NCBI RefSeq assembly: GCF_000702505.1
Contig: NZ_JNIM01000001.1
Coordinates: 4,750,327-4,814,326, forward strand
Direction: 5' to 3'
DNA length: 64,000 nucleotides
From: Thermogemmatispora carboxidivorans
GTDB taxonomy: Bacteria > Chloroflexota > Ktedonobacteria > Ktedonobacterales > Ktedonobacteraceae
In this document: in pieces, positions 1 to 64,000 of the stretch
Numbering within the stretch: position 1 is the first letter of the stretch
How the letters are laid out: each line of letters starts with the position of its first letter
Position numbers and translations under genes: made by a program
The notes under the pieces: model-generated
Seen by the model: only the letters and a program-made list of their open reading frames with translations
What the model was told of the DNA's origin: nothing
Database searches by the model: none

Positions 1-86
1 AGCGCCGCACCAGGTCAGCTACAGCTCCCGCCCCAGAGAACGGGAGATCCAGCGTACTCCATTTTTTCAACTCTCCTGTGGTCATA

Positions 87-114
87 TCGACATAACGATT
101 CAAGATGATATACT
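87..114 (+). promoter_or_regulatory. Putative sigma70-type promoter of the MBL/rhodanese gene
   Basis: A TCGACA hexamer (87-92) lies 16 bp before TATACT (109-114), a near-consensus pair about 130 bp before the ATG at 244. The leader between them contains a GCGA tetranucleotide run (154-170). Nothing else is recognisable in bases 1-243. Confidence 0.4.
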
Positions 115-243
115 ACTAGAGGCCAGCCGCTCCTGTGGGTGAAGAACGAGCAAGCGAGCGAGCGAGCGAGTGAGCGGCCCAGCCTTGGGCGAGCGCCACC
201 CCCCCGAGGCTGGCAGCAGGCGGGTGGCTGTGAGGTGAGAACC

Positions 244-1683
244 ATGCAAATCGAACAGTTCTTCATTGAAGGTCTGGGGCATCAATCCTACTTTGTCAGT
301 GACGGGCGCAGCGGTCAGGCGGCGGTGGTTGACCCACGTCGCGACGTTGACGTCTACCTGGAAGCTGCAGCGCGCTCGCAGGCGCGCATTACCCACATTC
401 TGGAGACGCACATTCACAACGACTACGTCACTGGCGGGCGTGAGCTGGCGGCGCGCACAGGTGCCACGATTGTCGCCAGTGCTGATGCCCATCTGCTTTA
501 CCCTCACCAGCCGGTGCGCGACGGCGAGCGCTTCCGCGTGGGCGAGCTGACTTTCCAGGCGCTGGCGACCCCGGGCCACACGCCTGAGCACACAAGCTAC
601 CTGGTTTATCAACCGGAGAGCAGCCAGCCCTATGCTCTCTTCAGTGGTGGCAGCATGCTTGTCGCCAGCGCAGGCCGCACCGACCTGCTCGGTCCAGAGT
701 TGACCCTGACCTTGACGCGCCAGCAATATCACTCGCTGCTGCGTCTCCTGCAGACCTTACCCGACAGCGTGCTGGTTTATCCGACTCACGGGGCCGGCTC
801 CTTCTGCGTGGCGAGCGCTGTTGGCGCCAGGCGCAGCACGACTATCGGCCAGGAGCGTCTGGCCAACCCCGTGGTGCAGGCGCGCGACGAAGTCGACTTC
901 GTACGCCGCCAGCTTGCCAGCTATACTGCTTACCCGCACTATTACCGCTATATGCATGATATCAATCAGCAGGGTCCGCGTATCCTGGGCGGGCTGCCGG
1001 AGCTGCCGCCGCGCTCCCCCCAGGAAGTGCAGCATTGGCTGCAGCAGGGTCTACCGCTGATTGACGGTCGTTCCCGCACAGAGTTCGCGCGCGAATATAT
1101 CCCTGGCTCTTTGAACATCGAGCTAGATAGCTCCTTCGCCACTTACGTTGGCTGGCTGCTGCCCTTCAATACGCCGCTCTTGCTGCTGATCGAGGACGAG
1201 GAGGGTCGACGCGAGGCTGTGGTGCAGCTGATCCGCATCGGCTATGAGCAGGCTCAGGGCTACCTGGCGGGTGGCATCGCGGCCTGGAAGGCTGCCGCTC
1301 TGCCCACGAGCAGCTTCGAGCGCATCGATATCGATACGCTCTATCGACGCTGGAAGAGCCAGCCCTCGCTGACCGTGCTGGATGTGCGCCGTGATGACGA
1401 GTGGCGGCAGGGCCATATTCCGGGCGCGCTCCACGTGCATATCGGCGACCTCCCCCAACATTTGGAGAGCCTGCCACGCCATACGCCTTTGGCGGTCGTC
1501 TGCCACTCCGGCCACCGCGCTTCGATCGCAGCCAGCATGGTGGCAGCCACAGGACGCGAGGTCCTGGCTGTCGATGGGGGCGTGCCCGCCTGGCAGGCGC
1601 GTGGTCTACCGCTAGAGTCCGAGCCCGCAGAGGAGCCCGCCCAGCCGTCGGCGGAGGATCTGGCGACGCATGCTCATCCGTGA
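244..1683 (+). CDS. MBL-fold hydrolase with two rhodanese domains (CstB/persulfide dioxygenase-like)
   Basis: About 479 residues. The N-terminal metallo-beta-lactamase fold (about 1-235) carries the metal motif THIHNDY near residue 55, then GHTPEH and THGAGSFC, the pattern of the MBL/rhodanese branch related to ETHE1 and CstB, which act on persulfide sulfur in the cytoplasm. Two rhodanese domains follow. The first (about 265-350) has no catalytic cysteine in its active-site loop and is probably structural. The second (about 365-460) has VVCHSGHR with Cys420 and should be active. An open frame extends upstream to 139, but the ATG at 244 has the GAGGTGAGA Shine-Dalgarno-like stretch and begins the conserved domain, so it is preferred. 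The disulfide oxidoreductase downstream fits a sulfur/redox role. The exact substrate is not shown by the sequence. Confidence 0.85.
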   Translation: MQIEQFFIEGLGHQSYFVSDGRSGQAAVVDPRRDVDVYLEAAARSQARITHILETHIHNDYVTGGRELAARTGATIVASADAHLLYPHQPVRDGERFRVGELTFQALATPGHTPEHTSYLVYQPESSQPYALFSGGSMLVASAGRTDLLGPELTLTLTRQQYHSLLRLLQTLPDSVLVYPTHGAGSFCVASAVGARRSTTIGQERLANPVVQARDEVDFVRRQLASYTAYPHYYRYMHDINQQGPRILGGLPELPPRSPQEVQHWLQQGLPLIDGRSRTEFAREYIPGSLNIELDSSFATYVGWLLPFNTPLLLLIEDEEGRREAVVQLIRIGYEQAQGYLAGGIAAWKAAALPTSSFERIDIDTLYRRWKSQPSLTVLDVRRDDEWRQGHIPGALHVHIGDLPQHLESLPRHTPLAVVCHSGHRASIAASMVAATGREVLAVDGGVPAWQARGLPLESEPAEEPAQPSAEDLATHAHP

Positions 1684-1920
1684 AGCCCACGATCTCGCAG
1701 ACCCTGGCACGGCAGAGCGAGAGCGGGCCAGCTGCCGGCACCCTCTGCCCTGGGCCTTCCTGGACATATGGTTGTGCATGCAAGGCGCCGCTGGACGCGG
1801 TAGAATGTGGCGGGCCTCTCCCCCACAGCGAGGGGATCTCGCCCTTTCCTGGGCCGACTGCGGCGCGCAACAGCGTCAGAGAGTAATAGAGAGCATCAGT
1901 AAACGAGAGAAGGTGGAACG

Positions 1921-2628
1921 ATGGCTTTGATTGGAGAGAGCGATCAGGAAAAGATCCGCGATCTTTTCAAGGATCTGGATGGAGATGTGACGATTACCTA
2001 CTTCACGCAGCGCGAGTCGCCGCTGCTGATTCCAGGCCACGAATGCCAGTTCTGCAAAGAGACCCGCGAGGTCCTGGAGGAGGTGGCCAGCCTCTCGGAT
2101 AAGATCCATCTTCAGGTGAAGGACTTTTATCGCGATGAGGCCGAGGCCAGGCAGCACCAGATTGAGCGCATTCCGGCCTTTCTTCTGGAGGGCAAGGCCA
2201 AGGGACGCTTGCGCTTCTTCGGTATTCCGGCAGGCTACGAGTTCAGTACGCTGATCGAGGATATCCGCAGGCTGTCGCGTGGCGAAACAGCGCTCAGTCC
2301 CCAGACGCAGCAACAGTTACAGTCGCTGCAGCAAGACCTCCACATTCAGGTGTTCGTCACGCCAACCTGCCCTTACTGCCCACGTATGGCCCTGCTGGCC
2401 CATGAGCTGGCGATGGCCAGCGAGCGGGTGACAGCGGATGTCGTGGAGATTTCCGAGTTCGTCGATCTGGCCCAGCGCTATCGTGTCCAGGGAGTGCCGA
2501 AGACGGTGATCAACGACCGCTTGGAGATTTTGGGGGCGGTGCCTGAGACACGGCTGATGCAGCAGATCGTCCAGGCTTTTGCTCCTGCGGCGGTCCAGTC
2601 TTCTCAGCCCTCTCAGCCACAGCAATGA
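1921..2628 (+). CDS. Two-domain glutaredoxin-like protein disulfide oxidoreductase (PDO)
   Basis: 235 residues, the usual length of thermophile PDO proteins, which contain two fused thioredoxin/glutaredoxin folds and oxidise or isomerise protein disulfides in the cytoplasm. Both redox motifs are present: CQFC (Cys42/Cys45) in the N-terminal fold and CPYC (Cys150/Cys153) in the C-terminal fold. A cis-proline context (QGVPKTVI) follows the second. The start lies just after GAGAGAAGGTGG, a usable ribosome site. No signal peptide is visible. The gap of 237 bp from the upstream gene holds nothing recognisable, so it may have its own promoter. A heterotrophic alkyl-hydroperoxide reductase partner is possible but none is nearby. 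Confidence 0.85.
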   Translation: MALIGESDQEKIRDLFKDLDGDVTITYFTQRESPLLIPGHECQFCKETREVLEEVASLSDKIHLQVKDFYRDEAEARQHQIERIPAFLLEGKAKGRLRFFGIPAGYEFSTLIEDIRRLSRGETALSPQTQQQLQSLQQDLHIQVFVTPTCPYCPRMALLAHELAMASERVTADVVEISEFVDLAQRYRVQGVPKTVINDRLEILGAVPETRLMQQIVQAFAPAAVQSSQPSQPQQ

Positions 2629-2733
2629 GTCAGGCAAAAGAGAGAGCAGAGCACAGACTTTCTTCCCCAGGGCAGGGCCTCCCAGAGCCAGAAATGAGCA
2701 AGTCAGCCTTTGCCTGACAGATTGCTTATCGGC

Positions 2734-2762
2734 TTGACATTGGCTACGCGATCTGCTACACT
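2734..2762 (+). promoter_or_regulatory. Promoter of the valS leader
   Basis: TTGACA (2734-2739), a 17-bp spacer and TACACT (2757-2762) make a near-perfect sigma70-type promoter. Transcription would start near 2769, so the leader is about 715 nt long and includes the T-box. Confidence 0.75.
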
Positions 2763-2768
2763 AAAAGC

Positions 2769-3236
2769 AATCCGAACAAAGGCGCATGCTACGCGCTCTA
2801 GAGAGTGACACAGACGCAGAACAGGAGGAGTAGGCGCTCTGGCCCCGGCAGAGAGGGAGGATCACCGGCTGCAAGTCTTCCCCGGATGGCAAGCGCTGAA
2901 GGTCGCCTGGGAGTCTGAATAAGGGAGCTTGTCGCGGTCCCGGCAGCGTTGAGCAAGGGAGAGAGCAATCGCGGAGGGGGCGGTCGGTAGGTCGGTACGA
3001 GCATACTGAAAGGGACGCGCGAGCTGCTGCGGTGTGCCCGTTAGCGCACAAATGAGGGTCAATCGTCCCCTGCCAGGATCAGGGGAGGAGAGCAGCAGCA
3101 TTGCTCAAGATGGCGGTCTTTACTGGCCGGCAGAGCAGCCCACGTGTAAGCCTGAGCGCAGGGCGATTGACTGAAGCAAGGTGGTACCACGAGTATGAAC
3201 CCTTCTCGTCCTTGACGGCGGGAAGGGTTTTCTGTT
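2769..3236 (+). promoter_or_regulatory. T-box leader controlling valS
   Basis: T-box RNAs read the charging state of a tRNA and let transcription continue only when the tRNA is uncharged. The hallmark T-box sequence AAGGTGGTACCACG is at 3178-3191 and is followed at once by a terminator hairpin (3199-3229) with a U-rich tail; the T-box bases would form the competing antiterminator. The downstream gene is valyl-tRNA synthetase, the expected cognate. The long stem I region is GC-rich. A GTC at 2902-2904 inside GAAGGTCGCC could be the valine specifier, but I could not fold stem I well enough to assign it. Confidence 0.8.
3199..3236 (+). terminator. T-box-linked intrinsic terminator
   Basis: Arms AACCCTTC (3199-3206) and GAAGGGTT (3222-3229) are perfectly complementary, followed by TTCTGTT. 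This is the regulated terminator of the valS leader. Confidence 0.8.
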
Positions 3237-3485
3237 AGAACTGTGATCCGCCCAACTCCCCGCCTTGGGATAGTGGGCTCCCTGGTTAGTTCAAAGGCAG
3301 CCAGGCCCCGCCCGCTCTCAGTGCCGCGGTCTGAGCTGACAAAAAGTGGCCTGGCCGCGTCTGACCTGAGTACGCTTTGAGCCATCATTGCTATCATCAT
3401 CATCGTTGCAGCTGTTCATCATAGCAGCCAGGGCAGTCCAGCCAGGCGATGATAGTGGAGTTCACCCACTACCGCAGGAGGGAAC

Positions 3486-6221
3486 ATGATTAAGCAGGAG
3501 AAGATAGCCAGTATCGAAGAGAAAAAGCAGTTGCTTGCGGCCCTACCCAAAGCCTATGAGCCGCAGGTGGTCGAGGGAAAATGGTATCGCTTCTGGGAGG
3601 AAGGAGGTTACTTTAAGCCGCGCCCGAATCCGCAGCGGCCTCCCTTTGTGATCAGCATGCCGCCACCGAACGTGACTGGCGTGCTGCATGTGGGGCATGC
3701 CCTCACCGCTACCATCGAGGATATTATGATTCGCTACCATCGGATGCGTGGCGATGAAACGCTGTGGGTGCCGGGCGAGGATCACGCCGGCATCGCCACA
3801 CAGGCCGTGGTGGAGCGTGAGCTGGCCAAGGAGGGAACCGATCGCCATCGTCTGGGTCGCGCCGTCTTCCTCGAACGGGTCTGGCAGTGGGTTGGCCAAT
3901 ATAAGAAGCGCATCCAGAACCAGCACCGCCGCCTCGGCGTCTCCTGCGATTGGTCGCGTCAGCGCTTTACCCTGGACGAGGGCCTCTCGCGCGCCGTGCG
4001 CGAGGTCTTTGTGCGCCTCTACGAGGAGGGCCTGATCTACCGCGGCGAGCGCATCATTAACTGGTGCCCGCGCTGCATGAGCGCCATCTCTGATCTGGAG
4101 GTGGAGCACGAGGACACCCCTGGCAAGCTGACCTACGTGCGCTATCCGCTCAAGCCCGAGGCCGGGAGCAACGTTGAGGCAACCGAATATATCAGTGTGG
4201 CCACCACGCGCCCGGAGACGATCCTCGGCGATACGGCGGTGGCGGTCAACCCGCGAGACGAGCGCTATCGGCATCTGGTGGGGCGCACTGCCATTCTGCC
4301 GGTCATTGGGCGCGAGATCCCGATCATCGCCGATGAGGCCGTGGAAATGGGCTTCGGCACCGGCGCTGTCAAGGTGACCCCCTTCCACGACCCAACCGAC
4401 TTTGAGATTGGCCAGCGCCACGGCCTGCCGCGCGTGCAGGTCATCGGCTTCGATAGCAAGATGACCCCCGAGGCCGGCCCCTACGCCGGTTTGGATCGCT
4501 TTGAGGCGCGCAAGAAGCTGGTTGAGCAGCTCCAGCAGGAGGGTCTGATCGTCAAGATCGAGGATTACACGGTCCCTCTGGGCCATTGCCAGCGCTGCCA
4601 TACGGTGATTGAGCCGCTGGTCTCGAAGCAGTGGTTCGTCCATATGAAGCCGCTGGCCACGCCGGCGCTGAACGCGGTCAAGTACGGTCAGATTCGCATC
4701 CTGCCCGAGCGCTTCACGAAAATCTACTGTGATTGGCTGGAGAACATCCACGACTGGACGATCTCGCGTCAGCTCTGGTGGGGCCATCGCATTCCTGTCT
4801 GGTACTGCGATGACTGCGGCGAGACGATCGTCAGCCGCGAGGATGTGGTGCGCTGTCCCCATTGCGAGAGCGAACGCCTGCATCAGGATGAGGATGTGCT
4901 CGATACCTGGTTCTCGTCCTGGCTGTGGCCGTTCAGTACGCTCGGCTGGCCCGATGATACGCCAGATCTCCGCCGCTACTATCCGACCTCGGTGATGGAG
5001 ACAGGCTACGACATCATCTTCTTCTGGGTGGCGCGCATGGTGATGGCCGGCATCCATTTCATGGGGACGATCCCTTTCCGTGTCATCTACCTCCACGGCC
5101 TGGTGCGCACCGCCAAGGGCGAGAAGATGAGCAAGTCGAAGAACAACGTCGTCGATCCAATCGATGTCATGGATCAGTACGGCACCGACGCCCTGCGCTT
5201 CACTCTGGCCACCAGCAGTACACCCGGCAATGATATGAGGCTGGTGCCCGAGCGCATTGTGGGCAACCGCAATTTCGCCAATAAGATCTGGAACGCCTCG
5301 CGCTTTGTCTTGACAGCGACCGCAGAGATCGAGGACGGTGTGCCTCCCCTGGAGGCCCTCCGCCCCCGCACCCTGGCCGATCGCTGGATCGTGAGCCGCA
5401 TCTCACGGCTGATCAGCGATGTGACGCAATTGATTGAGGAGTTCCAGTTTGGCGAAGCCGGTCGCCGCATCCACGAGTTCTTCTGGACCGAATACTGCGA
5501 CTGGTATCTGGAGATCGCCAAGGTGCAGCTCCAGGGTGACACCGAGGCTCGCAAGACGACGGCGGCGATCCTGCGCGCCCTGCTCGATACCGCGCTGCGC
5601 CTTCTCCATCCCTTCATGCCCTTTGTGACAGAGGAGGTGTGGCAGCATCTCTATCGCTTCAGCGAGCCGGAGCCAGAGCGCTGGCCGGCCCCGGCCCTGA
5701 TCGTGGCCCCCTGGCCGCAGGCTCTGGCAGCCGCCAGAGATGAGGAGGCTGAGGAGGACTTCGCCCTCTTGCAGGAGCTGATCACGCGCATCCGCGACGC
5801 GCGCAATCAGCTCGGCGTGGAGCCGGCCCGCCGCATTCAGGTGCTGCTGGCCGCTGGTCCGAAGCTGGCCCTCCTCAGCGAGCAGGCGCCCTTGATTGAG
5901 TTTCTGGCGCGTACAGAGACGCCGCGCTTCTATGAGCATCTGGAGCCAAAGCCACAAGGGGCGATGAGCCTGCTGGCTGGACCAGTGGAGATCTACCTGC
6001 CGCTGGCCGGGATGTTCGACGTGGAGAAGGAGCTGGCCCGCCTTGATAAGGAGATCGCCCGTACGGAGCAGGAGATTGCCCGCTTCCAGGCGCGACTCGC
6101 TAACGAGGAGTTCGTGAAACGGGCCAAGCCCGAGGTGGTGGAGCGCGAGCGCGAGCGCCTCAGCGAGCAAGAGGAGCGGCTGGCCAAGCTGCGTGAGCGC
6201 CACGCAGCTCTGAGCAGCTAA
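3486..6221 (+). CDS. valS: Valyl-tRNA synthetase
   Basis: 911 residues, a normal length for ValRS, the cytoplasmic enzyme that charges tRNA-Val. Class I signatures are clear: PPPNVTG followed by HVGH (68-71), KMSKS at 547-551, a CP1 editing domain with the TTRPET-type motif (VATTRPETILGDTAV) between them, the anticodon-binding helical domain, and a C-terminal coiled coil (about 830-911) typical of ValRS and absent from IleRS and LeuRS. The ATG follows AGGAGGGAAC, a strong ribosome site. Expression is expected to be controlled by the upstream T-box. A perfect hairpin terminator lies about 140 bp downstream, so the gene is probably monocistronic. Confidence 0.97.
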   Translation: MIKQEKIASIEEKKQLLAALPKAYEPQVVEGKWYRFWEEGGYFKPRPNPQRPPFVISMPPPNVTGVLHVGHALTATIEDIMIRYHRMRGDETLWVPGEDHAGIATQAVVERELAKEGTDRHRLGRAVFLERVWQWVGQYKKRIQNQHRRLGVSCDWSRQRFTLDEGLSRAVREVFVRLYEEGLIYRGERIINWCPRCMSAISDLEVEHEDTPGKLTYVRYPLKPEAGSNVEATEYISVATTRPETILGDTAVAVNPRDERYRHLVGRTAILPVIGREIPIIADEAVEMGFGTGAVKVTPFHDPTDFEIGQRHGLPRVQVIGFDSKMTPEAGPYAGLDRFEARKKLVEQLQQEGLIVKIEDYTVPLGHCQRCHTVIEPLVSKQWFVHMKPLATPALNAVKYGQIRILPERFTKIYCDWLENIHDWTISRQLWWGHRIPVWYCDDCGETIVSREDVVRCPHCESERLHQDEDVLDTWFSSWLWPFSTLGWPDDTPDLRRYYPTSVMETGYDIIFFWVARMVMAGIHFMGTIPFRVIYLHGLVRTAKGEKMSKSKNNVVDPIDVMDQYGTDALRFTLATSSTPGNDMRLVPERIVGNRNFANKIWNASRFVLTATAEIEDGVPPLEALRPRTLADRWIVSRISRLISDVTQLIEEFQFGEAGRRIHEFFWTEYCDWYLEIAKVQLQGDTEARKTTAAILRALLDTALRLLHPFMPFVTEEVWQHLYRFSEPEPERWPAPALIVAPWPQALAAARDEEAEEDFALLQELITRIRDARNQLGVEPARRIQVLLAAGPKLALLSEQAPLIEFLARTETPRFYEHLEPKPQGAMSLLAGPVEIYLPLAGMFDVEKELARLDKEIARTEQEIARFQARLANEEFVKRAKPEVVERERERLSEQEERLAKLRERHAALSS

Positions 6222-6360
6222 GCCCCTCGCCAGCGCTTGCCAGCAAGGCCGGACCAGGCCGGGCCGAGGGCCCTGCAACCTTTGCCAGCCTGATCCAGTC
6301 AGCCGGAGGAAGAGAGCAGACAGTGACTCCCATGTTCCTCCTTTTTCGCGCGCACAGGCA

Positions 6361-6400
6361 AGGAGCGGCCCATCGCCTGCTGCGATGGGCCGCTCCTTTT
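6361..6400 (+). terminator. Intrinsic terminator after valS
   Basis: A 16-bp perfect stem (6361-6376 with 6382-6397) and a 5-nt loop, followed by a short T run on the plus strand. Confidence 0.8.
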
Positions 6401-6471
6401 CCAGACACGCCACCGACAAGGAGAGAAGCTAGTTTCCTTTTTCCCTCCAGAAAGCAGAGGCTAATCCGGCC

Positions 6472-7659
6472 TTAATTGAGCTGCTGCCAGCTTTGGCCGC
6501 CGTCGCTCGTCTTCAGAATATGGGTTTTGGCCGGAGGTGCCAGACACAAGGCCCAGCCGGTGCTGGCCGTCAGGAAATCCAGTTGAATGACGTCGCTGAA
6601 GGGACGAGCGGGTAGCTGCTGGCTCCAATGTTGTCCCCCATCGTGGGTCACATAGAGGGTCGTGCGGTCGGTCGCATAGCCGACATTGGCTGAGACAAAG
6701 GACGAGGCAATGACCGCAGCCGGCAGCGCCGCCCCAGCGCGCCAGGTTTTGCCACCGTCGTGGGTGGTGTAGAAATAGAGGCTCGCCTTGCCAGCGGCAT
6801 AGACATTGACGGGCAGGAGGCCATCGCGACTGGAGAAGAAGCGCGGTGGCAGGGTAGCGATTTGGGCCTTCTCGCTTCCGGTGGGCAGTGGCAGAGACTG
6901 AGGTTGCCAGCTCTGACCCCCATCGTGCGTTACATAGAGCCAGGCCCGCTTGAGACCCGGCTCACTGCCGGTGGCCCAGCCGGTGGTGGTATCGATAAAG
7001 GCCAGCCCCGACTTGTTGCCGCTGTAGGGAAGGGTTGTCAGGCTCTGAGCCGTGCGCCCCTGGGCCGCGGAGACCTGCATGATGCGCTGCCAATGGCCGC
7101 CGCCATCGCTGGTGCGCCAGATAGCTACAGCCTCGGCATTGGTGGCCATGCCCAGATTGACCAGAAGCCAGCCGTGCAGGGCATCGATAAAGGTCAGTTG
7201 CACAACTCCGATCCCAGGAGCCGGCACATCTGTGCGCTGCCAGCTCTGGCCCCCATCGCTGGTGCGGTAGACGGGAGTCGTCGGCCCGTCCTGGAAAATC
7301 AGTGCTACCCAGGCAGTTTGAGCATTCAGATAGGCAGCGACAATACGCTCTACGGGTTCCTGCGGCACGGAGCCAGCTTCGGGCTGAGGCGTGACATCGT
7401 GCCAGTGCACTCCGCCATCTGTGGTACGCAGGACAGAGCGTTGGGTTGAGGCCCAGCCACGCCGTTCATCACACATCTGCAGCGCCTGCATCTGCTGCGC
7501 TGCCGCACTGAGCGCAGGCGAGGTCGGCGGGGGTGGGGCACTTCCCAAGGGAAGGCAGCCACTGCCAAGAGCCAGGAGAAAGAGGGTCGCCAGCGCCAGC
7601 CACTTTGAAGCAGCCTGCCGCTGCCGCCGGACATCGCCATATCCTGCTGCTTCTCTCAT
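6472..7659 (-). CDS. BNR/Ycf48-like beta-propeller lipoprotein
   Basis: About 395 residues. It starts with a basic segment, a hydrophobic stretch and a lipobox ending at Cys35 (LGSGC), so it is predicted to be a lipoprotein anchored on the outer face of the membrane. The body is made of repeated blades with the motifs TSDGG.W, THDGGQSW and THDGGKTW, the BNR/Asp-box pattern shared by sialidase-like and photosystem assembly factor Ycf48-like propellers. No sialidase catalytic residues were recognised, so a binding or assembly role is more likely than glycosidase activity. The open frame extends further upstream, but the ATG at 7659 has AAGGAAGGG at the right distance. It faces valS tail to tail. 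Confidence 0.75.
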   Translation of the reverse strand: MREAAGYGDVRRQRQAASKWLALATLFLLALGSGCLPLGSAPPPPTSPALSAAAQQMQALQMCDERRGWASTQRSVLRTTDGGVHWHDVTPQPEAGSVPQEPVERIVAAYLNAQTAWVALIFQDGPTTPVYRTSDGGQSWQRTDVPAPGIGVVQLTFIDALHGWLLVNLGMATNAEAVAIWRTSDGGGHWQRIMQVSAAQGRTAQSLTTLPYSGNKSGLAFIDTTTGWATGSEPGLKRAWLYVTHDGGQSWQPQSLPLPTGSEKAQIATLPPRFFSSRDGLLPVNVYAAGKASLYFYTTHDGGKTWRAGAALPAAVIASSFVSANVGYATDRTTLYVTHDGGQHWSQQLPARPFSDVIQLDFLTASTGWALCLAPPAKTHILKTSDGGQSWQQLN

Positions 7660-7805
7660 AGGGCAGCCCTTCCTTGTTGCGCTTGCTCGCCAACAGGCGA
7701 CGGGTCCGTAGCCCATGAACTGAACTGATTTTGCAAGGTAGTGCTTGCGTTCACGGCGAAGAAGAAGAAGAGAGATAAAGCCAACCGGCCCATCAATCAG
7801 TGCAA

Positions 7806-8600
7806 TCAGCCCCAGACGAGACCACCGCTACCGGTCGTCAGGACCTGGGGACCGTCCTCGGTCAGGGCAATGGTGTGCTCGAAATGGGCACTGAGCGAGC
7901 CGTCGGCAGTGACAATGGTCCAGTGATCGGGTAGAATACGGATCTTCTTGCCGCCCATGCCTACCATTGGCTCAACAGCGATGACCAGACCGGGCCGGAG
8001 GGGAAAATCCATCTCTCGATGGTAGAAATTAGGGACCTGCGGCGGCTCCCACATTTCTCGTCCGATACCATGCCCAATTAATTGCTCAAATACGGTAAAA
8101 CCGGCCTGATGAATAGCCTGCTCCATTGCGCGCGCGACCTCAGACCAGCGTGACTTCTCTCCCAGTAGCTCAATGGCCAGATGCAGGGCATGCTCGGTTA
8201 CTTGCAGCAGATGCCTGGCACCTGCATCGATCTGACCCACCGCATGCGTCACCGCGGCGTCGCCACACCAGCCGTCAAGACGACAGCCGATGTCGATGCT
8301 GACAACGTCTCCCTCTTGGAGACGACGTTTGCCTGGAATGCCGTGGACGATTTGCTCGTTGAGGGAGATACAGGTAGTTGCCGGATAGGGAACTGGCCCG
8401 GGAGCCCCTTTGAAGAGCGGCGCCGCCCCTTGCTCAGCCAGAAATGTTTCGACAGCCTCGTCGATCTCAGCAGTGCTCACCCCCGGCTTGACCAGCGAGG
8501 CCGCTACCTGATGGGCCCGCCAGACGATCTCTCCCGCCGCCCGCATGGCCTCAATCTCAGCGCGCGACTTCAGGCGATAGGTCACTCCCTTACTGCTCAT
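7806..8600 (-). CDS. map: Type I methionine aminopeptidase
   Basis: 264 residues, the standard size. The enzyme removes the N-terminal methionine from new proteins in the cytoplasm. All five metal ligands of the pita-bread fold are visible: Asp103 (SIDIGC), Asp114 (WCGDAA), His177 (GHGIG), Glu210 (AVEPM) and Glu241 (FEHT), as is the substrate-binding His of NEQIVHGIP. There is no zinc-finger N-terminal extension, so it is the short bacterial form. It is not in the usual ribosomal-protein operon context here; it stands alone between a beta-propeller lipoprotein gene and a GtrA gene on the same strand, with about 145-180 bp on each side. Confidence 0.95.
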   Translation of the reverse strand: MSSKGVTYRLKSRAEIEAMRAAGEIVWRAHQVAASLVKPGVSTAEIDEAVETFLAEQGAAPLFKGAPGPVPYPATTCISLNEQIVHGIPGKRRLQEGDVVSIDIGCRLDGWCGDAAVTHAVGQIDAGARHLLQVTEHALHLAIELLGEKSRWSEVARAMEQAIHQAGFTVFEQLIGHGIGREMWEPPQVPNFYHREMDFPLRPGLVIAVEPMVGMGGKKIRILPDHWTIVTADGSLSAHFEHTIALTEDGPQVLTTGSGGLVWG

Positions 8601-8781
8601 GGCTCGTGCTCACTCTCAGCTCAGTTCGGTTCAATCAGTCGCCAGCCAGGCAGGCAGCAATCTTGCCTGACAGAGCAACGGATGGCCTGTCTGCCTAGAT
8701 TGCCATTCGGCCTCGTCAGCGCTTCCCAGGGTCTTCCCGTCCACCAAGCGCAGGATTATCAGAACAGGCCCACTCTCGGCC

Positions 8782-9420
8782 TCAATGGGCCGCGCTCACT
8801 CCTCTGTACGTAAAGAGGTGATGAAAGGAGAAATTGTAGATCAGGACCAGGAAAATCGCGATGGCCTGCGACAGAAGCGCCGGCACATGCGCCAGGTTGG
8901 TCAGACTGAGCTCAATACAGAAATTCAACAGGCTGCCCACAACAGCCGTGAGGTGAAAGCGCAGGCAGCGCTGCCACCACGAGCGCTGGTGGCCTGGAAG
9001 ATGGCGAAAGGTAAAGTAATCATTGGCCAGGAAATTGGCAATAATCGAGATTTCAGCGGCAGAGATGTTGGCTATGGCATTGTGCAGCGTACTACTCACC
9101 GGTATAGCCATGCGATAGAACATGATATAGAAAACAATCATATTGACAACAGCAGCTGCACCACCGATGAAGAGGTAAGTGAAGAGCCGCTGAAACCAGC
9201 CGGCCTTACCGCCAGTGAGGTCATCAACGAGGGAGAGGAAGCGATTCACCAGAGCCAGCGAGGTTGGCTGATAGCTCGGCAAGCCGGGAGCCGAGCCTTG
9301 AGAAGAGCCGGCCCCGGTCCCACTGGCCGCGACTGCCGGCTGTGGCTGCGTGCTGTGTTCAACCAGAGCAATCAAATCCAGTAGGTCATCCTGACGATCT
9401 TGCGCGATAGTATTCTTCAT
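8782..9420 (-). CDS. GtrA family membrane protein
   Basis: About 212 residues. After a hydrophilic N-terminal part of about 85 residues (rich in Gln, Ser, Gly), the protein has four hydrophobic segments with the GtrA signatures FLIGGAAAVVN-like (FIGGAAAVVNM), AANFLANDYFTFR-like and a C-terminal F.YNF..HHLFTYR. GtrA proteins are small flippase-like membrane proteins linked to transfer of lipid-bound sugars in cell-surface polysaccharide synthesis. The open frame reaches 9543, but the ATG at 9420 follows a GGAG site and removes an N-terminal part unlike the family. No glycosyltransferase partner lies beside it. Confidence 0.8.
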   Translation of the reverse strand: MKNTIAQDRQDDLLDLIALVEHSTQPQPAVAASGTGAGSSQGSAPGLPSYQPTSLALVNRFLSLVDDLTGGKAGWFQRLFTYLFIGGAAAVVNMIVFYIMFYRMAIPVSSTLHNAIANISAAEISIIANFLANDYFTFRHLPGHQRSWWQRCLRFHLTAVVGSLLNFCIELSLTNLAHVPALLSQAIAIFLVLIYNFSFHHLFTYRGVSAAH

Positions 9421-9797
9421 GCGTTCTCCGTGCCTACAATGGCCAATCAAAATTGTTACATTGGCACAAGCGAGTGAGGGATCGACAAAGTAACAGCCCC
9501 GTTTCCATCCAGGGATGTTAGTACCAAGGCTGGCCCTGCTCACCCTGACTTGCGTTCAGGGGTGGCCTGACAGAGCGGATCGCCTGCGTCTCCCTCTTTT
9601 CCCTGGTCGGTCCAGCTCGGGGTCGCACCCCTGGCGCCCCGTTGAGCGGACTGGCCCGGCTCGCCGGCCTGAAGTTCGTGGCTGAGGTTCTCTTTTTCAG
9701 CATAGGTGCCGCCTCTAATGATGAGCAACAATCTGGTACCTTCCGCAGGATTACGGTAGACAGGGGAGGCGAGAATACGCTTAACTACTGGCAGACT

Positions 9798-9847
9798 GGG
9801 GCCGTTTGTTCTGGCCTTTGCCCAGCTCATCGCCAGAAAACGGCCCC
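9798..9847 (+). other. Long stem-loop just upstream of the calcium exchanger
   Basis: GGGGCCGTTT plus TTCTGGC (9798-9815) pairs with GCCAGAA plus AACGGCCCC (9832-9847), with one bulge and a 16-nt loop. It ends 25 bp before the start codon and has no T run, so a translational or processing element is more likely than a terminator. The rest of 9421-9797, the divergent gap, shows no gene. Confidence 0.5.
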
Positions 9848-9872
9848 GGTGAGCTGAATGGAAGGAACGCTT

Positions 9873-11243
9873 ATGTCGCGTTGGTTCTACAGTCTCTTGC
9901 TCTTCGCGGTTTTGGCAGTGGCCCTGGAGTTGCTGCGAGTGGAGATTCCTCCACTGCTGCGCTTTGGATGCGCTGCGTTGGGTATTCTTCCGCTGGCGGC
10001 ACTGATCGGGCGGGCTGTCGAGGCTGTGGCTGAGCATACGGGCGAGCGCATCGGGGGCTTACTGTTCGCGACCTTTGGGAATGTGACCGAGCTGATTATC
10101 GGCCTCTTTGCGCTGAGTGAAGGACTGGTCGATGTGGTGCGCGCCTCGATCATCGGCTCTATTCTGGGCAATATTCTGCTGGTGCTGGGGGTGGCCACGA
10201 TGGTTGGCTGCCTCAAGCATGGACGGATGCGTTTCGAAACGCGCCCGGCCAGCCAGTACGCTTCGCTGCTGGCGCTCTGTATCGCTGGCCTGCTGTTGCC
10301 AGCGGTTGCCGAGCTGCTGGCTTCGCGCGCCGGTCAGAGCCATATTGTCGAGCGCGGCATCCAGCTCTCCGACTTTATTGCCGTCTTGCTTCTCCTCGGC
10401 TATCTGGCCTCGATTCTCTTCAGCGTCTTCCGCTTTCGCGACCACCCCGCAGAGGGAGAGGAGGAGAGCGGTGAGAGCTTTGAGCCGGTGCTAGGAGCAC
10501 GCTCTGAGGCAGCCCTCCTGCGTCTACTCAGCTATCGCCAGCGTCTGGCCCATAGCAATCTGCCCAACAAGAGCGGCGTCTTGCGCGAGCTGGACCGTAC
10601 TCTTCAGGCGATGGTCTCGGCAGAGCGGGCGGAAGCAACTCCTGCGGCTGCCGCTGAATCACCGTCTCCAAGGCCGGCAGCCGGGGATGCACCCGGCGAA
10701 CAGAGGGAGGTCACGCCCAGGGCTGGAGAGCGACAGCCGGCCCAGTCGGCCCCACCCTCACCGACAGCGGGCGAGAAAAAGCCCAATCTCTGGCTGGCAT
10801 TGCTCTTGTTGGCCGCCGCCACCGCAGGAGTAGCCGTCGTCTCGGACATTCTGGTCGCCTCGATTGAGCCGTTCACAGAGCTGCTTGGCTGGAATCCAGC
10901 CTTCGTCGGCCTGGTCTTCCTTCCGCTTATTGGCGGCCTACCTGAATATTTCAATACCATTAATATGGCGCTGGATAAGCGGATGGGCATGGTGCTGGCC
11001 GCCTCCGCTGGCTCGTCTATCCAGATCGCGCTGCTGGTAGCGCCGATTTTGGTGCTGTGTAGCCTGCTGGCCCCTCAGCGTCTGGACCTGGTCTTTAGCA
11101 TCGTGGAGATTGCGGTTTTGGCTCTGGGAGCTTTCCTGTTTAGCGAGATTACGCACGATGGTGAGCTGGTCTGGCTGGAAGGACTGCTCTTGATCCTGCT
11201 CTACGCGATCATGGGCGGCACCGTCTTTCTCTTCGGCGCCTGA
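9873..11243 (+). CDS. cax: Calcium/proton exchanger (CAX family)
   Basis: About 456 residues with two sets of membrane helices split by a hydrophilic cytoplasmic loop (about 200-305, rich in Pro, Ala and Glu). Both conserved alpha-repeats of the Ca2+/cation antiporter superfamily are present: FATFGNVTELI in the N-terminal half and GGLPEYFNT followed by SAGSSIQIA in the C-terminal half, with the acidic Glu residues that bind Ca2+. It should export Ca2+ in exchange for protons. Two ATGs are in frame (9858, 9873); GGAAGGA lies between them, so the second is preferred. It is convergent with the pseudokinase gene; 190 bp between them show no clear terminator. Confidence 0.88.
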   Translation: MSRWFYSLLLFAVLAVALELLRVEIPPLLRFGCAALGILPLAALIGRAVEAVAEHTGERIGGLLFATFGNVTELIIGLFALSEGLVDVVRASIIGSILGNILLVLGVATMVGCLKHGRMRFETRPASQYASLLALCIAGLLLPAVAELLASRAGQSHIVERGIQLSDFIAVLLLLGYLASILFSVFRFRDHPAEGEEESGESFEPVLGARSEAALLRLLSYRQRLAHSNLPNKSGVLRELDRTLQAMVSAERAEATPAAAAESPSPRPAAGDAPGEQREVTPRAGERQPAQSAPPSPTAGEKKPNLWLALLLLAAATAGVAVVSDILVASIEPFTELLGWNPAFVGLVFLPLIGGLPEYFNTINMALDKRMGMVLAASAGSSIQIALLVAPILVLCSLLAPQRLDLVFSIVEIAVLALGAFLFSEITHDGELVWLEGLLLILLYAIMGGTVFLFGA

Positions 11244-11435
11244 AGCCCACTGAGCTGAGCGAGTGAGGGCAATCAGGCAGCTTTCGCCGGCCAGGCAGGA
11301 AAGGCAAGGAAGCGAGGAGCAACGGCGCTCCCCTTCGCTGCCTGGTACATGCCTTTCCTCTGGAGCATGAGGACGCTCCCAGGTTGAACCGGTGAGCGAC
11401 GGCGGCGCTGCCTGGGCACAAGTCTATGTGTTGCG

Positions 11436-13466
11436 TTAGTAAGGAATGGGGAGGGCCTGGAGGCTCTCCTGACCGGGACGCACCAGCGGCGACACCAGGA
11501 TTTCAATGGCAAAGGGTTTTTCATAGAGCGGACGTCGGTGCTCGTCGGAAAAGACAATGTGCAGACGCTCACGACGCCCTCCACGCCCCTTCAGCGGCGG
11601 CGGCATGGGTATAGTCACTTCGGCCACGTAGCCGCTGGCCGGTACCGTGATGACCGCTCGCTGCACGACGAAAGCATAGCGCTGGTAAATGGCTGAACGG
11701 ACCTCGATATGAACGCGCTCGCCATGTGTGAGGGCGCTCAAGCCCACGGGTCGGCTGCCAGCTCGCGAGCCGGGCGGCGGCAGGGCACGGTCTCGCCCCA
11801 TCAGTCGCACGCGAATGGCGAAGCGCTGACCGGGCTGCAGGCGCAGAGGCGTCTCGATAATGGCAGCGGCAGCGGTCCCACGCTGCTGCTCGCCAACGAT
11901 GAAGCGCTGAATCTGACGCAGCAGCGAACGCTCCTGCAGACTCTCAGTGGAGCTGGCCTTCACGAGGGCGGTGCTGCTCGACTGGCCAGAAGGCAGGAGC
12001 TTCCCCTGCAGAGCCGGCAAGAGGCCCGTAATGCGCTTCTGCAGCTGTTGCGTCACACGCCGCGCCAGCTCGCCAATTTCCTCTAACTCGGAGCGACGAC
12101 GATCCAGAATATAGGTAGGCAGGGCGGCGATGTCTTCCTGCGGGGCCGGCTCCTCTGGCCAGGTCTGATCTCTGGCCGCAGCAGGAGCCGACTGTCCGTC
12201 TCCTCCCCTAGCTTTGTCGGCGACAGAGGTCACATCCACAGCAGGCGCTTGCTGACCCTGGCCGCCACCAGCGATGGGCCCCGTACGACTGGCTGGGCGC
12301 CCGGAGCGCTTTCTGCCGCGTTCGCTACTTCCATCCTGTCTCTCGTGACCGGCACGGGCAGCCTGCTCTCCACGAGGAAGCGTCGTAGTCGGACGCGGAT
12401 AGCGCGCTATTTGTGTGCTCACGTAGGGATTGGCCAGAGACTCGGCCAGCGAGGCGGCGCTCTGGAAGCGCTCGGAGCGCTCAAAGGAGAGCGCCCGCAT
12501 AACAACAGCCTCAATTTCCGGCTTCACACGGGGATTCAGCTCGCGCGGCGAGCGCAAGTGAGGCGCCGGAGCAGCGGGCGGCGTTCCAGTCAGCAAGAGA
12601 TAGAGCAAGGCCCCCAGACTGTAGACATCGGAGCGAGCTTCAACCTTACCCTGCTGGACCTCGGGAGCCGTGAAAGGGCCTGGCTTGAAGGGACGTGTAG
12701 CCCCAGTCAAGACCGGCAGCAGAGTACGGATATAGAGCGGCAGCCAGCAGAGCAGGAGAGCTGGACGACCGTGGTAATCCAGGCCACCCAGGACCAGAGC
12801 CTGGGGGTCCAGCTCACCAATCACAATCTGATGACCGTGGAGACGATCAACCGTCTCGCATAGCTCTTGAATCCATTGCACAGCCACCTGTTCACCAGGC
12901 AGCCCGATTCCGCTCTGCAGGGTGTTTTCCAGCGTGTAGAGCCGTCCTCCTTCATTAGCGCCAGCCTGCTTCCCCTCACCTTGAGCCTGGACGGCAGCCC
13001 CGTCGCGACCGGCCTCCTGCGCCTCACTCCGAGCGAAGGGATTGCCGGCAATGACATAGATATGGCCCTGATCGTATTCTTGCCGCAGAATAGGCGTGAG
13101 ATGAGGGATAGCATGACGACGCAGCAGGTCGTACTCGCGCCTGACAAGCTGCGCCGCGCGCTGGCGGGCCTCGGCATCCAGCATACTGATATCGACATCA
13201 CTGATGATCACCGTCTGCTGCAGACTGACATCGGTAGCCAAGAATAGGCTGATGTAGGGGCGACGGCGCACCAGCGAGGTAATACGATAGCGTTGGCGAA
13301 ACTCGGCCTCGGCCTCGGCCTCCGCTGAGCGGGGTGAGGCAGCTCCCTCGATACGCCTCCCGCAGGCGCCACAGAAAGCCGCGTGGGGCGGCACAACAGC
13401 GTTACACTGGGGACAGCGCTGCGTTTCGGGAGAATCCCGCCTGCTGGTCGTCTGTGTCATGCTCAT
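11436..13466 (-). CDS. Zinc-ribbon protein with pseudokinase domain and C-terminal beta domain
   Basis: 676 residues. A zinc ribbon with two CxxC pairs (CPQC at about 18, CGAC at about 32) opens the protein. A protein-kinase-like domain follows (about 55-340): the APE-like motif FTAPEVQQG, the helix F motif SDVYSLGALLYLLLTG and the C-lobe tail are clear, but the catalytic elements are missing. The VAIK lysine region reads VIISDVDIS, the HRD loop reads VIGELDPQA and there is no DFG. A disordered Pro/Gly/Arg/Ser linker (about 355-430), a helical segment and a C-terminal all-beta domain (about 530-665) complete it. No transmembrane helix is seen. It is probably a signalling scaffold rather than an enzyme. 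Expression probably starts from the extended -10 promoter about 60 bp upstream. Confidence 0.8.
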   Translation of the reverse strand: MSMTQTTSRRDSPETQRCPQCNAVVPPHAAFCGACGRRIEGAASPRSAEAEAEAEFRQRYRITSLVRRRPYISLFLATDVSLQQTVIISDVDISMLDAEARQRAAQLVRREYDLLRRHAIPHLTPILRQEYDQGHIYVIAGNPFARSEAQEAGRDGAAVQAQGEGKQAGANEGGRLYTLENTLQSGIGLPGEQVAVQWIQELCETVDRLHGHQIVIGELDPQALVLGGLDYHGRPALLLCWLPLYIRTLLPVLTGATRPFKPGPFTAPEVQQGKVEARSDVYSLGALLYLLLTGTPPAAPAPHLRSPRELNPRVKPEIEAVVMRALSFERSERFQSAASLAESLANPYVSTQIARYPRPTTTLPRGEQAARAGHERQDGSSERGRKRSGRPASRTGPIAGGGQGQQAPAVDVTSVADKARGGDGQSAPAAARDQTWPEEPAPQEDIAALPTYILDRRRSELEEIGELARRVTQQLQKRITGLLPALQGKLLPSGQSSSTALVKASSTESLQERSLLRQIQRFIVGEQQRGTAAAAIIETPLRLQPGQRFAIRVRLMGRDRALPPPGSRAGSRPVGLSALTHGERVHIEVRSAIYQRYAFVVQRAVITVPASGYVAEVTIPMPPPLKGRGGRRERLHIVFSDEHRRPLYEKPFAIEILVSPLVRPGQESLQALPIPY

Positions 13467-13531
13467 GGACAGGTGCCTTGCCGTGTGTTATTACACAGAT
13501 TATTTCTTGCGAGAGAAATGACCACCAAAAG

Positions 13532-13540
13532 ATTATAGCA
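13532..13540 (-). promoter_or_regulatory. Extended -10 promoter of the pseudokinase gene
   Basis: On the minus strand TGCTATAAT gives a perfect -10 with the TGn extension, about 65 bp before the start codon. The -35 region is poor, as is common for extended -10 promoters. Confidence 0.5.
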
Positions 13541-13618
13541 TAGCGAATGGGCGGAGCGTAGCTGAATTGGCCCCATCTCCATCAAAATTCGTCTCGGCTC
13601 TTCAGGGCCAGAGAGGTC

Positions 13619-13715
13619 AGCTCACGGCGAAAGCCGTGGGTACTTGACCGGAAAGCCCGGCATCGGCATGCATCCCCTCACGGCTTCTTTTGAAGCCCTC
13701 CTGGTTTTAGGATAG
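13619..13715. repeat. Hairpin-rich remnant resembling an IS200/IS605-type end
   Basis: CTCACGGC and GCCGTGGG form a stem at 13621-13640, and CACGGCTTC/GAAGCC form a second at about 13679-13697, with GGCATGCATCCCC between them. This sequence style resembles the ends and guide-RNA regions of IS200/IS605-type elements. No transposase or TnpB reading frame is near, so it would be a solo relic. The remaining 13467-14150 gap holds promoters but no gene. Confidence 0.35.
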
Positions 13716-13785
13716 TCGAGTGTGGAATAGCCCAGCCCGCTCCTGGTCAGGCCAGGCTGAACCAGAACCAGGAAGGTTTCTGCCC

Positions 13786-13814
13786 TTGTCACCTCGTCAG
13801 GCTTTTGTTAGAAT
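13786..13814 (+). promoter_or_regulatory. Putative promoter of the nuoJKLMN operon
   Basis: TTGTCA (13786-13791), a 17-bp spacer and TAGAAT (13809-13814). It is about 335 bp before nuoJ. A second TACAAT at 13924-13929 lacks a good -35. Confidence 0.45.
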
Positions 13815-14150
13815 CTGACGGGAAACAGCGAGGAGTTGCTCACGTCGCACATACGCACGCACGCAAGAAACGAGACAAGAACAGGGCAGATAGATCCACC
13901 GCTTCAACGCCGGTCTATCCTGCTACAATGGGAGGGAGGGAGTATGCAGGGCAATAAAGAGGACACTGGCTCGTTTCAGACGAACCTGCTCTTGACCTGA
14001 TTGATGCCTTCGCGTCGAGCATCGTGCTGTCTCCGCTTCGCCCCTCTCTCCTGCGCTCTGGCCGGCCTGCTGGCAGACCTGGTCAGTGAGGACAAGGCTT
14101 GCCTGACTGACGGTGCTCTCAGTGCCCGCTCGATGGAGGACATTTTTTTT

Positions 14151-14693
14151 ATGGATTTAGCCAGCCTGATCTTTTGGATCATCGCCGTTGTGCTGGTTGC
14201 TGCGGCGCTGGTCGTCGTGGGCCAGCGAAATATTGTGCATAGCGCGCTGGCGCTGGTGGTGGTCTTTGCAATGGCTTCTGGCATCTTCCTCCTGCTCAAT
14301 GCCGAGTTCATTGCAATTGTCCAGATCCTCATCTACGCCGGCGCGGTGACGATCTTGATCCTGTTCGCGCTGATGCTGACCCGCATTGCCGGGCAGCGGG
14401 TGACCAATCCCAACGCCCGCCCGCTGGCGATGGCGGTGGCGCTGGTGGTCTCCACCCTCGTCGGCCTGGGGATCATCTTCGCAGCAACGGTTAGCCAGTT
14501 TGCTCAGTCAGCTCCCGCCGCCCAGTTGCTTCAGGGAACGGTCTGCTCGCTCCCCTCAAATAATGTGATTGCGATCGGTCAGCTCCTCTATAGCCCCTCT
14601 TGCTATAGCTATGTGCTGCCGTTCGAAATCGCAACAGTGGTGCTGCTGGTGGCCATCGTGGGCGCGATCGTGATTAGCCGCGAGGAGGAGTAA
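14151..14693 (+). CDS. nuoJ: NADH-quinone oxidoreductase subunit J
   Basis: 180 residues with five predicted membrane helices. NuoJ is a small membrane subunit of respiratory complex I at the junction between the peripheral arm and the proton-pumping arm. The family motif around the third helix, IAIVQILIYAGAVTILILF, is intact. The ATG at 14151 is chosen because GGAGGA lies 10 bp upstream and it begins with the first membrane helix; the upstream in-frame extension to 14001 is rich in Arg and Cys and unlike the family. An unusual run of eight T residues lies directly before the ATG. It opens a five-gene operon for the membrane arm. Confidence 0.95.
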   Translation: MDLASLIFWIIAVVLVAAALVVVGQRNIVHSALALVVVFAMASGIFLLLNAEFIAIVQILIYAGAVTILILFALMLTRIAGQRVTNPNARPLAMAVALVVSTLVGLGIIFAATVSQFAQSAPAAQLLQGTVCSLPSNNVIAIGQLLYSPSCYSYVLPFEIATVVLLVAIVGAIVISREEE

Positions 14694-14699
14694 GTTGCG

Positions 14700-15023
14700 A
14701 TGGGCCTGACTCTGACACATTTTGTGGTGCTTGGCGCGGTCCTTTTCTGTATCGGCCTCTACGGCGCGCTCACTAAGCGCAATGCGGTCGCTATTCTGAT
14801 GAGCATTGAGATTATGCTCAATGCGGTCAATATCACGCTGATCGCTTTCTCTTTCTTTAACCACGTCAAGCCCTACGCGAATCTGTTGACAGGACAGATC
14901 TTCGCCATCTTCATCATTACTGTCGCTGCGGCGGAGGCGGCGCTCGCTCTGGCGATGATTATCGCCATCTATCGCAAGCGCCAGACGGTGGATGTTGGCG
15001 AAATCGATATGCTGAAGTGGTGA
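14700..15023 (+). CDS. nuoK: NADH-quinone oxidoreductase subunit K
   Basis: 107 residues with three membrane helices, the normal size of NuoK, an antiporter-like MrpC homologue in the complex I membrane arm. The conserved glutamates of helices 2 and 3 are visible in MSIEIMLNAVNI and AAAEAALALA. The start codon lies 6 bp after the nuoJ stop and its ribosome site (GAGGAGGAG) is inside the nuoJ tail, which suggests translational coupling. The reading frame ends 6 bp before nuoL. Confidence 0.97.
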   Translation: MGLTLTHFVVLGAVLFCIGLYGALTKRNAVAILMSIEIMLNAVNITLIAFSFFNHVKPYANLLTGQIFAIFIITVAAAEAALALAMIIAIYRKRQTVDVGEIDMLKW

Positions 15024-15029
15024 TTTGCT

Positions 15030-17273
15030 ATGTACGGTCTGTATGAGTACGCCTGGCTCATTCTGGCCGCTCCGCTGGCGTCGTTCGCGGTGATCGTCTT
15101 CGGGACGCGCATGGCCGATCTGTGGAGCCGCCATCATGGGCAGACGGCGCAGGACTACGCGGCCTACCTGCGCGAGGCGGACCCGGCTTTCGCTGCCTGG
15201 GAGACGGCGCGCGGCTCCGGCGGCCACGGCGAGCAGCAGCACGCCGCTCAAGCAGCCGGGCATGCTGGCGAGGCGGCGCACGCAGGACATGGGGGAGAGG
15301 CCGGACACCACGGCGACCCCTATGATGATGATCCAACGGTGCCGTATTTGACTCCCTGGGCGAAGCTGAGCGGCTACGTGGGTGTCGTTTTGATGCTGCT
15401 CTCTTGCCTCTATTCCTGGGTGCTGCTCTTCGCTTCGCTCGGTCTGCTCCCCGGTACTCCTCGCTTGCCCGAGGAAGGGATCACGCTCTTCTCCTATACC
15501 TGGGGCAGCGATGCCGCTTTCCAACCCTATACGATCGCTTTCCATCTGGATAATCTGGCCCTGGCGATGACGGTGGTGGTGACAACCGTCTCGCTGCTGG
15601 TGCAGTTTTATTCACAGGGCTATATGGCGCAATCCGCCGGCTATGCCCGCTTCTTCGCTTACTTGTCTCTCTTCGCTTTCTCGATGCTGACCATCGTCTT
15701 CGCGGCGAATTTCCTGGTGATTTTCGTCGGCTGGGAGCTGGTCGGCCTGAGTTCTTACTTGCTGATCGGTTTCTGGATTAATAAGCGGGCTAAGCCCGCT
15801 GAGGAGCGCCCTGCTCCTTCCAGCGCTGCGCTGCAAGCCTTCGTCATGAACCGCATCGGTGACGTGGGCTTTATTCTCGGCATTATGATCCTGTTCGCGA
15901 CGACGGGCACCTTTGATTTCGCAACGCTGGCCGGCAACGGCCCCCACGGGGTGGCTCAGGCTTTCGCCGGTAATCAGGCCCTGCTGACCCTGGCGATGAT
16001 CCTGGTCTTCTGCGGCGCCATTGGGAAGTCGGCGCAGGTCCCGCTCCATACCTGGCTGCCGTCGGCAATGGAAGGCCCGACTCCGGTGAGCGCCTTGATT
16101 CATGCGGCGACGATGGTGGCCGCCGGCGTCTATATGGTAGCCCGGACGTTCGCGCTCTTCTCCGCTGCCGGCCCCCAGGCGTTCGAGGTGGTGGCCTGGA
16201 TCGGCGGGATTACGGCGATCTTCGCGGCAACGATCGGCCTGACACAGACGGACTTTAAGCGGGTGCTGGCTTTCTCGACGATCAGCCAGCTCGGCTATAT
16301 GTTCGTGGGCCTCGGGGTGGCCGGCACGGAGATCGGCCCGGGCGCCGGGATGTTCCATCTGTTTACGCACGCTTTCTTTAAGGCTCTGCTCTTCTTGGGT
16401 GCCGGTAGCGTGCTGCATGCGCTCCATCACGCCATGCATCGCGAGGTCCAGGATATGCGCCTGATGGGCGGCCTGGCCCGCTTTATGCCGGTTACGGCGG
16501 CTACCTGGCTGATCGCCGGCCTGTCGATCTCTGGCTTCCCCTTCTTGTCCGGTTTCTATAGCAAGGAGACGCTGATTTCGCTGGCTTTCGAGCATGGCAA
16601 CTATGGGCTGTGGGCGATTACGCTGGTGACTGCCGGCCTGACGGCCTTCTATATGTTCCGCGCCTTCTTCCTGGCCTTTGGCGGTAAGGGTGGCGCGCTC
16701 GGTGGAATCTGGGGCGGCCCCTATCGGGGCGAGGGAACGCCGCATGAGTCGCCGGTGACGATGACGCTGCCGCTGGTGATTCTGGCTGTCTTCTCGATTT
16801 TTGCCGGCTACTGGGTGGGTTTCTTCCAGTATCTGGACCCGCATGCGCCGCTGCTGGATCTGGGCAAGATCTTTAGCGACGGCCTGACCTGGCTGGGGGT
16901 GGCGCTCTCTCTGTTGGGCATCGCCTGGGCCTATGTGCTCTATTGCGCGGTCGGGTGGGAGCGCGTCCATAAGGTGGTGGAGGCGAATGCGGTTCTGCGT
17001 TTCTTCCATCGCTTGCTGCTGCACCGCTATTATGTGGATACGCTCTATGACTGGATTGTGCGCTATGTGGTGCTGGGCCTCTGCCATGTGGCGGCGGCTT
17101 TCGATCGCTTTGTGGTGGATGGCATTGTGAATGGGGTGGCCGGCCTGGTTATGGAGCTGGGGAGCGGTCTGCGGCGCGCGGAGACTGGCAAGGTGCAGGC
17201 GTATATGACGGTCTTTTTCGGTGGGATCGCGGTTTTTGCCGTGGTTGTCTTTGTGCTGGCTACGCTCAGATAG
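15030..17273 (+). CDS. nuoL: NADH-quinone oxidoreductase subunit L, with a His-rich insert
   Basis: 747 residues. NuoL is the distal antiporter-like proton-pumping subunit of complex I, with a long lateral helix at the C-terminus. The conserved segments GWELVGLSSYLLIGFW, FVMNRIGDVGFILG, GKSAQVPLHTWLPSAMEGPTP (shown in part), and HAFFKALLFLGAGS are present. Unusual is the loop between the first two membrane helices: residues 63-97 are built mainly of Gly, Ala, His, Glu and Gln, with seven histidines in 35 residues, followed by an acidic stretch (PYDDDP). Canonical NuoL has a short loop there. The gene is tightly linked to nuoK and nuoM. Confidence 0.96.
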   Translation: MYGLYEYAWLILAAPLASFAVIVFGTRMADLWSRHHGQTAQDYAAYLREADPAFAAWETARGSGGHGEQQHAAQAAGHAGEAAHAGHGGEAGHHGDPYDDDPTVPYLTPWAKLSGYVGVVLMLLSCLYSWVLLFASLGLLPGTPRLPEEGITLFSYTWGSDAAFQPYTIAFHLDNLALAMTVVVTTVSLLVQFYSQGYMAQSAGYARFFAYLSLFAFSMLTIVFAANFLVIFVGWELVGLSSYLLIGFWINKRAKPAEERPAPSSAALQAFVMNRIGDVGFILGIMILFATTGTFDFATLAGNGPHGVAQAFAGNQALLTLAMILVFCGAIGKSAQVPLHTWLPSAMEGPTPVSALIHAATMVAAGVYMVARTFALFSAAGPQAFEVVAWIGGITAIFAATIGLTQTDFKRVLAFSTISQLGYMFVGLGVAGTEIGPGAGMFHLFTHAFFKALLFLGAGSVLHALHHAMHREVQDMRLMGGLARFMPVTAATWLIAGLSISGFPFLSGFYSKETLISLAFEHGNYGLWAITLVTAGLTAFYMFRAFFLAFGGKGGALGGIWGGPYRGEGTPHESPVTMTLPLVILAVFSIFAGYWVGFFQYLDPHAPLLDLGKIFSDGLTWLGVALSLLGIAWAYVLYCAVGWERVHKVVEANAVLRFFHRLLLHRYYVDTLYDWIVRYVVLGLCHVAAAFDRFVVDGIVNGVAGLVMELGSGLRRAETGKVQAYMTVFFGGIAVFAVVVFVLATLR

Positions 17274-17288
17274 AGGGGAGGGAGCGCT

Positions 17289-18914
17289 GTGATCTTTACC
17301 TACGATCTCACCTGGATTCTTTTGCTGCCGACGCTCGGCGGGGTGCTGGCGATGGCAGCGCCGGCGCGCCTCTCACGCTGGGTGGCGCTGGCCTTTAGTG
17401 CGGCGACGCTGGTCCTCTCGCTCTGGATTTTCTGGCGGATTGCTGCGGCTACCGGCTACCATTTCGGGTCGGTGACGGACCCGAAGGCCGATCCGGCTTC
17501 GATCGATGTGGTGCAGCTCCCCTGGATTGCGTTCCAGCTCGGGTCGGTCTCCTTCCGCATCGATTATTATCTGGGCGTGGATGGCTTGAGCCTGCCACTG
17601 GTGATCTTGAATGCTTTGCTGACTGTGCTGGCGGTGATCGGTGGCTGGGAGAAGCCCCGGGTGAAGGAGTATATGGCCCTCTTGCTGCTGCTGGAGGCGG
17701 GAGTGATGGGGGTCTTTATGGCGCTGGATTTGTTGCTCTTCTTCTTGTTCTGGGAGGTGGAGCTGGCGCCGATGTTCTTGCTGATCGGGATCTGGGGCAG
17801 CGAGACGGAGAAGCATGGGATGCCGGGCCGCATTTATTCGGCCTGGAAGTTCTTGTTGTATACCTTCTTCGGCAGTATCTTTATGCTGGCTGGAATCTTG
17901 CTGGTCTATTTCCAGGCCGGCCAGAGTACGGCCAGCCTGCCAGTGCTGATGCAGCATCTGCTGCCAGCCAGTACGGGGGTGACGCTCCCGTTGCTCGGGG
18001 TGACGATGGGGTCGCAGTTGCTGGCTTTCTTGCTGGTCTTTGTGGCCTTTGCGGTCAAGATCCCGATGTTCCCCCTGCATACCTGGCTGCCGGATGCGCA
18101 TACGGATGCCCCAACTGAGGTGAGCGTGATTCTGGCCGGCGTGCTGCTGAAGATGGGTGCCTATGGGCTGATCCGCATCTGTCTGGGCCTCTTCCCGGAT
18201 GGGCTGCAGCAGTTCGCGCCTCTGCTGGTGGTGCTGGCGGTGATCAATATTCTGTATGGGGCAGCGATCTGCCTGGTGCAGAAGGATATGAAGCGCCTGG
18301 TGGCCTACTCCAGTGTGAGCCATATGGGGGTGATTCTGTTGGGCGTGGCGGCGGCGGCAATGGCGATCCATACGAGTAATCCCGATGTGGCCCGCTTTGG
18401 GACGGCGGCTTTGATGGGGGCGACGGTGCAGATGATTAGCCACGGGTTGATTACCAGCCTGCTCTTCTTCTGCGTGGGTGTGATCTACGATCGGGCCCAT
18501 ACGCGCGAGATCGAGATCTTCGGCGGGGTGGCGAAACGGATGCCGCTGTGGGCGACTCTCTTTACGTTCGCCGGTCTGGCTTCGCTCGGTTTGCCGGGCC
18601 TGGCGGGCTTCGTGGCGGAGTATATGGTCTTTACGAGTAGCTACCGCATCTGGCCCGTGCCGACGGCGATCGCTGTCTTTACGATGATTCTGACGGCGGC
18701 TTATCTGCTGTGGATGCTGAAGCGGGTGCTCTTCGGCCCCTTCAATCTGCGCTGGAATTGGCTGCCCGATGCTTCGTGGCGCGAGGCGATCCCTCTGGTG
18801 ACGCTGGCAGCCTTCATTGTGCTGGTCGGGGTCTACCCGGGGTTCTTGCTGGATGTGATCGTGCCGGCACTGCATCATTTGCTGCCGGTGGCTACAACGG
18901 CCCTGGGTCGCTAG
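17289..18914 (+). CDS. nuoM: NADH-quinone oxidoreductase subunit M
   Basis: 541 residues, a membrane protein with about 14 helices. NuoM is one of the three antiporter-like proton-translocating subunits of complex I. Diagnostic motifs are LLFFLFWEVELAPMFLLIG, KIPMFPLHTWLPDAHTDAP (conserved Lys and His of the channel) and QKDMKRLVAYSSVSHMG. It starts with GTG at 17289, preceded by GAGGGGAGGGA at 17274-17284, a strong ribosome site. Spacing of 15 bp to nuoL and 12 bp to nuoN indicates one transcript. Confidence 0.96.
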   Translation: MIFTYDLTWILLLPTLGGVLAMAAPARLSRWVALAFSAATLVLSLWIFWRIAAATGYHFGSVTDPKADPASIDVVQLPWIAFQLGSVSFRIDYYLGVDGLSLPLVILNALLTVLAVIGGWEKPRVKEYMALLLLLEAGVMGVFMALDLLLFFLFWEVELAPMFLLIGIWGSETEKHGMPGRIYSAWKFLLYTFFGSIFMLAGILLVYFQAGQSTASLPVLMQHLLPASTGVTLPLLGVTMGSQLLAFLLVFVAFAVKIPMFPLHTWLPDAHTDAPTEVSVILAGVLLKMGAYGLIRICLGLFPDGLQQFAPLLVVLAVINILYGAAICLVQKDMKRLVAYSSVSHMGVILLGVAAAAMAIHTSNPDVARFGTAALMGATVQMISHGLITSLLFFCVGVIYDRAHTREIEIFGGVAKRMPLWATLFTFAGLASLGLPGLAGFVAEYMVFTSSYRIWPVPTAIAVFTMILTAAYLLWMLKRVLFGPFNLRWNWLPDASWREAIPLVTLAAFIVLVGVYPGFLLDVIVPALHHLLPVATTALGR

Positions 18915-18926
18915 GAGGCGCGTGCT

Positions 18927-20456
18927 ATGGCTACGGGTTTCAAGGTTGCTGATCTCTACTTGCTCTCGCCGGAGCTGAGCCTGACGCTGTTGGCGCTGGT
19001 GGTGATGGCAGTCGACCTGTTCGTGAAGCGCCGCGCGATTACGGCAACGGTGGCACTGGTGGGCTTGCTGGTGCCGGCTTTCTTGACGATCTCTCTTATT
19101 CTGACGAATACCGGTACGACCCGCCATGCTTTCTTTAATATGCTGGTAGTCGATAACTACGCCTTGTTCTTTAAGGTGGTCTTTCTGTTGATCGCGGCGG
19201 TGATGATCTTGTCTTCGTACTCGTACGTTTCGAAGTACGTGCGGGGCGCGGGCGAGTTCTATACGCTGCTGCTTTTTTCGACGACCGGCATGATGTTGAT
19301 GGCCAGCACTGGCGAGCTGATCTCTCTCTATATCTCGCTGGAGCTGACCAGTTTCCCGCTCTATGTGATGGCCGGGCTGCTGCGTACGGATCAGCGCTCG
19401 GCTGAGGCGGCGGTGAAGTATGTGCTGTTGGGGGCGATGTCGTCGGCGATCTTGCTCTATGGGCTGGCGCTGCTCTACGGGCTGACGGGCACGACGGATT
19501 TGTTGAGTATCGCCGGAACGTTCGCTAAGGGCCTGCAGGATGGAAATCTGTTGGTGATCGTGGCCGATATTCTGATCCTGGCGGGCTTTGGCTTTAAGAT
19601 TTCGGCGGTGCCCTTCCATATGTGGGCGCCCGATATCTATGAGGGGGCCCCGACTCCGGCGACGGCTTTCTTCTCGGTCGGTTCGAAGGCGGCAGGCTTC
19701 GCCGGCTTGCTGCGCATTTTCTTCTACGGCGGGCTGAATCTGCGCGATCTTCCTCAGTTGGTGGTGGTGGTGGCGATTATGGCCATCTTGACGATGACGC
19801 TGGGCAATGTGGTGGCGGCGGTGCAGTCGAACGTGAAGCGTATGATGGCTTATTCGAGCATTGCTCAGGCCGGCTATCTGCTGGTGGGCTTCTGCGCTAG
19901 CCTGGCAACGGGTCGCCCGGAGGGCAATGCGGCTGTGCTCTTCTTTATCCTGGTCTATGTGCTGACGAATCTGGGGGCCTTCGCGGGGATCATCGCCCTG
20001 GCCAATGCGACGGGCGGGGAGCAGATCGAGGATTTCCGCGGTCTGGCGCGACGCGAGCCGCTGGTGAGTCTGGGAACGGCGCTCTGTCTGTTGTCGCTGG
20101 CCGGAATTCCTCCGGTGGCTGGCTTCTGGAGCAAGGTGTTTCTGTTCAGCGCGGCCTGGAGCCAGGGGGTGGAGATGAATCAGCCCTGGCTGCAGTGGCT
20201 GGTGATTATTGCTTTGCTGAATAGTGTGGTGTCGCTGGTCTACTACGGGCGCATTGTGAAGGCGATGTACTTCGATGCTCCGCCCAAGGAGGATCACCTG
20301 TCGACACCGCTGGGCTTGAGTTCGTCGATTGTGTTGGCGACGGCGGCTTTGCTGGTGTTGATTGTGGTGGCGCAGGTGGTGCTGAATTGGGCTTTGCCAG
20401 CAGCTTCGATGCTCTTCGCTTCAGCGCAGGGCGTGCTGACGGCTTTGGGGCACTAG
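18927..20456 (+). CDS. nuoN: NADH-quinone oxidoreductase subunit N
   Basis: 509 residues with about 14 predicted membrane helices. NuoN is the antiporter-like subunit next to NuoK in the complex I membrane arm. The typical segments ISLELTSFPLYVMAG, FKISAVPFHMWAPDIYEG and VKRMMAYSSIAQAGY are present with their lysines and histidines. The ATG follows TAGGAGGCG. It is the last gene of the nuoJKLMN block and is followed after 55 bp by a very strong hairpin terminator, so the operon ends here. No nuoA-I genes lie in the window. Confidence 0.96.
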   Translation: MATGFKVADLYLLSPELSLTLLALVVMAVDLFVKRRAITATVALVGLLVPAFLTISLILTNTGTTRHAFFNMLVVDNYALFFKVVFLLIAAVMILSSYSYVSKYVRGAGEFYTLLLFSTTGMMLMASTGELISLYISLELTSFPLYVMAGLLRTDQRSAEAAVKYVLLGAMSSAILLYGLALLYGLTGTTDLLSIAGTFAKGLQDGNLLVIVADILILAGFGFKISAVPFHMWAPDIYEGAPTPATAFFSVGSKAAGFAGLLRIFFYGGLNLRDLPQLVVVVAIMAILTMTLGNVVAAVQSNVKRMMAYSSIAQAGYLLVGFCASLATGRPEGNAAVLFFILVYVLTNLGAFAGIIALANATGGEQIEDFRGLARREPLVSLGTALCLLSLAGIPPVAGFWSKVFLFSAAWSQGVEMNQPWLQWLVIIALLNSVVSLVYYGRIVKAMYFDAPPKEDHLSTPLGLSSSIVLATAALLVLIVVAQVVLNWALPAASMLFASAQGVLTALGH

Positions 20457-20511
20457 CTTAGCTACTTCGCCTGTGTGCTTGGGAGTCTGGCAGGCTCGCA
20501 GTTCCGCTGAC

Positions 20512-20557
20512 AAGGGAGGGGGACGCTTCACGCATGCGTGAAGCGTCCCCCTCCCTT
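20512..20557 (+). terminator. Terminator of the nuo operon
   Basis: A perfect, nearly loop-free palindrome of about 22 bp per arm (20512-20557) centred on CGCATGCG. It has A-rich start and T-rich end and may act on both strands, also stopping transcripts from the minus-strand genes beyond. Confidence 0.75.
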
Positions 20558-20608
20558 TCCATAAAATTACGCTGCCACTCGCTGGATTTGACAGGATGTT
20601 TTCAGGAT

Positions 20609-21100
20609 TCAGACAGGATCAGTTGACTCTGGTGAGAGGACAGCCTTCGAAGGGCGTAGTTCTTCTGGATGAAATGCACAGTAGAGCTTATGGGGCAGAA
20701 ATTGATCGGCAAGTTGCTGCCACTGCTCGATGATGGCTCCTCCATCCGGTTGCTGGCTAAAGTGCAAAGGAATGAACTGATCGAGTGCATGGCGCACGGA
20801 AGCGATCAGGAAGAAGTCTCGCAGGCCAAGGTCGATTAACTCGTAGAGGCGTTGCTCTAAAGCGCGCAGCGGGGGCATGCCAGCCTGCGGCGTCGGTGTC
20901 AATTGGGCGATTTCACGCTTGAAGGCACGGTATTTCTCTTGCTGTGCCCCGCAGAGAGCTTGCGCCAGGTCTAGCCAGAGAGAGTTGAGGTTGCAGACGC
21001 AGGCTGCATAAGGCGATCGTGCGGGAAAGGCCCGCTCAACCCAGGTGGTTAGGAGGATGCTTAGGGCCTCAACGAGATCGATTTTTGCTGAATGAGTCAT
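20609..21100 (-). CDS. Hypothetical protein, 163 residues
   Basis: I do not recognise a family. The protein is helical, soluble in appearance, has no signal peptide or membrane helix, and contains several Trp, Leu and Gln residues (for example WLDLAQALCGAQQEKYRAFK and LRDFFLIASVRHALDQF). It starts at an ATG preceded by AAAGGATC at proper spacing, which supports real translation. Base composition is lower in GC than the flanking nuo genes, as in the next 1.2 kb, so it may belong to an accessory insertion. The decayed secreted-protein gene lies 16 bp upstream on the same strand. Confidence 0.55.
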   Translation of the reverse strand: MTHSAKIDLVEALSILLTTWVERAFPARSPYAACVCNLNSLWLDLAQALCGAQQEKYRAFKREIAQLTPTPQAGMPPLRALEQRLYELIDLGLRDFFLIASVRHALDQFIPLHFSQQPDGGAIIEQWQQLADQFLPHKLYCAFHPEELRPSKAVLSPESTDPV

Positions 21101-21116
21101 TGACTGATCCTTTCAT

Positions 21117-21612
21117 CTAAAACTGGATATCAACATCCACTATACCAGAGGCAAAGTTACCTTCATAATCATAGACCGTTGCTGCCACACGCACCCCCCA
21201 AAGCTCACCTGGATCGATGTTTCGACTCCAGATATAAGCTCCTTTCCGAGGACACCAATAGGAGAGACCGGGGCGTGTATTTTGGTAGTTATATTCCGGC
21301 CCCATCTCACCCTGAACCCACCATAAGCAGCCCCATAGTTATCGGTTGACAGTAGATGGCATAGGCCTTAAGAACGATGACCCTGAGCCTTGCCGAGCAA
21401 TTGATCATACCCTGACCCCACATCTTCAGCCTGCCAGTCCTCCCACCCAATGCTTGCAGAAAACACGTCCATATCGCGGGCCTGGTTGCGGCAGTCGTAG
21501 CATGAGGATGCAAAATGATGCTATGAGTGCTCTTCTCGAGAGCAGGGGACGCCGATGCTCGTTGATTTGTAGCCAGTAAGGTGGTGGCCAATATAATCAA
21601 AATCTTTGTCAC
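21117..21612 (-). pseudogene. Decayed gene for a small secreted protein
   Basis: Three protein-like pieces lie in order in different frames. A signal-peptide-like start (MTKILIILATTLLATNQ, from 21612) shifts frame into a stretch containing FSASIGWEDWQAEDVGSGYD, which meets an in-frame TAA at 21369-21371 and continues as DNYGAAYGGFRVRWG. The last 62 residues (from 21305) are in another frame and end with RVAATVYDYEGNFASGIVDV, which looks like the C-terminus of a beta-rich exported domain. At least two frameshifts and one stop separate the parts. The family is unknown. Sequencing error is possible but would need several independent errors. Confidence 0.45.
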
Positions 21613-21913
21613 CCACGACAGAGCACTTCCTACCTACCTGCCTGCCTGTCTGCTTGCTTGCTCGATGTCAATTGCTTCATTTTATAGAGCCTCCTCTTCA
21701 TCATCTTAAAGAAGTTATATTGTTGGCACTATACACGTTAATATACTATGATTTATCTTACATTTCAATAGAATTTCAGGAGACGGATAGCCTTTGCAGA
21801 TATTGAACTCAAACTGAGTCTTTTGGAGATCCCTCTTCTTCTGCTAACACCCCAGAGCAACATTCTTCGACCTCGGTTTTACGTACCTCCGGCTTCCGCC
21901 TCCCGTTCCTAGA
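21613..21913. other. AT-rich gap with tetranucleotide tract
   Basis: No gene is supported here. A CCTAC/CCTG/CTTG tetranucleotide tract (about 21626-21662) is followed by about 150 bp clearly poorer in GC than the surroundings. Confidence 0.4.
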
Positions 21914-23155
21914 CTAGTAGATGCCGAGTGTGAGGCCGAGCCATTGCACGCTGGCATGGCCCGGCGCCTTCGCGTTCAGGCTGGCATACAGCCCCCTCAG
22001 CTCCGGCTCCACTTTCACCGACCCCATCTGCTGCGCCACATCCCACGCTCTCGCCCCCAGCCAGGCGCTCTGCTCTACCTCCCCCCACGTCAGAAACAGC
22101 TTCGCCTCCGTCACATCCAGATACATCTGCCAGGCTCCCACGTCACGCCCCAACCCTGAGCGCGCCTGCGCCAGCTCTCGATAGGTCTCCCCCAAACGCT
22201 CGCTTGCTCCCTGCCGCTGCACCAGTGTCAGCAGCAGCTTCGCTCTCTCGTGGTGCACCGCCGCCCGGTTCAGCTTCAACTGCGAAGCGTCCTCTTCTCC
22301 TCCCTCCACTCGCTCCACCAATTTGAGCGCCTCCTCCTGCCACCCTCGCCACTGCCGCTCGTCTCCCTCTCCCACCTCCGCCAGCACCGTCGCCGCCCGC
22401 AGGTACAGATTGCCCCCTAACGCCGGCCCTACCCGCTTCACCCAGCTCAGTCCCGCCTGCGCCGCATCTCTGGCCTGTGCTGCTGCTCCTATTTGTCGAT
22501 AGAGATCCATTAGACGATAGAAGGCCAAGCCAATGAGCGTTGGCTCATCCTGCTCTTGACCCAGCCGGAGTAGTTCGCTGGCCAGACTCAAGGCTACGCT
22601 GCTCTGGTGATCCCCCTGCGAGTGTCTGGCAACAGAGCTGGCCCGCAGCAGGTAAAGGCCCAGCAGCCAGAGCCAGGCCTCGCGCTCGCTGGCTGGTGCC
22701 TCCTTCACCTTCTGCCGCAGCCTCCCCAGCCAGCGCGGCATCCTCTCTGCCAGTATGCGAAATTGACCGGCATACAGTAGCCGGCTCGCCAGCGTCAACA
22801 GATCCTCGTACTGATAGTAGCCCTCCAGGCTGACCACCTCGGCCAGCCGCTCGTAACTGGCCCCTGGCTCTCCCTCCTTGCCCACATAGGCCACCTGCTC
22901 CCAGGCCAGCCCCAACAACGCCGGCGGGATCTGTAAAAACCTGGCCAGTAACACGCGCCGCTCTGGATCTGCCAGATACATCGTCGCCTCCCAGTAGCTC
23001 ACCGTCTGCTTCTTGACTCTCAATGCCTGCGCTACTTCTGCTCGACTGTAACCTCGCCGCTGCCGGTAGTCGCTCAGGACTGCCCCCATATGCGGTAGAT
23101 TGTGTTTCCCCGGCGCATACTCCCCATAACGCCGCCACCAGTGCATACCACTCAT
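21914..23155 (-). CDS. XRE-family regulator with TPR-like domain, copy A
   Basis: 413 residues. An XRE helix-turn-helix occupies about 24-78 (LSDYRQRRGYSRAEVAQALR, then KKQTVSYWEATMYL). The rest is helical and TPR-like and should bind a partner or small ligand. The ATG at 23155 follows AAAGGAGGCAAGAG; the longer open frame upstream merely runs through the repeat of copy B. Copy A matches B and C closely from 1 to 164 and from 234 to the end, but residues 165-233 differ strongly (it has RASSVARHSQ where B and C have AxxASHQP). The last residues are LGIY instead of LGMV. It is the last of three co-directional copies, probably transcribed from the promoter before copy C. No ligand can be named. 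Confidence 0.82.
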   Translation of the reverse strand: MSGMHWWRRYGEYAPGKHNLPHMGAVLSDYRQRRGYSRAEVAQALRVKKQTVSYWEATMYLADPERRVLLARFLQIPPALLGLAWEQVAYVGKEGEPGASYERLAEVVSLEGYYQYEDLLTLASRLLYAGQFRILAERMPRWLGRLRQKVKEAPASEREAWLWLLGLYLLRASSVARHSQGDHQSSVALSLASELLRLGQEQDEPTLIGLAFYRLMDLYRQIGAAAQARDAAQAGLSWVKRVGPALGGNLYLRAATVLAEVGEGDERQWRGWQEEALKLVERVEGGEEDASQLKLNRAAVHHERAKLLLTLVQRQGASERLGETYRELAQARSGLGRDVGAWQMYLDVTEAKLFLTWGEVEQSAWLGARAWDVAQQMGSVKVEPELRGLYASLNAKAPGHASVQWLGLTLGIY

Positions 23156-23207
23156 CTCTTGCCTCCTTTGTCTGGCAGACACCCTGCACCTTGCATCGAC
23201 GCCGCCT

Positions 23208-24449
23208 CTATACCATGCCGAGTGTGAGGCCGAGCCATTGCACGCTGGCATGGCCCGGCGCCTTCGCGCTCAGACTGGCATACAGCCCCCTCAGCTCCGG
23301 CTCCACTTTCACCGACCCCATCTGCTGCGCCACATCCCACGCTCTCGCCCCCAGCCAGGCGCTCTGCTCTACCTCCCCCCAGGCCAGAAACAGCTTCGCC
23401 TCCGTCACATCCAGATACATCTGCCAGGCTCCCACGTCACGCCCCAACCCTGAGCGCGCCTGCGCCAGCTCTCGATAGGTCTCCCCCAAACGCTCGCTTT
23501 CTCCCTGCCGCTGCACCAGTGTCAGCAGCAGCTTCGCTCTCTCGTGGTGCACCGCCGCCCGGTTCAGCTTCAACTGCGAAGCGTCCTCTTCTCCTCCCTC
23601 CACTCGCTCCACCAATTTGAGCGCCTCCTCCTGCCACCCTCGCCACTGCCGCTCGTCTCCTTCTCCCACCTCCGCCAGCACCGTCGCCGCCCGCAGGTAC
23701 AGATTGCCCCCTAACGCCGGCCCTACCCGCTTCACCCAGCTCAGTCCCGCCCAGGCCGCCGCACCGGCAGACGTGCGATCCCCCACTTCCAGATGACGGT
23801 GAGCCAGGTGGAAGAAGGCCAGGCCCGTTAAGGTCGGATCATCCAGTTCGCGCGCCAGGCCCAGCAGCTCCTGTGTCAGGCCCAGCGCTTTCCATCTCTG
23901 AGCAGCCCCTGGCTGATGACTGGCTAGCCAGGCCGTCAGATGGAGATACTGACCCTGCAGCCAGAGCCAGGCCTCGCGCTCGCTGGCTGGTGCCTCCTTC
24001 ACCTTCTGCCGCAGCCTCCCCAGCCAGCGCGGCATCCTCTCTGCCAGTATGCGAATCTGACCGGTATACTGCAGCCGGTTAGCAAGCGTCAATAGATCCT
24101 CGTACTGATAGTAGCCCTCCAGGCTGACCACCTCGGCCAGCCGCTCGTAACTGGCCCCTGGCTCTCCCTCCTTGCCCACATAGGCCACCTGCTCCCAGGC
24201 CAGCCCCAACAACGCCGGCGGGATCTGTAAAAACCTGGCCAGTAACACGCGCCGCTCTGGATCTGCCAGATACATCGTCGCCTCCCAGTAGCTCACCGTC
24301 TGCTTCTTGACTCTCAATGCCTGCGCTACTTCTGCTCGACTGTAACCTCGCCGCTGCCGGTAGTCGCTCAGGACTGCCCCCATATGCGGTAGATTGTGTT
24401 TCCCCGGCGCATACTCCCCATAACGCCGCCACCAGTGCACACCACTCAT
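23208..24449 (-). CDS. XRE-family regulator with TPR-like domain, copy B
   Basis: 413 residues, same architecture as its neighbours: N-terminal XRE helix-turn-helix (about 24-78), helical conserved part, variable cassette (165-233, here beginning HLTAWLASHQPGAAQRW) and conserved TPR-like C-terminal half. The start has the same AAAGGAGG ribosome site. Copy B is separated from A by 52 bp and from C by 52 bp, so the repeat period is exactly 1294 bp on both sides. The spacers carry no recognisable promoter, which points to a single transcript reading C, B, A. In the cassette, B is closer to C than to A. Confidence 0.82.
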   Translation of the reverse strand: MSGVHWWRRYGEYAPGKHNLPHMGAVLSDYRQRRGYSRAEVAQALRVKKQTVSYWEATMYLADPERRVLLARFLQIPPALLGLAWEQVAYVGKEGEPGASYERLAEVVSLEGYYQYEDLLTLANRLQYTGQIRILAERMPRWLGRLRQKVKEAPASEREAWLWLQGQYLHLTAWLASHQPGAAQRWKALGLTQELLGLARELDDPTLTGLAFFHLAHRHLEVGDRTSAGAAAWAGLSWVKRVGPALGGNLYLRAATVLAEVGEGDERQWRGWQEEALKLVERVEGGEEDASQLKLNRAAVHHERAKLLLTLVQRQGESERLGETYRELAQARSGLGRDVGAWQMYLDVTEAKLFLAWGEVEQSAWLGARAWDVAQQMGSVKVEPELRGLYASLSAKAPGHASVQWLGLTLGMV

Positions 24450-24501
24450 CTCTTGCCTCCTTTGTCTGGCAGACACCCTGCACCCTACATCGACGCCGCT
24501 C

Positions 24502-25734
24502 CTATACCATGCCGAGTGTGAGGCCGAGCCATTGCACGCTGGCATGGCCCGGCGCCTTCGCGTTCAGGCTGGCATACAGCCCCCTCAGCTCCGGCTCCAC
24601 TTTCACCGACCCCATCTGCTGCGCCACATCCCACGCTCTCGCCCCCAGCCAGGCGCTCTGCTCTACCTCCCCCCAGGCCAGAAACAGCTTCGCCTCCGTC
24701 ACATCCAGGTACATCTGCCATAAGCCTACGTCACGTCCCAACCCTGAGCGCGCTTGCGCCAGCTCTCGATAGGTCTCCCCCAAACGCTCGCTTTCTCCCT
24801 GCCGCTGCACCAGTGTCAGCAGCAGCTTCGCTCTCTCGTGATGCACCGCCGCCCGGTTCAGTTTCAACTGCGAAGCGTCCTCTTCTCCTCCCTCCACTCG
24901 CTCCACCAATTTGAGCGCCTCCTCCTGCCACCCTCGCCACTGCCGCTCGTCTCCTTCTCCCACCTCCGCCAGCACCGTCGCCGCCCGCAGGTACAGATTG
25001 CCCCCTAACGCCGGCCCTACCCGCTTCACCCAGCTCAGTCCCGCCTGCGCCGCCCCCTTCGCTGACGTCTCGTCGCCTCCCTCCAGATAGCAACGAGCCA
25101 GGTGGAAGAAGGCCAGGCCATGTAACGTCGGATCATCCAGCTCGCGCGCCAGGCCCAGCAGCTCCTGTGTCAGGCCCAACTCCGCCCCCATTTGCGGCTG
25201 ATGACTGGCTACCCCAGCCGCCAGATGGAGATACTGACCCTGCAGCCAGAGCCAGGCCTCGCGCTCGCTGGCTGGTGCCTCCTTCACCTTCTGCCGCAGC
25301 CTCCCCAGCCAGCGCGGCATCCTCTCTGCCAGTACGCGAATCTGACCGGTATACTGCAGCCGCTTAGCAAGCGTCAACAGATCCTCGTACTGATAGTAGC
25401 CCTCCAGGCTGACCACCTCCGCCAGCCGCTCGTAACTGGCCCCTGGCTCTCCCTCCTTGCCCACATAGGCCACCTGCTCCCAGGCCAGCCCCAACAACGC
25501 CGGCGGGATCTGTAAAAACCTGGCCAGTAACACGCGCCGCTCTGGATCTGCCAGATACATCGTCGCCTCCCAGTAGCTCACCGTCTGCTTCTTGACTCTC
25601 AATGCCTGCGCTACTTCTGCTCGACTGTAGCCTCGCCGCTGCCGGTAGTCGCTCAGGACTGCCCCCATATGCGGTAGATTGTGTTTCCCCGGCGCATACT
25701 CCCCATAACGCCGCCACCAGTGCACACCACTCAT
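24502..25734 (-). CDS. XRE-family regulator with TPR-like domain, copy C (promoter-proximal)
   Basis: 410 residues. It shares the XRE helix-turn-helix and TPR-like body with copies A and B, but its cassette (about 165-230) is three residues shorter and reads HLAAGVASHQPQMGAELGLT at its start. It is the first gene of the tandem set and has a good sigma70-type promoter 45 bp upstream (25785-25813). Upstream of it the repeat stops abruptly right after the ribosome site, so the promoter is unique to this copy. XRE/TPR proteins of this length often sense peptides or protein partners, but nothing in the sequence proves that here. Confidence 0.82.
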   Translation of the reverse strand: MSGVHWWRRYGEYAPGKHNLPHMGAVLSDYRQRRGYSRAEVAQALRVKKQTVSYWEATMYLADPERRVLLARFLQIPPALLGLAWEQVAYVGKEGEPGASYERLAEVVSLEGYYQYEDLLTLAKRLQYTGQIRVLAERMPRWLGRLRQKVKEAPASEREAWLWLQGQYLHLAAGVASHQPQMGAELGLTQELLGLARELDDPTLHGLAFFHLARCYLEGGDETSAKGAAQAGLSWVKRVGPALGGNLYLRAATVLAEVGEGDERQWRGWQEEALKLVERVEGGEEDASQLKLNRAAVHHERAKLLLTLVQRQGESERLGETYRELAQARSGLGRDVGLWQMYLDVTEAKLFLAWGEVEQSAWLGARAWDVAQQMGSVKVEPELRGLYASLNAKAPGHASVQWLGLTLGMV

Positions 25735-25784
25735 CTCTTGCCTCCTTTATCTGTCAAGAGGGCAAAGAACATTTCCTACGAGGG

Positions 25785-25813
25785 AGTGTAGCATTCAGTT
25801 CAGCTCTTTTCAA
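25785..25813 (-). promoter_or_regulatory. Promoter of the XRE/TPR tandem array
   Basis: On the minus strand TTGAAA (25808-25813), 17 bp, TACACT (25785-25790). The expected start site is about 45 bp before copy C. Confidence 0.6.
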
Positions 25814-25920
25814 TGGATTGAAGCCCATAGCTTTCGCTACACAATTTTGCTTTTGGCAAGCTTTTGAGCGACGATCTCGGGGGAGGGATGAGAAGGGGAT
25901 TCAGAGGGCCTCAGCTCTGC

Positions 25921-27540
25921 TCAGGCCCTCTGGCCAAACAAGGCCCGAATCTGAGAGACGGCTTCCTCAAGCGAAATCTGGCGATCCTGCACGCGCCGCA
26001 GAATATCCTCCAGCGCCGGCGTCTCCTCTCCAACGGCCTCAGCAGCGGTCGCAGCGGTCGTCGACGATGGCGTCGCCTCTGGCTCTGCTCCAGACCTGGC
26101 GGGCTGCACTTGCGCTGGTAGAGAGGAACCCAGGTTCGCGAGCACTCCGCTGCGCCGCGCCTGCCAGAGATAGGAGGCCAGCACGATTAGCCCGACCAGC
26201 AACCCTACCACACTCTCCTGCGTCAGCCGCGGCCAGTTCTCTACAGGGGAGCCAAGCGCCAGAGTCCCCAGGGAGAAAAGAAGGACCGCCCCGCCGACGG
26301 TGGTCGCCAGCACTCCACCGACCAGCGCAGCCAGAATGAAGCCCTGGCACGGTAGCAGAGCACGCTCTGGCTCCTCTCGATAGCGCCGCATCAAGAGCAG
26401 ATTCAGCGGCAGCGTGCCCAGGCCAACCAGCAGCGGCGCCACCCCATCGATCCAGTCGCCAGGCTGCGGCAGGGCTCCTGTTGGAAACAGCGTGAAAAGG
26501 AGGGCCAGCAACAGACGCCCGCTCCCAGCCCAGAACAGCAGCGCCAGCAAGGCTGCAGTCATAGCCAGCAGGCTGTAGCGCAGCAGAGCCCGCGCCCGCA
26601 GTGGATCAGACACCTGCTTCACCTCACTCTGCAGCCAGAGCCAGGCGAAGCCAGCCACCAGCAGGCCGACCAGCACCATACCGGACGGCAGCGTGAAAAA
26701 CAAGGCCCCAGGCGGCGACAGCAGAGCCGTTGCCTGGATCTTCTCCCCCGTCAGGAAGCGCAGGAGCAGATCCAGCAGAGCGGCCCACTCATCGAGAATT
26801 AAGAAGAGACCATAGGCCAGCACACCACCATAGAAGAGGCGCCGCAACCACGAGCCAGGGTCGTGACGATTGAGATAACCATAGACAAACCAGGCCAGCC
26901 CAAACCAGAGCGCCGTCGCCAATGGCCCTCTCAGATCGGCGTGACCATTGACGACAGCGGATGGCGCAACGTGCCCACCGCCGAGCAGGTAGGAATCAAG
27001 CGCCAGCGAGAGGAAATAATTCGTGGCGCTCACCAACGGGAAGAGAAGGATGAGCTGAACGCCGTAGACATGAAGACGCTGAAAAAAGCGCGCCAGCCCG
27101 GAGCCAACTGGCAGACGCCGCCGCTCCCACTCCAGAACCAGCAACCCGGCCAGCACCGCCAGACCAGTGGCCGCATAGCCACTTTGGAACTGGGTGAGCA
27201 CCTGACCGAGCGAGAAGATCGCGATCGGAGCCAGCACCAGCTCACTCAAATTGAGAAAAAAAGCGCGCACAGCACCACTGCCAGCCGCCGGGTCCTGACG
27301 CAGATCGCGACGCAGCAACCAGTAATGCAGCCCCCCCAGGACAGCGACGAAGAGAAGGACCGTCACAGCAAAAACCAGCGCCTGTACCACCTCAGCCCGA
27401 TCAGGGACCGCCTCATAGCCGGGCCGCAGCGGAGTCAGACGCCAGAGCGGATCAAGCAGGCCAGCGAGAGCATAGATGACAAGACTGAGCAGGAGAAGCA
27501 GGATCACATACAGATAGCTGCGGTAGAGATTGCGAGCCAC
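25921..27540 (-). CDS. Multi-helix membrane protein, DUF5671-like
   Basis: 539 residues with about 12-14 hydrophobic helices arranged as two or three similar blocks (LYVILLLLLSLVIYALAGLL near the start and related segments near 185 and 325), which resembles the DUF5671 membrane family. Function is unknown. The C-terminal 70 residues are hydrophilic, with an Ala/Thr/Ser-rich linker and a short helical tail (EDILRRVQDRQISLEEAVSQI) that looks like a small cytoplasmic interaction helix. AAAGGAG precedes the ATG, so the start is secure. It is on the same strand as the XRE array and lies upstream of it, separated by the array promoter. Confidence 0.65.
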   Translation of the reverse strand: MARNLYRSYLYVILLLLLSLVIYALAGLLDPLWRLTPLRPGYEAVPDRAEVVQALVFAVTVLLFVAVLGGLHYWLLRRDLRQDPAAGSGAVRAFFLNLSELVLAPIAIFSLGQVLTQFQSGYAATGLAVLAGLLVLEWERRRLPVGSGLARFFQRLHVYGVQLILLFPLVSATNYFLSLALDSYLLGGGHVAPSAVVNGHADLRGPLATALWFGLAWFVYGYLNRHDPGSWLRRLFYGGVLAYGLFLILDEWAALLDLLLRFLTGEKIQATALLSPPGALFFTLPSGMVLVGLLVAGFAWLWLQSEVKQVSDPLRARALLRYSLLAMTAALLALLFWAGSGRLLLALLFTLFPTGALPQPGDWIDGVAPLLVGLGTLPLNLLLMRRYREEPERALLPCQGFILAALVGGVLATTVGGAVLLFSLGTLALGSPVENWPRLTQESVVGLLVGLIVLASYLWQARRSGVLANLGSSLPAQVQPARSGAEPEATPSSTTAATAAEAVGEETPALEDILRRVQDRQISLEEAVSQIRALFGQRA

Positions 27541-27728
27541 GGTGCACGCTCCTTTCCCAGGCTGCCGATGGACAAACCTGGACTTACAGACACAGCGGGG
27601 TCTCTCTTGCTGTTGAGCTAAGCATACACGATAGCCGCGCGGACGGCAATGAATCGTTTTACCGTCGACCCACTGCCGCCTCGCCTGGCCACCAGATAGT
27701 CCGTGGCTCGCCTTACTCTCCCCTTGAC

Positions 27729-28709
27729 TTAGACCCCAGCCAGCAGATCCAGCGGCTCGATCGGCTTCAGACCGGCCTCGATTCGCGCCCGGTACGGCTC
27801 CAAAAACGGTGGCAGAGAGAGGCGCTCGCCCAGATGCTCAGGGTCCTCGTCGACCGCGAAGCCCGGCAGGTCCGTGGCCAGTTCGAAAAGCACACCACCT
27901 GGCTCGCGGAAGTAGATCGAATGAAAGTAGAAGCGATCGATGATCGGCGTCACTGTGCGATTGACCGCCGCCACGCGCTCGCGCCAGGCCCGATGCTCCT
28001 CATCCGTAGGCACACGGAAGGCCACGTGATGGACGCCGCCGACGCCGACGAAACGATGGAAGGGAGCATCTGGCTGGATCTCTACCTGTACCAGCGTTCC
28101 AGGCCCTCCCGGACCAACCTCAAAGGCCACCACCTCGTAGCCATTGCCCTGCTGATAGCTCCCCACCTGACGGAAGCCCAGCACCTCGGTCAGGAAACGC
28201 GCCGATGGGGCCAACGCACGCAAGGTCAGCTGCACCCCATAGAAGCCCCAAATCGCATACTCAGCGGGCACAGGACTGCGGCGCCAGGCGACGCCCTGCA
28301 GCCGTCCACCGTCGTCGACCAGCTCCAGGCGCTGGCCCTCGGGATCACGGAACGGCAGACTAAGCTCCCCATCTGGACCACGGCGCCGCAGCTCATCATG
28401 CTCCACATGCAAGCGTGCAAAACGCTCCTGCCACCAGCGCAGCGCCTCCTCACCGCTGACCCCCAGCATGATCGTCGAAATGGTGCCCGCCCCGTGGCGA
28501 TGACGCTCTAGCTCCGGCCAGTCGAAAAACGTCAGCTCGGTGCCGGGATGGCCCAGCTCATCGCCATAGAAGAGATGATAGGCCGAAACATCATCCTGGT
28601 TGACCGTCTTCTTGACCAGACGCATCCCCAGGACCTGCGTATAAAAGGCCACATTCAGCGAGGCGTTACCCGTCACTGCCGTCACATGATGAATACCTTG
28701 CAATTGCAT
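27729..28709 (-). CDS. Ring-cleaving dioxygenase, VOC/glyoxalase fold
   Basis: About 326 residues with two vicinal-oxygen-chelate modules, starting MQLQGIHHVTAVTG, the typical start of the MhqO/MhqE-like hydroquinone and catechol ring-cleaving dioxygenases. The likely metal ligands are the first His pair of each module (GIHHVT, GGVHHVAF) and the glutamate in GVLFELATD. Such enzymes use Fe(II) to open aromatic rings or detoxify quinones in the cytoplasm. The longer frame to 28841 is rejected because the ATG at 28709 has AAGGAAGG at the right distance and begins the conserved domain. No other aromatic-degradation gene is near, so a quinone-detoxifying role is a reasonable guess. Confidence 0.85.
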   Translation of the reverse strand: MQLQGIHHVTAVTGNASLNVAFYTQVLGMRLVKKTVNQDDVSAYHLFYGDELGHPGTELTFFDWPELERHRHGAGTISTIMLGVSGEEALRWWQERFARLHVEHDELRRRGPDGELSLPFRDPEGQRLELVDDGGRLQGVAWRRSPVPAEYAIWGFYGVQLTLRALAPSARFLTEVLGFRQVGSYQQGNGYEVVAFEVGPGGPGTLVQVEIQPDAPFHRFVGVGGVHHVAFRVPTDEEHRAWRERVAAVNRTVTPIIDRFYFHSIYFREPGGVLFELATDLPGFAVDEDPEHLGERLSLPPFLEPYRARIEAGLKPIEPLDLLAGV

Positions 28710-29012
28710 TGCTCTTGCTTCCTTCCTTACTCCTGCTTCCGACCCGCTAGCTCTCACGCCTTGCCCTCCATAGAGAAGAGCGAAGGGCCAGCCAGCCAGC
28801 CAGCCAACATGCACAAGCTCTGGCACCAACTTCATAAGCATCTGATCTGACCAGCAGCATCAGGCCCGAGACCGCCTCTGCCAGATCGCCCCATTCGCCA
28901 GATAGTCTACTATAGGAAACACACCGGCCTTCCCAGAACTTCCCAGCGAACTAACGGCCCAGGACGACGCGACAGTCCTGCAGATCTCCCTTGTACGCAT
29001 ACCACCACAATA

Positions 29013-29050
29013 GTGGTGCATGGACCACCAGGCGGCGGTCCATGCACCAC
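29013..29050 (-). terminator. Hairpin after the glutamine synthetase family gene
   Basis: A 14-bp perfect stem, GTGGTGCATGGACC (29013-29026) with its complement at 29037-29050, lies about 40 bp past the stop codon. It lacks a T run, so it may be a processing or Rho-linked site. The rest of 28710-29088 holds only a CCAG tetranucleotide run (28788-28805). Confidence 0.5.
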
Positions 29051-29088
29051 ACCGGCCAGAGAGTTCAGAAGGAAGCGTGTATGACTAA

Positions 29089-30441
29089 CTAATAGATCTC
29101 CAGATACTCCTCGCGCTCCCAATCGGTCACGTGGGCTTTAAAGCGTGCCAGCTCGCTGCGTTTGGCCCGCGTAAAGACCTCCACAAACTCATCGCCCAGC
29201 AACTGGCGGAACTCCTCATCGCGCTCTAACGCATCCAGGGCCTCATCGAGCGTCGTCGGCAAAGGCGGAAACTCGCTATGCTCTTCAGCCAGACCCGAGA
29301 CCGCCGCCGGTGGCAACTCCTGGTCGCGCAGGCCCAGCACGCCCGCGGCAATCACCGCCGCAATCGATAGATAGGGATTACTCAAAGCAGTGGGCAAACG
29401 ATTCTCCAGATGCGTACGCTCATCGCGGCTATTCTTCGCCCGAATCATCGCCGAGCGATCCTCGGGTCCCCAACTGATGTTAGAGGGTGCGAAATGGTGC
29501 GGCACGAAGCGATGGTAGCAGTTGGGCGTCGGCGCCATCAGAGCCATCGCCGCATTGGCGTGCTTCAGCATGCCCTGCGTAAAATAGTAGGCCGTAGGCG
29601 ACAGCCCATATGGATCATTGGCGTCGAGAAAAGCATTCTGGCCCGTTGCCTTCGAGACCAGACTGACATGCGTATGGGCGCCACTGGCCGACTGATCGCT
29701 GAAGGGCTTGGTCATGAAGGTCGCATGGTAGCCGAGCTGACGGGCGATCATCTTGACGCCGTTCTTGAAGGTGAAGCCCAGGTCAGCGGCCCGCAGGCCA
29801 GTATGGGCCCCATAATTGATCTCGAATTGACCGGGACCGTACTCGCAGTTGGCCGTGATGATATCGATGCCGATTTGCGGCATCAGCTCGACGATGCGCT
29901 CCGTCACTGGTACCGCCAGGTTGCGCGACGTATTGAAGATATGCAGACCATTGAAGACCGGGGTCATGGTCATCGGATCAAGCAGATAAAACTCATATTC
30001 CAGGCCGATGACCGCCTCGTAGCCGAGCTTGTCCAACTCGGCCAGGACACGGCGCAGCACATGGCGTGGTGCCGCGTAAAGCGGAGTGCCGTCCTGCCAG
30101 TAAGCATCGCAGATCAGGCGCGCCGTGCCACTCAGCCAGGGCACCACGGCAGCCGTCGATAGATCAGGAATGAGCATCTGGTCGGCGTAATTCTTCTCTT
30201 CATTGTACCTGGTGCCCTGTACGACAAACGAGCGGCTATCGAGGGCAACGGTGCCGCCATACATATTCAGGCCCTTCTCGGCATAGCCACGCACCTTATT
30301 CAGAGGGATCAGCTTGGAGCGGGCCACGCCATGCATGTCGGGCAGCTCAAAGAGTACTGTGCGAATACCCTGCTCCTCCCAATCGGCCAGAAGCTGATCT
30401 AGAGAAATGGCGGTGCTCTGGTCCTTGTGCGTGATCGTCAT
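29089..30441 (-). CDS. Glutamine synthetase family protein
   Basis: 450 residues with the full glutamine synthetase catalytic core: GLEYEFYLL (metal-binding glutamates), EYGPGQFEINYG, SGAHTHVSL (ammonia/ATP site), an Arg-containing NRLPTALSNPYL region and the C-terminal helices. Enzymes of this fold join an amine to the gamma-carboxyl of glutamate using ATP. The N-terminal domain is divergent and the sequence fits the GlnT/PuuA-like group, so the amine could be ammonia, a polyamine or another amine. The canonical adenylylation site was not recognised. The start at 30441 is chosen because the GGAGG just before it (inside the longer frame to 30456) is the ribosome site. It stands alone, with hairpins on both sides. 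Confidence 0.85.
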   Translation of the reverse strand: MTITHKDQSTAISLDQLLADWEEQGIRTVLFELPDMHGVARSKLIPLNKVRGYAEKGLNMYGGTVALDSRSFVVQGTRYNEEKNYADQMLIPDLSTAAVVPWLSGTARLICDAYWQDGTPLYAAPRHVLRRVLAELDKLGYEAVIGLEYEFYLLDPMTMTPVFNGLHIFNTSRNLAVPVTERIVELMPQIGIDIITANCEYGPGQFEINYGAHTGLRAADLGFTFKNGVKMIARQLGYHATFMTKPFSDQSASGAHTHVSLVSKATGQNAFLDANDPYGLSPTAYYFTQGMLKHANAAMALMAPTPNCYHRFVPHHFAPSNISWGPEDRSAMIRAKNSRDERTHLENRLPTALSNPYLSIAAVIAAGVLGLRDQELPPAAVSGLAEEHSEFPPLPTTLDEALDALERDEEFRQLLGDEFVEVFTRAKRSELARFKAHVTDWEREEYLEIY

Positions 30442-30799
30442 CGCGCAAACCTCCATTCAGAGCAGCTGAACTGCTGAACACTGATGAATCGCCGGCTGGC
30501 CCCTCACTCAACCACCAGACCAGGACGCTGACTACAATGCAGTGTAGCTGATGAGAGAGGCTCACCAGCCTGGGTGCTGTCACGATGCGCGGGGACAGCA
30601 GTCCCTGTCTTCCCGCTTATACGGTAGTCTACTCAAGGGACAGGTAAATTGCAGGTTTGCCGCTCTCAGATGGCACAATGAGGTAGTTGCGGGAAGGAGA
30701 GACGGAGAGACGGGGAGGGAGGAGGCCAGGACGATGGCCTACGCCAGCCACTCGTCGAGCAGCCAGCGCAGGTCAGATGCATCGCTGTCAGTGAGAGCT

Positions 30800-30822
30800 A
30801 GAGCTGCCTGGGTGGCAGCTCT
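30800..30822 (-). terminator. Hairpin directly after the first zinc-ribbon gene
   Basis: AGAGCTGCC and GGCAGCTCT form a 9-bp stem with a 5-nt loop immediately after the stop codon at 30823-30825. No T run follows on the minus strand. The 30442-30799 gap otherwise shows no gene. Confidence 0.4.
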
Positions 30823-32019
30823 TTAGGAGGCAAGCACTCCTGTCCAGGTGCCTCTAGCCGAGGGGAGATAGTCCGTGGCCCCATGATCACATTGCAGCGA
30901 CGTATAAGGGGCGCTGTAGTTCCCACTGGCAAGCTGACTGGAGGAAAAGTCTCCCACCAGCGTCATCGCCTCGAACGAGGAAGGCGCCGTACAGGTAATT
31001 TTCGTATTGCCTTTGGTGAAAACATAACTGTCCTCCACCATCAGGCGCATGTAACGGATGTGCCCTTGCCGATAGGTGCCGGAACAGCGTGCGATCCAGC
31101 GCTGATGGTAGGGAACCCCTTGAACGCTACCATCATAGGTATGAACGAGCTGGTCATCATCGCTGGTGCAGACGGTGCCACCAGCCGGATCAGGCTGCCC
31201 CGTCACAGCGAGCTGCATGGCGTACGAAATCGCTTGACCATCGCTATCCTTACCCCGGATCAGGACGTTGAGCTGAAAGGAGGTATCGTCGGGAGGCGCG
31301 CCGTGTGGCCCTGGAGTATGGGCCTGACCTTGCTGGACAATGTCAATAGCGACAGCCGCGGTCTTCTTACTTGTGCTCGTATCAATGGCAGTGAGCTGGT
31401 GAGTGCCTAGCGGCCAGAGACTATTGACATTCAGGTAGCAGGCCAGCTCTCCCTGGCTACTGCTCTGGCCCTGAAAGCTCCGACCAGTCATCACCTGCCC
31501 ATCGAGGGCGAACTCGACCATCGCGGAGGGAGAAAAATGCTGACCAGAGACGTAGAGCTGGGTTCCACTGGCGGCAGCTGGCACGTTGCCTACAGAGTAG
31601 CGACTCTCAACGCTGATAGTCGGCTGCTCAGCAAGAAACGCCGAGTGCGCTCTCAAGTAGAGAAAGGTCGCGATGCAGGCGACAGGCACCACCACCAGAA
31701 TCAGCACCAGACCGCTAATGAGCGCGGCCACCAGCGGCCCCGATCTGCGCTTAGGACGCTCCGGCCCGCTCGTAGCAAAGGGAGGGGGAAAAGCCGAAGG
31801 CGGCGGCCCATAGAACCAGCCAGAGGGAGGCGGCGGCGGGGTTATAGCTGGAGCTGGGGATGGGACTCCTGGACTGGCAGGCTCTGCCCTGGACACCGGA
31901 TTCGGGACGGTGCTCCCAGTGGCAGCCGCCGGCCCGCTGCCAGTGCGCGCCTGCCCACACTGAGGACAGATCAGGGTCCCAGACGCCAGCTCGGCCCCAC
32001 AAACAGTGCAGCGTTCCAT
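30823..32019 (-). CDS. Zinc-ribbon, single-TM protein with extracytoplasmic beta domain (paralogue 1)
   Basis: 398 residues. It starts with a zinc ribbon (CTVCG...CPQCG, about 4-22), then a Pro/Ala-rich linker of about 60 residues, a basic stretch and one membrane helix (about 93-120, LVAALISGLVLILVVVPVAC). The outer part begins with an Ig/IPT-like domain (YSVGNVPAAASGTQLYVSGQ onward), followed by a second beta domain with the repeated phrase HTPGPHGAPPDD and conserved cysteines. The topology predicts a cytoplasmic ribbon and an outside sensor or binding region. It is a paralogue of the gene upstream. The ATG is preceded by AAAAGGAAGCAAGG. No function is known to me. Confidence 0.7.
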   Translation of the reverse strand: MERCTVCGAELASGTLICPQCGQARTGSGPAAATGSTVPNPVSRAEPASPGVPSPAPAITPPPPPSGWFYGPPPSAFPPPFATSGPERPKRRSGPLVAALISGLVLILVVVPVACIATFLYLRAHSAFLAEQPTISVESRYSVGNVPAAASGTQLYVSGQHFSPSAMVEFALDGQVMTGRSFQGQSSSQGELACYLNVNSLWPLGTHQLTAIDTSTSKKTAAVAIDIVQQGQAHTPGPHGAPPDDTSFQLNVLIRGKDSDGQAISYAMQLAVTGQPDPAGGTVCTSDDDQLVHTYDGSVQGVPYHQRWIARCSGTYRQGHIRYMRLMVEDSYVFTKGNTKITCTAPSSFEAMTLVGDFSSSQLASGNYSAPYTSLQCDHGATDYLPSARGTWTGVLAS

Positions 32020-32366
32020 TCCTTGCTTCCTTTTACTCTCTGTTACAGCCTCATTGCTCCAATTCCAAGACCACCCTCCCCTTCTACCGTTTCCTGCTAA
32101 CGAGATCTTCGGCGGGTACTGTGTTGAAAAGCAACGATAGCATAAAACGATGCTCTTCTATTGACAGACGTGAATCATAGCACGGAAAACCTCCTCTGTA
32201 CAGGGTCTGGTTCGCAGGTTTCGCACAGCAAAGCGCCGCGCTGCCTCCCCGCCACCGCCTGTGGCCGTAGTGCCGGCTCTGCTCAGCCCCCCCTCACAGC
32301 AGAAGCGTCTCCATCCGCCTTCTCTGAGCGGGATAGCAGCGCTTGCTCCCCCCGTCGCAGCATGCG

Positions 32367-32393
32367 GTGAGCGGGAACTGCGTTCCCGCTCAC
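32367..32393. repeat. Perfect inverted repeat in the 32.0-32.5 kb gap
   Basis: GTGAGCGGGAAC and GTTCCCGCTCAC (12 bp each) are separated by 3 nt. No T run follows on either strand. It is one of two strong palindromes in the 515-bp gap between the paralogous zinc-ribbon genes. Confidence 0.45.
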
Positions 32394-32463
32394 TGGTGAC
32401 CATCGAGGAAGCACGTAAATACGGAGGTTATGGTGAAGGGCTGGCCGCCCACCGAAAACGCAG

Positions 32464-32490
32464 ACTCCCCCATCTTTTGAATGGGGGAGT
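32464..32490 (-). terminator. Hairpin after the second zinc-ribbon gene
   Basis: ACTCCCCCAT (32464-32473) pairs with ATGGGGGAGT (32481-32490), 7-nt loop. It lies 45 bp after the stop codon of the minus-strand gene and is followed on that strand by CTGCGTTTTC, so it could be an intrinsic terminator. Confidence 0.5.
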
Positions 32491-32534
32491 AGCAAGAAGC
32501 AGGGCAGGGTTCACCAGAGACCAGGGCCATAGCG

Positions 32535-33806
32535 CTACGCGAGGAGCTGGCCCTCCCAGGTCCCCGTTGATGCCTGCACTTGCGAGGAATTCCCATTATC
32601 ACAGCTATAGGAGTAGGCGGGCCCGCTCAAAGTCCCCTTCACATGCGTGGCATCGACAAAGCTCCCCTCGGCCTGGACCGTATGCGGAGCAGTGGTACAG
32701 GTCACATTGCCCTGGGATGTCTGAAAGACCACTTGATCCTGGTTATAGATCTCCTTGTAGATGATTTTGCCACCGCGATACGTTCCCTGGCAGGTCGCCA
32801 CGAGCGTCTCCTGGTAGCGGATACCACTGGAGGTCACCCCATTCAGCGTATGCGGCTGCCCATCGTCCTTCATTCCATTGGCATAGGTCGCGCAGACCGT
32901 GCCTCCGGCAGGGTCGGGATGACCCGTGACTGTGAACGTACCGCTCTGAGTCGCCGAGCCGTTGGAAGCCGTAAAGGCGATCTTGAAGCTGGCATCGTCG
33001 GGCGGGGCCCCATTGGGACCAGGCGTATGGGCCTGCCCCTGCGGCACAATCACCACCGTCACCCCCTCCTGCACGCGGTTGCTGCTGGCATCCGCCGCCG
33101 TGAGCGTATGCTGACCAAGCTTCCAGCCGCTCGTCACACTCAGCTTCACATTCAAAGCCCCGTTGCTATCGGTTTTAGCGTTCACTCCTGGAAGGGGCTG
33201 ACCATCCAGATAAAAGGTCACCTGCGAATCAGAGGCAAACTGCTGACCACTCACCTGCAAGCTCGTCCCCGTAGCCCCCGCTGGCAGACTGCCCACGTGA
33301 TAGGCACTGCTGACCCTGAGCTGCGGTTGCCCCTGCCCCACATGCAGGAGGTTGAGAGCAACCAGGACACCACCTACCACCAGTACCACCACCAACACCA
33401 CTCCAATGAGCATCAGTGACGGTCGGCGCAGCGGACGCTGGTTCCGGCCTGCAGGAGGGATAGGATAGAGAGGCGGATATTCGAACGAAGAAGGTGGCGG
33501 AGGTGGTGGCGTGAAAAGGTCCTTCCCCGCAGGCTCCGTCTCCGGTCCTACCCCATAGGGGGGAGTTCCATACTTGGTCATCGCATAAGGATCAGACCCC
33601 ACCGCTGGCACTGTTCCCTGGTATGGCCCAACGGGTTCCGGCCCGGCCTGGCGCGTCGGGTCGAGGGCTGGCCCAGGTGCATGAGCACCAGCGTCAGCCC
33701 GCTCTGTCGGCTCATGAGGCGTGGCTCCATAGACTGGTAAGCCACAGCGCCCGCAGTAATAAGCATCGGCAGGCAGAGTGGCGCCACAATGAGGACACCG
33801 TTGCAT
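32535..33806 (-). CDS. Zinc-ribbon, single-TM protein with extracytoplasmic beta domain (paralogue 2)
   Basis: About 423 residues. The zinc ribbon (CPHCG...CGRCG, about 3-22) is followed by a Pro-rich disordered linker of about 100 residues with a PPPPPP run, a basic patch, a membrane helix (about 130-155, MLIGVVLVVVLVVGGVLVAL) and an outside region that begins LRVSSAYHVGSLPAGATG. That region aligns by eye with paralogue 1, including QVTFYLDGQPL and HTPGPNGAPPDD. Two candidate starts exist; the ATG at 33806 follows AGGAGG by 10 bp and is chosen. Gene order and similarity indicate tandem duplication. The role is unknown; a cell-surface or secretion-linked factor fits the topology. Confidence 0.7.
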   Translation of the reverse strand: MQRCPHCGATLPADAYYCGRCGLPVYGATPHEPTERADAGAHAPGPALDPTRQAGPEPVGPYQGTVPAVGSDPYAMTKYGTPPYGVGPETEPAGKDLFTPPPPPPSSFEYPPLYPIPPAGRNQRPLRRPSLMLIGVVLVVVLVVGGVLVALNLLHVGQGQPQLRVSSAYHVGSLPAGATGTSLQVSGQQFASDSQVTFYLDGQPLPGVNAKTDSNGALNVKLSVTSGWKLGQHTLTAADASSNRVQEGVTVVIVPQGQAHTPGPNGAPPDDASFKIAFTASNGSATQSGTFTVTGHPDPAGGTVCATYANGMKDDGQPHTLNGVTSSGIRYQETLVATCQGTYRGGKIIYKEIYNQDQVVFQTSQGNVTCTTAPHTVQAEGSFVDATHVKGTLSGPAYSYSCDNGNSSQVQASTGTWEGQLLA

Positions 33807-34349
33807 GCTGACACAGCCTCCTGGTCGGTTCACTAGTCATCGCTCAGTCTGCAAGAAAACGCGACACACAACAAGGTAATACTTCACACCGGGCCCCTAT
33901 CCCGAAAGCCAGTTGCGTTGTTGGTCACTCACCTGACTGACAAGGCAAGCTGCTCATCTGTTAAACGTAGCCAGGAAGCGATTCTCTCACCCTACAAGAC
34001 GAGCCTCTGAACGCACGCAGCTCCGCCTGCGTCGCCACCGCCCGCCTTCTTTGACAGTAAGCCACTTTTGACCTGATCAAAAACATTTGTTATGCCGAGT
34101 ATACTTACTAGATAGAAGCGATAGCAGATTATAATGGCCATGTTGCGCAGTGAAACAGGACGCTTTCCTCAGCAGAAGCTTCTTTATCAAGAGAGGTAAA
34201 GCAGGGAAGAGATTACGGATGCTCACAGATCTATTCAGTGGCGACAAGACCTGTGCTATCGCTCTGAACTGGAAAGGAGCAGGTATGACCTCAGTGAACT
34301 CGCCTGCGAGAGCGCACCAGCAGCGGTCGAAGGAGGAGGTACCACAGCG
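33807..34349. other. Divergent intergenic region
   Basis: No gene is supported. The stretch 34060-34140 is AT-rich and contains TATACT (34100-34105) and TATAAT (34130-34135), either of which could be the -10 of the amidase gene; neither has a convincing -35. Confidence 0.3.
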
Positions 34350-35339
34350 ATGACCGACTACGCGGAAGCCATCCCGATGTACGTGGATCGCTCGCGGGTC
34401 TTCATCGACGCCAACAACCCGAAATGGATCGTGGTCCATAAGACCGCGGGCTTTCACACGGCGCAGGAGGTAGCCAACTACTTTGCTACCAATGCGGAAA
34501 TGACCAGCACCCATTACGTGGTAGGACAGGATGGGACGGTGGTGCAGTGCGTGCGTGAGCAGGATGGAGCCGGGGGAAACTGCTGTCTGGAAGCAGGCCA
34601 CGCCGCCTTTTTGCCCGAGGGCATCAATCTGAACCTGGTGACCATCAGCATCGAGCATGTCGACCCGGCCCTCGATAACTCAACGCCGCTCACCGATGCC
34701 CAGAAACGTGCCTCGTTCCGCCTGATCGCGGACATCTGTGAGCGTCACGGCATTCCTCGCCGGCATGGCGATGCCAACGGTGGCATCGTCGGTCATTTTG
34801 AGCTGGACCCCATTTCGCGCGCGCGCTGCCCCGGCAACTATCCCTGGACTGAGTTGTGGGCGTTTCTTGAGCAAGGAGGGTTTATGCTGGATATCACGGC
34901 CACTCGCGGCTACTTCACGGATCTCGGTAACAACGTCTGGCGCTGCACGAAAACGGGATATGTCGTCGGTCATGGCATCCTGGACTTCTACCGCCGCTAC
35001 GGCGGGGATGCCCTCTTTGGCCTGACCTACCTCGGTCTCCCCCTCTCCAATGAAACGGCGGTCGCTGGCTATAAGGGTGTGGTCTTGCAGCGCTTCGAGC
35101 GCGGCGTGGTCTGCTGGGACCCCGGCCACCAGGTCGATAACCCTCCCGGCTCTGGCCCCGCCTACCTGATGCACCTCGATCGCGGTCCCGGCCAGGACCC
35201 GCGCATCTCCGCGCTCCAACAGCAAGTAGCCACCCTTCAGCAGCAGGTCAATACCCTGAAACAGGAGGTCGATACGCTCAAGCAGGAACTGGATGCGCAG
35301 GAGCTAGGCACCGGTTCGCCCGCTCAACCAGCGAGCTAG
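34350..35339 (+). CDS. N-acetylmuramoyl-L-alanine amidase (type 2) with C-terminal heptad coil
   Basis: 329 residues. The N-terminal amidase_2/PGRP fold (about 20-170) contains the zinc ligands: His in IVVHKTAGF, His in VGHFELDP and Cys in RARCPGNYPW. It would cut the bond between muramic acid and the stem peptide. A middle module (about 185-280) carries YGGDALFGLTYLGLPLS, a repeat-like motif frequent in exported proteins of this lineage. The last 45 residues form a heptad coil built on the QQQV.TL and KQEV.TL pattern, probably an oligomerisation tail. No signal peptide is seen, so export might need a holin-like route or lysis. GGAGGAGG precedes the ATG. A phage-derived lysin is possible, but no other phage gene is near. 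Confidence 0.8.
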   Translation: MTDYAEAIPMYVDRSRVFIDANNPKWIVVHKTAGFHTAQEVANYFATNAEMTSTHYVVGQDGTVVQCVREQDGAGGNCCLEAGHAAFLPEGINLNLVTISIEHVDPALDNSTPLTDAQKRASFRLIADICERHGIPRRHGDANGGIVGHFELDPISRARCPGNYPWTELWAFLEQGGFMLDITATRGYFTDLGNNVWRCTKTGYVVGHGILDFYRRYGGDALFGLTYLGLPLSNETAVAGYKGVVLQRFERGVVCWDPGHQVDNPPGSGPAYLMHLDRGPGQDPRISALQQQVATLQQQVNTLKQEVDTLKQELDAQELGTGSPAQPAS

Positions 35340-35726
35340 CGCATCAGCCGGCGATTCGCTAACAAGCTCATCCTGACACTATCGGCGCGGACCTTGCTCG
35401 CTCCCTCGCTCGGGACAGGGCCCGCGCCTCCGCTGATCACCCGCTCCCCAGCCTACCCTACCTTCCCCCGGCCTGTCCTGCACCTATCCTCCGGCCCTGG
35501 CCCGGCCAGGCGGCTATCAAACTAGAAGGGTCAGGCTGGCACTCCTTCCCCCCAATGAGATATCATAGTATAGTAATTACTCCAACCCAATCGCTTCGCT
35601 CATCCGTATTACCGTATAAAATACAGAGGCAGCGACCGCGCCTGATCGCCCGGCTGCTTCTGGCCAACGAGCCAGCCAGTCAGCCGATGCGGCGATCCTG
35701 TCGAGCAGAAAGCAGGTCTGAACAAG
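35340..35726. other. Intergenic region upstream of ftsH
   Basis: No gene is supported. TATAGT at 35569-35574 in an AT-rich patch may be the ftsH -10, about 150 bp before the start; its -35 is weak. Confidence 0.3.
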
Positions 35727-37727
35727 ATGGAAGCTCAGGCTTTACATACCTACGAGCGCGGCCCCGATGGTCCTTCTCAGAGTGGGCCCCCGCGCTTGAA
35801 TACTCCTCCCAGTCCCAACGGCAACAGCAACAACAATAATAATAACCGCAACAATGAAAGCCTTTCTTCGTTGCTGCTGCGTTCTCTGGTGATTGTGGGG
35901 ATCTTGCTGCTGGGCTGGTGGGCCCTTCAATCCTTCCTACAGGGCGGCACGAGCAGCAGCAATCAAAACGCTATTGAGATCCCATACAGCTCTTTCTACG
36001 CAGAAGTAGAGAAAGGTAACGTCAAGACGGCGGTCTTTCAGGGGCAGGATGTGACCGGCGAGTTCGTTGACCCGGTCGCTGACCCCAACAACCCCGGCAA
36101 GACGTCAAAATACTATCACTTCACGCAGCTCGCCAGCGGAGACCCCAAGCTGATTCAGCTGCTGCTGCAGCATAACGTCTCGGTCTCCGCCAAGCCGACC
36201 AGCGATGGCAGCCTATGGCTAAACATCCTCTTTAATGCCCTGCCCTGGGTCTTCCTGGGAGTGCTCTTCCTGTTCATCATCAGGCGCGCTACGCAGGGTC
36301 AGCAGAATATCTTTAGCTTCGGCAAGAGCCGCGCGCGCCTGATCATGGAGGATCGGCCCAGCACGACCTTCGCCGATGTGGCCGGGGTTGATGAGGCCAA
36401 AAATGACCTGGTCGAGATCGTCGAGTTTCTGAAGACGCCCCAGAAGTTCCAGCGTCTAGGCGGCAAGATCCCCCGCGGCGTCTTGCTGGTTGGTCCCCCA
36501 GGCACAGGGAAGACCCTATTGGCGCGGGCCGTGGCCGGCGAGGCCGGCGTCCCCTTCTTCTCGATGTCCGGCTCCGAGTTCGTTGAGGTCCTGGTGGGTG
36601 TGGGCGCCAGCCGCGTGCGCGACCTCTTCGACCAGGCCAAGAAGGCCGCCCCCAGCATCATCTTTATCGATGAGATTGATGCCGTCGGACGCCAGCGCGG
36701 CGCCAGCATCAATAGCAACGATGAGCGCGAGCAGACGCTGAATCAGCTGCTGGTGGAGATGGATGGCTTCGACGTGCGCCAGGCCGTGGTAGTGCTGGCG
36801 GCGACTAACCGTCCCGAGGGCCTCGACAAGGCCCTGTTGCGCCCCGGTCGCTTCGATCGCCGCGTGACCGTGGACCGTCCCGACTGGAAGGGGCGCCTGG
36901 CAATCCTGCAGATCCACACGCGCAAGGTCCCTCTGGCCCCAGATGTGGACCTGGAGGCGATCGCCCGAGCCACGCCGGGCATGGTCGGCGCTGACCTGGC
37001 TAACCTGGTCAATGAGGCAGCCCTCCTGGCCGCACGCCGCAATCTGGATGTCGTCAATCAGAACTGCTTCCTGGAGGCCCTGGATAAGATTGTCCTGGGC
37101 GCCGAGCGCCCGCTCGTGCTCAGCGAGGAAGATCTGAAGGTGGTGGCCTACCACGAAGGCGGCCACGCCCTGACCGCGCTTCTGACCGAGCACGTTGACC
37201 CTGTCGGGAAGGTCACCATCGTGCCACGTGGCCAGGCGCTGGGCGTGACGCGCTATCTGCCGCTCGATGACCGCCACAACTACAGTCGCGAGTACCTGGA
37301 GGCCCGCCTGGTGACCGCCCTCGGTGGACGCGCCGCTGAAGAGGTGGCCATTGGCCGCATTACAACCGGCGCGGAGAACGATCTCCAGCAAGTGACGCAG
37401 ATCGCCCGCCGCATGGTCACTAACTGGGGCATGAGCGAGCGAATCGGCCCGCTTTTCTTCCAGGAGCGCGAAGACCCGCTGGAGCGCGCTGCCTTTGGAC
37501 GCCGCGACTACAGCGAGAAGACGGCTTCTATGATCGATAAAGAGGTCGATCGCATTGTCAAGGCAGCCTACAACCGCGCCCTGAGTCTGCTGCGCGAGCA
37601 TCGCGTAACGCTTGATCGCATCGCCCAGGCTCTGCGCCTCTACGAGACGCTCGATACTCAGCAGCTGCAGCAGATCATGATCGAGACTGGCGCCATCAGG
37701 GCTGCTGCCTCCTACTATCGCAACTAG
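35727..37727 (+). CDS. ftsH: ATP-dependent zinc metalloprotease FtsH
   Basis: 666 residues. FtsH is a membrane-anchored hexameric AAA+ protease that degrades damaged membrane and regulatory proteins. An N-terminal Asn-rich tail (NNNNNNRNN near 35-45) precedes the first membrane helix; an outside domain and a second helix follow (about 165-185). The AAA+ module has Walker A GPPGTGKT, Walker [10 protein letters not shown] and the second region of homology [20 protein letters not shown]. The protease zinc site is HEGGH at 476-480, with Gly where most FtsH proteins have Ala; the HExxH core is intact. The C-terminal helices follow. A strong terminator ends the unit about 30 bp past the stop. Confidence 0.95.
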
Positions 37728-37758
37728 GGGAGAACAGATCAGCAGCCATCGGCCAAAG

Positions 37759-37797
37759 AGGCTCTCCTTCCCTGTTTCGGGCGGGGAAGGAGAGCCT
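37759..37797 (+). terminator. Terminator after ftsH
   Basis: AGGCTCTCCTTCCC (37759-37772) pairs with GGGAAGGAGAGCCT (37784-37797), 11-nt loop, followed by CCTCGTTT. It separates ftsH from the convergent chemosensory genes. Confidence 0.75.
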
Positions 37798-37859
37798 CCT
37801 CGTTTCGGCTAGCGACCGTACCGTACGCACAGCTCCGCTCGTGGTCGCTGGCCCGCCAC

Positions 37860-40490
37860 CTATTGAGCTGGTGCCTTCTCGCTCAGCACAGTCCCAATGG
37901 TGTCCAACAGCTGTTCGGGAGGCGAAGGCTTGGTCAAATAGGCCTGAGCCCCCAGATCCTGGGCCGAGCGACGATGCTTCTCCGAAGAACGCGCCGTGAG
38001 CATGATGATCTTGAGCGAGGCAAAACGTGAACTGGCCCGGATCATGCTGAGCAGCTCATAGCCATTCAAATGGGGCATCTCTATGTCGAGCAGCAAGACG
38101 TCCGGCGGCTGTTCCAGCAATAGCTCCCAGGCCTCCATGCCGTCGCGCGCCTGCACCACGCGATAGCCAGCTCGCTGTAGTGTCTGCTGCAACGACTGGC
38201 GAATGTACACCGAATCGTCAGCGATCATGACCGTCCGCCCGGCGCTGGCGACTGTCTGCTCGGAGCTGCCGGCCAGCGGTCCGCGCTGGGGGCTGGTCCT
38301 CTTCATCTCCGGGGCTACCGCAAGAGGCGCGAGGCGCATCAGGTCCACGACGAGCAAGACATTGCCCTGGCCGTCAATGGCCGCCCCCATGATCCCAGGA
38401 CGTCGCAGATAAGGGGCCAAAGGCCGGACTACCAGCTCAACGCCCCCCAGAACTTCGTCCACCGCGACTACCTCACAGGGCAGGCCCTCTTGCAACAAGA
38501 GCAGCGGACGCGCCTCCTCTGGCGAAGCAGACTCACTCGTACCATCGTCCACCTCTGGCAACCCCAGCAACCGAGAGAGCGGCACGGCAGAGAGCGGGGA
38601 CTGGGCAGAAGCAGCCTGGCCCTCTCCCTCCAGGGCAGAGCGCTCTACGATAATGCGGCGCACCTGGGAGAAGGGTACGACCAGGCGTTGGCCAGCGGTG
38701 CGCACCAGCAGGCCATGCATGGCCCCATGCAAGCGTGGCAGCGTCAGATAGAAAGTCACCCCGCCCAGGGCATTGCGCTGAGCGGTCACCGTCCCCTGCA
38801 GCTGCTGAATGGGTCCCTGGACCAACTCCAGCGCTCCCGCCCGCACCGGTGTCGAGAAGCCCAGTTCCAGCGAGACCTCATTGCCAACCGCATGGGCATA
38901 GAACCAGACTCGCCTCTCCTGCTCTTCCTCCCCACCATCTTCAGCATAGGTGCTGCTCCAATTGATGATCATGGCATAGCGCACGAGCTGCAGCAAGGGA
39001 CGGGCCAGGGCCTCCAGAATGTCCTGATCCACCTCGGTCGTCTCGCCGCGAGCTTCAAAGCGGACACGTTGACGCTGAGCGTCGGCACTCATCCGAATGG
39101 CCCGCCGGATGCGCGGTAGCAGCACGGCCAGGGGCGCCGAGCGCAACAAGAGCGTCTCGCCACGCACCCGATTGGCAAGGTCCATGTGACGACGCAGGAC
39201 GCGATCAAGACGAGCAAAGGCAGCGCGAACCTGGGCCGAGGCCGTGCTGACATCGGCGATCGCTTCAGCAAAGGCGCGCAAGAGGACGTCGCTCTCGGTA
39301 TAGCGATCAACTTCCATCTCGTCCCAAGAGGTCGTCTCGCGCGCTTTGAGCGCCAGAACGCTCAAACGTTGGCGCTGCTGAGCATGCATCGGGGTATGGC
39401 GTCCAGACTGCTCCGCCTCCTCCAGGATGCGCGCCACCAGCGATGACATCGGTTGCTGCGGAAGCGAACGGAGCGGCAAGGGAGGAATGCGGCCAGTCTC
39501 GCTGAGCGAGAGAGGATTAAGGGAGAGCAGCGTCTCCAGATACTGCAGGCGTCCCTGAGCGGCGTAAAGTTCCTGTAAGGCTGCCTCTAGCTCACGCCGG
39601 GCGCTCTCCAGAGGTTCTCGTTGTTCGGCCAGATGCTCGCTATTGAGCACGAGCCGCTTGAGACGCTCAGCATCCACCAGCACCGAGGGAAGCGGCGAGC
39701 TGGATTCGCGCGGAGGGCGGGTACGGAGATGGAAACGAGCAATCTCCTCACGCAACGGAGAGCGGGGCGCCAGCTCTTCTTCTTCGAGCAAGGCCGCCTC
39801 ATCGGCTGCTGTGAGGGCAATCAGGCTTTCCGAGGGCGCGCGGCGCACATTGCCGAACTCATTGAGGGCCTCATAATCGGCCTCCAGCTCGGTGAGAGGG
39901 GTGCTACTCTCCTGTCCTGTCTCGACGATGCTTTGCAGCGTGGCCTCCAGCGCCCGCATGGCCTGCACCAGGGCCATCAGGCCAATCATCATCGGGACCG
40001 AGCCATCGCGCAACGAGCCGACAAGCATCTCGATATAGTAGGCGATCGTCGACATCGACGGGCAGCCGACGGCGCCCGCGGTCCCTTTCAGCTTATGAGC
40101 GCTACGGCGCAGGGCCTCCAGGTAGCCATCGTCAAGCTGGTCCTCTTGCTCCAGCTGGGTCAGAGCCTGGCGCATCGAGGCAATATCCTCGTCGGCCTCC
40201 CCAACAAAAAGGACCAGCATATCGTCGAGGCCCTCATCAGCCGCGGACGAGCCAGCCCCTGCCTCTCCTCCTCCCAGACCCGCGGTCGCTGCTTCGTCAG
40301 AGAGGTCTCTCCCCTCGCCAGCCACAGCAGCCGCAGCCGGCGACTCGGCGAGACCTTCGGGCGGCTCCAGATCTTCCATCTGGCGAAAAGCCTCGATGAT
40401 CGCCAGATCTTCAGGCGTCAGTTGAGAGGCCTCCTCCGGCTCAGGCGCTTCCGCCAGCTCCTCCGGCAGCGCGTCCTCTGGCTCAGCCAT
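37860..40490 (-). CDS. CheA-like hybrid protein with degenerate ATPase, CheW and receiver domains
   Basis: 876 residues. After an acidic tail, an Hpt domain (about 88-190) carries the phosphorylatable His132 in AHKLKGTAG. A long helical region and a CheA-type dimer/ATPase region (about 420-620) follow: LEALARPLLQLVRYA is recognisable as the N-box helix, but the ATP-binding Asn and the DHG that follow it in CheA are replaced (YAMIINW), and no DxGxG or GxGxG box was found, although the end GGVTFYLTLP remains. A CheW-like domain (about 625-745) and a receiver domain (about 755-870) end the protein. The receiver keeps its acidic pair (ADDS), the phospho-Asp in LLLDIEM, Thr and Lys. The protein therefore appears unable to phosphorylate itself but keeps phosphotransfer parts. 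It overlaps cheW by 8 bp. Confidence 0.82.
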   Translation of the reverse strand: MAEPEDALPEELAEAPEPEEASQLTPEDLAIIEAFRQMEDLEPPEGLAESPAAAAVAGEGRDLSDEAATAGLGGGEAGAGSSAADEGLDDMLVLFVGEADEDIASMRQALTQLEQEDQLDDGYLEALRRSAHKLKGTAGAVGCPSMSTIAYYIEMLVGSLRDGSVPMMIGLMALVQAMRALEATLQSIVETGQESSTPLTELEADYEALNEFGNVRRAPSESLIALTAADEAALLEEEELAPRSPLREEIARFHLRTRPPRESSSPLPSVLVDAERLKRLVLNSEHLAEQREPLESARRELEAALQELYAAQGRLQYLETLLSLNPLSLSETGRIPPLPLRSLPQQPMSSLVARILEEAEQSGRHTPMHAQQRQRLSVLALKARETTSWDEMEVDRYTESDVLLRAFAEAIADVSTASAQVRAAFARLDRVLRRHMDLANRVRGETLLLRSAPLAVLLPRIRRAIRMSADAQRQRVRFEARGETTEVDQDILEALARPLLQLVRYAMIINWSSTYAEDGGEEEQERRVWFYAHAVGNEVSLELGFSTPVRAGALELVQGPIQQLQGTVTAQRNALGGVTFYLTLPRLHGAMHGLLVRTAGQRLVVPFSQVRRIIVERSALEGEGQAASAQSPLSAVPLSRLLGLPEVDDGTSESASPEEARPLLLLQEGLPCEVVAVDEVLGGVELVVRPLAPYLRRPGIMGAAIDGQGNVLLVVDLMRLAPLAVAPEMKRTSPQRGPLAGSSEQTVASAGRTVMIADDSVYIRQSLQQTLQRAGYRVVQARDGMEAWELLLEQPPDVLLLDIEMPHLNGYELLSMIRASSRFASLKIIMLTARSSEKHRRSAQDLGAQAYLTKPSPPEQLLDTIGTVLSEKAPAQ

Positions 40491-41040
40491 AGGTCACCGC
40501 CCTCTCTATCTCGTGTAGCACCTCAGCCAGCAAAGCCGGCACATCCAGCACCGGATCAGTACCGCGCAGGCCACGCAGCAGTTCGCGACGCACAGGAAGG
40601 GCCTCACACTCCTCCAGAGGCGTATATTCCAGGGAGAGGATCGAGCCAATGGCGGGAACCAGCAGGCCGACTGGCTGGTCAGGATGATCAGCAACCAGCA
40701 ACATGCTGTCGCCCGCGGAGACCGTGGGAGAATCGCAGAGGAAGCCAGGCAGATCAACGGCGGCAATCACCTCGCCACGCCAGGCCACCAGGCCAGGCAG
40801 CCAGGCAGGGGAAGCGGGCAAAACAGCAAAACGATGGGGAGGAGGCACCACTTCACAGAGTGCCTTGAGCGAAACAAAACAGCAGCCCTGTCCCAGCGAC
40901 AGGCTGCATTCCAGATACTCCTCGGGATGAGCTGCAGCTGGAACCATGCGAGCCAGCTCACGCGCATAGTTCCAGAACTCCTCATCGCTCAAAGCCTCCA
41001 GCGACCTGGAGAGAAACCCTCCCGCACGTGGTACAACCAT
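40483..41040 (-). CDS. CheW-like coupling protein
   Basis: About 185 residues with one CheW fold (about 45-180; PAWLPGLVAWRGEVIAAVDL is the signature segment). CheW proteins link CheA to receptors. An N-terminal helix of about 40 residues (SLEALSDEEFWNYARELARM) is unusual and may hold the partner. The open frame continues to a TTG at 41184, but the ATG at 41040 with GGAAGAGAAG is better supported. The stop overlaps the start of the CheA-like gene, which suggests translational coupling. No receptor (MCP), CheR or CheB gene lies in the window. Confidence 0.8.
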   Translation of the reverse strand: MVVPRAGGFLSRSLEALSDEEFWNYARELARMVPAAAHPEEYLECSLSLGQGCCFVSLKALCEVVPPPHRFAVLPASPAWLPGLVAWRGEVIAAVDLPGFLCDSPTVSAGDSMLLVADHPDQPVGLLVPAIGSILSLEYTPLEECEALPVRRELLRGLRGTDPVLDVPALLAEVLHEIERAVTYG

Positions 41041-41214
41041 CTTCTCTTCCGCTCGCGCCGCCGCAGGCAGCACTGCCCTCGTTCGTTTTCCTCGTTCGTG
41101 AGTGATGAGCGAGTCGCTTCTTGCGTCACTGGCCAAGGCGGTTGATTGATCACGTGAGGTCCAACGAACCAAACAAGGAATCAATCAAACGCCCGGCAGA
41201 TGAAGCCAGGCCAG

Positions 41215-41610
41215 CTAACTGTAGGTCGGGGTCGGGCTACCCAGATGGGCCTGCACGACCGAAATGACATCCTGTGTTCGGAATGGCTTGGTGAGGTAAT
41301 CCTTGGCTCCCGCCAGACGCCCCTTAAGACGATCAATCACCCCATCGCGACCCGAGAGCATTACAATGACTGTATGACCAAATTGGGGCTTCGTTCGCAA
41401 AATGCGAGCAATCTCGTAGCCATCCATCTTGGGCAGACCGATGTCGAGGATCACCAGGTCAGGAACACGGTGTTTATGCTTCGTGAGAGCCTCCAGCGCC
41501 TGAATCCCATCAGGATAGCTGACGTAATCGAAGCCCTCACGTCTCAGGCTGGTCTCGATGATCTTGCGCACGGTCAGCGAATCATCTATCACCATGACGA
41601 GTTTGCTCAT
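41215..41610 (-). CDS. CheY-like single-domain response regulator
   Basis: 131 residues consisting only of a receiver domain: acidic pair in MVIDDSLTV, phospho-acceptor Asp in LVILDIGLPKMDG, Ser/Thr switch in VMLSGRDG and Lys in YLTKPF. There is no output domain, so it works by binding a partner. The ATG at 41610 has GGGAGA upstream; the longer frame to 41646 adds a non-conserved start. It is the first gene of the set CheY, CheW, CheA-REC on the minus strand, like the order in type-IV-pilus/phototaxis chemosensory operons, but without a receptor gene. Confidence 0.88.
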   Translation of the reverse strand: MSKLVMVIDDSLTVRKIIETSLRREGFDYVSYPDGIQALEALTKHKHRVPDLVILDIGLPKMDGYEIARILRTKPQFGHTVIVMLSGRDGVIDRLKGRLAGAKDYLTKPFRTQDVISVVQAHLGSPTPTYS

Positions 41611-42086
41611 AGTGTCTCCCTCTCTCTGCTTCCACACTACTACCATCCTTCAATCCGCCAACATACAACTGTCTGTATGTATCGGATGACCCCCTGCGCT
41701 CCCTTCATCCTGAAGGCCGCGCTGGTAGAGCTGTCGCTTCGACTCACCCGTGCTGCTCTCAGGACCGTTTCCTGATAAAATGTCGAAACACCCAGCCTAC
41801 TCAGGTGACATAGTGGGGCTGTAGCAATAGTACCATAGGCGCCCGCAAAGTGCAATACAAGGGCATAAAAAACTGATTAAGATTTTTATCACGGTCAAAT
41901 ATGACCCACCGCCCGCGCTCTGGAGCCTCACCAGCGCCCTATGTGGTAATCTAGTAGCAGCAGGCAAGCCGCTTGCGCTGCGCACGGAAGAAGAGGCAGG
42001 AGGCCCTTTCCTTCTCGTGCAGCGCAAGAGCAAACCGGCAGACGATCAATCACGCTCAGCCGAGAGCGAAGCAGAGGAGGCTTTTA
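41611..42086. other. Divergent intergenic region between cheY-like and SDR genes
   Basis: No gene is supported. The part around 41820-41905 is AT-rich and likely holds promoters for both sides, but I could not choose a clear -35/-10 pair. Confidence 0.3.
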
Positions 42087-42878
42087 ATGGCTGATGCCCC
42101 TTTTCGCGAGCAGGCGGTACTGATCACGGGTGCTTCGCGCGGCATCGGTGAGCAGCTGGCTTATCAGCTGGCAGAGCAGGGCGCCTGGCTGGCTCTGGCC
42201 GCCCGCAGCAGCGAGGCACTGGAGACCGTGGCCGCCACCTGTCGGACCCGCGGCGTCCGTGCGCTGGCCGTCCCTACCGACTTGCGCGATGAGGCCCAGT
42301 GTCGACACCTGGTCGAACGCACGATCAGAGAATATGGTCGCCTCGATATGCTGATCAATAACGCCGGCATGGGCTTCCCCCACCGCTTCGAGACCCTCAG
42401 CGATCTCTCAACCCTACGCTCCGAGATTGAGCTGAACTATTTGGGTACGGTCTACTGCACCTACTACGCCTTGCCATATTTGAAGCGCAGTCGCGGGCGC
42501 ATCGTGGGCGTCAACAGCTTCGGCGGCCTGCTCGGCCTACCGGGTACTGCTGGCTACAATGCTTCGAAGCACGCCATGCGCGGCTTCTTGAATACCTTGC
42601 GCACGGAGCTGCATGGCAGCGGGGTCAGCGTCTCGATTACCTACCTGAGCGCCGTGCGAACAGCACGCTTGCAGGAGGTGATGGGCGAGCAGGCCAGGAA
42701 GGTGCCTGCCCTCGACCCAGACCGCTGCGCCCGCCTGATCTTGCGTCAGGCCGCTCGCCGGCGCCGCGAGCAGGTGCTGACGCTCTCGGGCAAGACCCTG
42801 GTTTGGCTGAATCGCTGGGCGCCGGCCCTGGTCGAACGCTTGCTGGCATCGACTGCGCTGATTTCTTACCGCGAGTGA
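42087..42878 (+). CDS. Short-chain dehydrogenase/reductase (SDR)
   Basis: 263 residues, classical SDR length. It has the Rossmann nucleotide motif TGASRGIG (about 13-20), the structural NNAG (LINNAGMG) and the catalytic YxxxK (YNASK) with the upstream Ser in GVNSFGG. The Arg-rich turn after beta-2 (LAARSSEAL) suggests NADP(H). The substrate is unknown; the sequence resembles SDRs acting on lipids or ketones. The ATG at 42087 follows AGAGGAGG. It lies 150 bp before the EXPERA and DUF1295 genes on the same strand; the gap contains a CCGGG repeat (42984-43004). Confidence 0.85.
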   Translation: MADAPFREQAVLITGASRGIGEQLAYQLAEQGAWLALAARSSEALETVAATCRTRGVRALAVPTDLRDEAQCRHLVERTIREYGRLDMLINNAGMGFPHRFETLSDLSTLRSEIELNYLGTVYCTYYALPYLKRSRGRIVGVNSFGGLLGLPGTAGYNASKHAMRGFLNTLRTELHGSGVSVSITYLSAVRTARLQEVMGEQARKVPALDPDRCARLILRQAARRRREQVLTLSGKTLVWLNRWAPALVERLLASTALISYRE

Positions 42879-43028
42879 GCTGAGTGGGCTGCCGCGGCTG
42901 CAGCTGGTTACGGCCTGCGTCTGTCCAGGCCAGGCCCGCCTTGACCAGCAGCACCCCAGCGCTCGCTGGCCCTGGTCTGGCTCACCGGGCCGGGCCGGGC
43001 CGGGATCTCCTCGAAGGAGGATGATGCA

Positions 43029-43586
43029 GTGACGATACTGGAGCCTGTTCCTCTCTCTCAGCGTCGCCTTGATTGGCTGCTGATCGCTTTCTTTGTGATC
43101 AACCTGCTCTTCGTATCTTATTTGATCGATATTGAACAGATCATTATCCCCAATCCCTGGCACTTCAGCTATCCGCTCTGGCCGCCGCGCCCAGTGGTCG
43201 ACCTGATCCACTGGTGGGGTCAGCACTTTGATCCGCTGTTGATGGCCCGCCCGGTCTTCTTTAAAGTGACCATCTGGCTCGACGACCTGCTCTACGGTCC
43301 TTTCTACCTGGTGGCCACCTATGCCTATGCCAGGGGTCGCGAGTGGATTCGCCTGCCGAGCATTATCTACGCCGTGGCCATGATCGAGGGCGTGGTAATC
43401 ATCCTGAGCGAGGAGGCTTTCGGCGTCTATCGCTCACCTCATCTGGGCCTGGTGATCGCCGCCAATGCCTCGTGGATCATCTTTCCGCTCGTGATTCTCT
43501 TCCGCATGGGATTGCGCGAGCATCCCTTCAGCCGTCCGGCGAGGCTGAGCAGACCGGCCCTGGCGGGGGAAGGAGCCAGAGGATGA
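43029..43586 (+). CDS. EXPERA-domain membrane protein (emopamil-binding-like)
   Basis: 185 residues with four predicted membrane helices and a conserved pattern of Trp, His, Asp and Glu within them (PRPVVDLIHWWGQHFDP and WLDDLLYGPFYL), which is the signature of EXPERA/EBP-like proteins. The best-known members are eukaryotic sterol isomerases; bacterial members are uncharacterised. It begins with GTG at 43029, 8 bp after GAAGGAGG, because the ATGs just upstream run into a TGA. Its stop codon overlaps the ATG of the next gene (ATGA), a sign of tight co-translation with the DUF1295 protein. A sterol-like or other polycyclic lipid substrate is conceivable. Confidence 0.75.
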   Translation: MTILEPVPLSQRRLDWLLIAFFVINLLFVSYLIDIEQIIIPNPWHFSYPLWPPRPVVDLIHWWGQHFDPLLMARPVFFKVTIWLDDLLYGPFYLVATYAYARGREWIRLPSIIYAVAMIEGVVIILSEEAFGVYRSPHLGLVIAANASWIIFPLVILFRMGLREHPFSRPARLSRPALAGEGARG

Positions 43587-44482
43587 AGCGCGCCTTTGCG
43601 ATAGCGATCCTGGCCTATGTGCTGGCACTGGGAGGGGCCTGGGCCACGCTCCGCCTCCTTCAGAGCTGGCCACCGCTGGCCGCGCTGGCGGTCGCCGATG
43701 GCGTGGCGACCGTCGTGATCTTCGCCTTCAGTGTGCTGACAAACAATTCGAGCCTCTATGATCCCTATTGGAGCGTGGCCCCGGTCCCGATCGCCCTTTT
43801 CTGGCTATTCCGGCCCGGCTCGGATGGTCTGGCCAACCCACGGCATGGCCTGATCTTCGGCTTGCTCTGCCTCTGGGCGCTGCGCCTGACGGTGAACTGG
43901 GCCAGGCGCTGGCGCGGGTTGGAACATGAAGACTGGCGCTACCAGGATATCCGTAAGAGTACAGGGCCCTGGTACTGGCCGGTCAGTCTGCTCGGTATTC
44001 ACCTGATGCCGACAGTGCTGGTCTTTTTGGGCTGTCTGAGCCTGTGGCCTAACCTGAGCGATCGCGGGACCCCTCTCGCTCTGGCCGATGGGCTGGCAGC
44101 CCTGGTGACGCTGGCCGCCGTGGCTATCGAGGCTGTGGCCGATCAGCAAATGGAGCACTTCCGTGCCCGGCCCGCCAGCGAGCGTGGCCCTTTTCCGTCG
44201 GGCCTCTGGTCCTGGTCGCGCCATCCCAACTATCTCGGCGAAGTGTTGTTCTGGTGGGGCCTCTATCTTTTTGTGCCAGCGGCCCACCCGGCTTTTTGGT
44301 GGACAATCGTCGGACCAGTGGCGATACTGGCACTCTTCCTGGGGATCAGTATCCCCATGATGGAGCGCCACCTGCTGGCAAAGTATCCTGCCAGCTATGC
44401 CCAGTACCAGCAGCACGTCGCGCCGTTCTTTCCCTGGCCTTCTCGCTCTCGCTCAGCGCGACGCGTAGAACTGGATCACTGA
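43583..44482 (+). CDS. DUF1295 protein, steroid 5-alpha-reductase-like membrane enzyme
   Basis: 299 residues with about six membrane helices. The C-terminal half has the signature of DUF1295 and the steroid reductase/ICMT-like group: FPSGLWSWSRHPNYLGEVLFW, then PMMERHLLAKYPASYAQYQQ. Proteins of this fold reduce double bonds in, or methylate, lipid substrates at the membrane face using NADPH or SAM. The ATG overlaps the previous stop by 4 bp. Together with the SDR and EXPERA genes this makes a small membrane-lipid modification group. The true reaction cannot be deduced from the sequence. Confidence 0.8.
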   Translation: MKRAFAIAILAYVLALGGAWATLRLLQSWPPLAALAVADGVATVVIFAFSVLTNNSSLYDPYWSVAPVPIALFWLFRPGSDGLANPRHGLIFGLLCLWALRLTVNWARRWRGLEHEDWRYQDIRKSTGPWYWPVSLLGIHLMPTVLVFLGCLSLWPNLSDRGTPLALADGLAALVTLAAVAIEAVADQQMEHFRARPASERGPFPSGLWSWSRHPNYLGEVLFWWGLYLFVPAAHPAFWWTIVGPVAILALFLGISIPMMERHLLAKYPASYAQYQQHVAPFFPWPSRSRSARRVELDH

Positions 44483-44604
44483 GCCGGGCGATGTGCTATA
44501 GTGTTGTTGTCCTGTTACAGCAGCTCTGGTGCAGAGGAAGCAAAAGCCAGCAGGCCAGGCGATAATGACAGGATGGACACAACCGCAAGAACAGGAGGAG
44601 AACG

Positions 44605-44907
44605 ATGGCAGTCTATATCATCGCCAGCATCGATATCACCGATCCCGAAGACTATCAGGAGTACGCCCGCCAGGCCGGCGCTACTGTGGCTCAATATGGG
44701 GGCAGATATCTGGCTCGTGGCAGTCAGATCGAGGCGATCGAGGGCGATTGGAAGCCTGGCCGCCTGGCTCTGCTGGAATTCCCAACGGCTGAACAGGCCT
44801 GGGCCTGGTACAATTCACCCGAGTACAGCGCAATCCGCGGCATCCGGCAGCGCGCTTCTCACTCGCGTGTGATCCTCGTCCACGGCCTCCCCGAGCAGCC
44901 AGCCTGA
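44605..44907 (+). CDS. DUF1330 small protein
   Basis: 100 residues, a single ferredoxin-like alpha-beta barrel half of the DUF1330 family, with IIASIDITDPEDYQEYA, an acidic Glu-containing strand and WYNSPEYSAIRGIRQ. Members are dimeric, cytoplasmic and of unknown function. The start has AGGAGGAGAACG. A terminator follows directly, so it is probably transcribed alone or as the end of the lipid-gene unit. Confidence 0.85.
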   Translation: MAVYIIASIDITDPEDYQEYARQAGATVAQYGGRYLARGSQIEAIEGDWKPGRLALLEFPTAEQAWAWYNSPEYSAIRGIRQRASHSRVILVHGLPEQPA

Positions 44908-44928
44908 GCATAACAGGCTCTCCACCTC

Positions 44929-44957
44929 CACGAGAGCGGTTCAGGACCGCTCTCGTG
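44929..44957 (+). terminator. Terminator after the DUF1330 gene
   Basis: CACGAGAGCGGT (44929-44940) pairs with ACCGCTCTCGTG (44946-44957), 5-nt loop, then TTAG. It separates the plus-strand genes from the convergent permease. Confidence 0.6.
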
Positions 44958-45016
44958 TTAGCGTCAGCCTCATGAGCTGGAGGCGCGCTGACATACCAGT
45001 CAGCCACCCTGCCCGC

Positions 45017-46207
45017 TCATGAGGCGTCCCGCTGCACATGAGATCCGTGCCCATGTCCGTGAGAGGCTTCGGCTGACTCAGAAGGAGGCCGATTCATCAT
45101 GGCTAGCATGGCCGGGCCACCGGTGCGCAGAAAGCGGATAACGAGCACAGCGGCAAGCAAGAGGGCCAGCAAATTGAGCACCGTAGTGTAGTTCCACTGC
45201 AGTCCCTCACTGACAGCGGTCACCGTACGCTGCGTTGGAATGAGACCCAGGAGGCTAAAGAGCAGCTCCACCAGGTAGCCAGCGAGGGCCATTGTGACAT
45301 AGAAGGTCAGCAGCAGATAGCTGGCCACGTGCCAGCCGTAATACTTGCGGTAGATGTCGAGAATAGGCAGGACGATCAGATCAGCAAAGATGAAGCTGAC
45401 CAGGCCACCGAAGCTGATGCCACCGCGCCAGAGCACCGCCGCAAGGGGCACATTGCCTACAGAGCAGACAAAGCTGATAATGGCCACCAGTGGGCCAATC
45501 AGCGGCCCCTCGATGGCTGCCAGCGTCGGGTTACCGCTCAGGAAGAAGGTGCGCCAGAAGCTGTCAGGTACCCAGGCCGCTAAAGCCCCGGCAATGAGCA
45601 GTCCCAGCAGCACATCGGTCCAGATCGCCGCCCAGTCCATCACGAAATAATGGCTGATGGCCGTGAAGGCTCGCCCGCTCCAGAGACGGCGCCAGAATGG
45701 GCCGCTGGCCTCGACACTCATGTCCATCGCCGCATGGCCCTCCATGCGCCCGCTGAGGCCGCGCTCCGCCTGCTCTCTGGCTCGGGCTACCAGCCGGCGA
45801 CTGAGCGTGAGGCGGAAGATGAGCGCCAGCAGCATGACCATGATGAGGCCACCGAGATACTGCGCCAGCATGAAGGGCCAGCCCAGCAAGACCAGCAAGA
45901 TCAGGCCCAGCTCAATGACCAGATTGGTCGAGGCCAGCTCAAAGACCATCGCCGCGGTAAAACTGGCCCCCTTGCGAAAGAGCGAGCGCGCCAGGGCAAC
46001 CGCTGCATAGGAGCAGGAGCTGGAGGCGATGCCGAAAAGAGTGGCTAGCGCCAGATGTCGGGGAGACTCGCCTCCCAGGAGACGAGCCAGCGTTTTTCGG
46101 GCAACCACCGCCTGCACCAGTGCTGAGAGGGCAAAGCCTAAGACGAGCGGCCAGAGAATTTCCCAGAACATGCTGAAGGCGCTCAGCAGCGCCTGCACGA
46201 TAAACAT
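45017..46207 (-). CDS. UPF0718 family permease with His-rich tail
   Basis: 396 residues with about ten membrane helices in two blocks around a hydrophilic loop (about 145-175). The segments FGIASSSCSYAAVALARSLF and ISFVCSVGNVPLAAVLW, each with a membrane cysteine, are typical of UPF0718/DUF318 permeases, which include the organoarsenical exporter ArsP and YraQ-like proteins. The C-terminal tail carries the metal-binding-like HGHGHGSH. It follows the CbiMQO metal importer genes on the same strand after 185 bp. A metal or metalloid efflux role fits, but the substrate is open. Confidence 0.8.
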   Translation of the reverse strand: MFIVQALLSAFSMFWEILWPLVLGFALSALVQAVVARKTLARLLGGESPRHLALATLFGIASSSCSYAAVALARSLFRKGASFTAAMVFELASTNLVIELGLILLVLLGWPFMLAQYLGGLIMVMLLALIFRLTLSRRLVARAREQAERGLSGRMEGHAAMDMSVEASGPFWRRLWSGRAFTAISHYFVMDWAAIWTDVLLGLLIAGALAAWVPDSFWRTFFLSGNPTLAAIEGPLIGPLVAIISFVCSVGNVPLAAVLWRGGISFGGLVSFIFADLIVLPILDIYRKYYGWHVASYLLLTFYVTMALAGYLVELLFSLLGLIPTQRTVTAVSEGLQWNYTTVLNLLALLLAAVLVIRFLRTGGPAMLAMMNRPPSESAEASHGHGHGSHVQRDAS

Positions 46208-46392
46208 GGGCCTTTCCTTCCCTCCTTATCGCCCCCTGGTCACCTCAGAGCAAGCTGGCAAGCCTAGGCTTCCCAGAGAAAGATAGGCCACCCAGATCAT
46301 CCCTGTCAAGCTCATGAGCGGGTCAGGCGTAGTCAGGAGCGGGGACCGGCCCTCGCCTCCTGACCAGGGCTGCTGCCACGCCTGGCAGCAGG

Positions 46393-47244
46393 CTAGAGGG
46401 AAGAGGCCGCGGTATCGCTCGGCCTCTGCGGCTCCGCTTCGGCTTCCAGGGTCAGAGACCAGCTGCGATGCAGTTGGGGATGGATCAGATTGGCGCGCAC
46501 CAGCAGCGCCCGATCGCGCAAGATCTCCCCCGGCTGACCATCGGCCAGAATGCGCCGCTCCTCGCCCAGCACAATCACTCGCTGCGCAATCAAGGGCACA
46601 ATCTCTAGCTCGTGCGTCGCTGTAACGATAGTTCTCCCCTGCTCGCCCAGGCGACGGATCAAATTGACCAGCACCCACTTGGTACGCGGATCAAGCGAGG
46701 CCGTCGGCTCGTCCAGGAGGATGACCTCCGGCTGCAGCGAGAGAACCGAGGCAATGGCCGCTCGCTTCTTCTCGCCGCCCGATAGCTCAAAGGGGGCCCG
46801 GTCGGCCAGCTGACCGATCTCCATCAGCTCCAGCGCCTCCTGACAGCGCCGCTTGACCTCTTCGCGTGGCAGGCCAAGCTGCAGCGGCCCGAAGGCCACG
46901 TCATCAAAGACCGTGGCGCTGAAGAGCTGCACATCGGGATCTTGAAAGACTAGCCCAACCTGGCGATGAAAGGTAAAGGTCTCCTGCCCCGCCGCCACTG
47001 CCTTGATGTCGCGGCCCAAGGCTCGCATGCTTCCCTCCTCTGGCGCCAGCAGGCCATCGAGAAGCTTCAGCAGGGTCGATTTGCCACTCCCATTGGCTCC
47101 CAAGAGCGCAATCTGCTCACCGTGGCTAATCTCCAAATCGATGCCGTCAAGGGCCAGATGTCGACCGTGATAGCGATAGCGCACCCCACGCAGCCGATAG
47201 ATGACGGTGCCCGGTTGGAGTGTCGAAGCCTGGGTCTCACTCAT
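46393..47244 (-). CDS. cbiO: Energy-coupling factor ATPase, CbiO-like
   Basis: 283 residues. An ABC ATPase with Walker A GANGSGKST, Q-loop VFQDPDVQLFS (the FQ..D.QLF form typical of ECF/CbiO ATPases), signature FELSGGEKKR, Walker B EVILLDEPTASLD and the switch His in TATHE. It powers uptake of cobalt or nickel (or another metal) with CbiM and CbiQ at the membrane. Its start overlaps the cbiQ stop by 4 bp. Only one ATPase gene is present, as usual for the group I cobalt/nickel systems. Confidence 0.92.
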   Translation of the reverse strand: MSETQASTLQPGTVIYRLRGVRYRYHGRHLALDGIDLEISHGEQIALLGANGSGKSTLLKLLDGLLAPEEGSMRALGRDIKAVAAGQETFTFHRQVGLVFQDPDVQLFSATVFDDVAFGPLQLGLPREEVKRRCQEALELMEIGQLADRAPFELSGGEKKRAAIASVLSLQPEVILLDEPTASLDPRTKWVLVNLIRRLGEQGRTIVTATHELEIVPLIAQRVIVLGEERRILADGQPGEILRDRALLVRANLIHPQLHRSWSLTLEAEAEPQRPSDTAASSL

Positions 47245-48182
47245 AGCAGCACCCTCCCTAAGAAAAAGAGACCAATCGCCAGCAGCGCCGCGCCCAGCAG
47301 CGCCAAGACATCCCCACTCCGCAGGCGATAATCGCTATAGGTGCGAATCGTCCCCGTGAAGCCGCGCGCACACATGGCAGCATAGACCTCATTGCTCATC
47401 TGGAAGGAGCGATTCATCAAGGTCACCAGGGCGGTCACAATCCAGGCCCGCTGCTCCCCGCCGCTGGTGAAGCCCACCGTACGGCTCTTGCGGGCCTCGA
47501 AGAAGCCGTTGACCGTATGCAAAAAGAGGAAAATATAGCGGTAGGTCATCGAGAGCAGTAGAATAAAGATCTGGGGTACATGTAAGATCTGCAGGCTTTT
47601 GAGCAGATCAGCCCAGCGCGTCGTCAGAATCAAGAGAACGGCCAGCGAGACGGCGTCACCCACGCGCATGACGAAGACGGCAGCCCCCAGCAGACTGGCC
47701 GGGGTTGGACCCAGGTGCAACGGTCCCAGGTCCAGCTCAAAGAGGCGCGGCCCACCGCTGGTGAAGAAGATCGAAGGCAAGATGACAACGCCTGCGAAAA
47801 AGGGTATGCCCAGCCAGACCCGACGCACAAAGAAATCAAAGGGCAAGAGACTGGCTCGCGCCACCAGCAAGAGCAGACCATACAGTAGCAGCAGTACCAG
47901 GAGCGAATGAGAGAGACTGGCGGCCAGCACCGTCACCATGAACATCCCTATCTTGATGCGCGGATCAAGGCCCTGCAGCCAGCCTGGACGGCGCGCGTGC
48001 TCCTCTGTAAAGACCGCACGCTCAATGGCCTCCGTCACCCCAGCCAGCGTCTGCTCCACCCAGCCAAGCTGGCGCCGCAGCTGACGCCGCTCCCGACGAG
48101 AGAAAGTCAAAGGCTCGACCTCTTGCCCGCGGGAGACCTGACCCCCAACCTGACCACCGTCAGCCTCTGCTTCCAGGCTCAT
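47241..48182 (-). CDS. cbiQ: Energy-coupling factor transmembrane protein, CbiQ-like
   Basis: 313 residues. After a helical N-terminal segment (about 1-60) it has about five membrane helices and the conserved coupling motifs of ECF T-components (FFEARKSRTVG and MCARGFTGTIR), which touch the ATPase. It transmits ATP hydrolysis to the substrate-binding CbiM. The start and stop overlap the neighbours by 4 bp, so cbiM, cbiQ and cbiO form one operon. The N-terminal extension is longer than usual. Confidence 0.9.
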   Translation of the reverse strand: MSLEAEADGGQVGGQVSRGQEVEPLTFSRRERRQLRRQLGWVEQTLAGVTEAIERAVFTEEHARRPGWLQGLDPRIKIGMFMVTVLAASLSHSLLVLLLLYGLLLLVARASLLPFDFFVRRVWLGIPFFAGVVILPSIFFTSGGPRLFELDLGPLHLGPTPASLLGAAVFVMRVGDAVSLAVLLILTTRWADLLKSLQILHVPQIFILLLSMTYRYIFLFLHTVNGFFEARKSRTVGFTSGGEQRAWIVTALVTLMNRSFQMSNEVYAAMCARGFTGTIRTYSDYRLRSGDVLALLGAALLAIGLFFLGRVLL

Positions 48183-49492
48183 AGCGCCCCCTCACGCGGC
48201 TGCGCCGGCTTCCCACTGACTTCAGCCTCCCCCCCACCACGACCAGTCAGGCGGCGTATCAGTAGCATCAAGCCCGAGACCACCAGTACCAGCAGGAGAA
48301 TCCCGATGATACCGCTGATCTCGTAGCCTAACGCCGCATGCCATAGAGGGGCATTCGGCGCCGTAAAGAAGTCAGCGTTGATAGTGTAGCCACTCAAGGG
48401 CGCGTTCCAGAGACCATTGAGATCGCGTAGTCCCTGGGGAATGTAGCCGAAAGCCTGCTGCACATCCTCGGGGCTGCCCTCCCCAAAGGCGAAACCGGGC
48501 GCAATCAGACCCAACGGCGCGAAAATGGCCAAGGCCATAAAGAAGGTTCCCACTCGTTTCAGACGGGCTGGCAACAGCAACCAGGTCAAAGGCAAGAGCA
48601 CCACCGCGATGCCCAGCACAATCAGCAGCATGATGCCCACATCGGGCCAGCTCACCTGCGACCAATCTGCCCCAAAGAGATGGTCAAGACGTCCCCCACC
48701 GGTAATCAGGCCCGCAATAAAGAGCAGGACGAGTGCCAGGGGAACCGCCAGCGCGAAGATGCGCCAGAGTGGCAGCGCCTGCGCCTCGCCGGTGGGAACA
48801 TCGCCGCCGCTCACTACCTCGCGCAGCGCTGTGAGCAAGGCAGGATGCTGCTTCTGAATGTAGGCAAAGCCAAGGGCCGTAATCAGCGCCTCGACCAGCG
48901 AGGCCCCAAAGGCGTGCGAGAGCAGCATTGCGGGAATGGCCACACCCAGCGGATAGGGACTATAGAGCGGGTGCCCATTCTGCTGAAAGAGCACAGGCTG
49001 CAATCCCAGCTCGATGCCAACAGCCAGAGCCGCCGCCGTAATCCCGACGTAGGAGCCGATGGCCGCCGCCCAAATACGCCGCGTTGACAGCACCGGCGAG
49101 CGACCCGCAATCACGCGATAGGTATAGTAACCAACAAAGGGCAGGATGACGCCCATATTCAAACAATTGGCGAAAATAGCGAGAATGCCCCCATCGCCGA
49201 AGAAAAGCGCCTGGATAATCAGGGCCACACTCACACAGAGCATGGCCGCCCAGGGGCCGAGCACAATAGCGATCAAGGTGCCCCCAACCCCGTGGGCCGT
49301 CGTCCCCCCGGGCACCGGCACATTAAACATCATGATGGTGAAGGAGAGGGCCGAAAAGATGGCCATCAGCGGCACGGTCCGCCGATTGAGCACATCACGC
49401 ACCTTATGGGTGGCTACCGCCCAGGCAGGGATCGTCACCACACCAGAGCCGAGGGAAAAGACAGGCGAGAGATAACCGTCGGGTATGTGCAT
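48179..49492 (-). CDS. cbiM: CbiM-type metal-binding membrane component fused to a PDGLE/CbiN-like part
   Basis: About 437 residues. It starts MHIPDGYLSP, and the free N-terminal Met-His is the metal-binding site of CbiM/NikM proteins, which strongly supports the start at 49492 (CGGAGG upstream) rather than 49537. The first 220 residues form the CbiM fold, including GGTTAHGVGG. The C-terminal 150 residues contain two membrane helices around an outside loop (WSQVSWPDV onward, and PEDVQQAFGYIPQGL), resembling the PDGLE/CbiN small component, so the accessory subunit is fused here. It is preceded by a promoter and a Fur-family operator. The metal could be Co, Ni or Zn. Confidence 0.88.
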   Translation of the reverse strand: MHIPDGYLSPVFSLGSGVVTIPAWAVATHKVRDVLNRRTVPLMAIFSALSFTIMMFNVPVPGGTTAHGVGGTLIAIVLGPWAAMLCVSVALIIQALFFGDGGILAIFANCLNMGVILPFVGYYTYRVIAGRSPVLSTRRIWAAAIGSYVGITAAALAVGIELGLQPVLFQQNGHPLYSPYPLGVAIPAMLLSHAFGASLVEALITALGFAYIQKQHPALLTALREVVSGGDVPTGEAQALPLWRIFALAVPLALVLLFIAGLITGGGRLDHLFGADWSQVSWPDVGIMLLIVLGIAVVLLPLTWLLLPARLKRVGTFFMALAIFAPLGLIAPGFAFGEGSPEDVQQAFGYIPQGLRDLNGLWNAPLSGYTINADFFTAPNAPLWHAALGYEISGIIGILLLVLVVSGLMLLIRRLTGRGGGEAEVSGKPAQPREGAL

Positions 49493-49643
49493 GGCAGGAA
49501 CCTCCGTAACCCGCTCAGAAAAGAGACCACCGCCCAACTGCAGAGGAAGAGCGCAAAACGCACAGAATGCCGCCCGCCAGGCTGGCTACTTGTCAACTGC
49601 CCCTCCTCACCTGGTGTCGGCCATAGCTGCTTGTCAGATGCAA

Positions 49644-49660
49644 TTGCAAATCATTCTCAA
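49644..49660 (-). promoter_or_regulatory. Fur-family (Fur/Zur/Nur) operator before cbiM
   Basis: TTGCAAATCATTCTCAA is a palindrome with TG..AAT on one side, one centre base and ATT..CA on the other, the 7-1-7 pattern of Fur-family boxes. It begins about 12 bp after the -10, so a metal-loaded regulator would block transcription. Confidence 0.6.
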
Positions 49661-49672
49661 TAACTACAGGTA

Positions 49673-49702
49673 AGTATAGGGAACAGGTTGCTTGCCTGTC
49701 AA
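49673..49702 (-). promoter_or_regulatory. Promoter of the cbiMQO operon
   Basis: On the minus strand TTGACA (49697-49702), 18 bp, TATACT (49673-49678). The start site is expected at about 49666, right at the edge of the operator. Confidence 0.7.
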
Positions 49703-49818
49703 GGGCAGCCTGGCCCAGGCGCGCCTGGCCTGGCCTTTGTCAGCCGGCTTCAAGCAGTAGCGAGAAGGGGAGTAGAGCCAGCTCAGATGAAGATCCAGAT
49801 CAGCGAACAAAGGAGAAG

Positions 49819-49852
49819 GCGGGGGAAGCGGAGCAGTTGCTCCTTCCCCCGC
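49819..49852 (-). terminator. Probable terminator of the cellulase unit
   Basis: GCGGGGGAAG (49819-49828) pairs with CTTCCCCCGC (49843-49852), with an inner GAGCA/TGCTC stem. On the minus strand it is followed by CTTCTCCTTTGTTC. It is about 150 bp beyond the cellulase stop; the rest of 49703-50000 shows no gene. Confidence 0.5.
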
Positions 49853-50000
49853 CCCGCTTCCAGGGTAGGTGCTCGTGCTCGTTCGTATCCAGCAGGGGCG
49901 CTTAGATAAGCTCCTTCATACCATAGCCCTCCTCCCGCTGAGGAGCGAACAGACACAGCCGTGTCCATAAGCCAGACCAGCCGGTCCAGCCCGGTCCGCC

Positions 50001-52166
50001 TCACTGGGGAGCTGGCAAAGAACCAGTCGAACCACACTGGCCGCTCCCGCTACCAGAGGGAACCGCCAGCGGGCCGGCCTCGACAAAGCAGAGAAAGCTA
50101 TATTCTTTGCTTGCATTGCCCAGGCCATTGTACTGGCCATTGAGCAAGCCATAGCTATCCTCGCCATTCAGGGCCCAGTAGGTCCAGTTCAGATTACTCA
50201 CAGCCACACCCGAGCCCCCAGAGCCATAGCTGCTCTTGATGAAGTTGATCAGGTCCGTAAACCACTGACCTTGCGAACCTGCGCCGCTAGAGACCAGATC
50301 GCTGGCGCTGTTGCCGGTGCCAAATTCGCCAATCCAGACCGGAGCGGAGCTATAGGGCTGGGCGCCTGTATTGCTCCAGGGATAGCCGCTATGGCCAGGC
50401 CAGCTCGGATTGATCCCGTTCGGCGTCGCAATATAGGCCCAATTACTCGTCCAGACATCCACCAGGCTGGAGCCAGAGCAGCCGCTCTTATAGCAGGTGT
50501 TACTGTTGAACCAGCTCTGTGGATAGAGCGTCGGACCATACTCGTGCGCTGAGTAGACCACCTGATTATTGACCGCCGGCCCCAGGCTGTTGGCGCTGCC
50601 GCCAGCATTGAGGACGATGGGAGCGCCCGCATTATTGCTATTGCCATTGACCCCCTGCAGGCTGCCCCCCCACCAGGTGCTGGAGTAGGGACCGTTCGCC
50701 TGCGTTCCCGAGGACGTCGGATAGGCTGAGACCCCCTCGACAAAGATCAAAGGATAGCTCCAGCTGTGGCTCTGGGCATCGCCGAGCAAGGTATCGGCAG
50801 CGCGCTCCGCAGCCAGGCGCCAATCGTGGCAGGATGAGGTCACCACACAGGCCGGGGCAAACGGATTCGGATTTGGGTTGCTGGCTGGATCAATGCCATC
50901 GCCCGAACCCCATTGAGCGCCGCTGGCGTACTGATTGGGATAGGTCCCCTCCACATGCGGCTCATTGCGCAGGTCATAGCCCAAGACGATCGGCCACCCA
51001 TCGGAGGCCAGATAATTCACCGTCACCGTATCCGTTGCTCCCAGCGTCTGGGGGACACCATGTACCCAGCGTTGGACACTCACCCAGTCGTTGATCCACC
51101 TGCTCTCGGGATAGGCCGAGGTATACCACAGCCCGCTCTGCTCGGCGGACTCTCCTGCCTCCGAGCGGTGATTGTCGAGAATCACATGCAGGCCAATAGA
51201 GCCGGCATAGTTGATGATCTTGGCCAGGATATCACGCGCATGCAGCCCCACACACGACGGACAGCCGACATCGTTCTGCGGTATCGGATCAGACTCCCAC
51301 ATCTGATTAGAGAAGGGAATGCGCAGGGTATTGTAGCCATAGCTCTTGACCAGGTTGAGAATCGTCGAAATATCATACGACCACAACCCGTGCGCCACAG
51401 AGTCGGGAGTCTCGAAGCCATACCAGTTGATGCCACTGATGATGAACTGGCTGCCATTGGGCGCCAGGATCTTCGTGCCGCTGGTCCTCCAGCCTCCGCT
51501 GGCGCTCCCCCCACCAGAGCCCGGCGTGGGCGTCAGCGTCGGCGTCGGCGTGGGACTGGCCCCACCGGGCTCCGTACCCCAGACCAGTTGCCCGTTGAGA
51601 TAGAGCGTTACCTGGCTCCACGGGGCATAGCTCGTCTGCGTGGCGCTCCACGAATAGTCGTTGGCCTGGTTGTAGTTGCTCCAGTCGCTCTTGTTGAAGC
51701 GCACCTGGATCTCACCACTGTTACCGCCAGGTACAATGCTCCCCGCCGCACTGCTGAAACCGACCTGAAGATAGGTGTCAGCACTCGCTGTGGGAGCGCT
51801 CATCAGCACAAAGGTGCCGGCGAGATTGCTGCAACCAACCGCCGCATAGTCACACCAGAATTGCTGCGACTGGCTGCCGTCCTTCGTATACCAATAGCGG
51901 ATGGTCAGGCTGCTGAGGGCGACACTGGAGCTGGTATTGTTGACGATCTCAAAGTGAGGGCGAGGCGTATTGGTGGTGGCACTGGTATTGGCATCGGCAT
52001 ACTCGAGAACCAGCCCGGAGGGAGCAGGCTGCGCATGGCTAATGCGCGCCGCGCCGAGCGCCACACCCAGCGAACTGAGTAGCAGCACCCCGAGCAGGAG
52101 CGTCCCGACCCACCAGCGTCCTTGCAGAGGCCGCAGACGCGAGCGCGAAAAGAAGGATGGCTTCAT
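50001..52166 (-). CDS. Secreted cellulase: CBM3 plus GH5 catalytic domain
   Basis: About 721 residues. A signal peptide (about 1-45, ending near ARISHA) leads to a family 3 cellulose-binding module (about 48-195: GLVLEYADANTSATTNTPRP and the FWCDYAAVGC region). A Pro/Thr linker (about 200-215) joins it to a GH5 domain that starts ISGINWYGFETPD, typical of the GH5 endoglucanase group. The acid/base Glu is in GYDLRNEPH (about 395) and the nucleophile Glu in PVWIGEFG (about 615). It should cut beta-1,4-glucans outside the cell. The ATG at 52166 has AAGGAGA 9 bp upstream. It lies downstream of the second cellulase on the same strand, after 320 bp without a clear promoter, so read-through from the LacI-controlled promoter is possible. 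Confidence 0.92.
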   Translation of the reverse strand: MKPSFFSRSRLRPLQGRWWVGTLLLGVLLLSSLGVALGAARISHAQPAPSGLVLEYADANTSATTNTPRPHFEIVNNTSSSVALSSLTIRYWYTKDGSQSQQFWCDYAAVGCSNLAGTFVLMSAPTASADTYLQVGFSSAAGSIVPGGNSGEIQVRFNKSDWSNYNQANDYSWSATQTSYAPWSQVTLYLNGQLVWGTEPGGASPTPTPTLTPTPGSGGGSASGGWRTSGTKILAPNGSQFIISGINWYGFETPDSVAHGLWSYDISTILNLVKSYGYNTLRIPFSNQMWESDPIPQNDVGCPSCVGLHARDILAKIINYAGSIGLHVILDNHRSEAGESAEQSGLWYTSAYPESRWINDWVSVQRWVHGVPQTLGATDTVTVNYLASDGWPIVLGYDLRNEPHVEGTYPNQYASGAQWGSGDGIDPASNPNPNPFAPACVVTSSCHDWRLAAERAADTLLGDAQSHSWSYPLIFVEGVSAYPTSSGTQANGPYSSTWWGGSLQGVNGNSNNAGAPIVLNAGGSANSLGPAVNNQVVYSAHEYGPTLYPQSWFNSNTCYKSGCSGSSLVDVWTSNWAYIATPNGINPSWPGHSGYPWSNTGAQPYSSAPVWIGEFGTGNSASDLVSSGAGSQGQWFTDLINFIKSSYGSGGSGVAVSNLNWTYWALNGEDSYGLLNGQYNGLGNASKEYSFLCFVEAGPLAVPSGSGSGQCGSTGSLPAPQ

Positions 52167-52489
52167 GCCCAATGTCTCCTTAAGATGCGTCCAGAGCCAG
52201 TGAATTCCTCCAGCTCATCCAGTGGAGAGGCGGAACGGAAGGCGGTCACCCGGACCGGGCCGGCCAGGCCAGCGCCAGGAACTGGGCCGACGAGGATCAG
52301 GCTCACTCAGACGAGCGCCTTTCTCCCCACCTGCATCGACCTGGAGCCTGCAACCAACCTGCCCAACCTCCGCCCGCCTCATCCACACTTGCGGTAGCCG
52401 CTCACACGGCCAATCTATGGACATACCAGCAGGCGCGTCCTTGCGGTAATAGCCATCCCTGACCTGCTGCTGGTATCAAGGCTGCCAGG
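52167..52489. other. Gap between the two cellulase genes
   Basis: No gene, LacI-type box or convincing promoter was found. The sequence is GC-rich and featureless. Confidence 0.3.
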
Positions 52490-54088
52490 TCAGACGACGC
52501 TGCAGCTGACGCCATTGAGCGAGAAACTTGTCGGCGCAGGATTGCTGCCGGTCCAGCTGGCCAGAAAACCCGGTGGTGAGCTAAGTGTGCCGCCCGCCGG
52601 GATCTGGGCGTTGTAGGAGGCATTGGTAATCGTTACCTGCGCCCCTTGTTGCGTGTAGCTCCCGTTCCAGAGCTGGGTAATCTGCTGACCAGCCGCGAAG
52701 CTGAAACGTAAGGTCCAGCCGTTAATAGAACTGCTGCCCGTATTAGTAATGCTGATACTGGCCTGGAAGCCGCCCGGCCATTGACCGACCACACTATAGT
52801 GCACTTGACACGAAGCGCCAGCACCTGGCGTGGGAGACGGCGTCGGCGATGGGGTAGCCGTCGGGGTCACTGTCGGACGCGGCGTCGGGGTTGGGGTCGG
52901 CGACGGCGCCGTGGTCGCCGTGGGCGACGGCGTCGGAGACGGCGTCGGTGTGCTGCCACCACCACCACTGGCCAGAGCAATCAGATGATCGTGTAGACCC
53001 TGCCCATAGGCCGTGGGCGTGCCATTGTAATTGCTGATCAGCGCAGGGAAGGAGCTGCAATCGTAGGTGTCCCAGGCCCAGCCAAGATAGCTAATGCCAT
53101 GCTGGTCAAACCAGGCCATCGCCGTGTCAATAAAGCCATGCGCACAGTCGTTCTCGCCGATCTCACCAGCAACGACCGGCACCTGGGCAGCAACCGGAGC
53201 AACCTGGGAGTCCCAGCAGCTCGTGCTGCTGCAAGCGTTGAAATTATACAGGTGGAAAGAGGCTACCAGATTGTTGAGCGGGTCAGTGGGCTTGTACTGC
53301 AGCCACTGCGAGAGGTTGTTAGAGTAGGCCAGACCTCCTAGCATGATCACATTGGTAGCCCCCGTGGCCCGCACCGTGTTGATCAGGGTCTGCATGCCAG
53401 CTACGGCAAAACCAACGTCGCTACAAGGGCTGGCGTTGGCCGCCGTGCTGCCGTCACGCCAACAGGCCCAACTGCTGGTGTATGGCTCATTGTAAAGGTC
53501 GAAGACGACGGAACTGTTGTTCTTGAAAGCGTTGGCTACCGACGTCCAGAAAGCCGGAGCATGGTCTAGATCGGGCATCGGCTGCTGCCCGTTGGCCTGC
53601 TGGCTGCCCGGAGCGTTCCAATGCAAGTCGAGAATGACAATAAGATTGTCAGATGTCAATGTATTAACAAAGTTGATGACCTGCTGCTGATAGGTGGCAG
53701 CCGAGTACTGGGCGGCAGGATAGCCGTTGATGCCAAGCCAGCAGTCCTCGTTCAAGGGGATGCGCACCGCGTTGATATCCCAGCTCAGCATGGCATTGAT
53801 GGCGTTGGTGTCCACCGGCCCATCGAACACGGTGGTGGCAGTGCTGCTGCGACACATGTACTCTGCGCCAGAACGATTCACGCCAAGCGCTCGCACAACC
53901 TGGTTCTGCCCATTGAGCAAGCGATTACCAGAGACGTGCAGCCCCGTCACCGACGGCGCCGCATGAGCACGTAAAGCCTGCGATCTGACTCCTAGATAGG
54001 TGGCAAGGGAGAAGGACGCCAGAACGAGCAGGAGAGAGAGCGCCGCGTACCTCAGCCGAGGCCAGCGACACACGGATGGTGTGGCCAT
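52490..54088 (-). CDS. Secreted cellulase: GH5 catalytic domain plus CBM2
   Basis: 532 residues. A signal peptide (about 1-44), then a GH5 domain (about 46-375) with RALGVNRSGAEYMC, the acid/base Glu201 (LYNEPY) and the nucleophile Glu309 (VVAGEIGEND). A Pro/Thr/Ser linker of about 50 residues (378-428), coded by a visibly repetitive tract at about 52826-52955, leads to a family 2 cellulose-binding module starting CQVHYSVVGQWPGGFQASIS and ending at its second Cys (SCSVV). The order is the reverse of the neighbouring cellulase. The ATG at 54088 follows AAAAGGGGGG. Its promoter carries the LacI-type box array, so it should be induced by cellulose breakdown products. Confidence 0.92.
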   Translation of the reverse strand: MATPSVCRWPRLRYAALSLLLVLASFSLATYLGVRSQALRAHAAPSVTGLHVSGNRLLNGQNQVVRALGVNRSGAEYMCRSSTATTVFDGPVDTNAINAMLSWDINAVRIPLNEDCWLGINGYPAAQYSAATYQQQVINFVNTLTSDNLIVILDLHWNAPGSQQANGQQPMPDLDHAPAFWTSVANAFKNNSSVVFDLYNEPYTSSWACWRDGSTAANASPCSDVGFAVAGMQTLINTVRATGATNVIMLGGLAYSNNLSQWLQYKPTDPLNNLVASFHLYNFNACSSTSCWDSQVAPVAAQVPVVAGEIGENDCAHGFIDTAMAWFDQHGISYLGWAWDTYDCSSFPALISNYNGTPTAYGQGLHDHLIALASGGGGSTPTPSPTPSPTATTAPSPTPTPTPRPTVTPTATPSPTPSPTPGAGASCQVHYSVVGQWPGGFQASISITNTGSSSINGWTLRFSFAAGQQITQLWNGSYTQQGAQVTITNASYNAQIPAGGTLSSPPGFLASWTGSNPAPTSFSLNGVSCSVV

Positions 54089-54227
54089 AGGTCCCCCCTT
54101 TTGATAGATCAAAGAGGTAGCTTCCTTGCTTACCGGGGTCGCGCCTCCCTGCGACAGAGATGGCACCAGGCCCGGCTCGCTCGCCGTGGTCCTCTTTATC
54201 CCGTGGCTCCAGTTCTACCACAGCGTC

Positions 54228-54263
54228 GTAAACGGTATCGTAAACGATACCGTAAACGTTTAC
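54228..54263 (-). promoter_or_regulatory. Three-box LacI-type operator of the cellulase gene
   Basis: Read on the minus strand: box 1 GTAAACGTTTAC (54263-54252, a perfect palindrome), box 2 GGTATCGTTTAC (54251-54240), box 3 GATACCGTTTAC (54239-54228). All are 12 bp with a CG centre and adjoin without gaps. The array begins 6 bp after the -10. Confidence 0.75.
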
Positions 54264-54269
54264 GAAGTA

Positions 54270-54298
54270 ACTATACCGCCAGCTCTGGCTTTTGTCAA
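54270..54298 (-). promoter_or_regulatory. Promoter of the GH5-CBM2 cellulase gene
   Basis: On the minus strand TTGACA (54298-54293), 17 bp, TATAGT (54275-54270). The start site would fall inside the operator array. Confidence 0.75.
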
Positions 54299-54589
54299 GC
54301 GCTGATCTTCCCTTCCCCTGGAGCCAACTGCAGGCTGGCAGGCTCTTCTCTGTCCAGTGCGCCATCTCTCCAGACTTAGGACAAAATGGGGAGAAGACCA
54401 GCGCCGGCCCTCCTCCCATCTATCCGCCAGCCAGCAACGGATCGGCCTCGAGCGCTCACTCACAGCTGGTCGTCACACCCGAGCTCTTGAAGAGGAAAAG
54501 AGGTTTTTTCTTTCTCTTCGCTTGTGGCCAGCTCCATAGTAGTAATGTGTATCCAATGCTATTGCAGAGCTTTCCTACTTCAATGGCAA

Positions 54590-54618
54590 TTGACAGAGAA
54601 GATGCTTGCAATTACAAT
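54590..54618 (+). promoter_or_regulatory. Promoter of the first binding-protein gene
   Basis: TTGACA (54590-54595), 17 bp, TACAAT (54613-54618). The leader to the ATG at 54837 is about 210 nt. Confidence 0.75.
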
Positions 54619-54622
54619 TTAT

Positions 54623-54658
54623 GTAATCGATTTCGGTATCGCTAACGCAAACGATTAC
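54623..54658 (+). promoter_or_regulatory. Three-box LacI-type operator of the first binding-protein gene
   Basis: Box 1 GTAATCGATTTC (54623-54634), box 2 GGTATCGCTAAC (54635-54646), box 3 GCAAACGATTAC (54647-54658). The array starts 4 bp after the -10, with the same spacing as in the other two operators. Confidence 0.7.
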
Positions 54659-54836
54659 AAAAGCTTTCGCTCAACTGTAGAGCCAGGAAGCATGTGATTC
54701 TGATCAGCCGATGAATTTGTTGAGGGAAGGGAGTGGAAGAGAGCAGCAGCGTGGGGCTATACCGCGTGCAGATTGAGCGCCAGCCAGGCTCGCCCGCTCA
54801 GTCTGAAGCGAGGACGAGACAAGACCAGGAGGCACC

Positions 54837-56564
54837 ATGAAAACGAGATCTCAACCGCTATGCTTGGTGAGTGCTTGCCAGCGCCTTGCTGGAGCACTCT
54901 GCATCCTTCTCTCCCTGGGCGCTCTGCTCCTCAGCGCCTGTGGTGGTTCGGCCCAGCCGACCGGGACCAGAACCGATACACTCAGGGTATTGCCGGCGCC
55001 AAACGGTCCCAATGCCGACCTCTTCAATCCATTCTTCAACTACAACACCCCTGCCGCCTGGGGAGCGCAGGGCCTGCTTTACGAGGTTCTCTATTCGACC
55101 GACTTCTCCACAGGTGAATATCATTCCTGGTTGGCGACCAGCTACAATTTCTCCAGCGACAACACGCAGCTCACCTTCCACTTGCGTCCCAATGTCAAGT
55201 GGAACGACGGCCAGCCCTTCACCAGCGCTGACGTCAAGTTCACCTTCGACCTGATGAAGGACCATCCAGCTCTCGACCAGGGTGGAGTCAGCGCCCTCAT
55301 TAAAAACATCACCACTCCCGATGATGAGACGGTGACCTTCACCCTGACCGGTCCCAACAGCACCGCGCTCTTCTACGTCGGCCAGACCTACATCGTGCCG
55401 CAGCACGCCTGGTCCTCGATCAGCGGCGACCCCGCCAAGTTCACCAACGATAAGAACCCCGTCGGCACCGGTCCCTACAAGCTCCGCAGCTTCTCCGCCG
55501 ACCTGATCATCTACGACGTCAACCCCTCCTACTGGGGTGGCCAGCCCGCCGTCAAGCACATCTACGTCTACTCCGCCAAGGACAACACCACTGCTATCAC
55601 CAATATGATCCAGGGCAAGTACGACTGGATGGGAAGCGCCTGGACACCGGACTTTGATAAGCAATTCAAGTCCAAGGACCCCCAGCACAACAAGACCTGG
55701 TCCTTCCCCAGCAACACCGTCATGCTCTACCTGAACCTCTACAAGGCCCCCTTCAATAGCGTCCTCGTCCGCAAGGCCATCAGCGCCGCAATCAACCGCG
55801 ACAACCTGCCACAGGGCGTGGCCTACTACGCGAAGCCGGCTCATCCGACCGCTATCATTCCTCCGCGCAAAGATTGGATCGCGCCGGAGTATCAGAATGC
55901 CACCTTCCAGTACAGCGTCTCGCAAGCTCAGTCCTATCTCAAGCAGGCTGGCTACACCCAGCACAGCGATGGCTACTTCTACGACTCCAGCGGCAAGGTC
56001 CTCGGCTTCTCCATCATCGTCCCCAGCAGCTGGTCTGACTGGGCTCAGGATGTCCAGTTCATCGTCAACGACCTCAACAAGGCGGGCATCAAGGCCACGA
56101 TGAACGGTCTGGCCGACGCCAATACCTACTTCAGCGCCATCTACGGCGGCAACTATGAGGCGGCGATCGGCTGGACGGACAAGGGTCCCACCCCCTACTA
56201 TCCGTATCGCGACATGCTCAGCAGCAGCAACTCCGCCCCGCCCGGCAAGCCGGTCTCGGGCACAAACTTTGGCCGCTGGGATACGCATTCGGCTGGGACG
56301 CTGGCCAATCAGGTCGATCAGCTGCTCAAGCAGTACATGACCTCGACCGATGTCAATGTCCAGAAACAGGCCATTCAGGGCATCGAGAAGATCATCGTCG
56401 AGCAGCTGCCGGCCATCCCGCTGACGGTCAATGTGGACTGGGACGAGCATACCACCAGGCACTGGACCGGCTGGCCCGATGATAGCAACCCCAATATCGT
56501 CGTGCCTACCTACCAGGTGCCCGACGTGGTCAGCGTGATCCTGCACCTCAAGCCCACTTCCTGA
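54837..56564 (+). CDS. ABC substrate-binding lipoprotein, family 5 (probable cello-oligosaccharide binder), copy 1
   Basis: 575 residues. A signal peptide with lipobox LLSACGG (Cys35) anchors it outside. The body is a family 5 (oligopeptide/nickel-type) binding protein: LTFHLRPNVKWNDGQPFTS, NPVGTGPYKL and the C-terminal VDWDEHTT region are characteristic. In cellulolytic bacteria and archaea members of this family bind cello-oligosaccharides; the gene neighbourhood (cellulases, LacI, beta-glucosidase) supports that, but peptides cannot be excluded. AGGAGGCACC precedes the ATG. Large parts are identical in base sequence to the copy at 58548, indicating recent duplication or gene conversion. 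It stands alone behind its own operator. Confidence 0.85.
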   Translation: MKTRSQPLCLVSACQRLAGALCILLSLGALLLSACGGSAQPTGTRTDTLRVLPAPNGPNADLFNPFFNYNTPAAWGAQGLLYEVLYSTDFSTGEYHSWLATSYNFSSDNTQLTFHLRPNVKWNDGQPFTSADVKFTFDLMKDHPALDQGGVSALIKNITTPDDETVTFTLTGPNSTALFYVGQTYIVPQHAWSSISGDPAKFTNDKNPVGTGPYKLRSFSADLIIYDVNPSYWGGQPAVKHIYVYSAKDNTTAITNMIQGKYDWMGSAWTPDFDKQFKSKDPQHNKTWSFPSNTVMLYLNLYKAPFNSVLVRKAISAAINRDNLPQGVAYYAKPAHPTAIIPPRKDWIAPEYQNATFQYSVSQAQSYLKQAGYTQHSDGYFYDSSGKVLGFSIIVPSSWSDWAQDVQFIVNDLNKAGIKATMNGLADANTYFSAIYGGNYEAAIGWTDKGPTPYYPYRDMLSSSNSAPPGKPVSGTNFGRWDTHSAGTLANQVDQLLKQYMTSTDVNVQKQAIQGIEKIIVEQLPAIPLTVNVDWDEHTTRHWTGWPDDSNPNIVVPTYQVPDVVSVILHLKPTS

Positions 56565-56679
56565 CACCACTCCTCAAGAGGAGACATCTCGCTCTCTAAA
56601 CGGGCCGCGCTTCTCCGGTCTGCCCCGTCAAGTCGGATAAGCCCGGCCCGTTCTTGATTGGGCATCCCATAGGACAGGG

Positions 56680-56709
56680 GCCTGCCGGCTCACCGGTGGG
56701 CCGGCAGGC
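56680..56709 (+). terminator. Hairpin after binding-protein copy 1
   Basis: GCCTGCCGGC (56680-56689) pairs with GCCGGCAGGC (56700-56709). No T run follows. A weaker inverted pair (AACGGGCCG/CGGCCCGTT, about 56598-56653) lies before it. The 56710-56953 stretch shows no gene. Confidence 0.45.
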
Positions 56710-56953
56710 AGCGGAGCTAGGAGAAAAGGGGGATAGATTTATCAGGCAAGTAAGGCGTATCATACTATTCGGTTGAGTGTGGTTGAGGAGGTAGAGAGGT
56801 TCAATAAAGTCTCCAAAGCAAAGCAGGCATGGAGGGCCTGAAGAGAGTCCTCAAAAAAGAAAAGCAGAGAGCAGGATCTCTCTCGATTTAGGCTCCATAG
56901 GGACAGAGCGAACCCAAGCCTCGTTGGCGTTTCATATCGTGTGCCATCACCTA

Positions 56954-56982
56954 TTGACAAGCTGGGGTTCTTCGGTTACAAT
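56954..56982 (+). promoter_or_regulatory. Promoter of the LacI-family gene
   Basis: TTGACA (56954-56959), 17 bp, TACAAT (56977-56982), identical in both hexamers to the promoter of binding-protein copy 1. Confidence 0.75.
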
Positions 56983-56986
56983 TTTC

Positions 56987-57022
56987 GTAATCGTTTACGG
57001 GATCGCTCTCGTGAACGGTTAC
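56987..57022 (+). promoter_or_regulatory. Three-box LacI-type operator of the lacI-family gene (autoregulation)
   Basis: Box 1 GTAATCGTTTAC (56987-56998), box 2 GGGATCGCTCTC (56999-57010), box 3 GTGAACGGTTAC (57011-57022). The array starts 4 bp after the -10. Confidence 0.7.
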
Positions 57023-57087
57023 AACCTATTTCGGGGAGGCCCTCGGAGGGCGTGGAGGGCCTGCGCGTAAGCGTGAGAAGGATTGTT

Positions 57088-58227
57088 ATGGCCGAGAAGC
57101 TGACGATTCGGGACATTGCCCGCCTGGCGGGAGTTTCCAAAGCGACAGTCTCGCGAGTACTCAATCAGAAGCCGGATGTGGACCCTGCGACCCGTGAGCG
57201 TATTCTACGTGTCATGGAAGAGCAAGGCTTTGTACCCAACATCGCCGCTTCCGGTCTGGCAGGTGGGCGCAGTCGGCTACTGGGCGCCCTTATTCCTTCT
57301 CTCACCTGGCCACTCATCCCAGAGCTGATGAGAGGCGTTGGAGAGGTTGTCGGGGCGACCCCTTACGAGTTGATTCTCTACAGCATCAACGATGTTAACC
57401 ACGAGAAGGACCGCAGCGACATCATCAGCCGTATTGTCCGCACGCGGCTAGTGAGCGGGCTACTAGCTGTTTTCCCTGGTCCATCGGCCAAGTATCTGGC
57501 GGCGCTCCATTCCCGTTCTTTCCCCGTGCTGCTCATTGATGACCAGGGCATTCCGCCAGAGAACACGCCCTGGATCAGCGTGGACAACCGTGTAGGGGCC
57601 TACGAAGCCACCCGTCATCTGATTCGTCTTGGGCACCGGCGTATTGCCCATATCCAGGGGCCACTCAAGTACCAGGTGTCGCACGATCGCTATCGGGGCT
57701 ACTGCGACGCGCTGGAGGAGGCAGGTATTCCCCTTGATCCGGAGCTGGTGCTTGAGGGCGACTTCATGCCGCAGACGGGGCGCGCCTGCGCCAACGCTTT
57801 TTTCGATCTGCCCCCCGAGAGACGGCCAACCGCGATTTTCGCCGGTAGCGATTACATGGCCTATGGGGCCATTGCTGCCGCGGAGCAGCGTGGCCTGCGA
57901 GTGCCCGATGACGTGGCCGTCGTTGGTTTCGACGACAACCCGTCTTCGGCTCACATGGAGCCACCGCTGACAACGGTACGCCAGCCCTTCTACGAGATGG
58001 GGCGCCGCGCGGCGGAGATGCTCCTGGCCTTTGTCGAGGCTCCCCGCATGATGCACCACCCGAGCCAGAATGGCCAGTTCGCTGGGGTTGTCACTCCCTC
58101 GCCGGCGGTCTTCGAGCCGCCCGTGCGGGTGAAGATGCCGACCAGCCTGATCATTCGCGCTTCCTGCGGGGCCTCACGTCAACTTCATCCTTCATCTGAG
58201 CAAGGAGGTGGTGATCGCTCTCGCTGA
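57088..58227 (+). CDS. LacI-family transcriptional regulator of cellulose use
   Basis: 379 residues. The N-terminal helix-turn-helix and hinge helix are classical: LTIRDIARLAGVSKATVSRV followed by NQKPDVDPATRERIL. The ligand domain is of the periplasmic-binding type 1 fold (about 65-330), ending with VVGFDDNPSSAHMEPPLTTV. A tail of about 40 residues after the fold is longer than usual. The ATG at 57088 is chosen over the upstream frame because it follows GAGAAGGA and begins the DNA-binding domain. It sits between the two binding-protein genes and carries the same operator as its targets, so it probably represses itself. The ligand is likely a cello-oligosaccharide. Confidence 0.92.
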   Translation: MAEKLTIRDIARLAGVSKATVSRVLNQKPDVDPATRERILRVMEEQGFVPNIAASGLAGGRSRLLGALIPSLTWPLIPELMRGVGEVVGATPYELILYSINDVNHEKDRSDIISRIVRTRLVSGLLAVFPGPSAKYLAALHSRSFPVLLIDDQGIPPENTPWISVDNRVGAYEATRHLIRLGHRRIAHIQGPLKYQVSHDRYRGYCDALEEAGIPLDPELVLEGDFMPQTGRACANAFFDLPPERRPTAIFAGSDYMAYGAIAAAEQRGLRVPDDVAVVGFDDNPSSAHMEPPLTTVRQPFYEMGRRAAEMLLAFVEAPRMMHHPSQNGQFAGVVTPSPAVFEPPVRVKMPTSLIIRASCGASRQLHPSSEQGGGDRSR

Positions 58228-58547
58228 GCAGAGCTGAGCCTGGCGGTTCGGCAGTGTAGGGTGTTCTCTGTCCCTGCCTTTCCTCCTGCTGGAGCCGGAG
58301 CAGAGCCTGCCAGCGAGTCAGCAGGGAAGCGTACCTGCCAACAGGTCCCAGCAGTGCAGCTGGCCTGGACAGTATTTACCGACTCGATGTCTGGGAGCAG
58401 CAGCGATCGCCGGCTTGCTGTCCTGTAAACCGGTCGATCTGTTGTCTGGTTGGCATTTTGTCCCTTTCTGGCACCCGAGCTTTGTAGCCTGTAGGGAAAA
58501 TGGTCCAAATGATCGCCTGATTTCTACTCTTGGTTTCAGGAGGTTCT
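58228..58547. other. Leader region of the transport operon
   Basis: No gene was found. There is only a partial operator-like GTAAACCGG at 58425-58433 and no full three-box array, so the second binding-protein gene may be expressed by read-through from lacI or from an unrecognised promoter. Confidence 0.3.
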
Positions 58548-60275
58548 ATGCGTTCGTATCTGGCATCGTCACCACGTCGGCATCGCTTTGCCTTCGGGCT
58601 GGTGTCGCTGCTGCTCCTGCTCGGTCTCGTGCTGACCGCCTGCGGAGGCGGCGGCTCCAGCTCTTCATCGGGGCCTAAGACAGACACCCTCAATGTGTTG
58701 CCGGCTCCTAATGGTCCCAATGTCGATAACTTTAATCCGTTCTTTAACTACAACACCCCCGCCGCCTGGGGCTCTCAGGGCCTGCTTTACGAGGGGTTGT
58801 ATCGCACTAACCTTTACTCGGGCAACTATGAGGCCTGGCTGGCGACCAGCTATGAGTTCTCTAGCGATGGTAGTCAGCTCACCTTCCACTTGCGTCCCAA
58901 TGTCAAGTGGAACGACGGCCAGCCCTTCACCAGCGCTGACGTCAAGTTCACCTTCGATTTCTTGAAGGCCCACCCGGCTCTCGACCAGGGTGGGGTGCTG
59001 CCGTTGGTCAAGGACGTCTCGACGCCTGATCCTCAGACGGTGACCTTCACCCTGACCGGTCCCAACAGCACCGCGCTCTTCTATATCGGCCAGATGACCT
59101 ACATCGTGCCGCAGCACGTCTGGTCCTCGATCAGCGGCGACCCCGCCAAGTTCACCAACGATAAGAACCCCGTCGGCACCGGTCCCTACAAGCTCCGCAG
59201 CTTCTCCGCCGACCTGATCATCTACGACGTCAACCCCTCCTACTGGGGCAGTCAGCCCGCCGTCAAGCACATCTATGTCTACTCCGCCAAGGACAACACC
59301 ACCGCCGTCACCAATATGATCCAGGGCAAGTATGACTGGATGGGCACGGGCTGGACACCGGACTTTGATAAGCAATTCAAGTCCAAGGACCCCCAGCACA
59401 ACAAGACCTGGTTCTTCCCCAGCAACACCGTCATGCTCTACCTGAACCTCTACAAGGCCCCCTTCAATAGCGTCCTCGTCCGCAAGGCCATCAGCGCCGC
59501 AATCAACCGCGACAACCTGCCACAGGGCGTGGCACTCTATGCCAAGCCGGCTCATCCTACGGGAATTATCCCGGCCCGTAAGGATTGGATCGCGCCGGAG
59601 TATCAGAATGCCACCTTCCAGTACAGCGTCTCGCAAGCTCAGTCCTATCTCAAGCAGGCTGGCTACACCCAGCACAGCGATGGCTACTTCTACGACTCCA
59701 GCGGCAAGGTCCTCGGCTTCTCCATCATCGTCCCCAGCAGCTGGTCTGACTGGGCTCAGGATGTCCAGTTCATCGTCAACGACCTCAACAAGGCGGGCAT
59801 CAAGGCCACGATGAACGGCGTGGCCGACGCCAATACCTACTTCAGCGCCATCTACGGCGGCAACTATGAGGCGGCGATCAGCTGGACGGACAAGGGTCCC
59901 ACCCCCTACTATCCGTATCGCGACATGCTCAGCAGCAGCAACTCTGGCCCGATCGGGAAGTCGGTCTCGGGGTCGAACTTCGAGCGCTGGGATACGCATT
60001 CGGCTGGGACGCTGGCTAATCAGGTCGATCAGCTGCTCAAGCAGTACATGACCTCGACCGATGCCAATGCCCAGAAACAGGCCATTCAGGGCATCGAGAA
60101 GATCATCGTCGAGCAGCTGCCGGCCATCCCGCTGACGGTCAATGTGGACTGGGACGAGTACACGACCAAGCATTGGACCGGCTGGCCCGATGATAGCAAT
60201 CCGTACGATGTTGGCCCGCCATACCAGTTGCCCGATGCAGCAAACGTCATCCTGCATCTGAAGCCAGCCTCCTGA
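58548..60275 (+). CDS. ABC substrate-binding lipoprotein, family 5, copy 2
   Basis: 575 residues, near-identical to the copy at 54837 in the central and C-terminal parts; the signal peptide and the first 30 mature residues differ. The lipobox gives Cys32 (VLTACGG), followed by a Ser/Gly linker. It shows the same family 5 motifs (VKWNDGQPFTS, NPVGTGPYKL). The ATG at 58548 follows CAGGAGG; the open frame starts slightly earlier at 58530. This copy is followed by two permease genes on the same strand, so it is the likely receptor of that importer. Confidence 0.86.
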   Translation: MRSYLASSPRRHRFAFGLVSLLLLLGLVLTACGGGGSSSSSGPKTDTLNVLPAPNGPNVDNFNPFFNYNTPAAWGSQGLLYEGLYRTNLYSGNYEAWLATSYEFSSDGSQLTFHLRPNVKWNDGQPFTSADVKFTFDFLKAHPALDQGGVLPLVKDVSTPDPQTVTFTLTGPNSTALFYIGQMTYIVPQHVWSSISGDPAKFTNDKNPVGTGPYKLRSFSADLIIYDVNPSYWGSQPAVKHIYVYSAKDNTTAVTNMIQGKYDWMGTGWTPDFDKQFKSKDPQHNKTWFFPSNTVMLYLNLYKAPFNSVLVRKAISAAINRDNLPQGVALYAKPAHPTGIIPARKDWIAPEYQNATFQYSVSQAQSYLKQAGYTQHSDGYFYDSSGKVLGFSIIVPSSWSDWAQDVQFIVNDLNKAGIKATMNGVADANTYFSAIYGGNYEAAISWTDKGPTPYYPYRDMLSSSNSGPIGKSVSGSNFERWDTHSAGTLANQVDQLLKQYMTSTDANAQKQAIQGIEKIIVEQLPAIPLTVNVDWDEYTTKHWTGWPDDSNPYDVGPPYQLPDAANVILHLKPAS

Positions 60276-60323
60276 TCGTAGCGTTGCTTCTGGCCTGTCC
60301 TTTCGTAGTGCGTTCTTCCAGGA

Positions 60324-60359
60324 CGTCCTTCCACCCCCTCTATGGGGGGTGGAAGGACG
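60324..60359 (+). other. Strong hairpin between binding-protein and permease genes
   Basis: CGTCCTTCCACCCCC (60324-60338) pairs with its complement at 60345-60359, 6-nt loop and no T run. Such hairpins between a binding protein and its permeases usually stabilise the upstream message and lower permease expression. Confidence 0.55.
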
Positions 60360-60496
60360 GTGCTCTCTGCGCTCTCTGGCCACTGGCCGGGTATGCTCCT
60401 TTCCTGCTCAGCTGGTCAGTCCACTCGCTCTTCGCTCGAGAGGGATGCCTCGTTTCTTTTCTAGCCTATCCTGACTTTCGGTCAAAGGAGTGATGT

Positions 60497-61495
60497 ATGC
60501 GCTACCTGTTGAGGCGCGCAGGCTTCTATCTGATTGCTCTTTGGGCAGCTATCACGTTTAACTTTATTATTCCGCGCCTGATGCCTGGCGATCCTCTGCA
60601 GAACTATATCGCGAAGCTGCGGAACCAGGGGATGAGTCAGGCCACGATTATAGCCCTGCGTAAAGAGTTTGGCGCCGACCCCTCGGTGCCGCTCTGGCAG
60701 CAGTACCTGGATTACCTGAATGCGCTCTTGCATGGGCAGTTTGGAACTTCGACCTCGGAATACCCCACGCCTGTCGCTCAGATCCTCTCTCAAAGCCTGC
60801 CCTGGACGATCGGTCTGGTCGGAACAGCGGTAGTGCTCAGCTTCCTTATCGGCACGCTGCTCGGGATTCTCTTCGCCTGGCGCCGCGGCTCCTGGTACGA
60901 TACGACGCTGCCGCCGGCTCTGACCTTCCTCTCCGCTGTCCCTTACTTCTGGATGGCCCTGGCTCTCCTTTACGTTTTCGGCATGATGCTGAACTGGTTC
61001 CCAACCAGCGATGCCTATGATCTGAGCAACTTTCCCAATGGGCCGGAGTGGAGCCTCGATTTCATCGGCAGCCTGGTGCAACACGCCGCCTTGCCGGTGA
61101 TCACTCTGATTATTGGGACGCTGGCCCAGTGGGTGCTGACGATGCGCAACGCGATGGTGACCACGCTCTCGGAGGATTACCTGTTGATGGCTCAGGCCAA
61201 GGGACTCCCGGGCCCGCGCGTGGTCTTTGCCTACGCGGCCCGCAACGCGGTCTTACCTAGCATCACGAGCTTCTCGATTTCGCTAGGCCTGGTGGTCAGT
61301 GGCTCTCTGCTGACGGAAATCGTCTTCAATTATCCTGGCATCGGCTACCACCTGTTCCGCGGTGCCTCAGAAAGCGATTACGCCCTGATCGAAGGCGGTT
61401 TCCTGATCCTGGCTCTGACGGTGCTGGCGGCGAATTTCCTGGCCGAGTTGGTTTATAGCACGCTTGATCCGCGCATTCGACACGGGAGGGCATAG
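60497..61495 (+). CDS. ABC permease, DppB/OppB type
   Basis: 332 residues with six membrane helices. The N-terminal MRYLLRRAGFYLIALWAAI and ITFNFIIPRLMPGDP, and the EAA-type loop near RNAVLPSITSFSISLG, define the DppB/OppB group of family 5 importers. It pairs with the next gene to form the channel for the ligand delivered by the lipoprotein at 58548. AAAGGAG precedes the ATG. The stop is 2 bp before the next start, so the two permeases are co-translated. Confidence 0.92.
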   Translation: MRYLLRRAGFYLIALWAAITFNFIIPRLMPGDPLQNYIAKLRNQGMSQATIIALRKEFGADPSVPLWQQYLDYLNALLHGQFGTSTSEYPTPVAQILSQSLPWTIGLVGTAVVLSFLIGTLLGILFAWRRGSWYDTTLPPALTFLSAVPYFWMALALLYVFGMMLNWFPTSDAYDLSNFPNGPEWSLDFIGSLVQHAALPVITLIIGTLAQWVLTMRNAMVTTLSEDYLLMAQAKGLPGPRVVFAYAARNAVLPSITSFSISLGLVVSGSLLTEIVFNYPGIGYHLFRGASESDYALIEGGFLILALTVLAANFLAELVYSTLDPRIRHGRA

Positions 61496-61497
61496 CG

Positions 61498-62487
61498 ATG
61501 CAAGTGACCAATCTGGGGGAGTCTCCAGTCGAGACGGTGGCTTTGGTTGAGCAGGCCGAGCAACGTCATCGCGGGCCATTGCTGAATGCTCTGCGCCTGC
61601 TTTCTCGCAATTCTAAAATTGCGACGGGCCTGGTGATCTTGCTGCTCTTTGTGCTGATGGCTCTGGCGGCCCCTCTGCTCACACCTTATCCACCGGATGG
61701 CCCCAAGAGCCAGGTGGCTCACGGCGCTCAGCCGCCTAGCCCCGAGCATATTCTGGGGACCACGAGCCTGGGACAGGATATGTTTGCGCAGATCGCCTAT
61801 GGGGCCAGGGTCTCGCTGCTGATTGGCTTTGTGGCCGCTACCGGTTCCACCCTACTGCAGGTGCTCTTTGGCCTCAGCTCCGCCTACTTCGGCGGCCTGA
61901 TCGATGAGGTGCTCTCGCTGCTGATCAATATCTTCCTGGTGCTGCCTGGCCTGCCACTGGCTATTGTGCTGGCCTCGCTTGCCAGCGCCAGCGGCACCGG
62001 TAAGAATGAGTTTGTGATTGCGATGGTGCTGCTCTTCACGTCCTGGGCCTATGGGGCCCGCGTGCTGCGTTCGCAGACGCTCTCGCTGAAGGAGCGCGAG
62101 TTTGTGACGGCGGCCCGTTCGATGGGTGAGTTTACCTGGCGCATGATCTTCTCGGAGATTCTCCCCAATGAGATCGCGCTGGTCGCTTCAACGTACGTCG
62201 GCACCTTCGTCTACGCTCTCGGCGCGGAAGTGGCTCTAGAGTTTCTCGGCCTGGGCGATGTCTCACGCGCGAGCTGGGGGTCGATTCTCTTCTGGGCTCA
62301 GTTGAATGGCGCCTTGATTACAGGCCAGTGGTGGTTGTTTGTGCCTGCCGGCCTCTGTGTGGCTCTGGTCTGTGGCGCGCTGACCCTGGTCAACTTCGGC
62401 ATCGATGAGCTGGCCAATCCCAGCCTGCGTCAGGCTATACCGCGTAAGCTGCGCAAGCTGCTGAAGGCCAGAGCGGTGGTGGCCTGA
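61498..62487 (+). CDS. ABC permease, DppC/OppC type
   Basis: 329 residues. A cytoplasmic N-terminal tail (about 35 residues) precedes the first membrane helix, as in DppC/OppC proteins. HILGTTSLGQDMFAQIAYGA and the EAA-loop AARSMGEFTWRMIFSEILPN are typical signatures. It is the second half of the importer channel. No cognate ATPase gene follows before the beta-glucosidase, so the ATPase must lie outside the window or be shared. Confidence 0.92.
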   Translation: MQVTNLGESPVETVALVEQAEQRHRGPLLNALRLLSRNSKIATGLVILLLFVLMALAAPLLTPYPPDGPKSQVAHGAQPPSPEHILGTTSLGQDMFAQIAYGARVSLLIGFVAATGSTLLQVLFGLSSAYFGGLIDEVLSLLINIFLVLPGLPLAIVLASLASASGTGKNEFVIAMVLLFTSWAYGARVLRSQTLSLKEREFVTAARSMGEFTWRMIFSEILPNEIALVASTYVGTFVYALGAEVALEFLGLGDVSRASWGSILFWAQLNGALITGQWWLFVPAGLCVALVCGALTLVNFGIDELANPSLRQAIPRKLRKLLKARAVVA

Positions 62488-62682
62488 TCCAGCTTTCGGG
62501 GATGTTCTCTTCACTGTGACTTGCCATCTTTTGCTCGTTTCTTCTTTCTGTGCGCTGTCCTACAGGTATGCAGGGATGCACCTACTCATCCAGGGATGGA
62601 AGCATATAGATTCAGGTGGCAGGTAGGGCGAGAGGTAGTATGCTTGGCTACCTCCGGCTGCCGCCTCTACTAAGGAGGATCA

Positions 62683-64000
62683 ATGAGCATTACTGGTCGT
62701 CCACAGGACCATCGTAGTTTCCCCGCCTCTCTGGCAGGGGATAGCGACCTGGCTGGCGGCTTCCCGCCCGGTTTTCTCTGGGGAGCCGCCACGTCGGCTT
62801 ATCAGATCGAGGGCGCGGTGCGCGAGGATGGTCGCGCTCCTTCTATCTGGGACCGCTTTGTGGCCCGCCCCGGGGCGATCTTGCAGGGCCAGACGGGCGA
62901 GGTGGCCGCCGACCACTACCACCGTATGGAGGAGGATGTGGCCCTCATGGCTCTCCTGAATCTGCGCGCTTACCGCTTTTCGATCTCCTGGCCGCGGGTC
63001 CTGCCCCAGGGAACCGGCCCTGTGAACGAGCGGGGCCTGGCTTTCTACGAGCGTCTGGTGGATACCTTGCTCGCTCGAGGTATCGAGCCGCTGGCTACAC
63101 TCTATCACTGGGATTTGCCCGCCGCTCTTGAGGACCGCGGCGGCTGGCTTGTCCGCGATACTGCTCAGGCCTTCGCCGATTATGCTGGGGTGGTAGCTCG
63201 CCGCCTGGGCGATCGCGTTCGCTGGTGGATCACGCATAATGAGCCGTGGTGCAGCACTTATTTAGGCTACGCCCTGGGTATCCATGCCCCCGGCCTGCAC
63301 GATAAGCAGCTCGCTATTCATGCCGGTCATCATATCCTGCTCTCTCACGGCCTGGCTACGCAGTGCTTGCGCTCGCTGCTTCCGCGCGAGACCCAGGTCG
63401 GTATCGCCCTCGATTTCTATCCGGTCTATGCAGCCGACGAACGACCTGAGACGCTGGCTGCGGTGCAGGAGGCAGATGTCTTCCGCAATCGCTGGTTCCT
63501 CGATCCGCTCTTTCGGGCCGAGTATCCCGAGGCTCTTTTCCGTGCACTGGATGTGACGCCTCCCACGCTTCAGGCCAATGATCTGGCAGTGATCGCTACC
63601 CCGCTGGATTTCTTGGGGGTCAATTATTACAGCCGTATGCTGGTGCGCGGAGCTTCGCCCGAGTCTGCAGCTGCTTCGTCGAGAAAACCCAGCTATGAGG
63701 TCATCGAGCGCGTTCCCGAGGCGTCATATACCGATATGGGCTGGGAGATCTTTCCAGAAGGGCTGGAAGCGATTCTGACACGCCTCCATCGCGAGTATGC
63801 CCCCAAGGCCCTGCTGGTGACGGAAAATGGGGCGGCCTTCGAGGACCATTGGCACGGCGGAACAAGTGTGCATGATTGGCAGCGCCTCCATTATCTTCAG
63901 TTGCATATCGAGGCGCTGAGCCGTGCCCTCTCTCAGCAGGTGCCTCTCAAGGGCTATATGGTCTGGTCCTTGTTGGACAACTTCGAGTGGGCCTTGAGTT
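62683..64000 (+). CDS. GH1 beta-glucosidase (cut by the window end)
   Basis: At least 439 residues; the frame is open at 64000 with no stop, so the 3' end lies beyond the window. Family 1 signatures are clear: FLWGAATSAYQIEGA near the start, the acid/base Glu187 in THNEPW and the nucleophile Glu381 in VTENGAAF, with WSLLDNFEWA at the edge. There is no signal peptide, so it is cytoplasmic and would hydrolyse imported cellobiose or short cello-oligosaccharides to glucose, finishing the pathway begun by the secreted cellulases. AAGGAGGA precedes the ATG. The 195-bp gap from the permease gene shows no operator array. Confidence 0.95.
   Translation, partial: MSITGRPQDHRSFPASLAGDSDLAGGFPPGFLWGAATSAYQIEGAVREDGRAPSIWDRFVARPGAILQGQTGEVAADHYHRMEEDVALMALLNLRAYRFSISWPRVLPQGTGPVNERGLAFYERLVDTLLARGIEPLATLYHWDLPAALEDRGGWLVRDTAQAFADYAGVVARRLGDRVRWWITHNEPWCSTYLGYALGIHAPGLHDKQLAIHAGHHILLSHGLATQCLRSLLPRETQVGIALDFYPVYAADERPETLAAVQEADVFRNRWFLDPLFRAEYPEALFRALDVTPPTLQANDLAVIATPLDFLGVNYYSRMLVRGASPESAAASSRKPSYEVIERVPEASYTDMGWEIFPEGLEAILTRLHREYAPKALLVTENGAAFEDHWHGGTSVHDWQRLHYLQLHIEALSRALSQQVPLKGYMVWSLLDNFEWALS

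Follow-up and report, generated by a model that had tools for sequence, protein, structure and literature searches.

The three tandem XRE-HTH/TPR genes described here, all on the minus strand of a Thermogemmatispora (Chloroflexota) genome, are best explained – with a probability of roughly 0.6 – as an old, homogenised array that has retained two types of an internal cassette, and whose products would receive differing inputs, act on a shared target and regulate their own expression. Within the window (the whole stretch of DNA analysed, 64,000 nucleotides), gene C (24502..25734; 410 aa) takes the first position of the putative operon and is followed by gene B (23208..24449; 413 aa) and by gene A (21914..23155; 413 aa), the last. 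The ATG of B, at 24449, is preceded by AAAGGAGG; a longer ORF from 24545 runs into C. An earlier note on this DNA had reported a repeat period of 1294 bp and a copy C shorter by three codons. The 3' ends are indeed spaced by 1294 and 1294 bp, and further upstream (start-to-start distances included) the spacings are 1294 and 1285 bp, because C lacks 9 nt, that is, the three codons.

The same note described flanks that are alike on either side of strongly divergent codons 165–233, and the contrast is as marked as it had claimed: A, B and C share 98–99% identity outside the variable parts vs 54–79% inside these codons, which form the cassette (A, 22457..22663; B, 23751..23957; C, 25045..25242, minus the three codons; all minus strand). 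Between A and B, 96 of 112 nucleotide differences fall in the 207-nt cassette, and its edges are sharp: the two genes are identical over 98 nt before codon 165 and over 89 nt after codon 233. Uniform drift was rightly doubted, an even spread of differences being rejected for all three pairs (log10 P of -57 for A/B, -45 for A/C and -19 for B/C). The HTH is identical or almost so across the copies. At 79% nucleotide identity the cassettes of B and C are largely alike: there are thus two cassette types (type 1 in A, type 2 in B and C) and not three unrelated cassettes. A second type-linked island, overlooked previously, spans codons 119–134 (A, 22754..22801; B, 24048..24095; C, 25333..25380; all minus strand); 9 of its 48 nt differ between A and B, and 30 identical codons separate it from the cassette. 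Codons 330–345 of C hold a patch private to that copy, in which changes are mostly synonymous.

Synonymous and non-synonymous change is concentrated in the cassette rather than evenly spread along the alignment. Diversifying selection that still acts on a ligand pocket, within genes that otherwise evolve slowly, would fit the many amino-acid changes in TPR helices, the between-type pN of 0.39 and the location of the C/B differences, which fall mostly within two stretches of the cassette. Synonymous change, however, is just as concentrated: in the same gene pairs dS is 1.3–1.8 in the cassette vs 0–0.28 in the flanks (1.8 for the A/B cassettes vs no synonymous difference at 124 sites in the A/B flanks; 0.28 for the weakly homogenised copies of the relative HOG45). 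Moreover, pN/pS is below 1 everywhere, being 0.16 within type 1 cassettes and 0.30 within type 2, and when the two types are compared, divergence is even greater at synonymous than at non-synonymous sites. The cassette thus appears to be under purifying selection today and not to diversify rapidly. The dS pattern refutes diversifying selection as the chief source of the contrast, and we consider it very improbable in that role; an early burst following duplication may have occurred. Of the suggestion that selection favored new ligand specificity, the part that stands is the long-term retention of two versions, while current diversification does not.

The history of the two types was traced in the only five genomes with this locus, of which two are fragmented. 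Besides A, each of the four relatives has one copy with a type 1 cassette, and three of them also have a copy with type 2, the type of B and C. Both types are present in four of the five genomes, T. aurantia having type 1 only. Within a type, cassette identity across species is 74–99%; between types it is approximately 54%, even inside one genome. Cassettes from different species cluster by type, whereas the flanks cluster for the most part by genome; each partition rejects the tree of the other (delta lnL 480 and 196). In the flank partition, and only there, paralogues within a genome are closer than orthologues and the type tree is rejected. Within a type, cassette and flanks have similar cross-species dS, and pN/pS is low. 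Type-grouped cassettes, genome-grouped flanks and the rejection of a common tree together indicate concerted evolution of the flanks from which the cassette is left out: on these comparisons the flanks have very probably undergone repeated gene conversion within genomes, with the 69-codon cassette and the 16-codon island escaping homogenisation. Gene conversion of the flanks was among the options that the earlier note listed, and it is the one that gains strong support. Among the relatives this locus differs in gene order and in copy number (one to three), from which it follows that the copies recombine; in one further relative (G002) the upstream neighbor gene was not found, which gives no basis to call the array absent.

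The two types predate the split of the sampled species, and this bears on whether the cassettes came from elsewhere. Had fresh, near-identical duplicates taken up foreign cassettes of 200 bp, either from another gene or horizontally, this would account for the sharp edges and for a cassette GC3 of 59–67% vs 73–90% in the flanks of A and B. Pieces of the gene do pass between species, which also speaks for import: codons 47–245 of A (22421..23017, minus strand) share 99.3% identity with the HOG45 type 1 copy, against 84–93% over the remainder of the gene, which marks a recent exchange between lineages. B and C match this block on either side of the cassette and not inside it, as conversion that leaves the cassette out would produce. 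Against recent import of the cassettes stands the presence of both types at the same locus in relatives, with species-level divergence, which places them there beforehand. A search of the genome with the cassettes of A and B found no donor, and type 1 and type 2 are sisters with respect to all outside paralogues (96–99% support). The proposal that a cassette was exchanged with, or imported from, elsewhere in the genome thus finds no backing; recent import is improbable and largely refuted, and a lost relative may have been the first source of one type. Less probable still, to the point of being hardly credible, is targeted mutagenesis by a diversity-generating retroelement, which a variable patch within a constant gene would resemble: the changes are not adenine-specific, the genome holds no template-like second copy of the cassette, and no reverse transcriptase (PF00078) was found in it.

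Why, then, would conversion spare the cassette? Homologous pairing usually requires more than the approximately 54% identity found here, and conversion tracts may halt at the cassette because the mismatch of approximately 46% prevents pairing there. Taken alone, such a barrier would be passive: the cassette diverged by chance, became too unlike to pair, and conversion has since copied only the flanks, with no functional meaning. This would produce sharp edges without selection, and it sits well with the single type of T. aurantia and with a frameshift, real or an assembly error, in a G run of the second T. tikiterensis copy (type 2), both of which show that type 2 is not essential everywhere. 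A purely passive barrier nevertheless seems unlikely, if much less so than the other alternatives. Each type is conserved, at the pN/pS values given above; both are retained in four genomes, in which a conversion tract covering the whole cassette would have wiped out one type and has not; and the island at codons 119–134 remains type-linked despite the 30 homogenised codons in between. Our preferred reading, of a homogenised array with two retained types, adds that recombinants that lose a cassette type would be removed by selection.

What the types might do is suggested by the proteins. All three exceed the Pfam gathering scores by which XRE-family HTH regulators were defined (HTH_3, 31–32 bits, cut-off 23; HTH_31, 31.7 bits, cut-off 27). 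Pfam TPR matches are sub-threshold in A, B and C; both AlphaFold2 models (pLDDT 87) nonetheless predict a TPR superhelix of about seven helical hairpins, from residue 113 to 409. In these models the cassette corresponds to the helices of TPR2–TPR3, and the island to helix A of TPR1 and the following turn; helix B of TPR1 has no type-fixed site. The idea that the cassette may be a ligand pocket thereby survives in part, in that the cassette is predicted to form TPR helices and not a solvent loop. In helix A of TPR3, type-fixed sites make up 5 of 6 groove positions vs 3 of 11 others (Fisher P = 0.043, with the TPR register assigned by eye), an enrichment that is suggestive only. With near-identical HTH and C-terminal TPRs, the copies would share one DNA target and one dimer interface, and would differ, through the variable part of TPR1–TPR3, in the ligand or partner protein that they sense, so that two or three signals converge on one target. 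That different inputs meet on one DNA target is a real possibility, somewhat short of even odds.

Directly upstream of the three copies there is, at consensus level, a single sigma70-like site on the right strand, TTGAAA-N17-TACACT with TG ahead of the -10 (25785..25813, minus strand); B and A are each preceded by no more than a 52-bp gap containing a AAAGGAGG ribosome-binding site. At that level the observation that only C has a promoter holds, and one promoter appears to drive C, B and A. A perfect palindrome, TTCAATCCATTGAA (25809..25822), overlaps the -35 box and is a candidate operator through which A, B and C may regulate their common promoter, a proposal that we hold tentatively. Conservation does not set the palindrome apart, since the whole upstream region is 93% conserved. 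An exact-match search of the genome gave no second copy that would suggest a wider regulon, and there are two sites with one mismatch. A fuller version of the model, which we offer more tentatively still, is 'one address, several sensors': HTH and C-terminal parts maintained by conversion would act on one operator, singly or as mixed dimers, and the cassette with its linked island would make up specificity types that persist over long times and also move between species. The array offers a clean natural experiment on how duplicated regulators can gain different inputs without drift of the shared output: recombination itself seems to fix the output part as the internal cassette stays distinct, and the cassette edges delimit candidate specificity residues for TPR sensors in a poorly studied phylum.

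Documented bacterial examples of the pattern are rare, and comparisons with NCBIfam and with PDB sequences gave weak, generic matches that place the proteins in no known family. For the NsdA-family TPR-like regulators (NF053720, named after Streptomyces NsdA), two paralogues in this genome, 41–45% identical, match weakly (2.6e-13 and 1.8e-12) with scores of 50 and 48 bits, below the cut-off of 75; A, B and C have no match at an E of 1 or less. A pheromone gene, small and secreted, usually but not universally lies beside receptors of the RRNPPA group (Rgg, Rap, NprR, PlcR, PrgX, AimR). Beside the array, the five genomes share no conserved small downstream ORF, and the short ORFs found upstream overlap the promoter. 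RRNPPA receptors combine an N-terminal HTH (or three-helix bundle) with a TPR-fold C-terminal part (PMC9765709), and A, B and C have this layout of N-terminal HTH and C-terminal TPR superhelix. The RRNPPA receptors, however, are from Firmicutes, and matches to Rap and PlcR, in sequence or fold, are weak: the best PDB sequence match is RapJ, at a marginal E of 0.0044, and Foldseek found no closely similar solved structure with this architecture and put eukaryotic TPR proteins at the top, with Rap and PlcR no better than LGN or kinesin light chain. The analogy with Rgg, PlcR and Rap thus extends to layout and fold and not beyond, and with neither a specific tie nor a conserved adjacent pheromone gene the proteins are not assigned to the group.

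Closer parallels concern the mode of evolution. Long-lasting, recurrent concerted evolution of key-pathway genes in prokaryotes is the subject of PMC6053082, and, as there, paralogues of one genome are closer than orthologues between species; in A, B and C, by contrast, one part of each gene escapes and groups the other way. The closest documented pattern is that of mammalian TLR1 and TLR6, tandem sensor paralogues in which one region has been converted independently in each species while another is paralogue-specific (PMC2077338). The array likewise homogenises one region and keeps another copy- or type-specific. TLR1 and TLR6, however, are animal membrane receptors with leucine-rich repeats whose divergent part is N-terminal, whereas A, B and C are bacterial transcription factors in which the divergent cassette lies inside the gene, between two homogenised flanks.

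The array consists of three XRE-type HTH/TPR regulator genes on the minus strand: C (24502-25734), first in the operon, then B (23208-24449) and A (21914-23155). Each product has an N-terminal HTH_3 match (about 1e-7, residues 28-80) with a TPR-like region C-terminal to it. The genome of Thermogemmatispora carboxidivorans (Ktedonobacteria, Chloroflexota) is one 5.6-Mb contig. The array is bordered by nuoN (18927-20456, plus strand; Pfam Proton_antipo_M) and, on the other side, by a gene for a 539-aa membrane protein (25921-27540; weak DUF5671 match), neighbours that are conserved around the array in relatives. The ~1.35-kb interval between nuoN and gene A (20560-21913) is specific to this genome, against ~0.1-0.2 kb in relatives; within it are short ORFs and one of 163 aa (20609-21100), none with a Pfam match. 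A perfect 46-bp inverted repeat (20512-20557; 23+23 nt, spacer 0) lies right after nuoN, between the convergent genes, and is perhaps a two-way terminator. The same genome carries a second trio of XRE/TPR paralogues (L004, L005 and L007; genome positions 4.300-4.309 Mb), with identities of 41-45% for two and 31% for the third; two of the trio are weak matches to an NsdA-family model, and T. tikiterensis has a similar pair.

An earlier note had drawn attention to a contrast between one cassette (codons 165-233) and the rest of the gene, and this is borne out: 96 of the 112 nucleotide differences between A and B fall inside the 207-nt cassette. Nine of the rest fall in an island of 48 nt at codons 119-134, and seven in the other 978 nt; A and B are identical over the 98 nt preceding and the 89 nt following the cassette. 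Cassette identity is 79% for B and C and 54-56% for A versus either, and codons 181-183 are missing from C. The B and C cassettes match almost completely over codons 189-216 and differ strongly over 172-188 and 217-233, as if a short conversion tract were nested inside.

The same locus was compared in four relatives: G003 and T. tikiterensis (two array copies each), T. aurantia (one copy) and the HOG45 MAG (two copies, on separate contigs). Cassettes fall into two types – type 1, comprising A and one copy from each relative (86-99% nucleotide identity), and type 2, comprising B, C and the other copy of G003, T. tikiterensis and HOG45 (74-95%) – which share 52-57% identity even within one genome. 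Flanks, in contrast, group by genome (97-100% in T. carboxidivorans, 91-98% in G003, 94-98% in T. tikiterensis; mostly 82-94% between genomes), HOG45 being the exception, with weakly homogenised copies (N flank 88%). Maximum-likelihood trees of cassette and flank reject one another (delta lnL 480 and 196, AU P<1e-50). Type 2 precedes type 1 in T. carboxidivorans and HOG45, and follows it in G003 and T. tikiterensis; the changed order points to unequal crossing-over or to cassette exchange between positions.

Synonymous sites discriminate among drift, selection and conversion. A and B have no synonymous differences over 124 flank sites, against a dS of 1.8 in the cassette, a contrast too large for selection on amino acids alone. 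Within types, cassette dS across species is mostly 0.33-0.51 (0.04 for A versus HOG45) and pN/pS is low (0.16 for type 1, 0.30 for type 2), both much as in the flanks. Together with the A/B contrast, this indicates that cassettes are old and conserved, and that flanks look young because they have been repeatedly overwritten. Thus, among the causes proposed in the earlier note, gene conversion of the flanks stands, and amino-acid selection alone does not; nor does import of cassettes from a donor in the genome, a genome search having found none. The window genome also has no reverse transcriptase. In a tree with 15 outside homologues both types form one clade (support 96-99%), which argues for an old duplication within the array rather than two unrelated sources.

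One exchange is recent. Over codons 47-245, A differs from the HOG45 type 1 copy at 4 of 597 nt, and their islands are identical; outside this block the differences are 22/138 nt (codons 1-46) and 33/498 nt (246-411). Near-identity so confined indicates transfer of a cassette-containing block between the two lineages which, on sequence, could have run either way. B and C have the near-identical parts of the block (47-118, 135-164 and 234-245) without its cassette: flank tracts have thus spread among copies on both sides of an unreplaced cassette.

The AlphaFold2 models of A (mean pLDDT 86.8) and B (87.2), with pTM 0.78, predict an HTH region and ~7 helical hairpins (113-409), joined by a linker of low confidence at about 91-109. 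The cassette is not a solvent loop, the outcome that the earlier note had named as refuting its idea: it maps to helices of TPR2 (the latter half of helix A, 155-178, and helix B) and of TPR3 (helix A and most of helix B). The island corresponds to the latter half of TPR1 helix A with the turn that follows. Thirty-five positions have no residue common to both types (TPR1A 2, TPR1B 0, TPR2A 6, TPR2B 10, TPR3A 8, TPR3B 4, loops 5). The conserved stretch between island and cassette is modelled as TPR1 helix B and the beginning of TPR2 helix A, as general TPR geometry would lead one to expect if type-specific residues line the inner groove.

A single sigma70-like promoter (TTGAAA-17-TACACT, TG before the -10) lies upstream of C, its -35 box overlapped by the palindrome TTCAATCCATTGAA. 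The exact palindrome occurs once in T. carboxidivorans and once each in G003, T. aurantia and T. tikiterensis, always at this promoter; in HOG45 the promoter copy carries one mismatch, and an exact copy lies at another site. The 5' region is 93% conserved throughout, so the palindrome does not stand out by conservation alone. Dimeric XRE proteins commonly bind a palindrome at their own promoter, and by this analogy autoregulation of the array through the candidate palindrome is a reasonable guess. The gaps at 23156-23207 and 24450-24501 carry a short inverted repeat (TGTCTGCCAGACA) directly before the ribosome-binding site, absent upstream of C.

Near-identical HTHs within a genome, distinct conserved cassettes and a shared promoter arrangement are best read as regulators that share their DNA-binding part and C-terminal TPRs and whose differing TPR1-TPR3 surfaces would serve different ligands or partners at one target. 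The surfaces would bind ligands, the copies would act on a common operator and form mixed dimers, and loss of a type would be selected against. The main rival is passive: mismatch alone blocks conversion in the cassette. Consistent with this, T. aurantia is down to one copy of type 1 (L040 6858-8084), which has lost 15 bp in frame at codons 253-257, and in the second, type 2 copy of T. tikiterensis (L041 8440-9682) a G run near codon 247 carries a one-base frameshift, reflecting either a pseudogene or an assembly error. Against it, both types persist in four of the five genomes, and the island is linked to cassette type.

Among solved structures, the models match TPR proteins of a generic kind (LGN, kinesin light chain, MalT domain III, Rap, PlcR; TM-scores ~0.3-0.5 by query length). 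Resemblance to RRNPPA receptors is confined to layout, the array having neither a conserved adjacent pheromone gene nor a specific sequence or fold match. A search of open-licence papers turned up no case of a bacterial regulator carrying a protected internal cassette, which is weak evidence of novelty. Concerted evolution in prokaryotes is documented, with strong evidence for 26 genes (PMC6053082). The array's pattern matches that of the mammalian TLR1/TLR6 pair, where gene conversion restrains divergence in one region and another region diversifies (PMC2077338).
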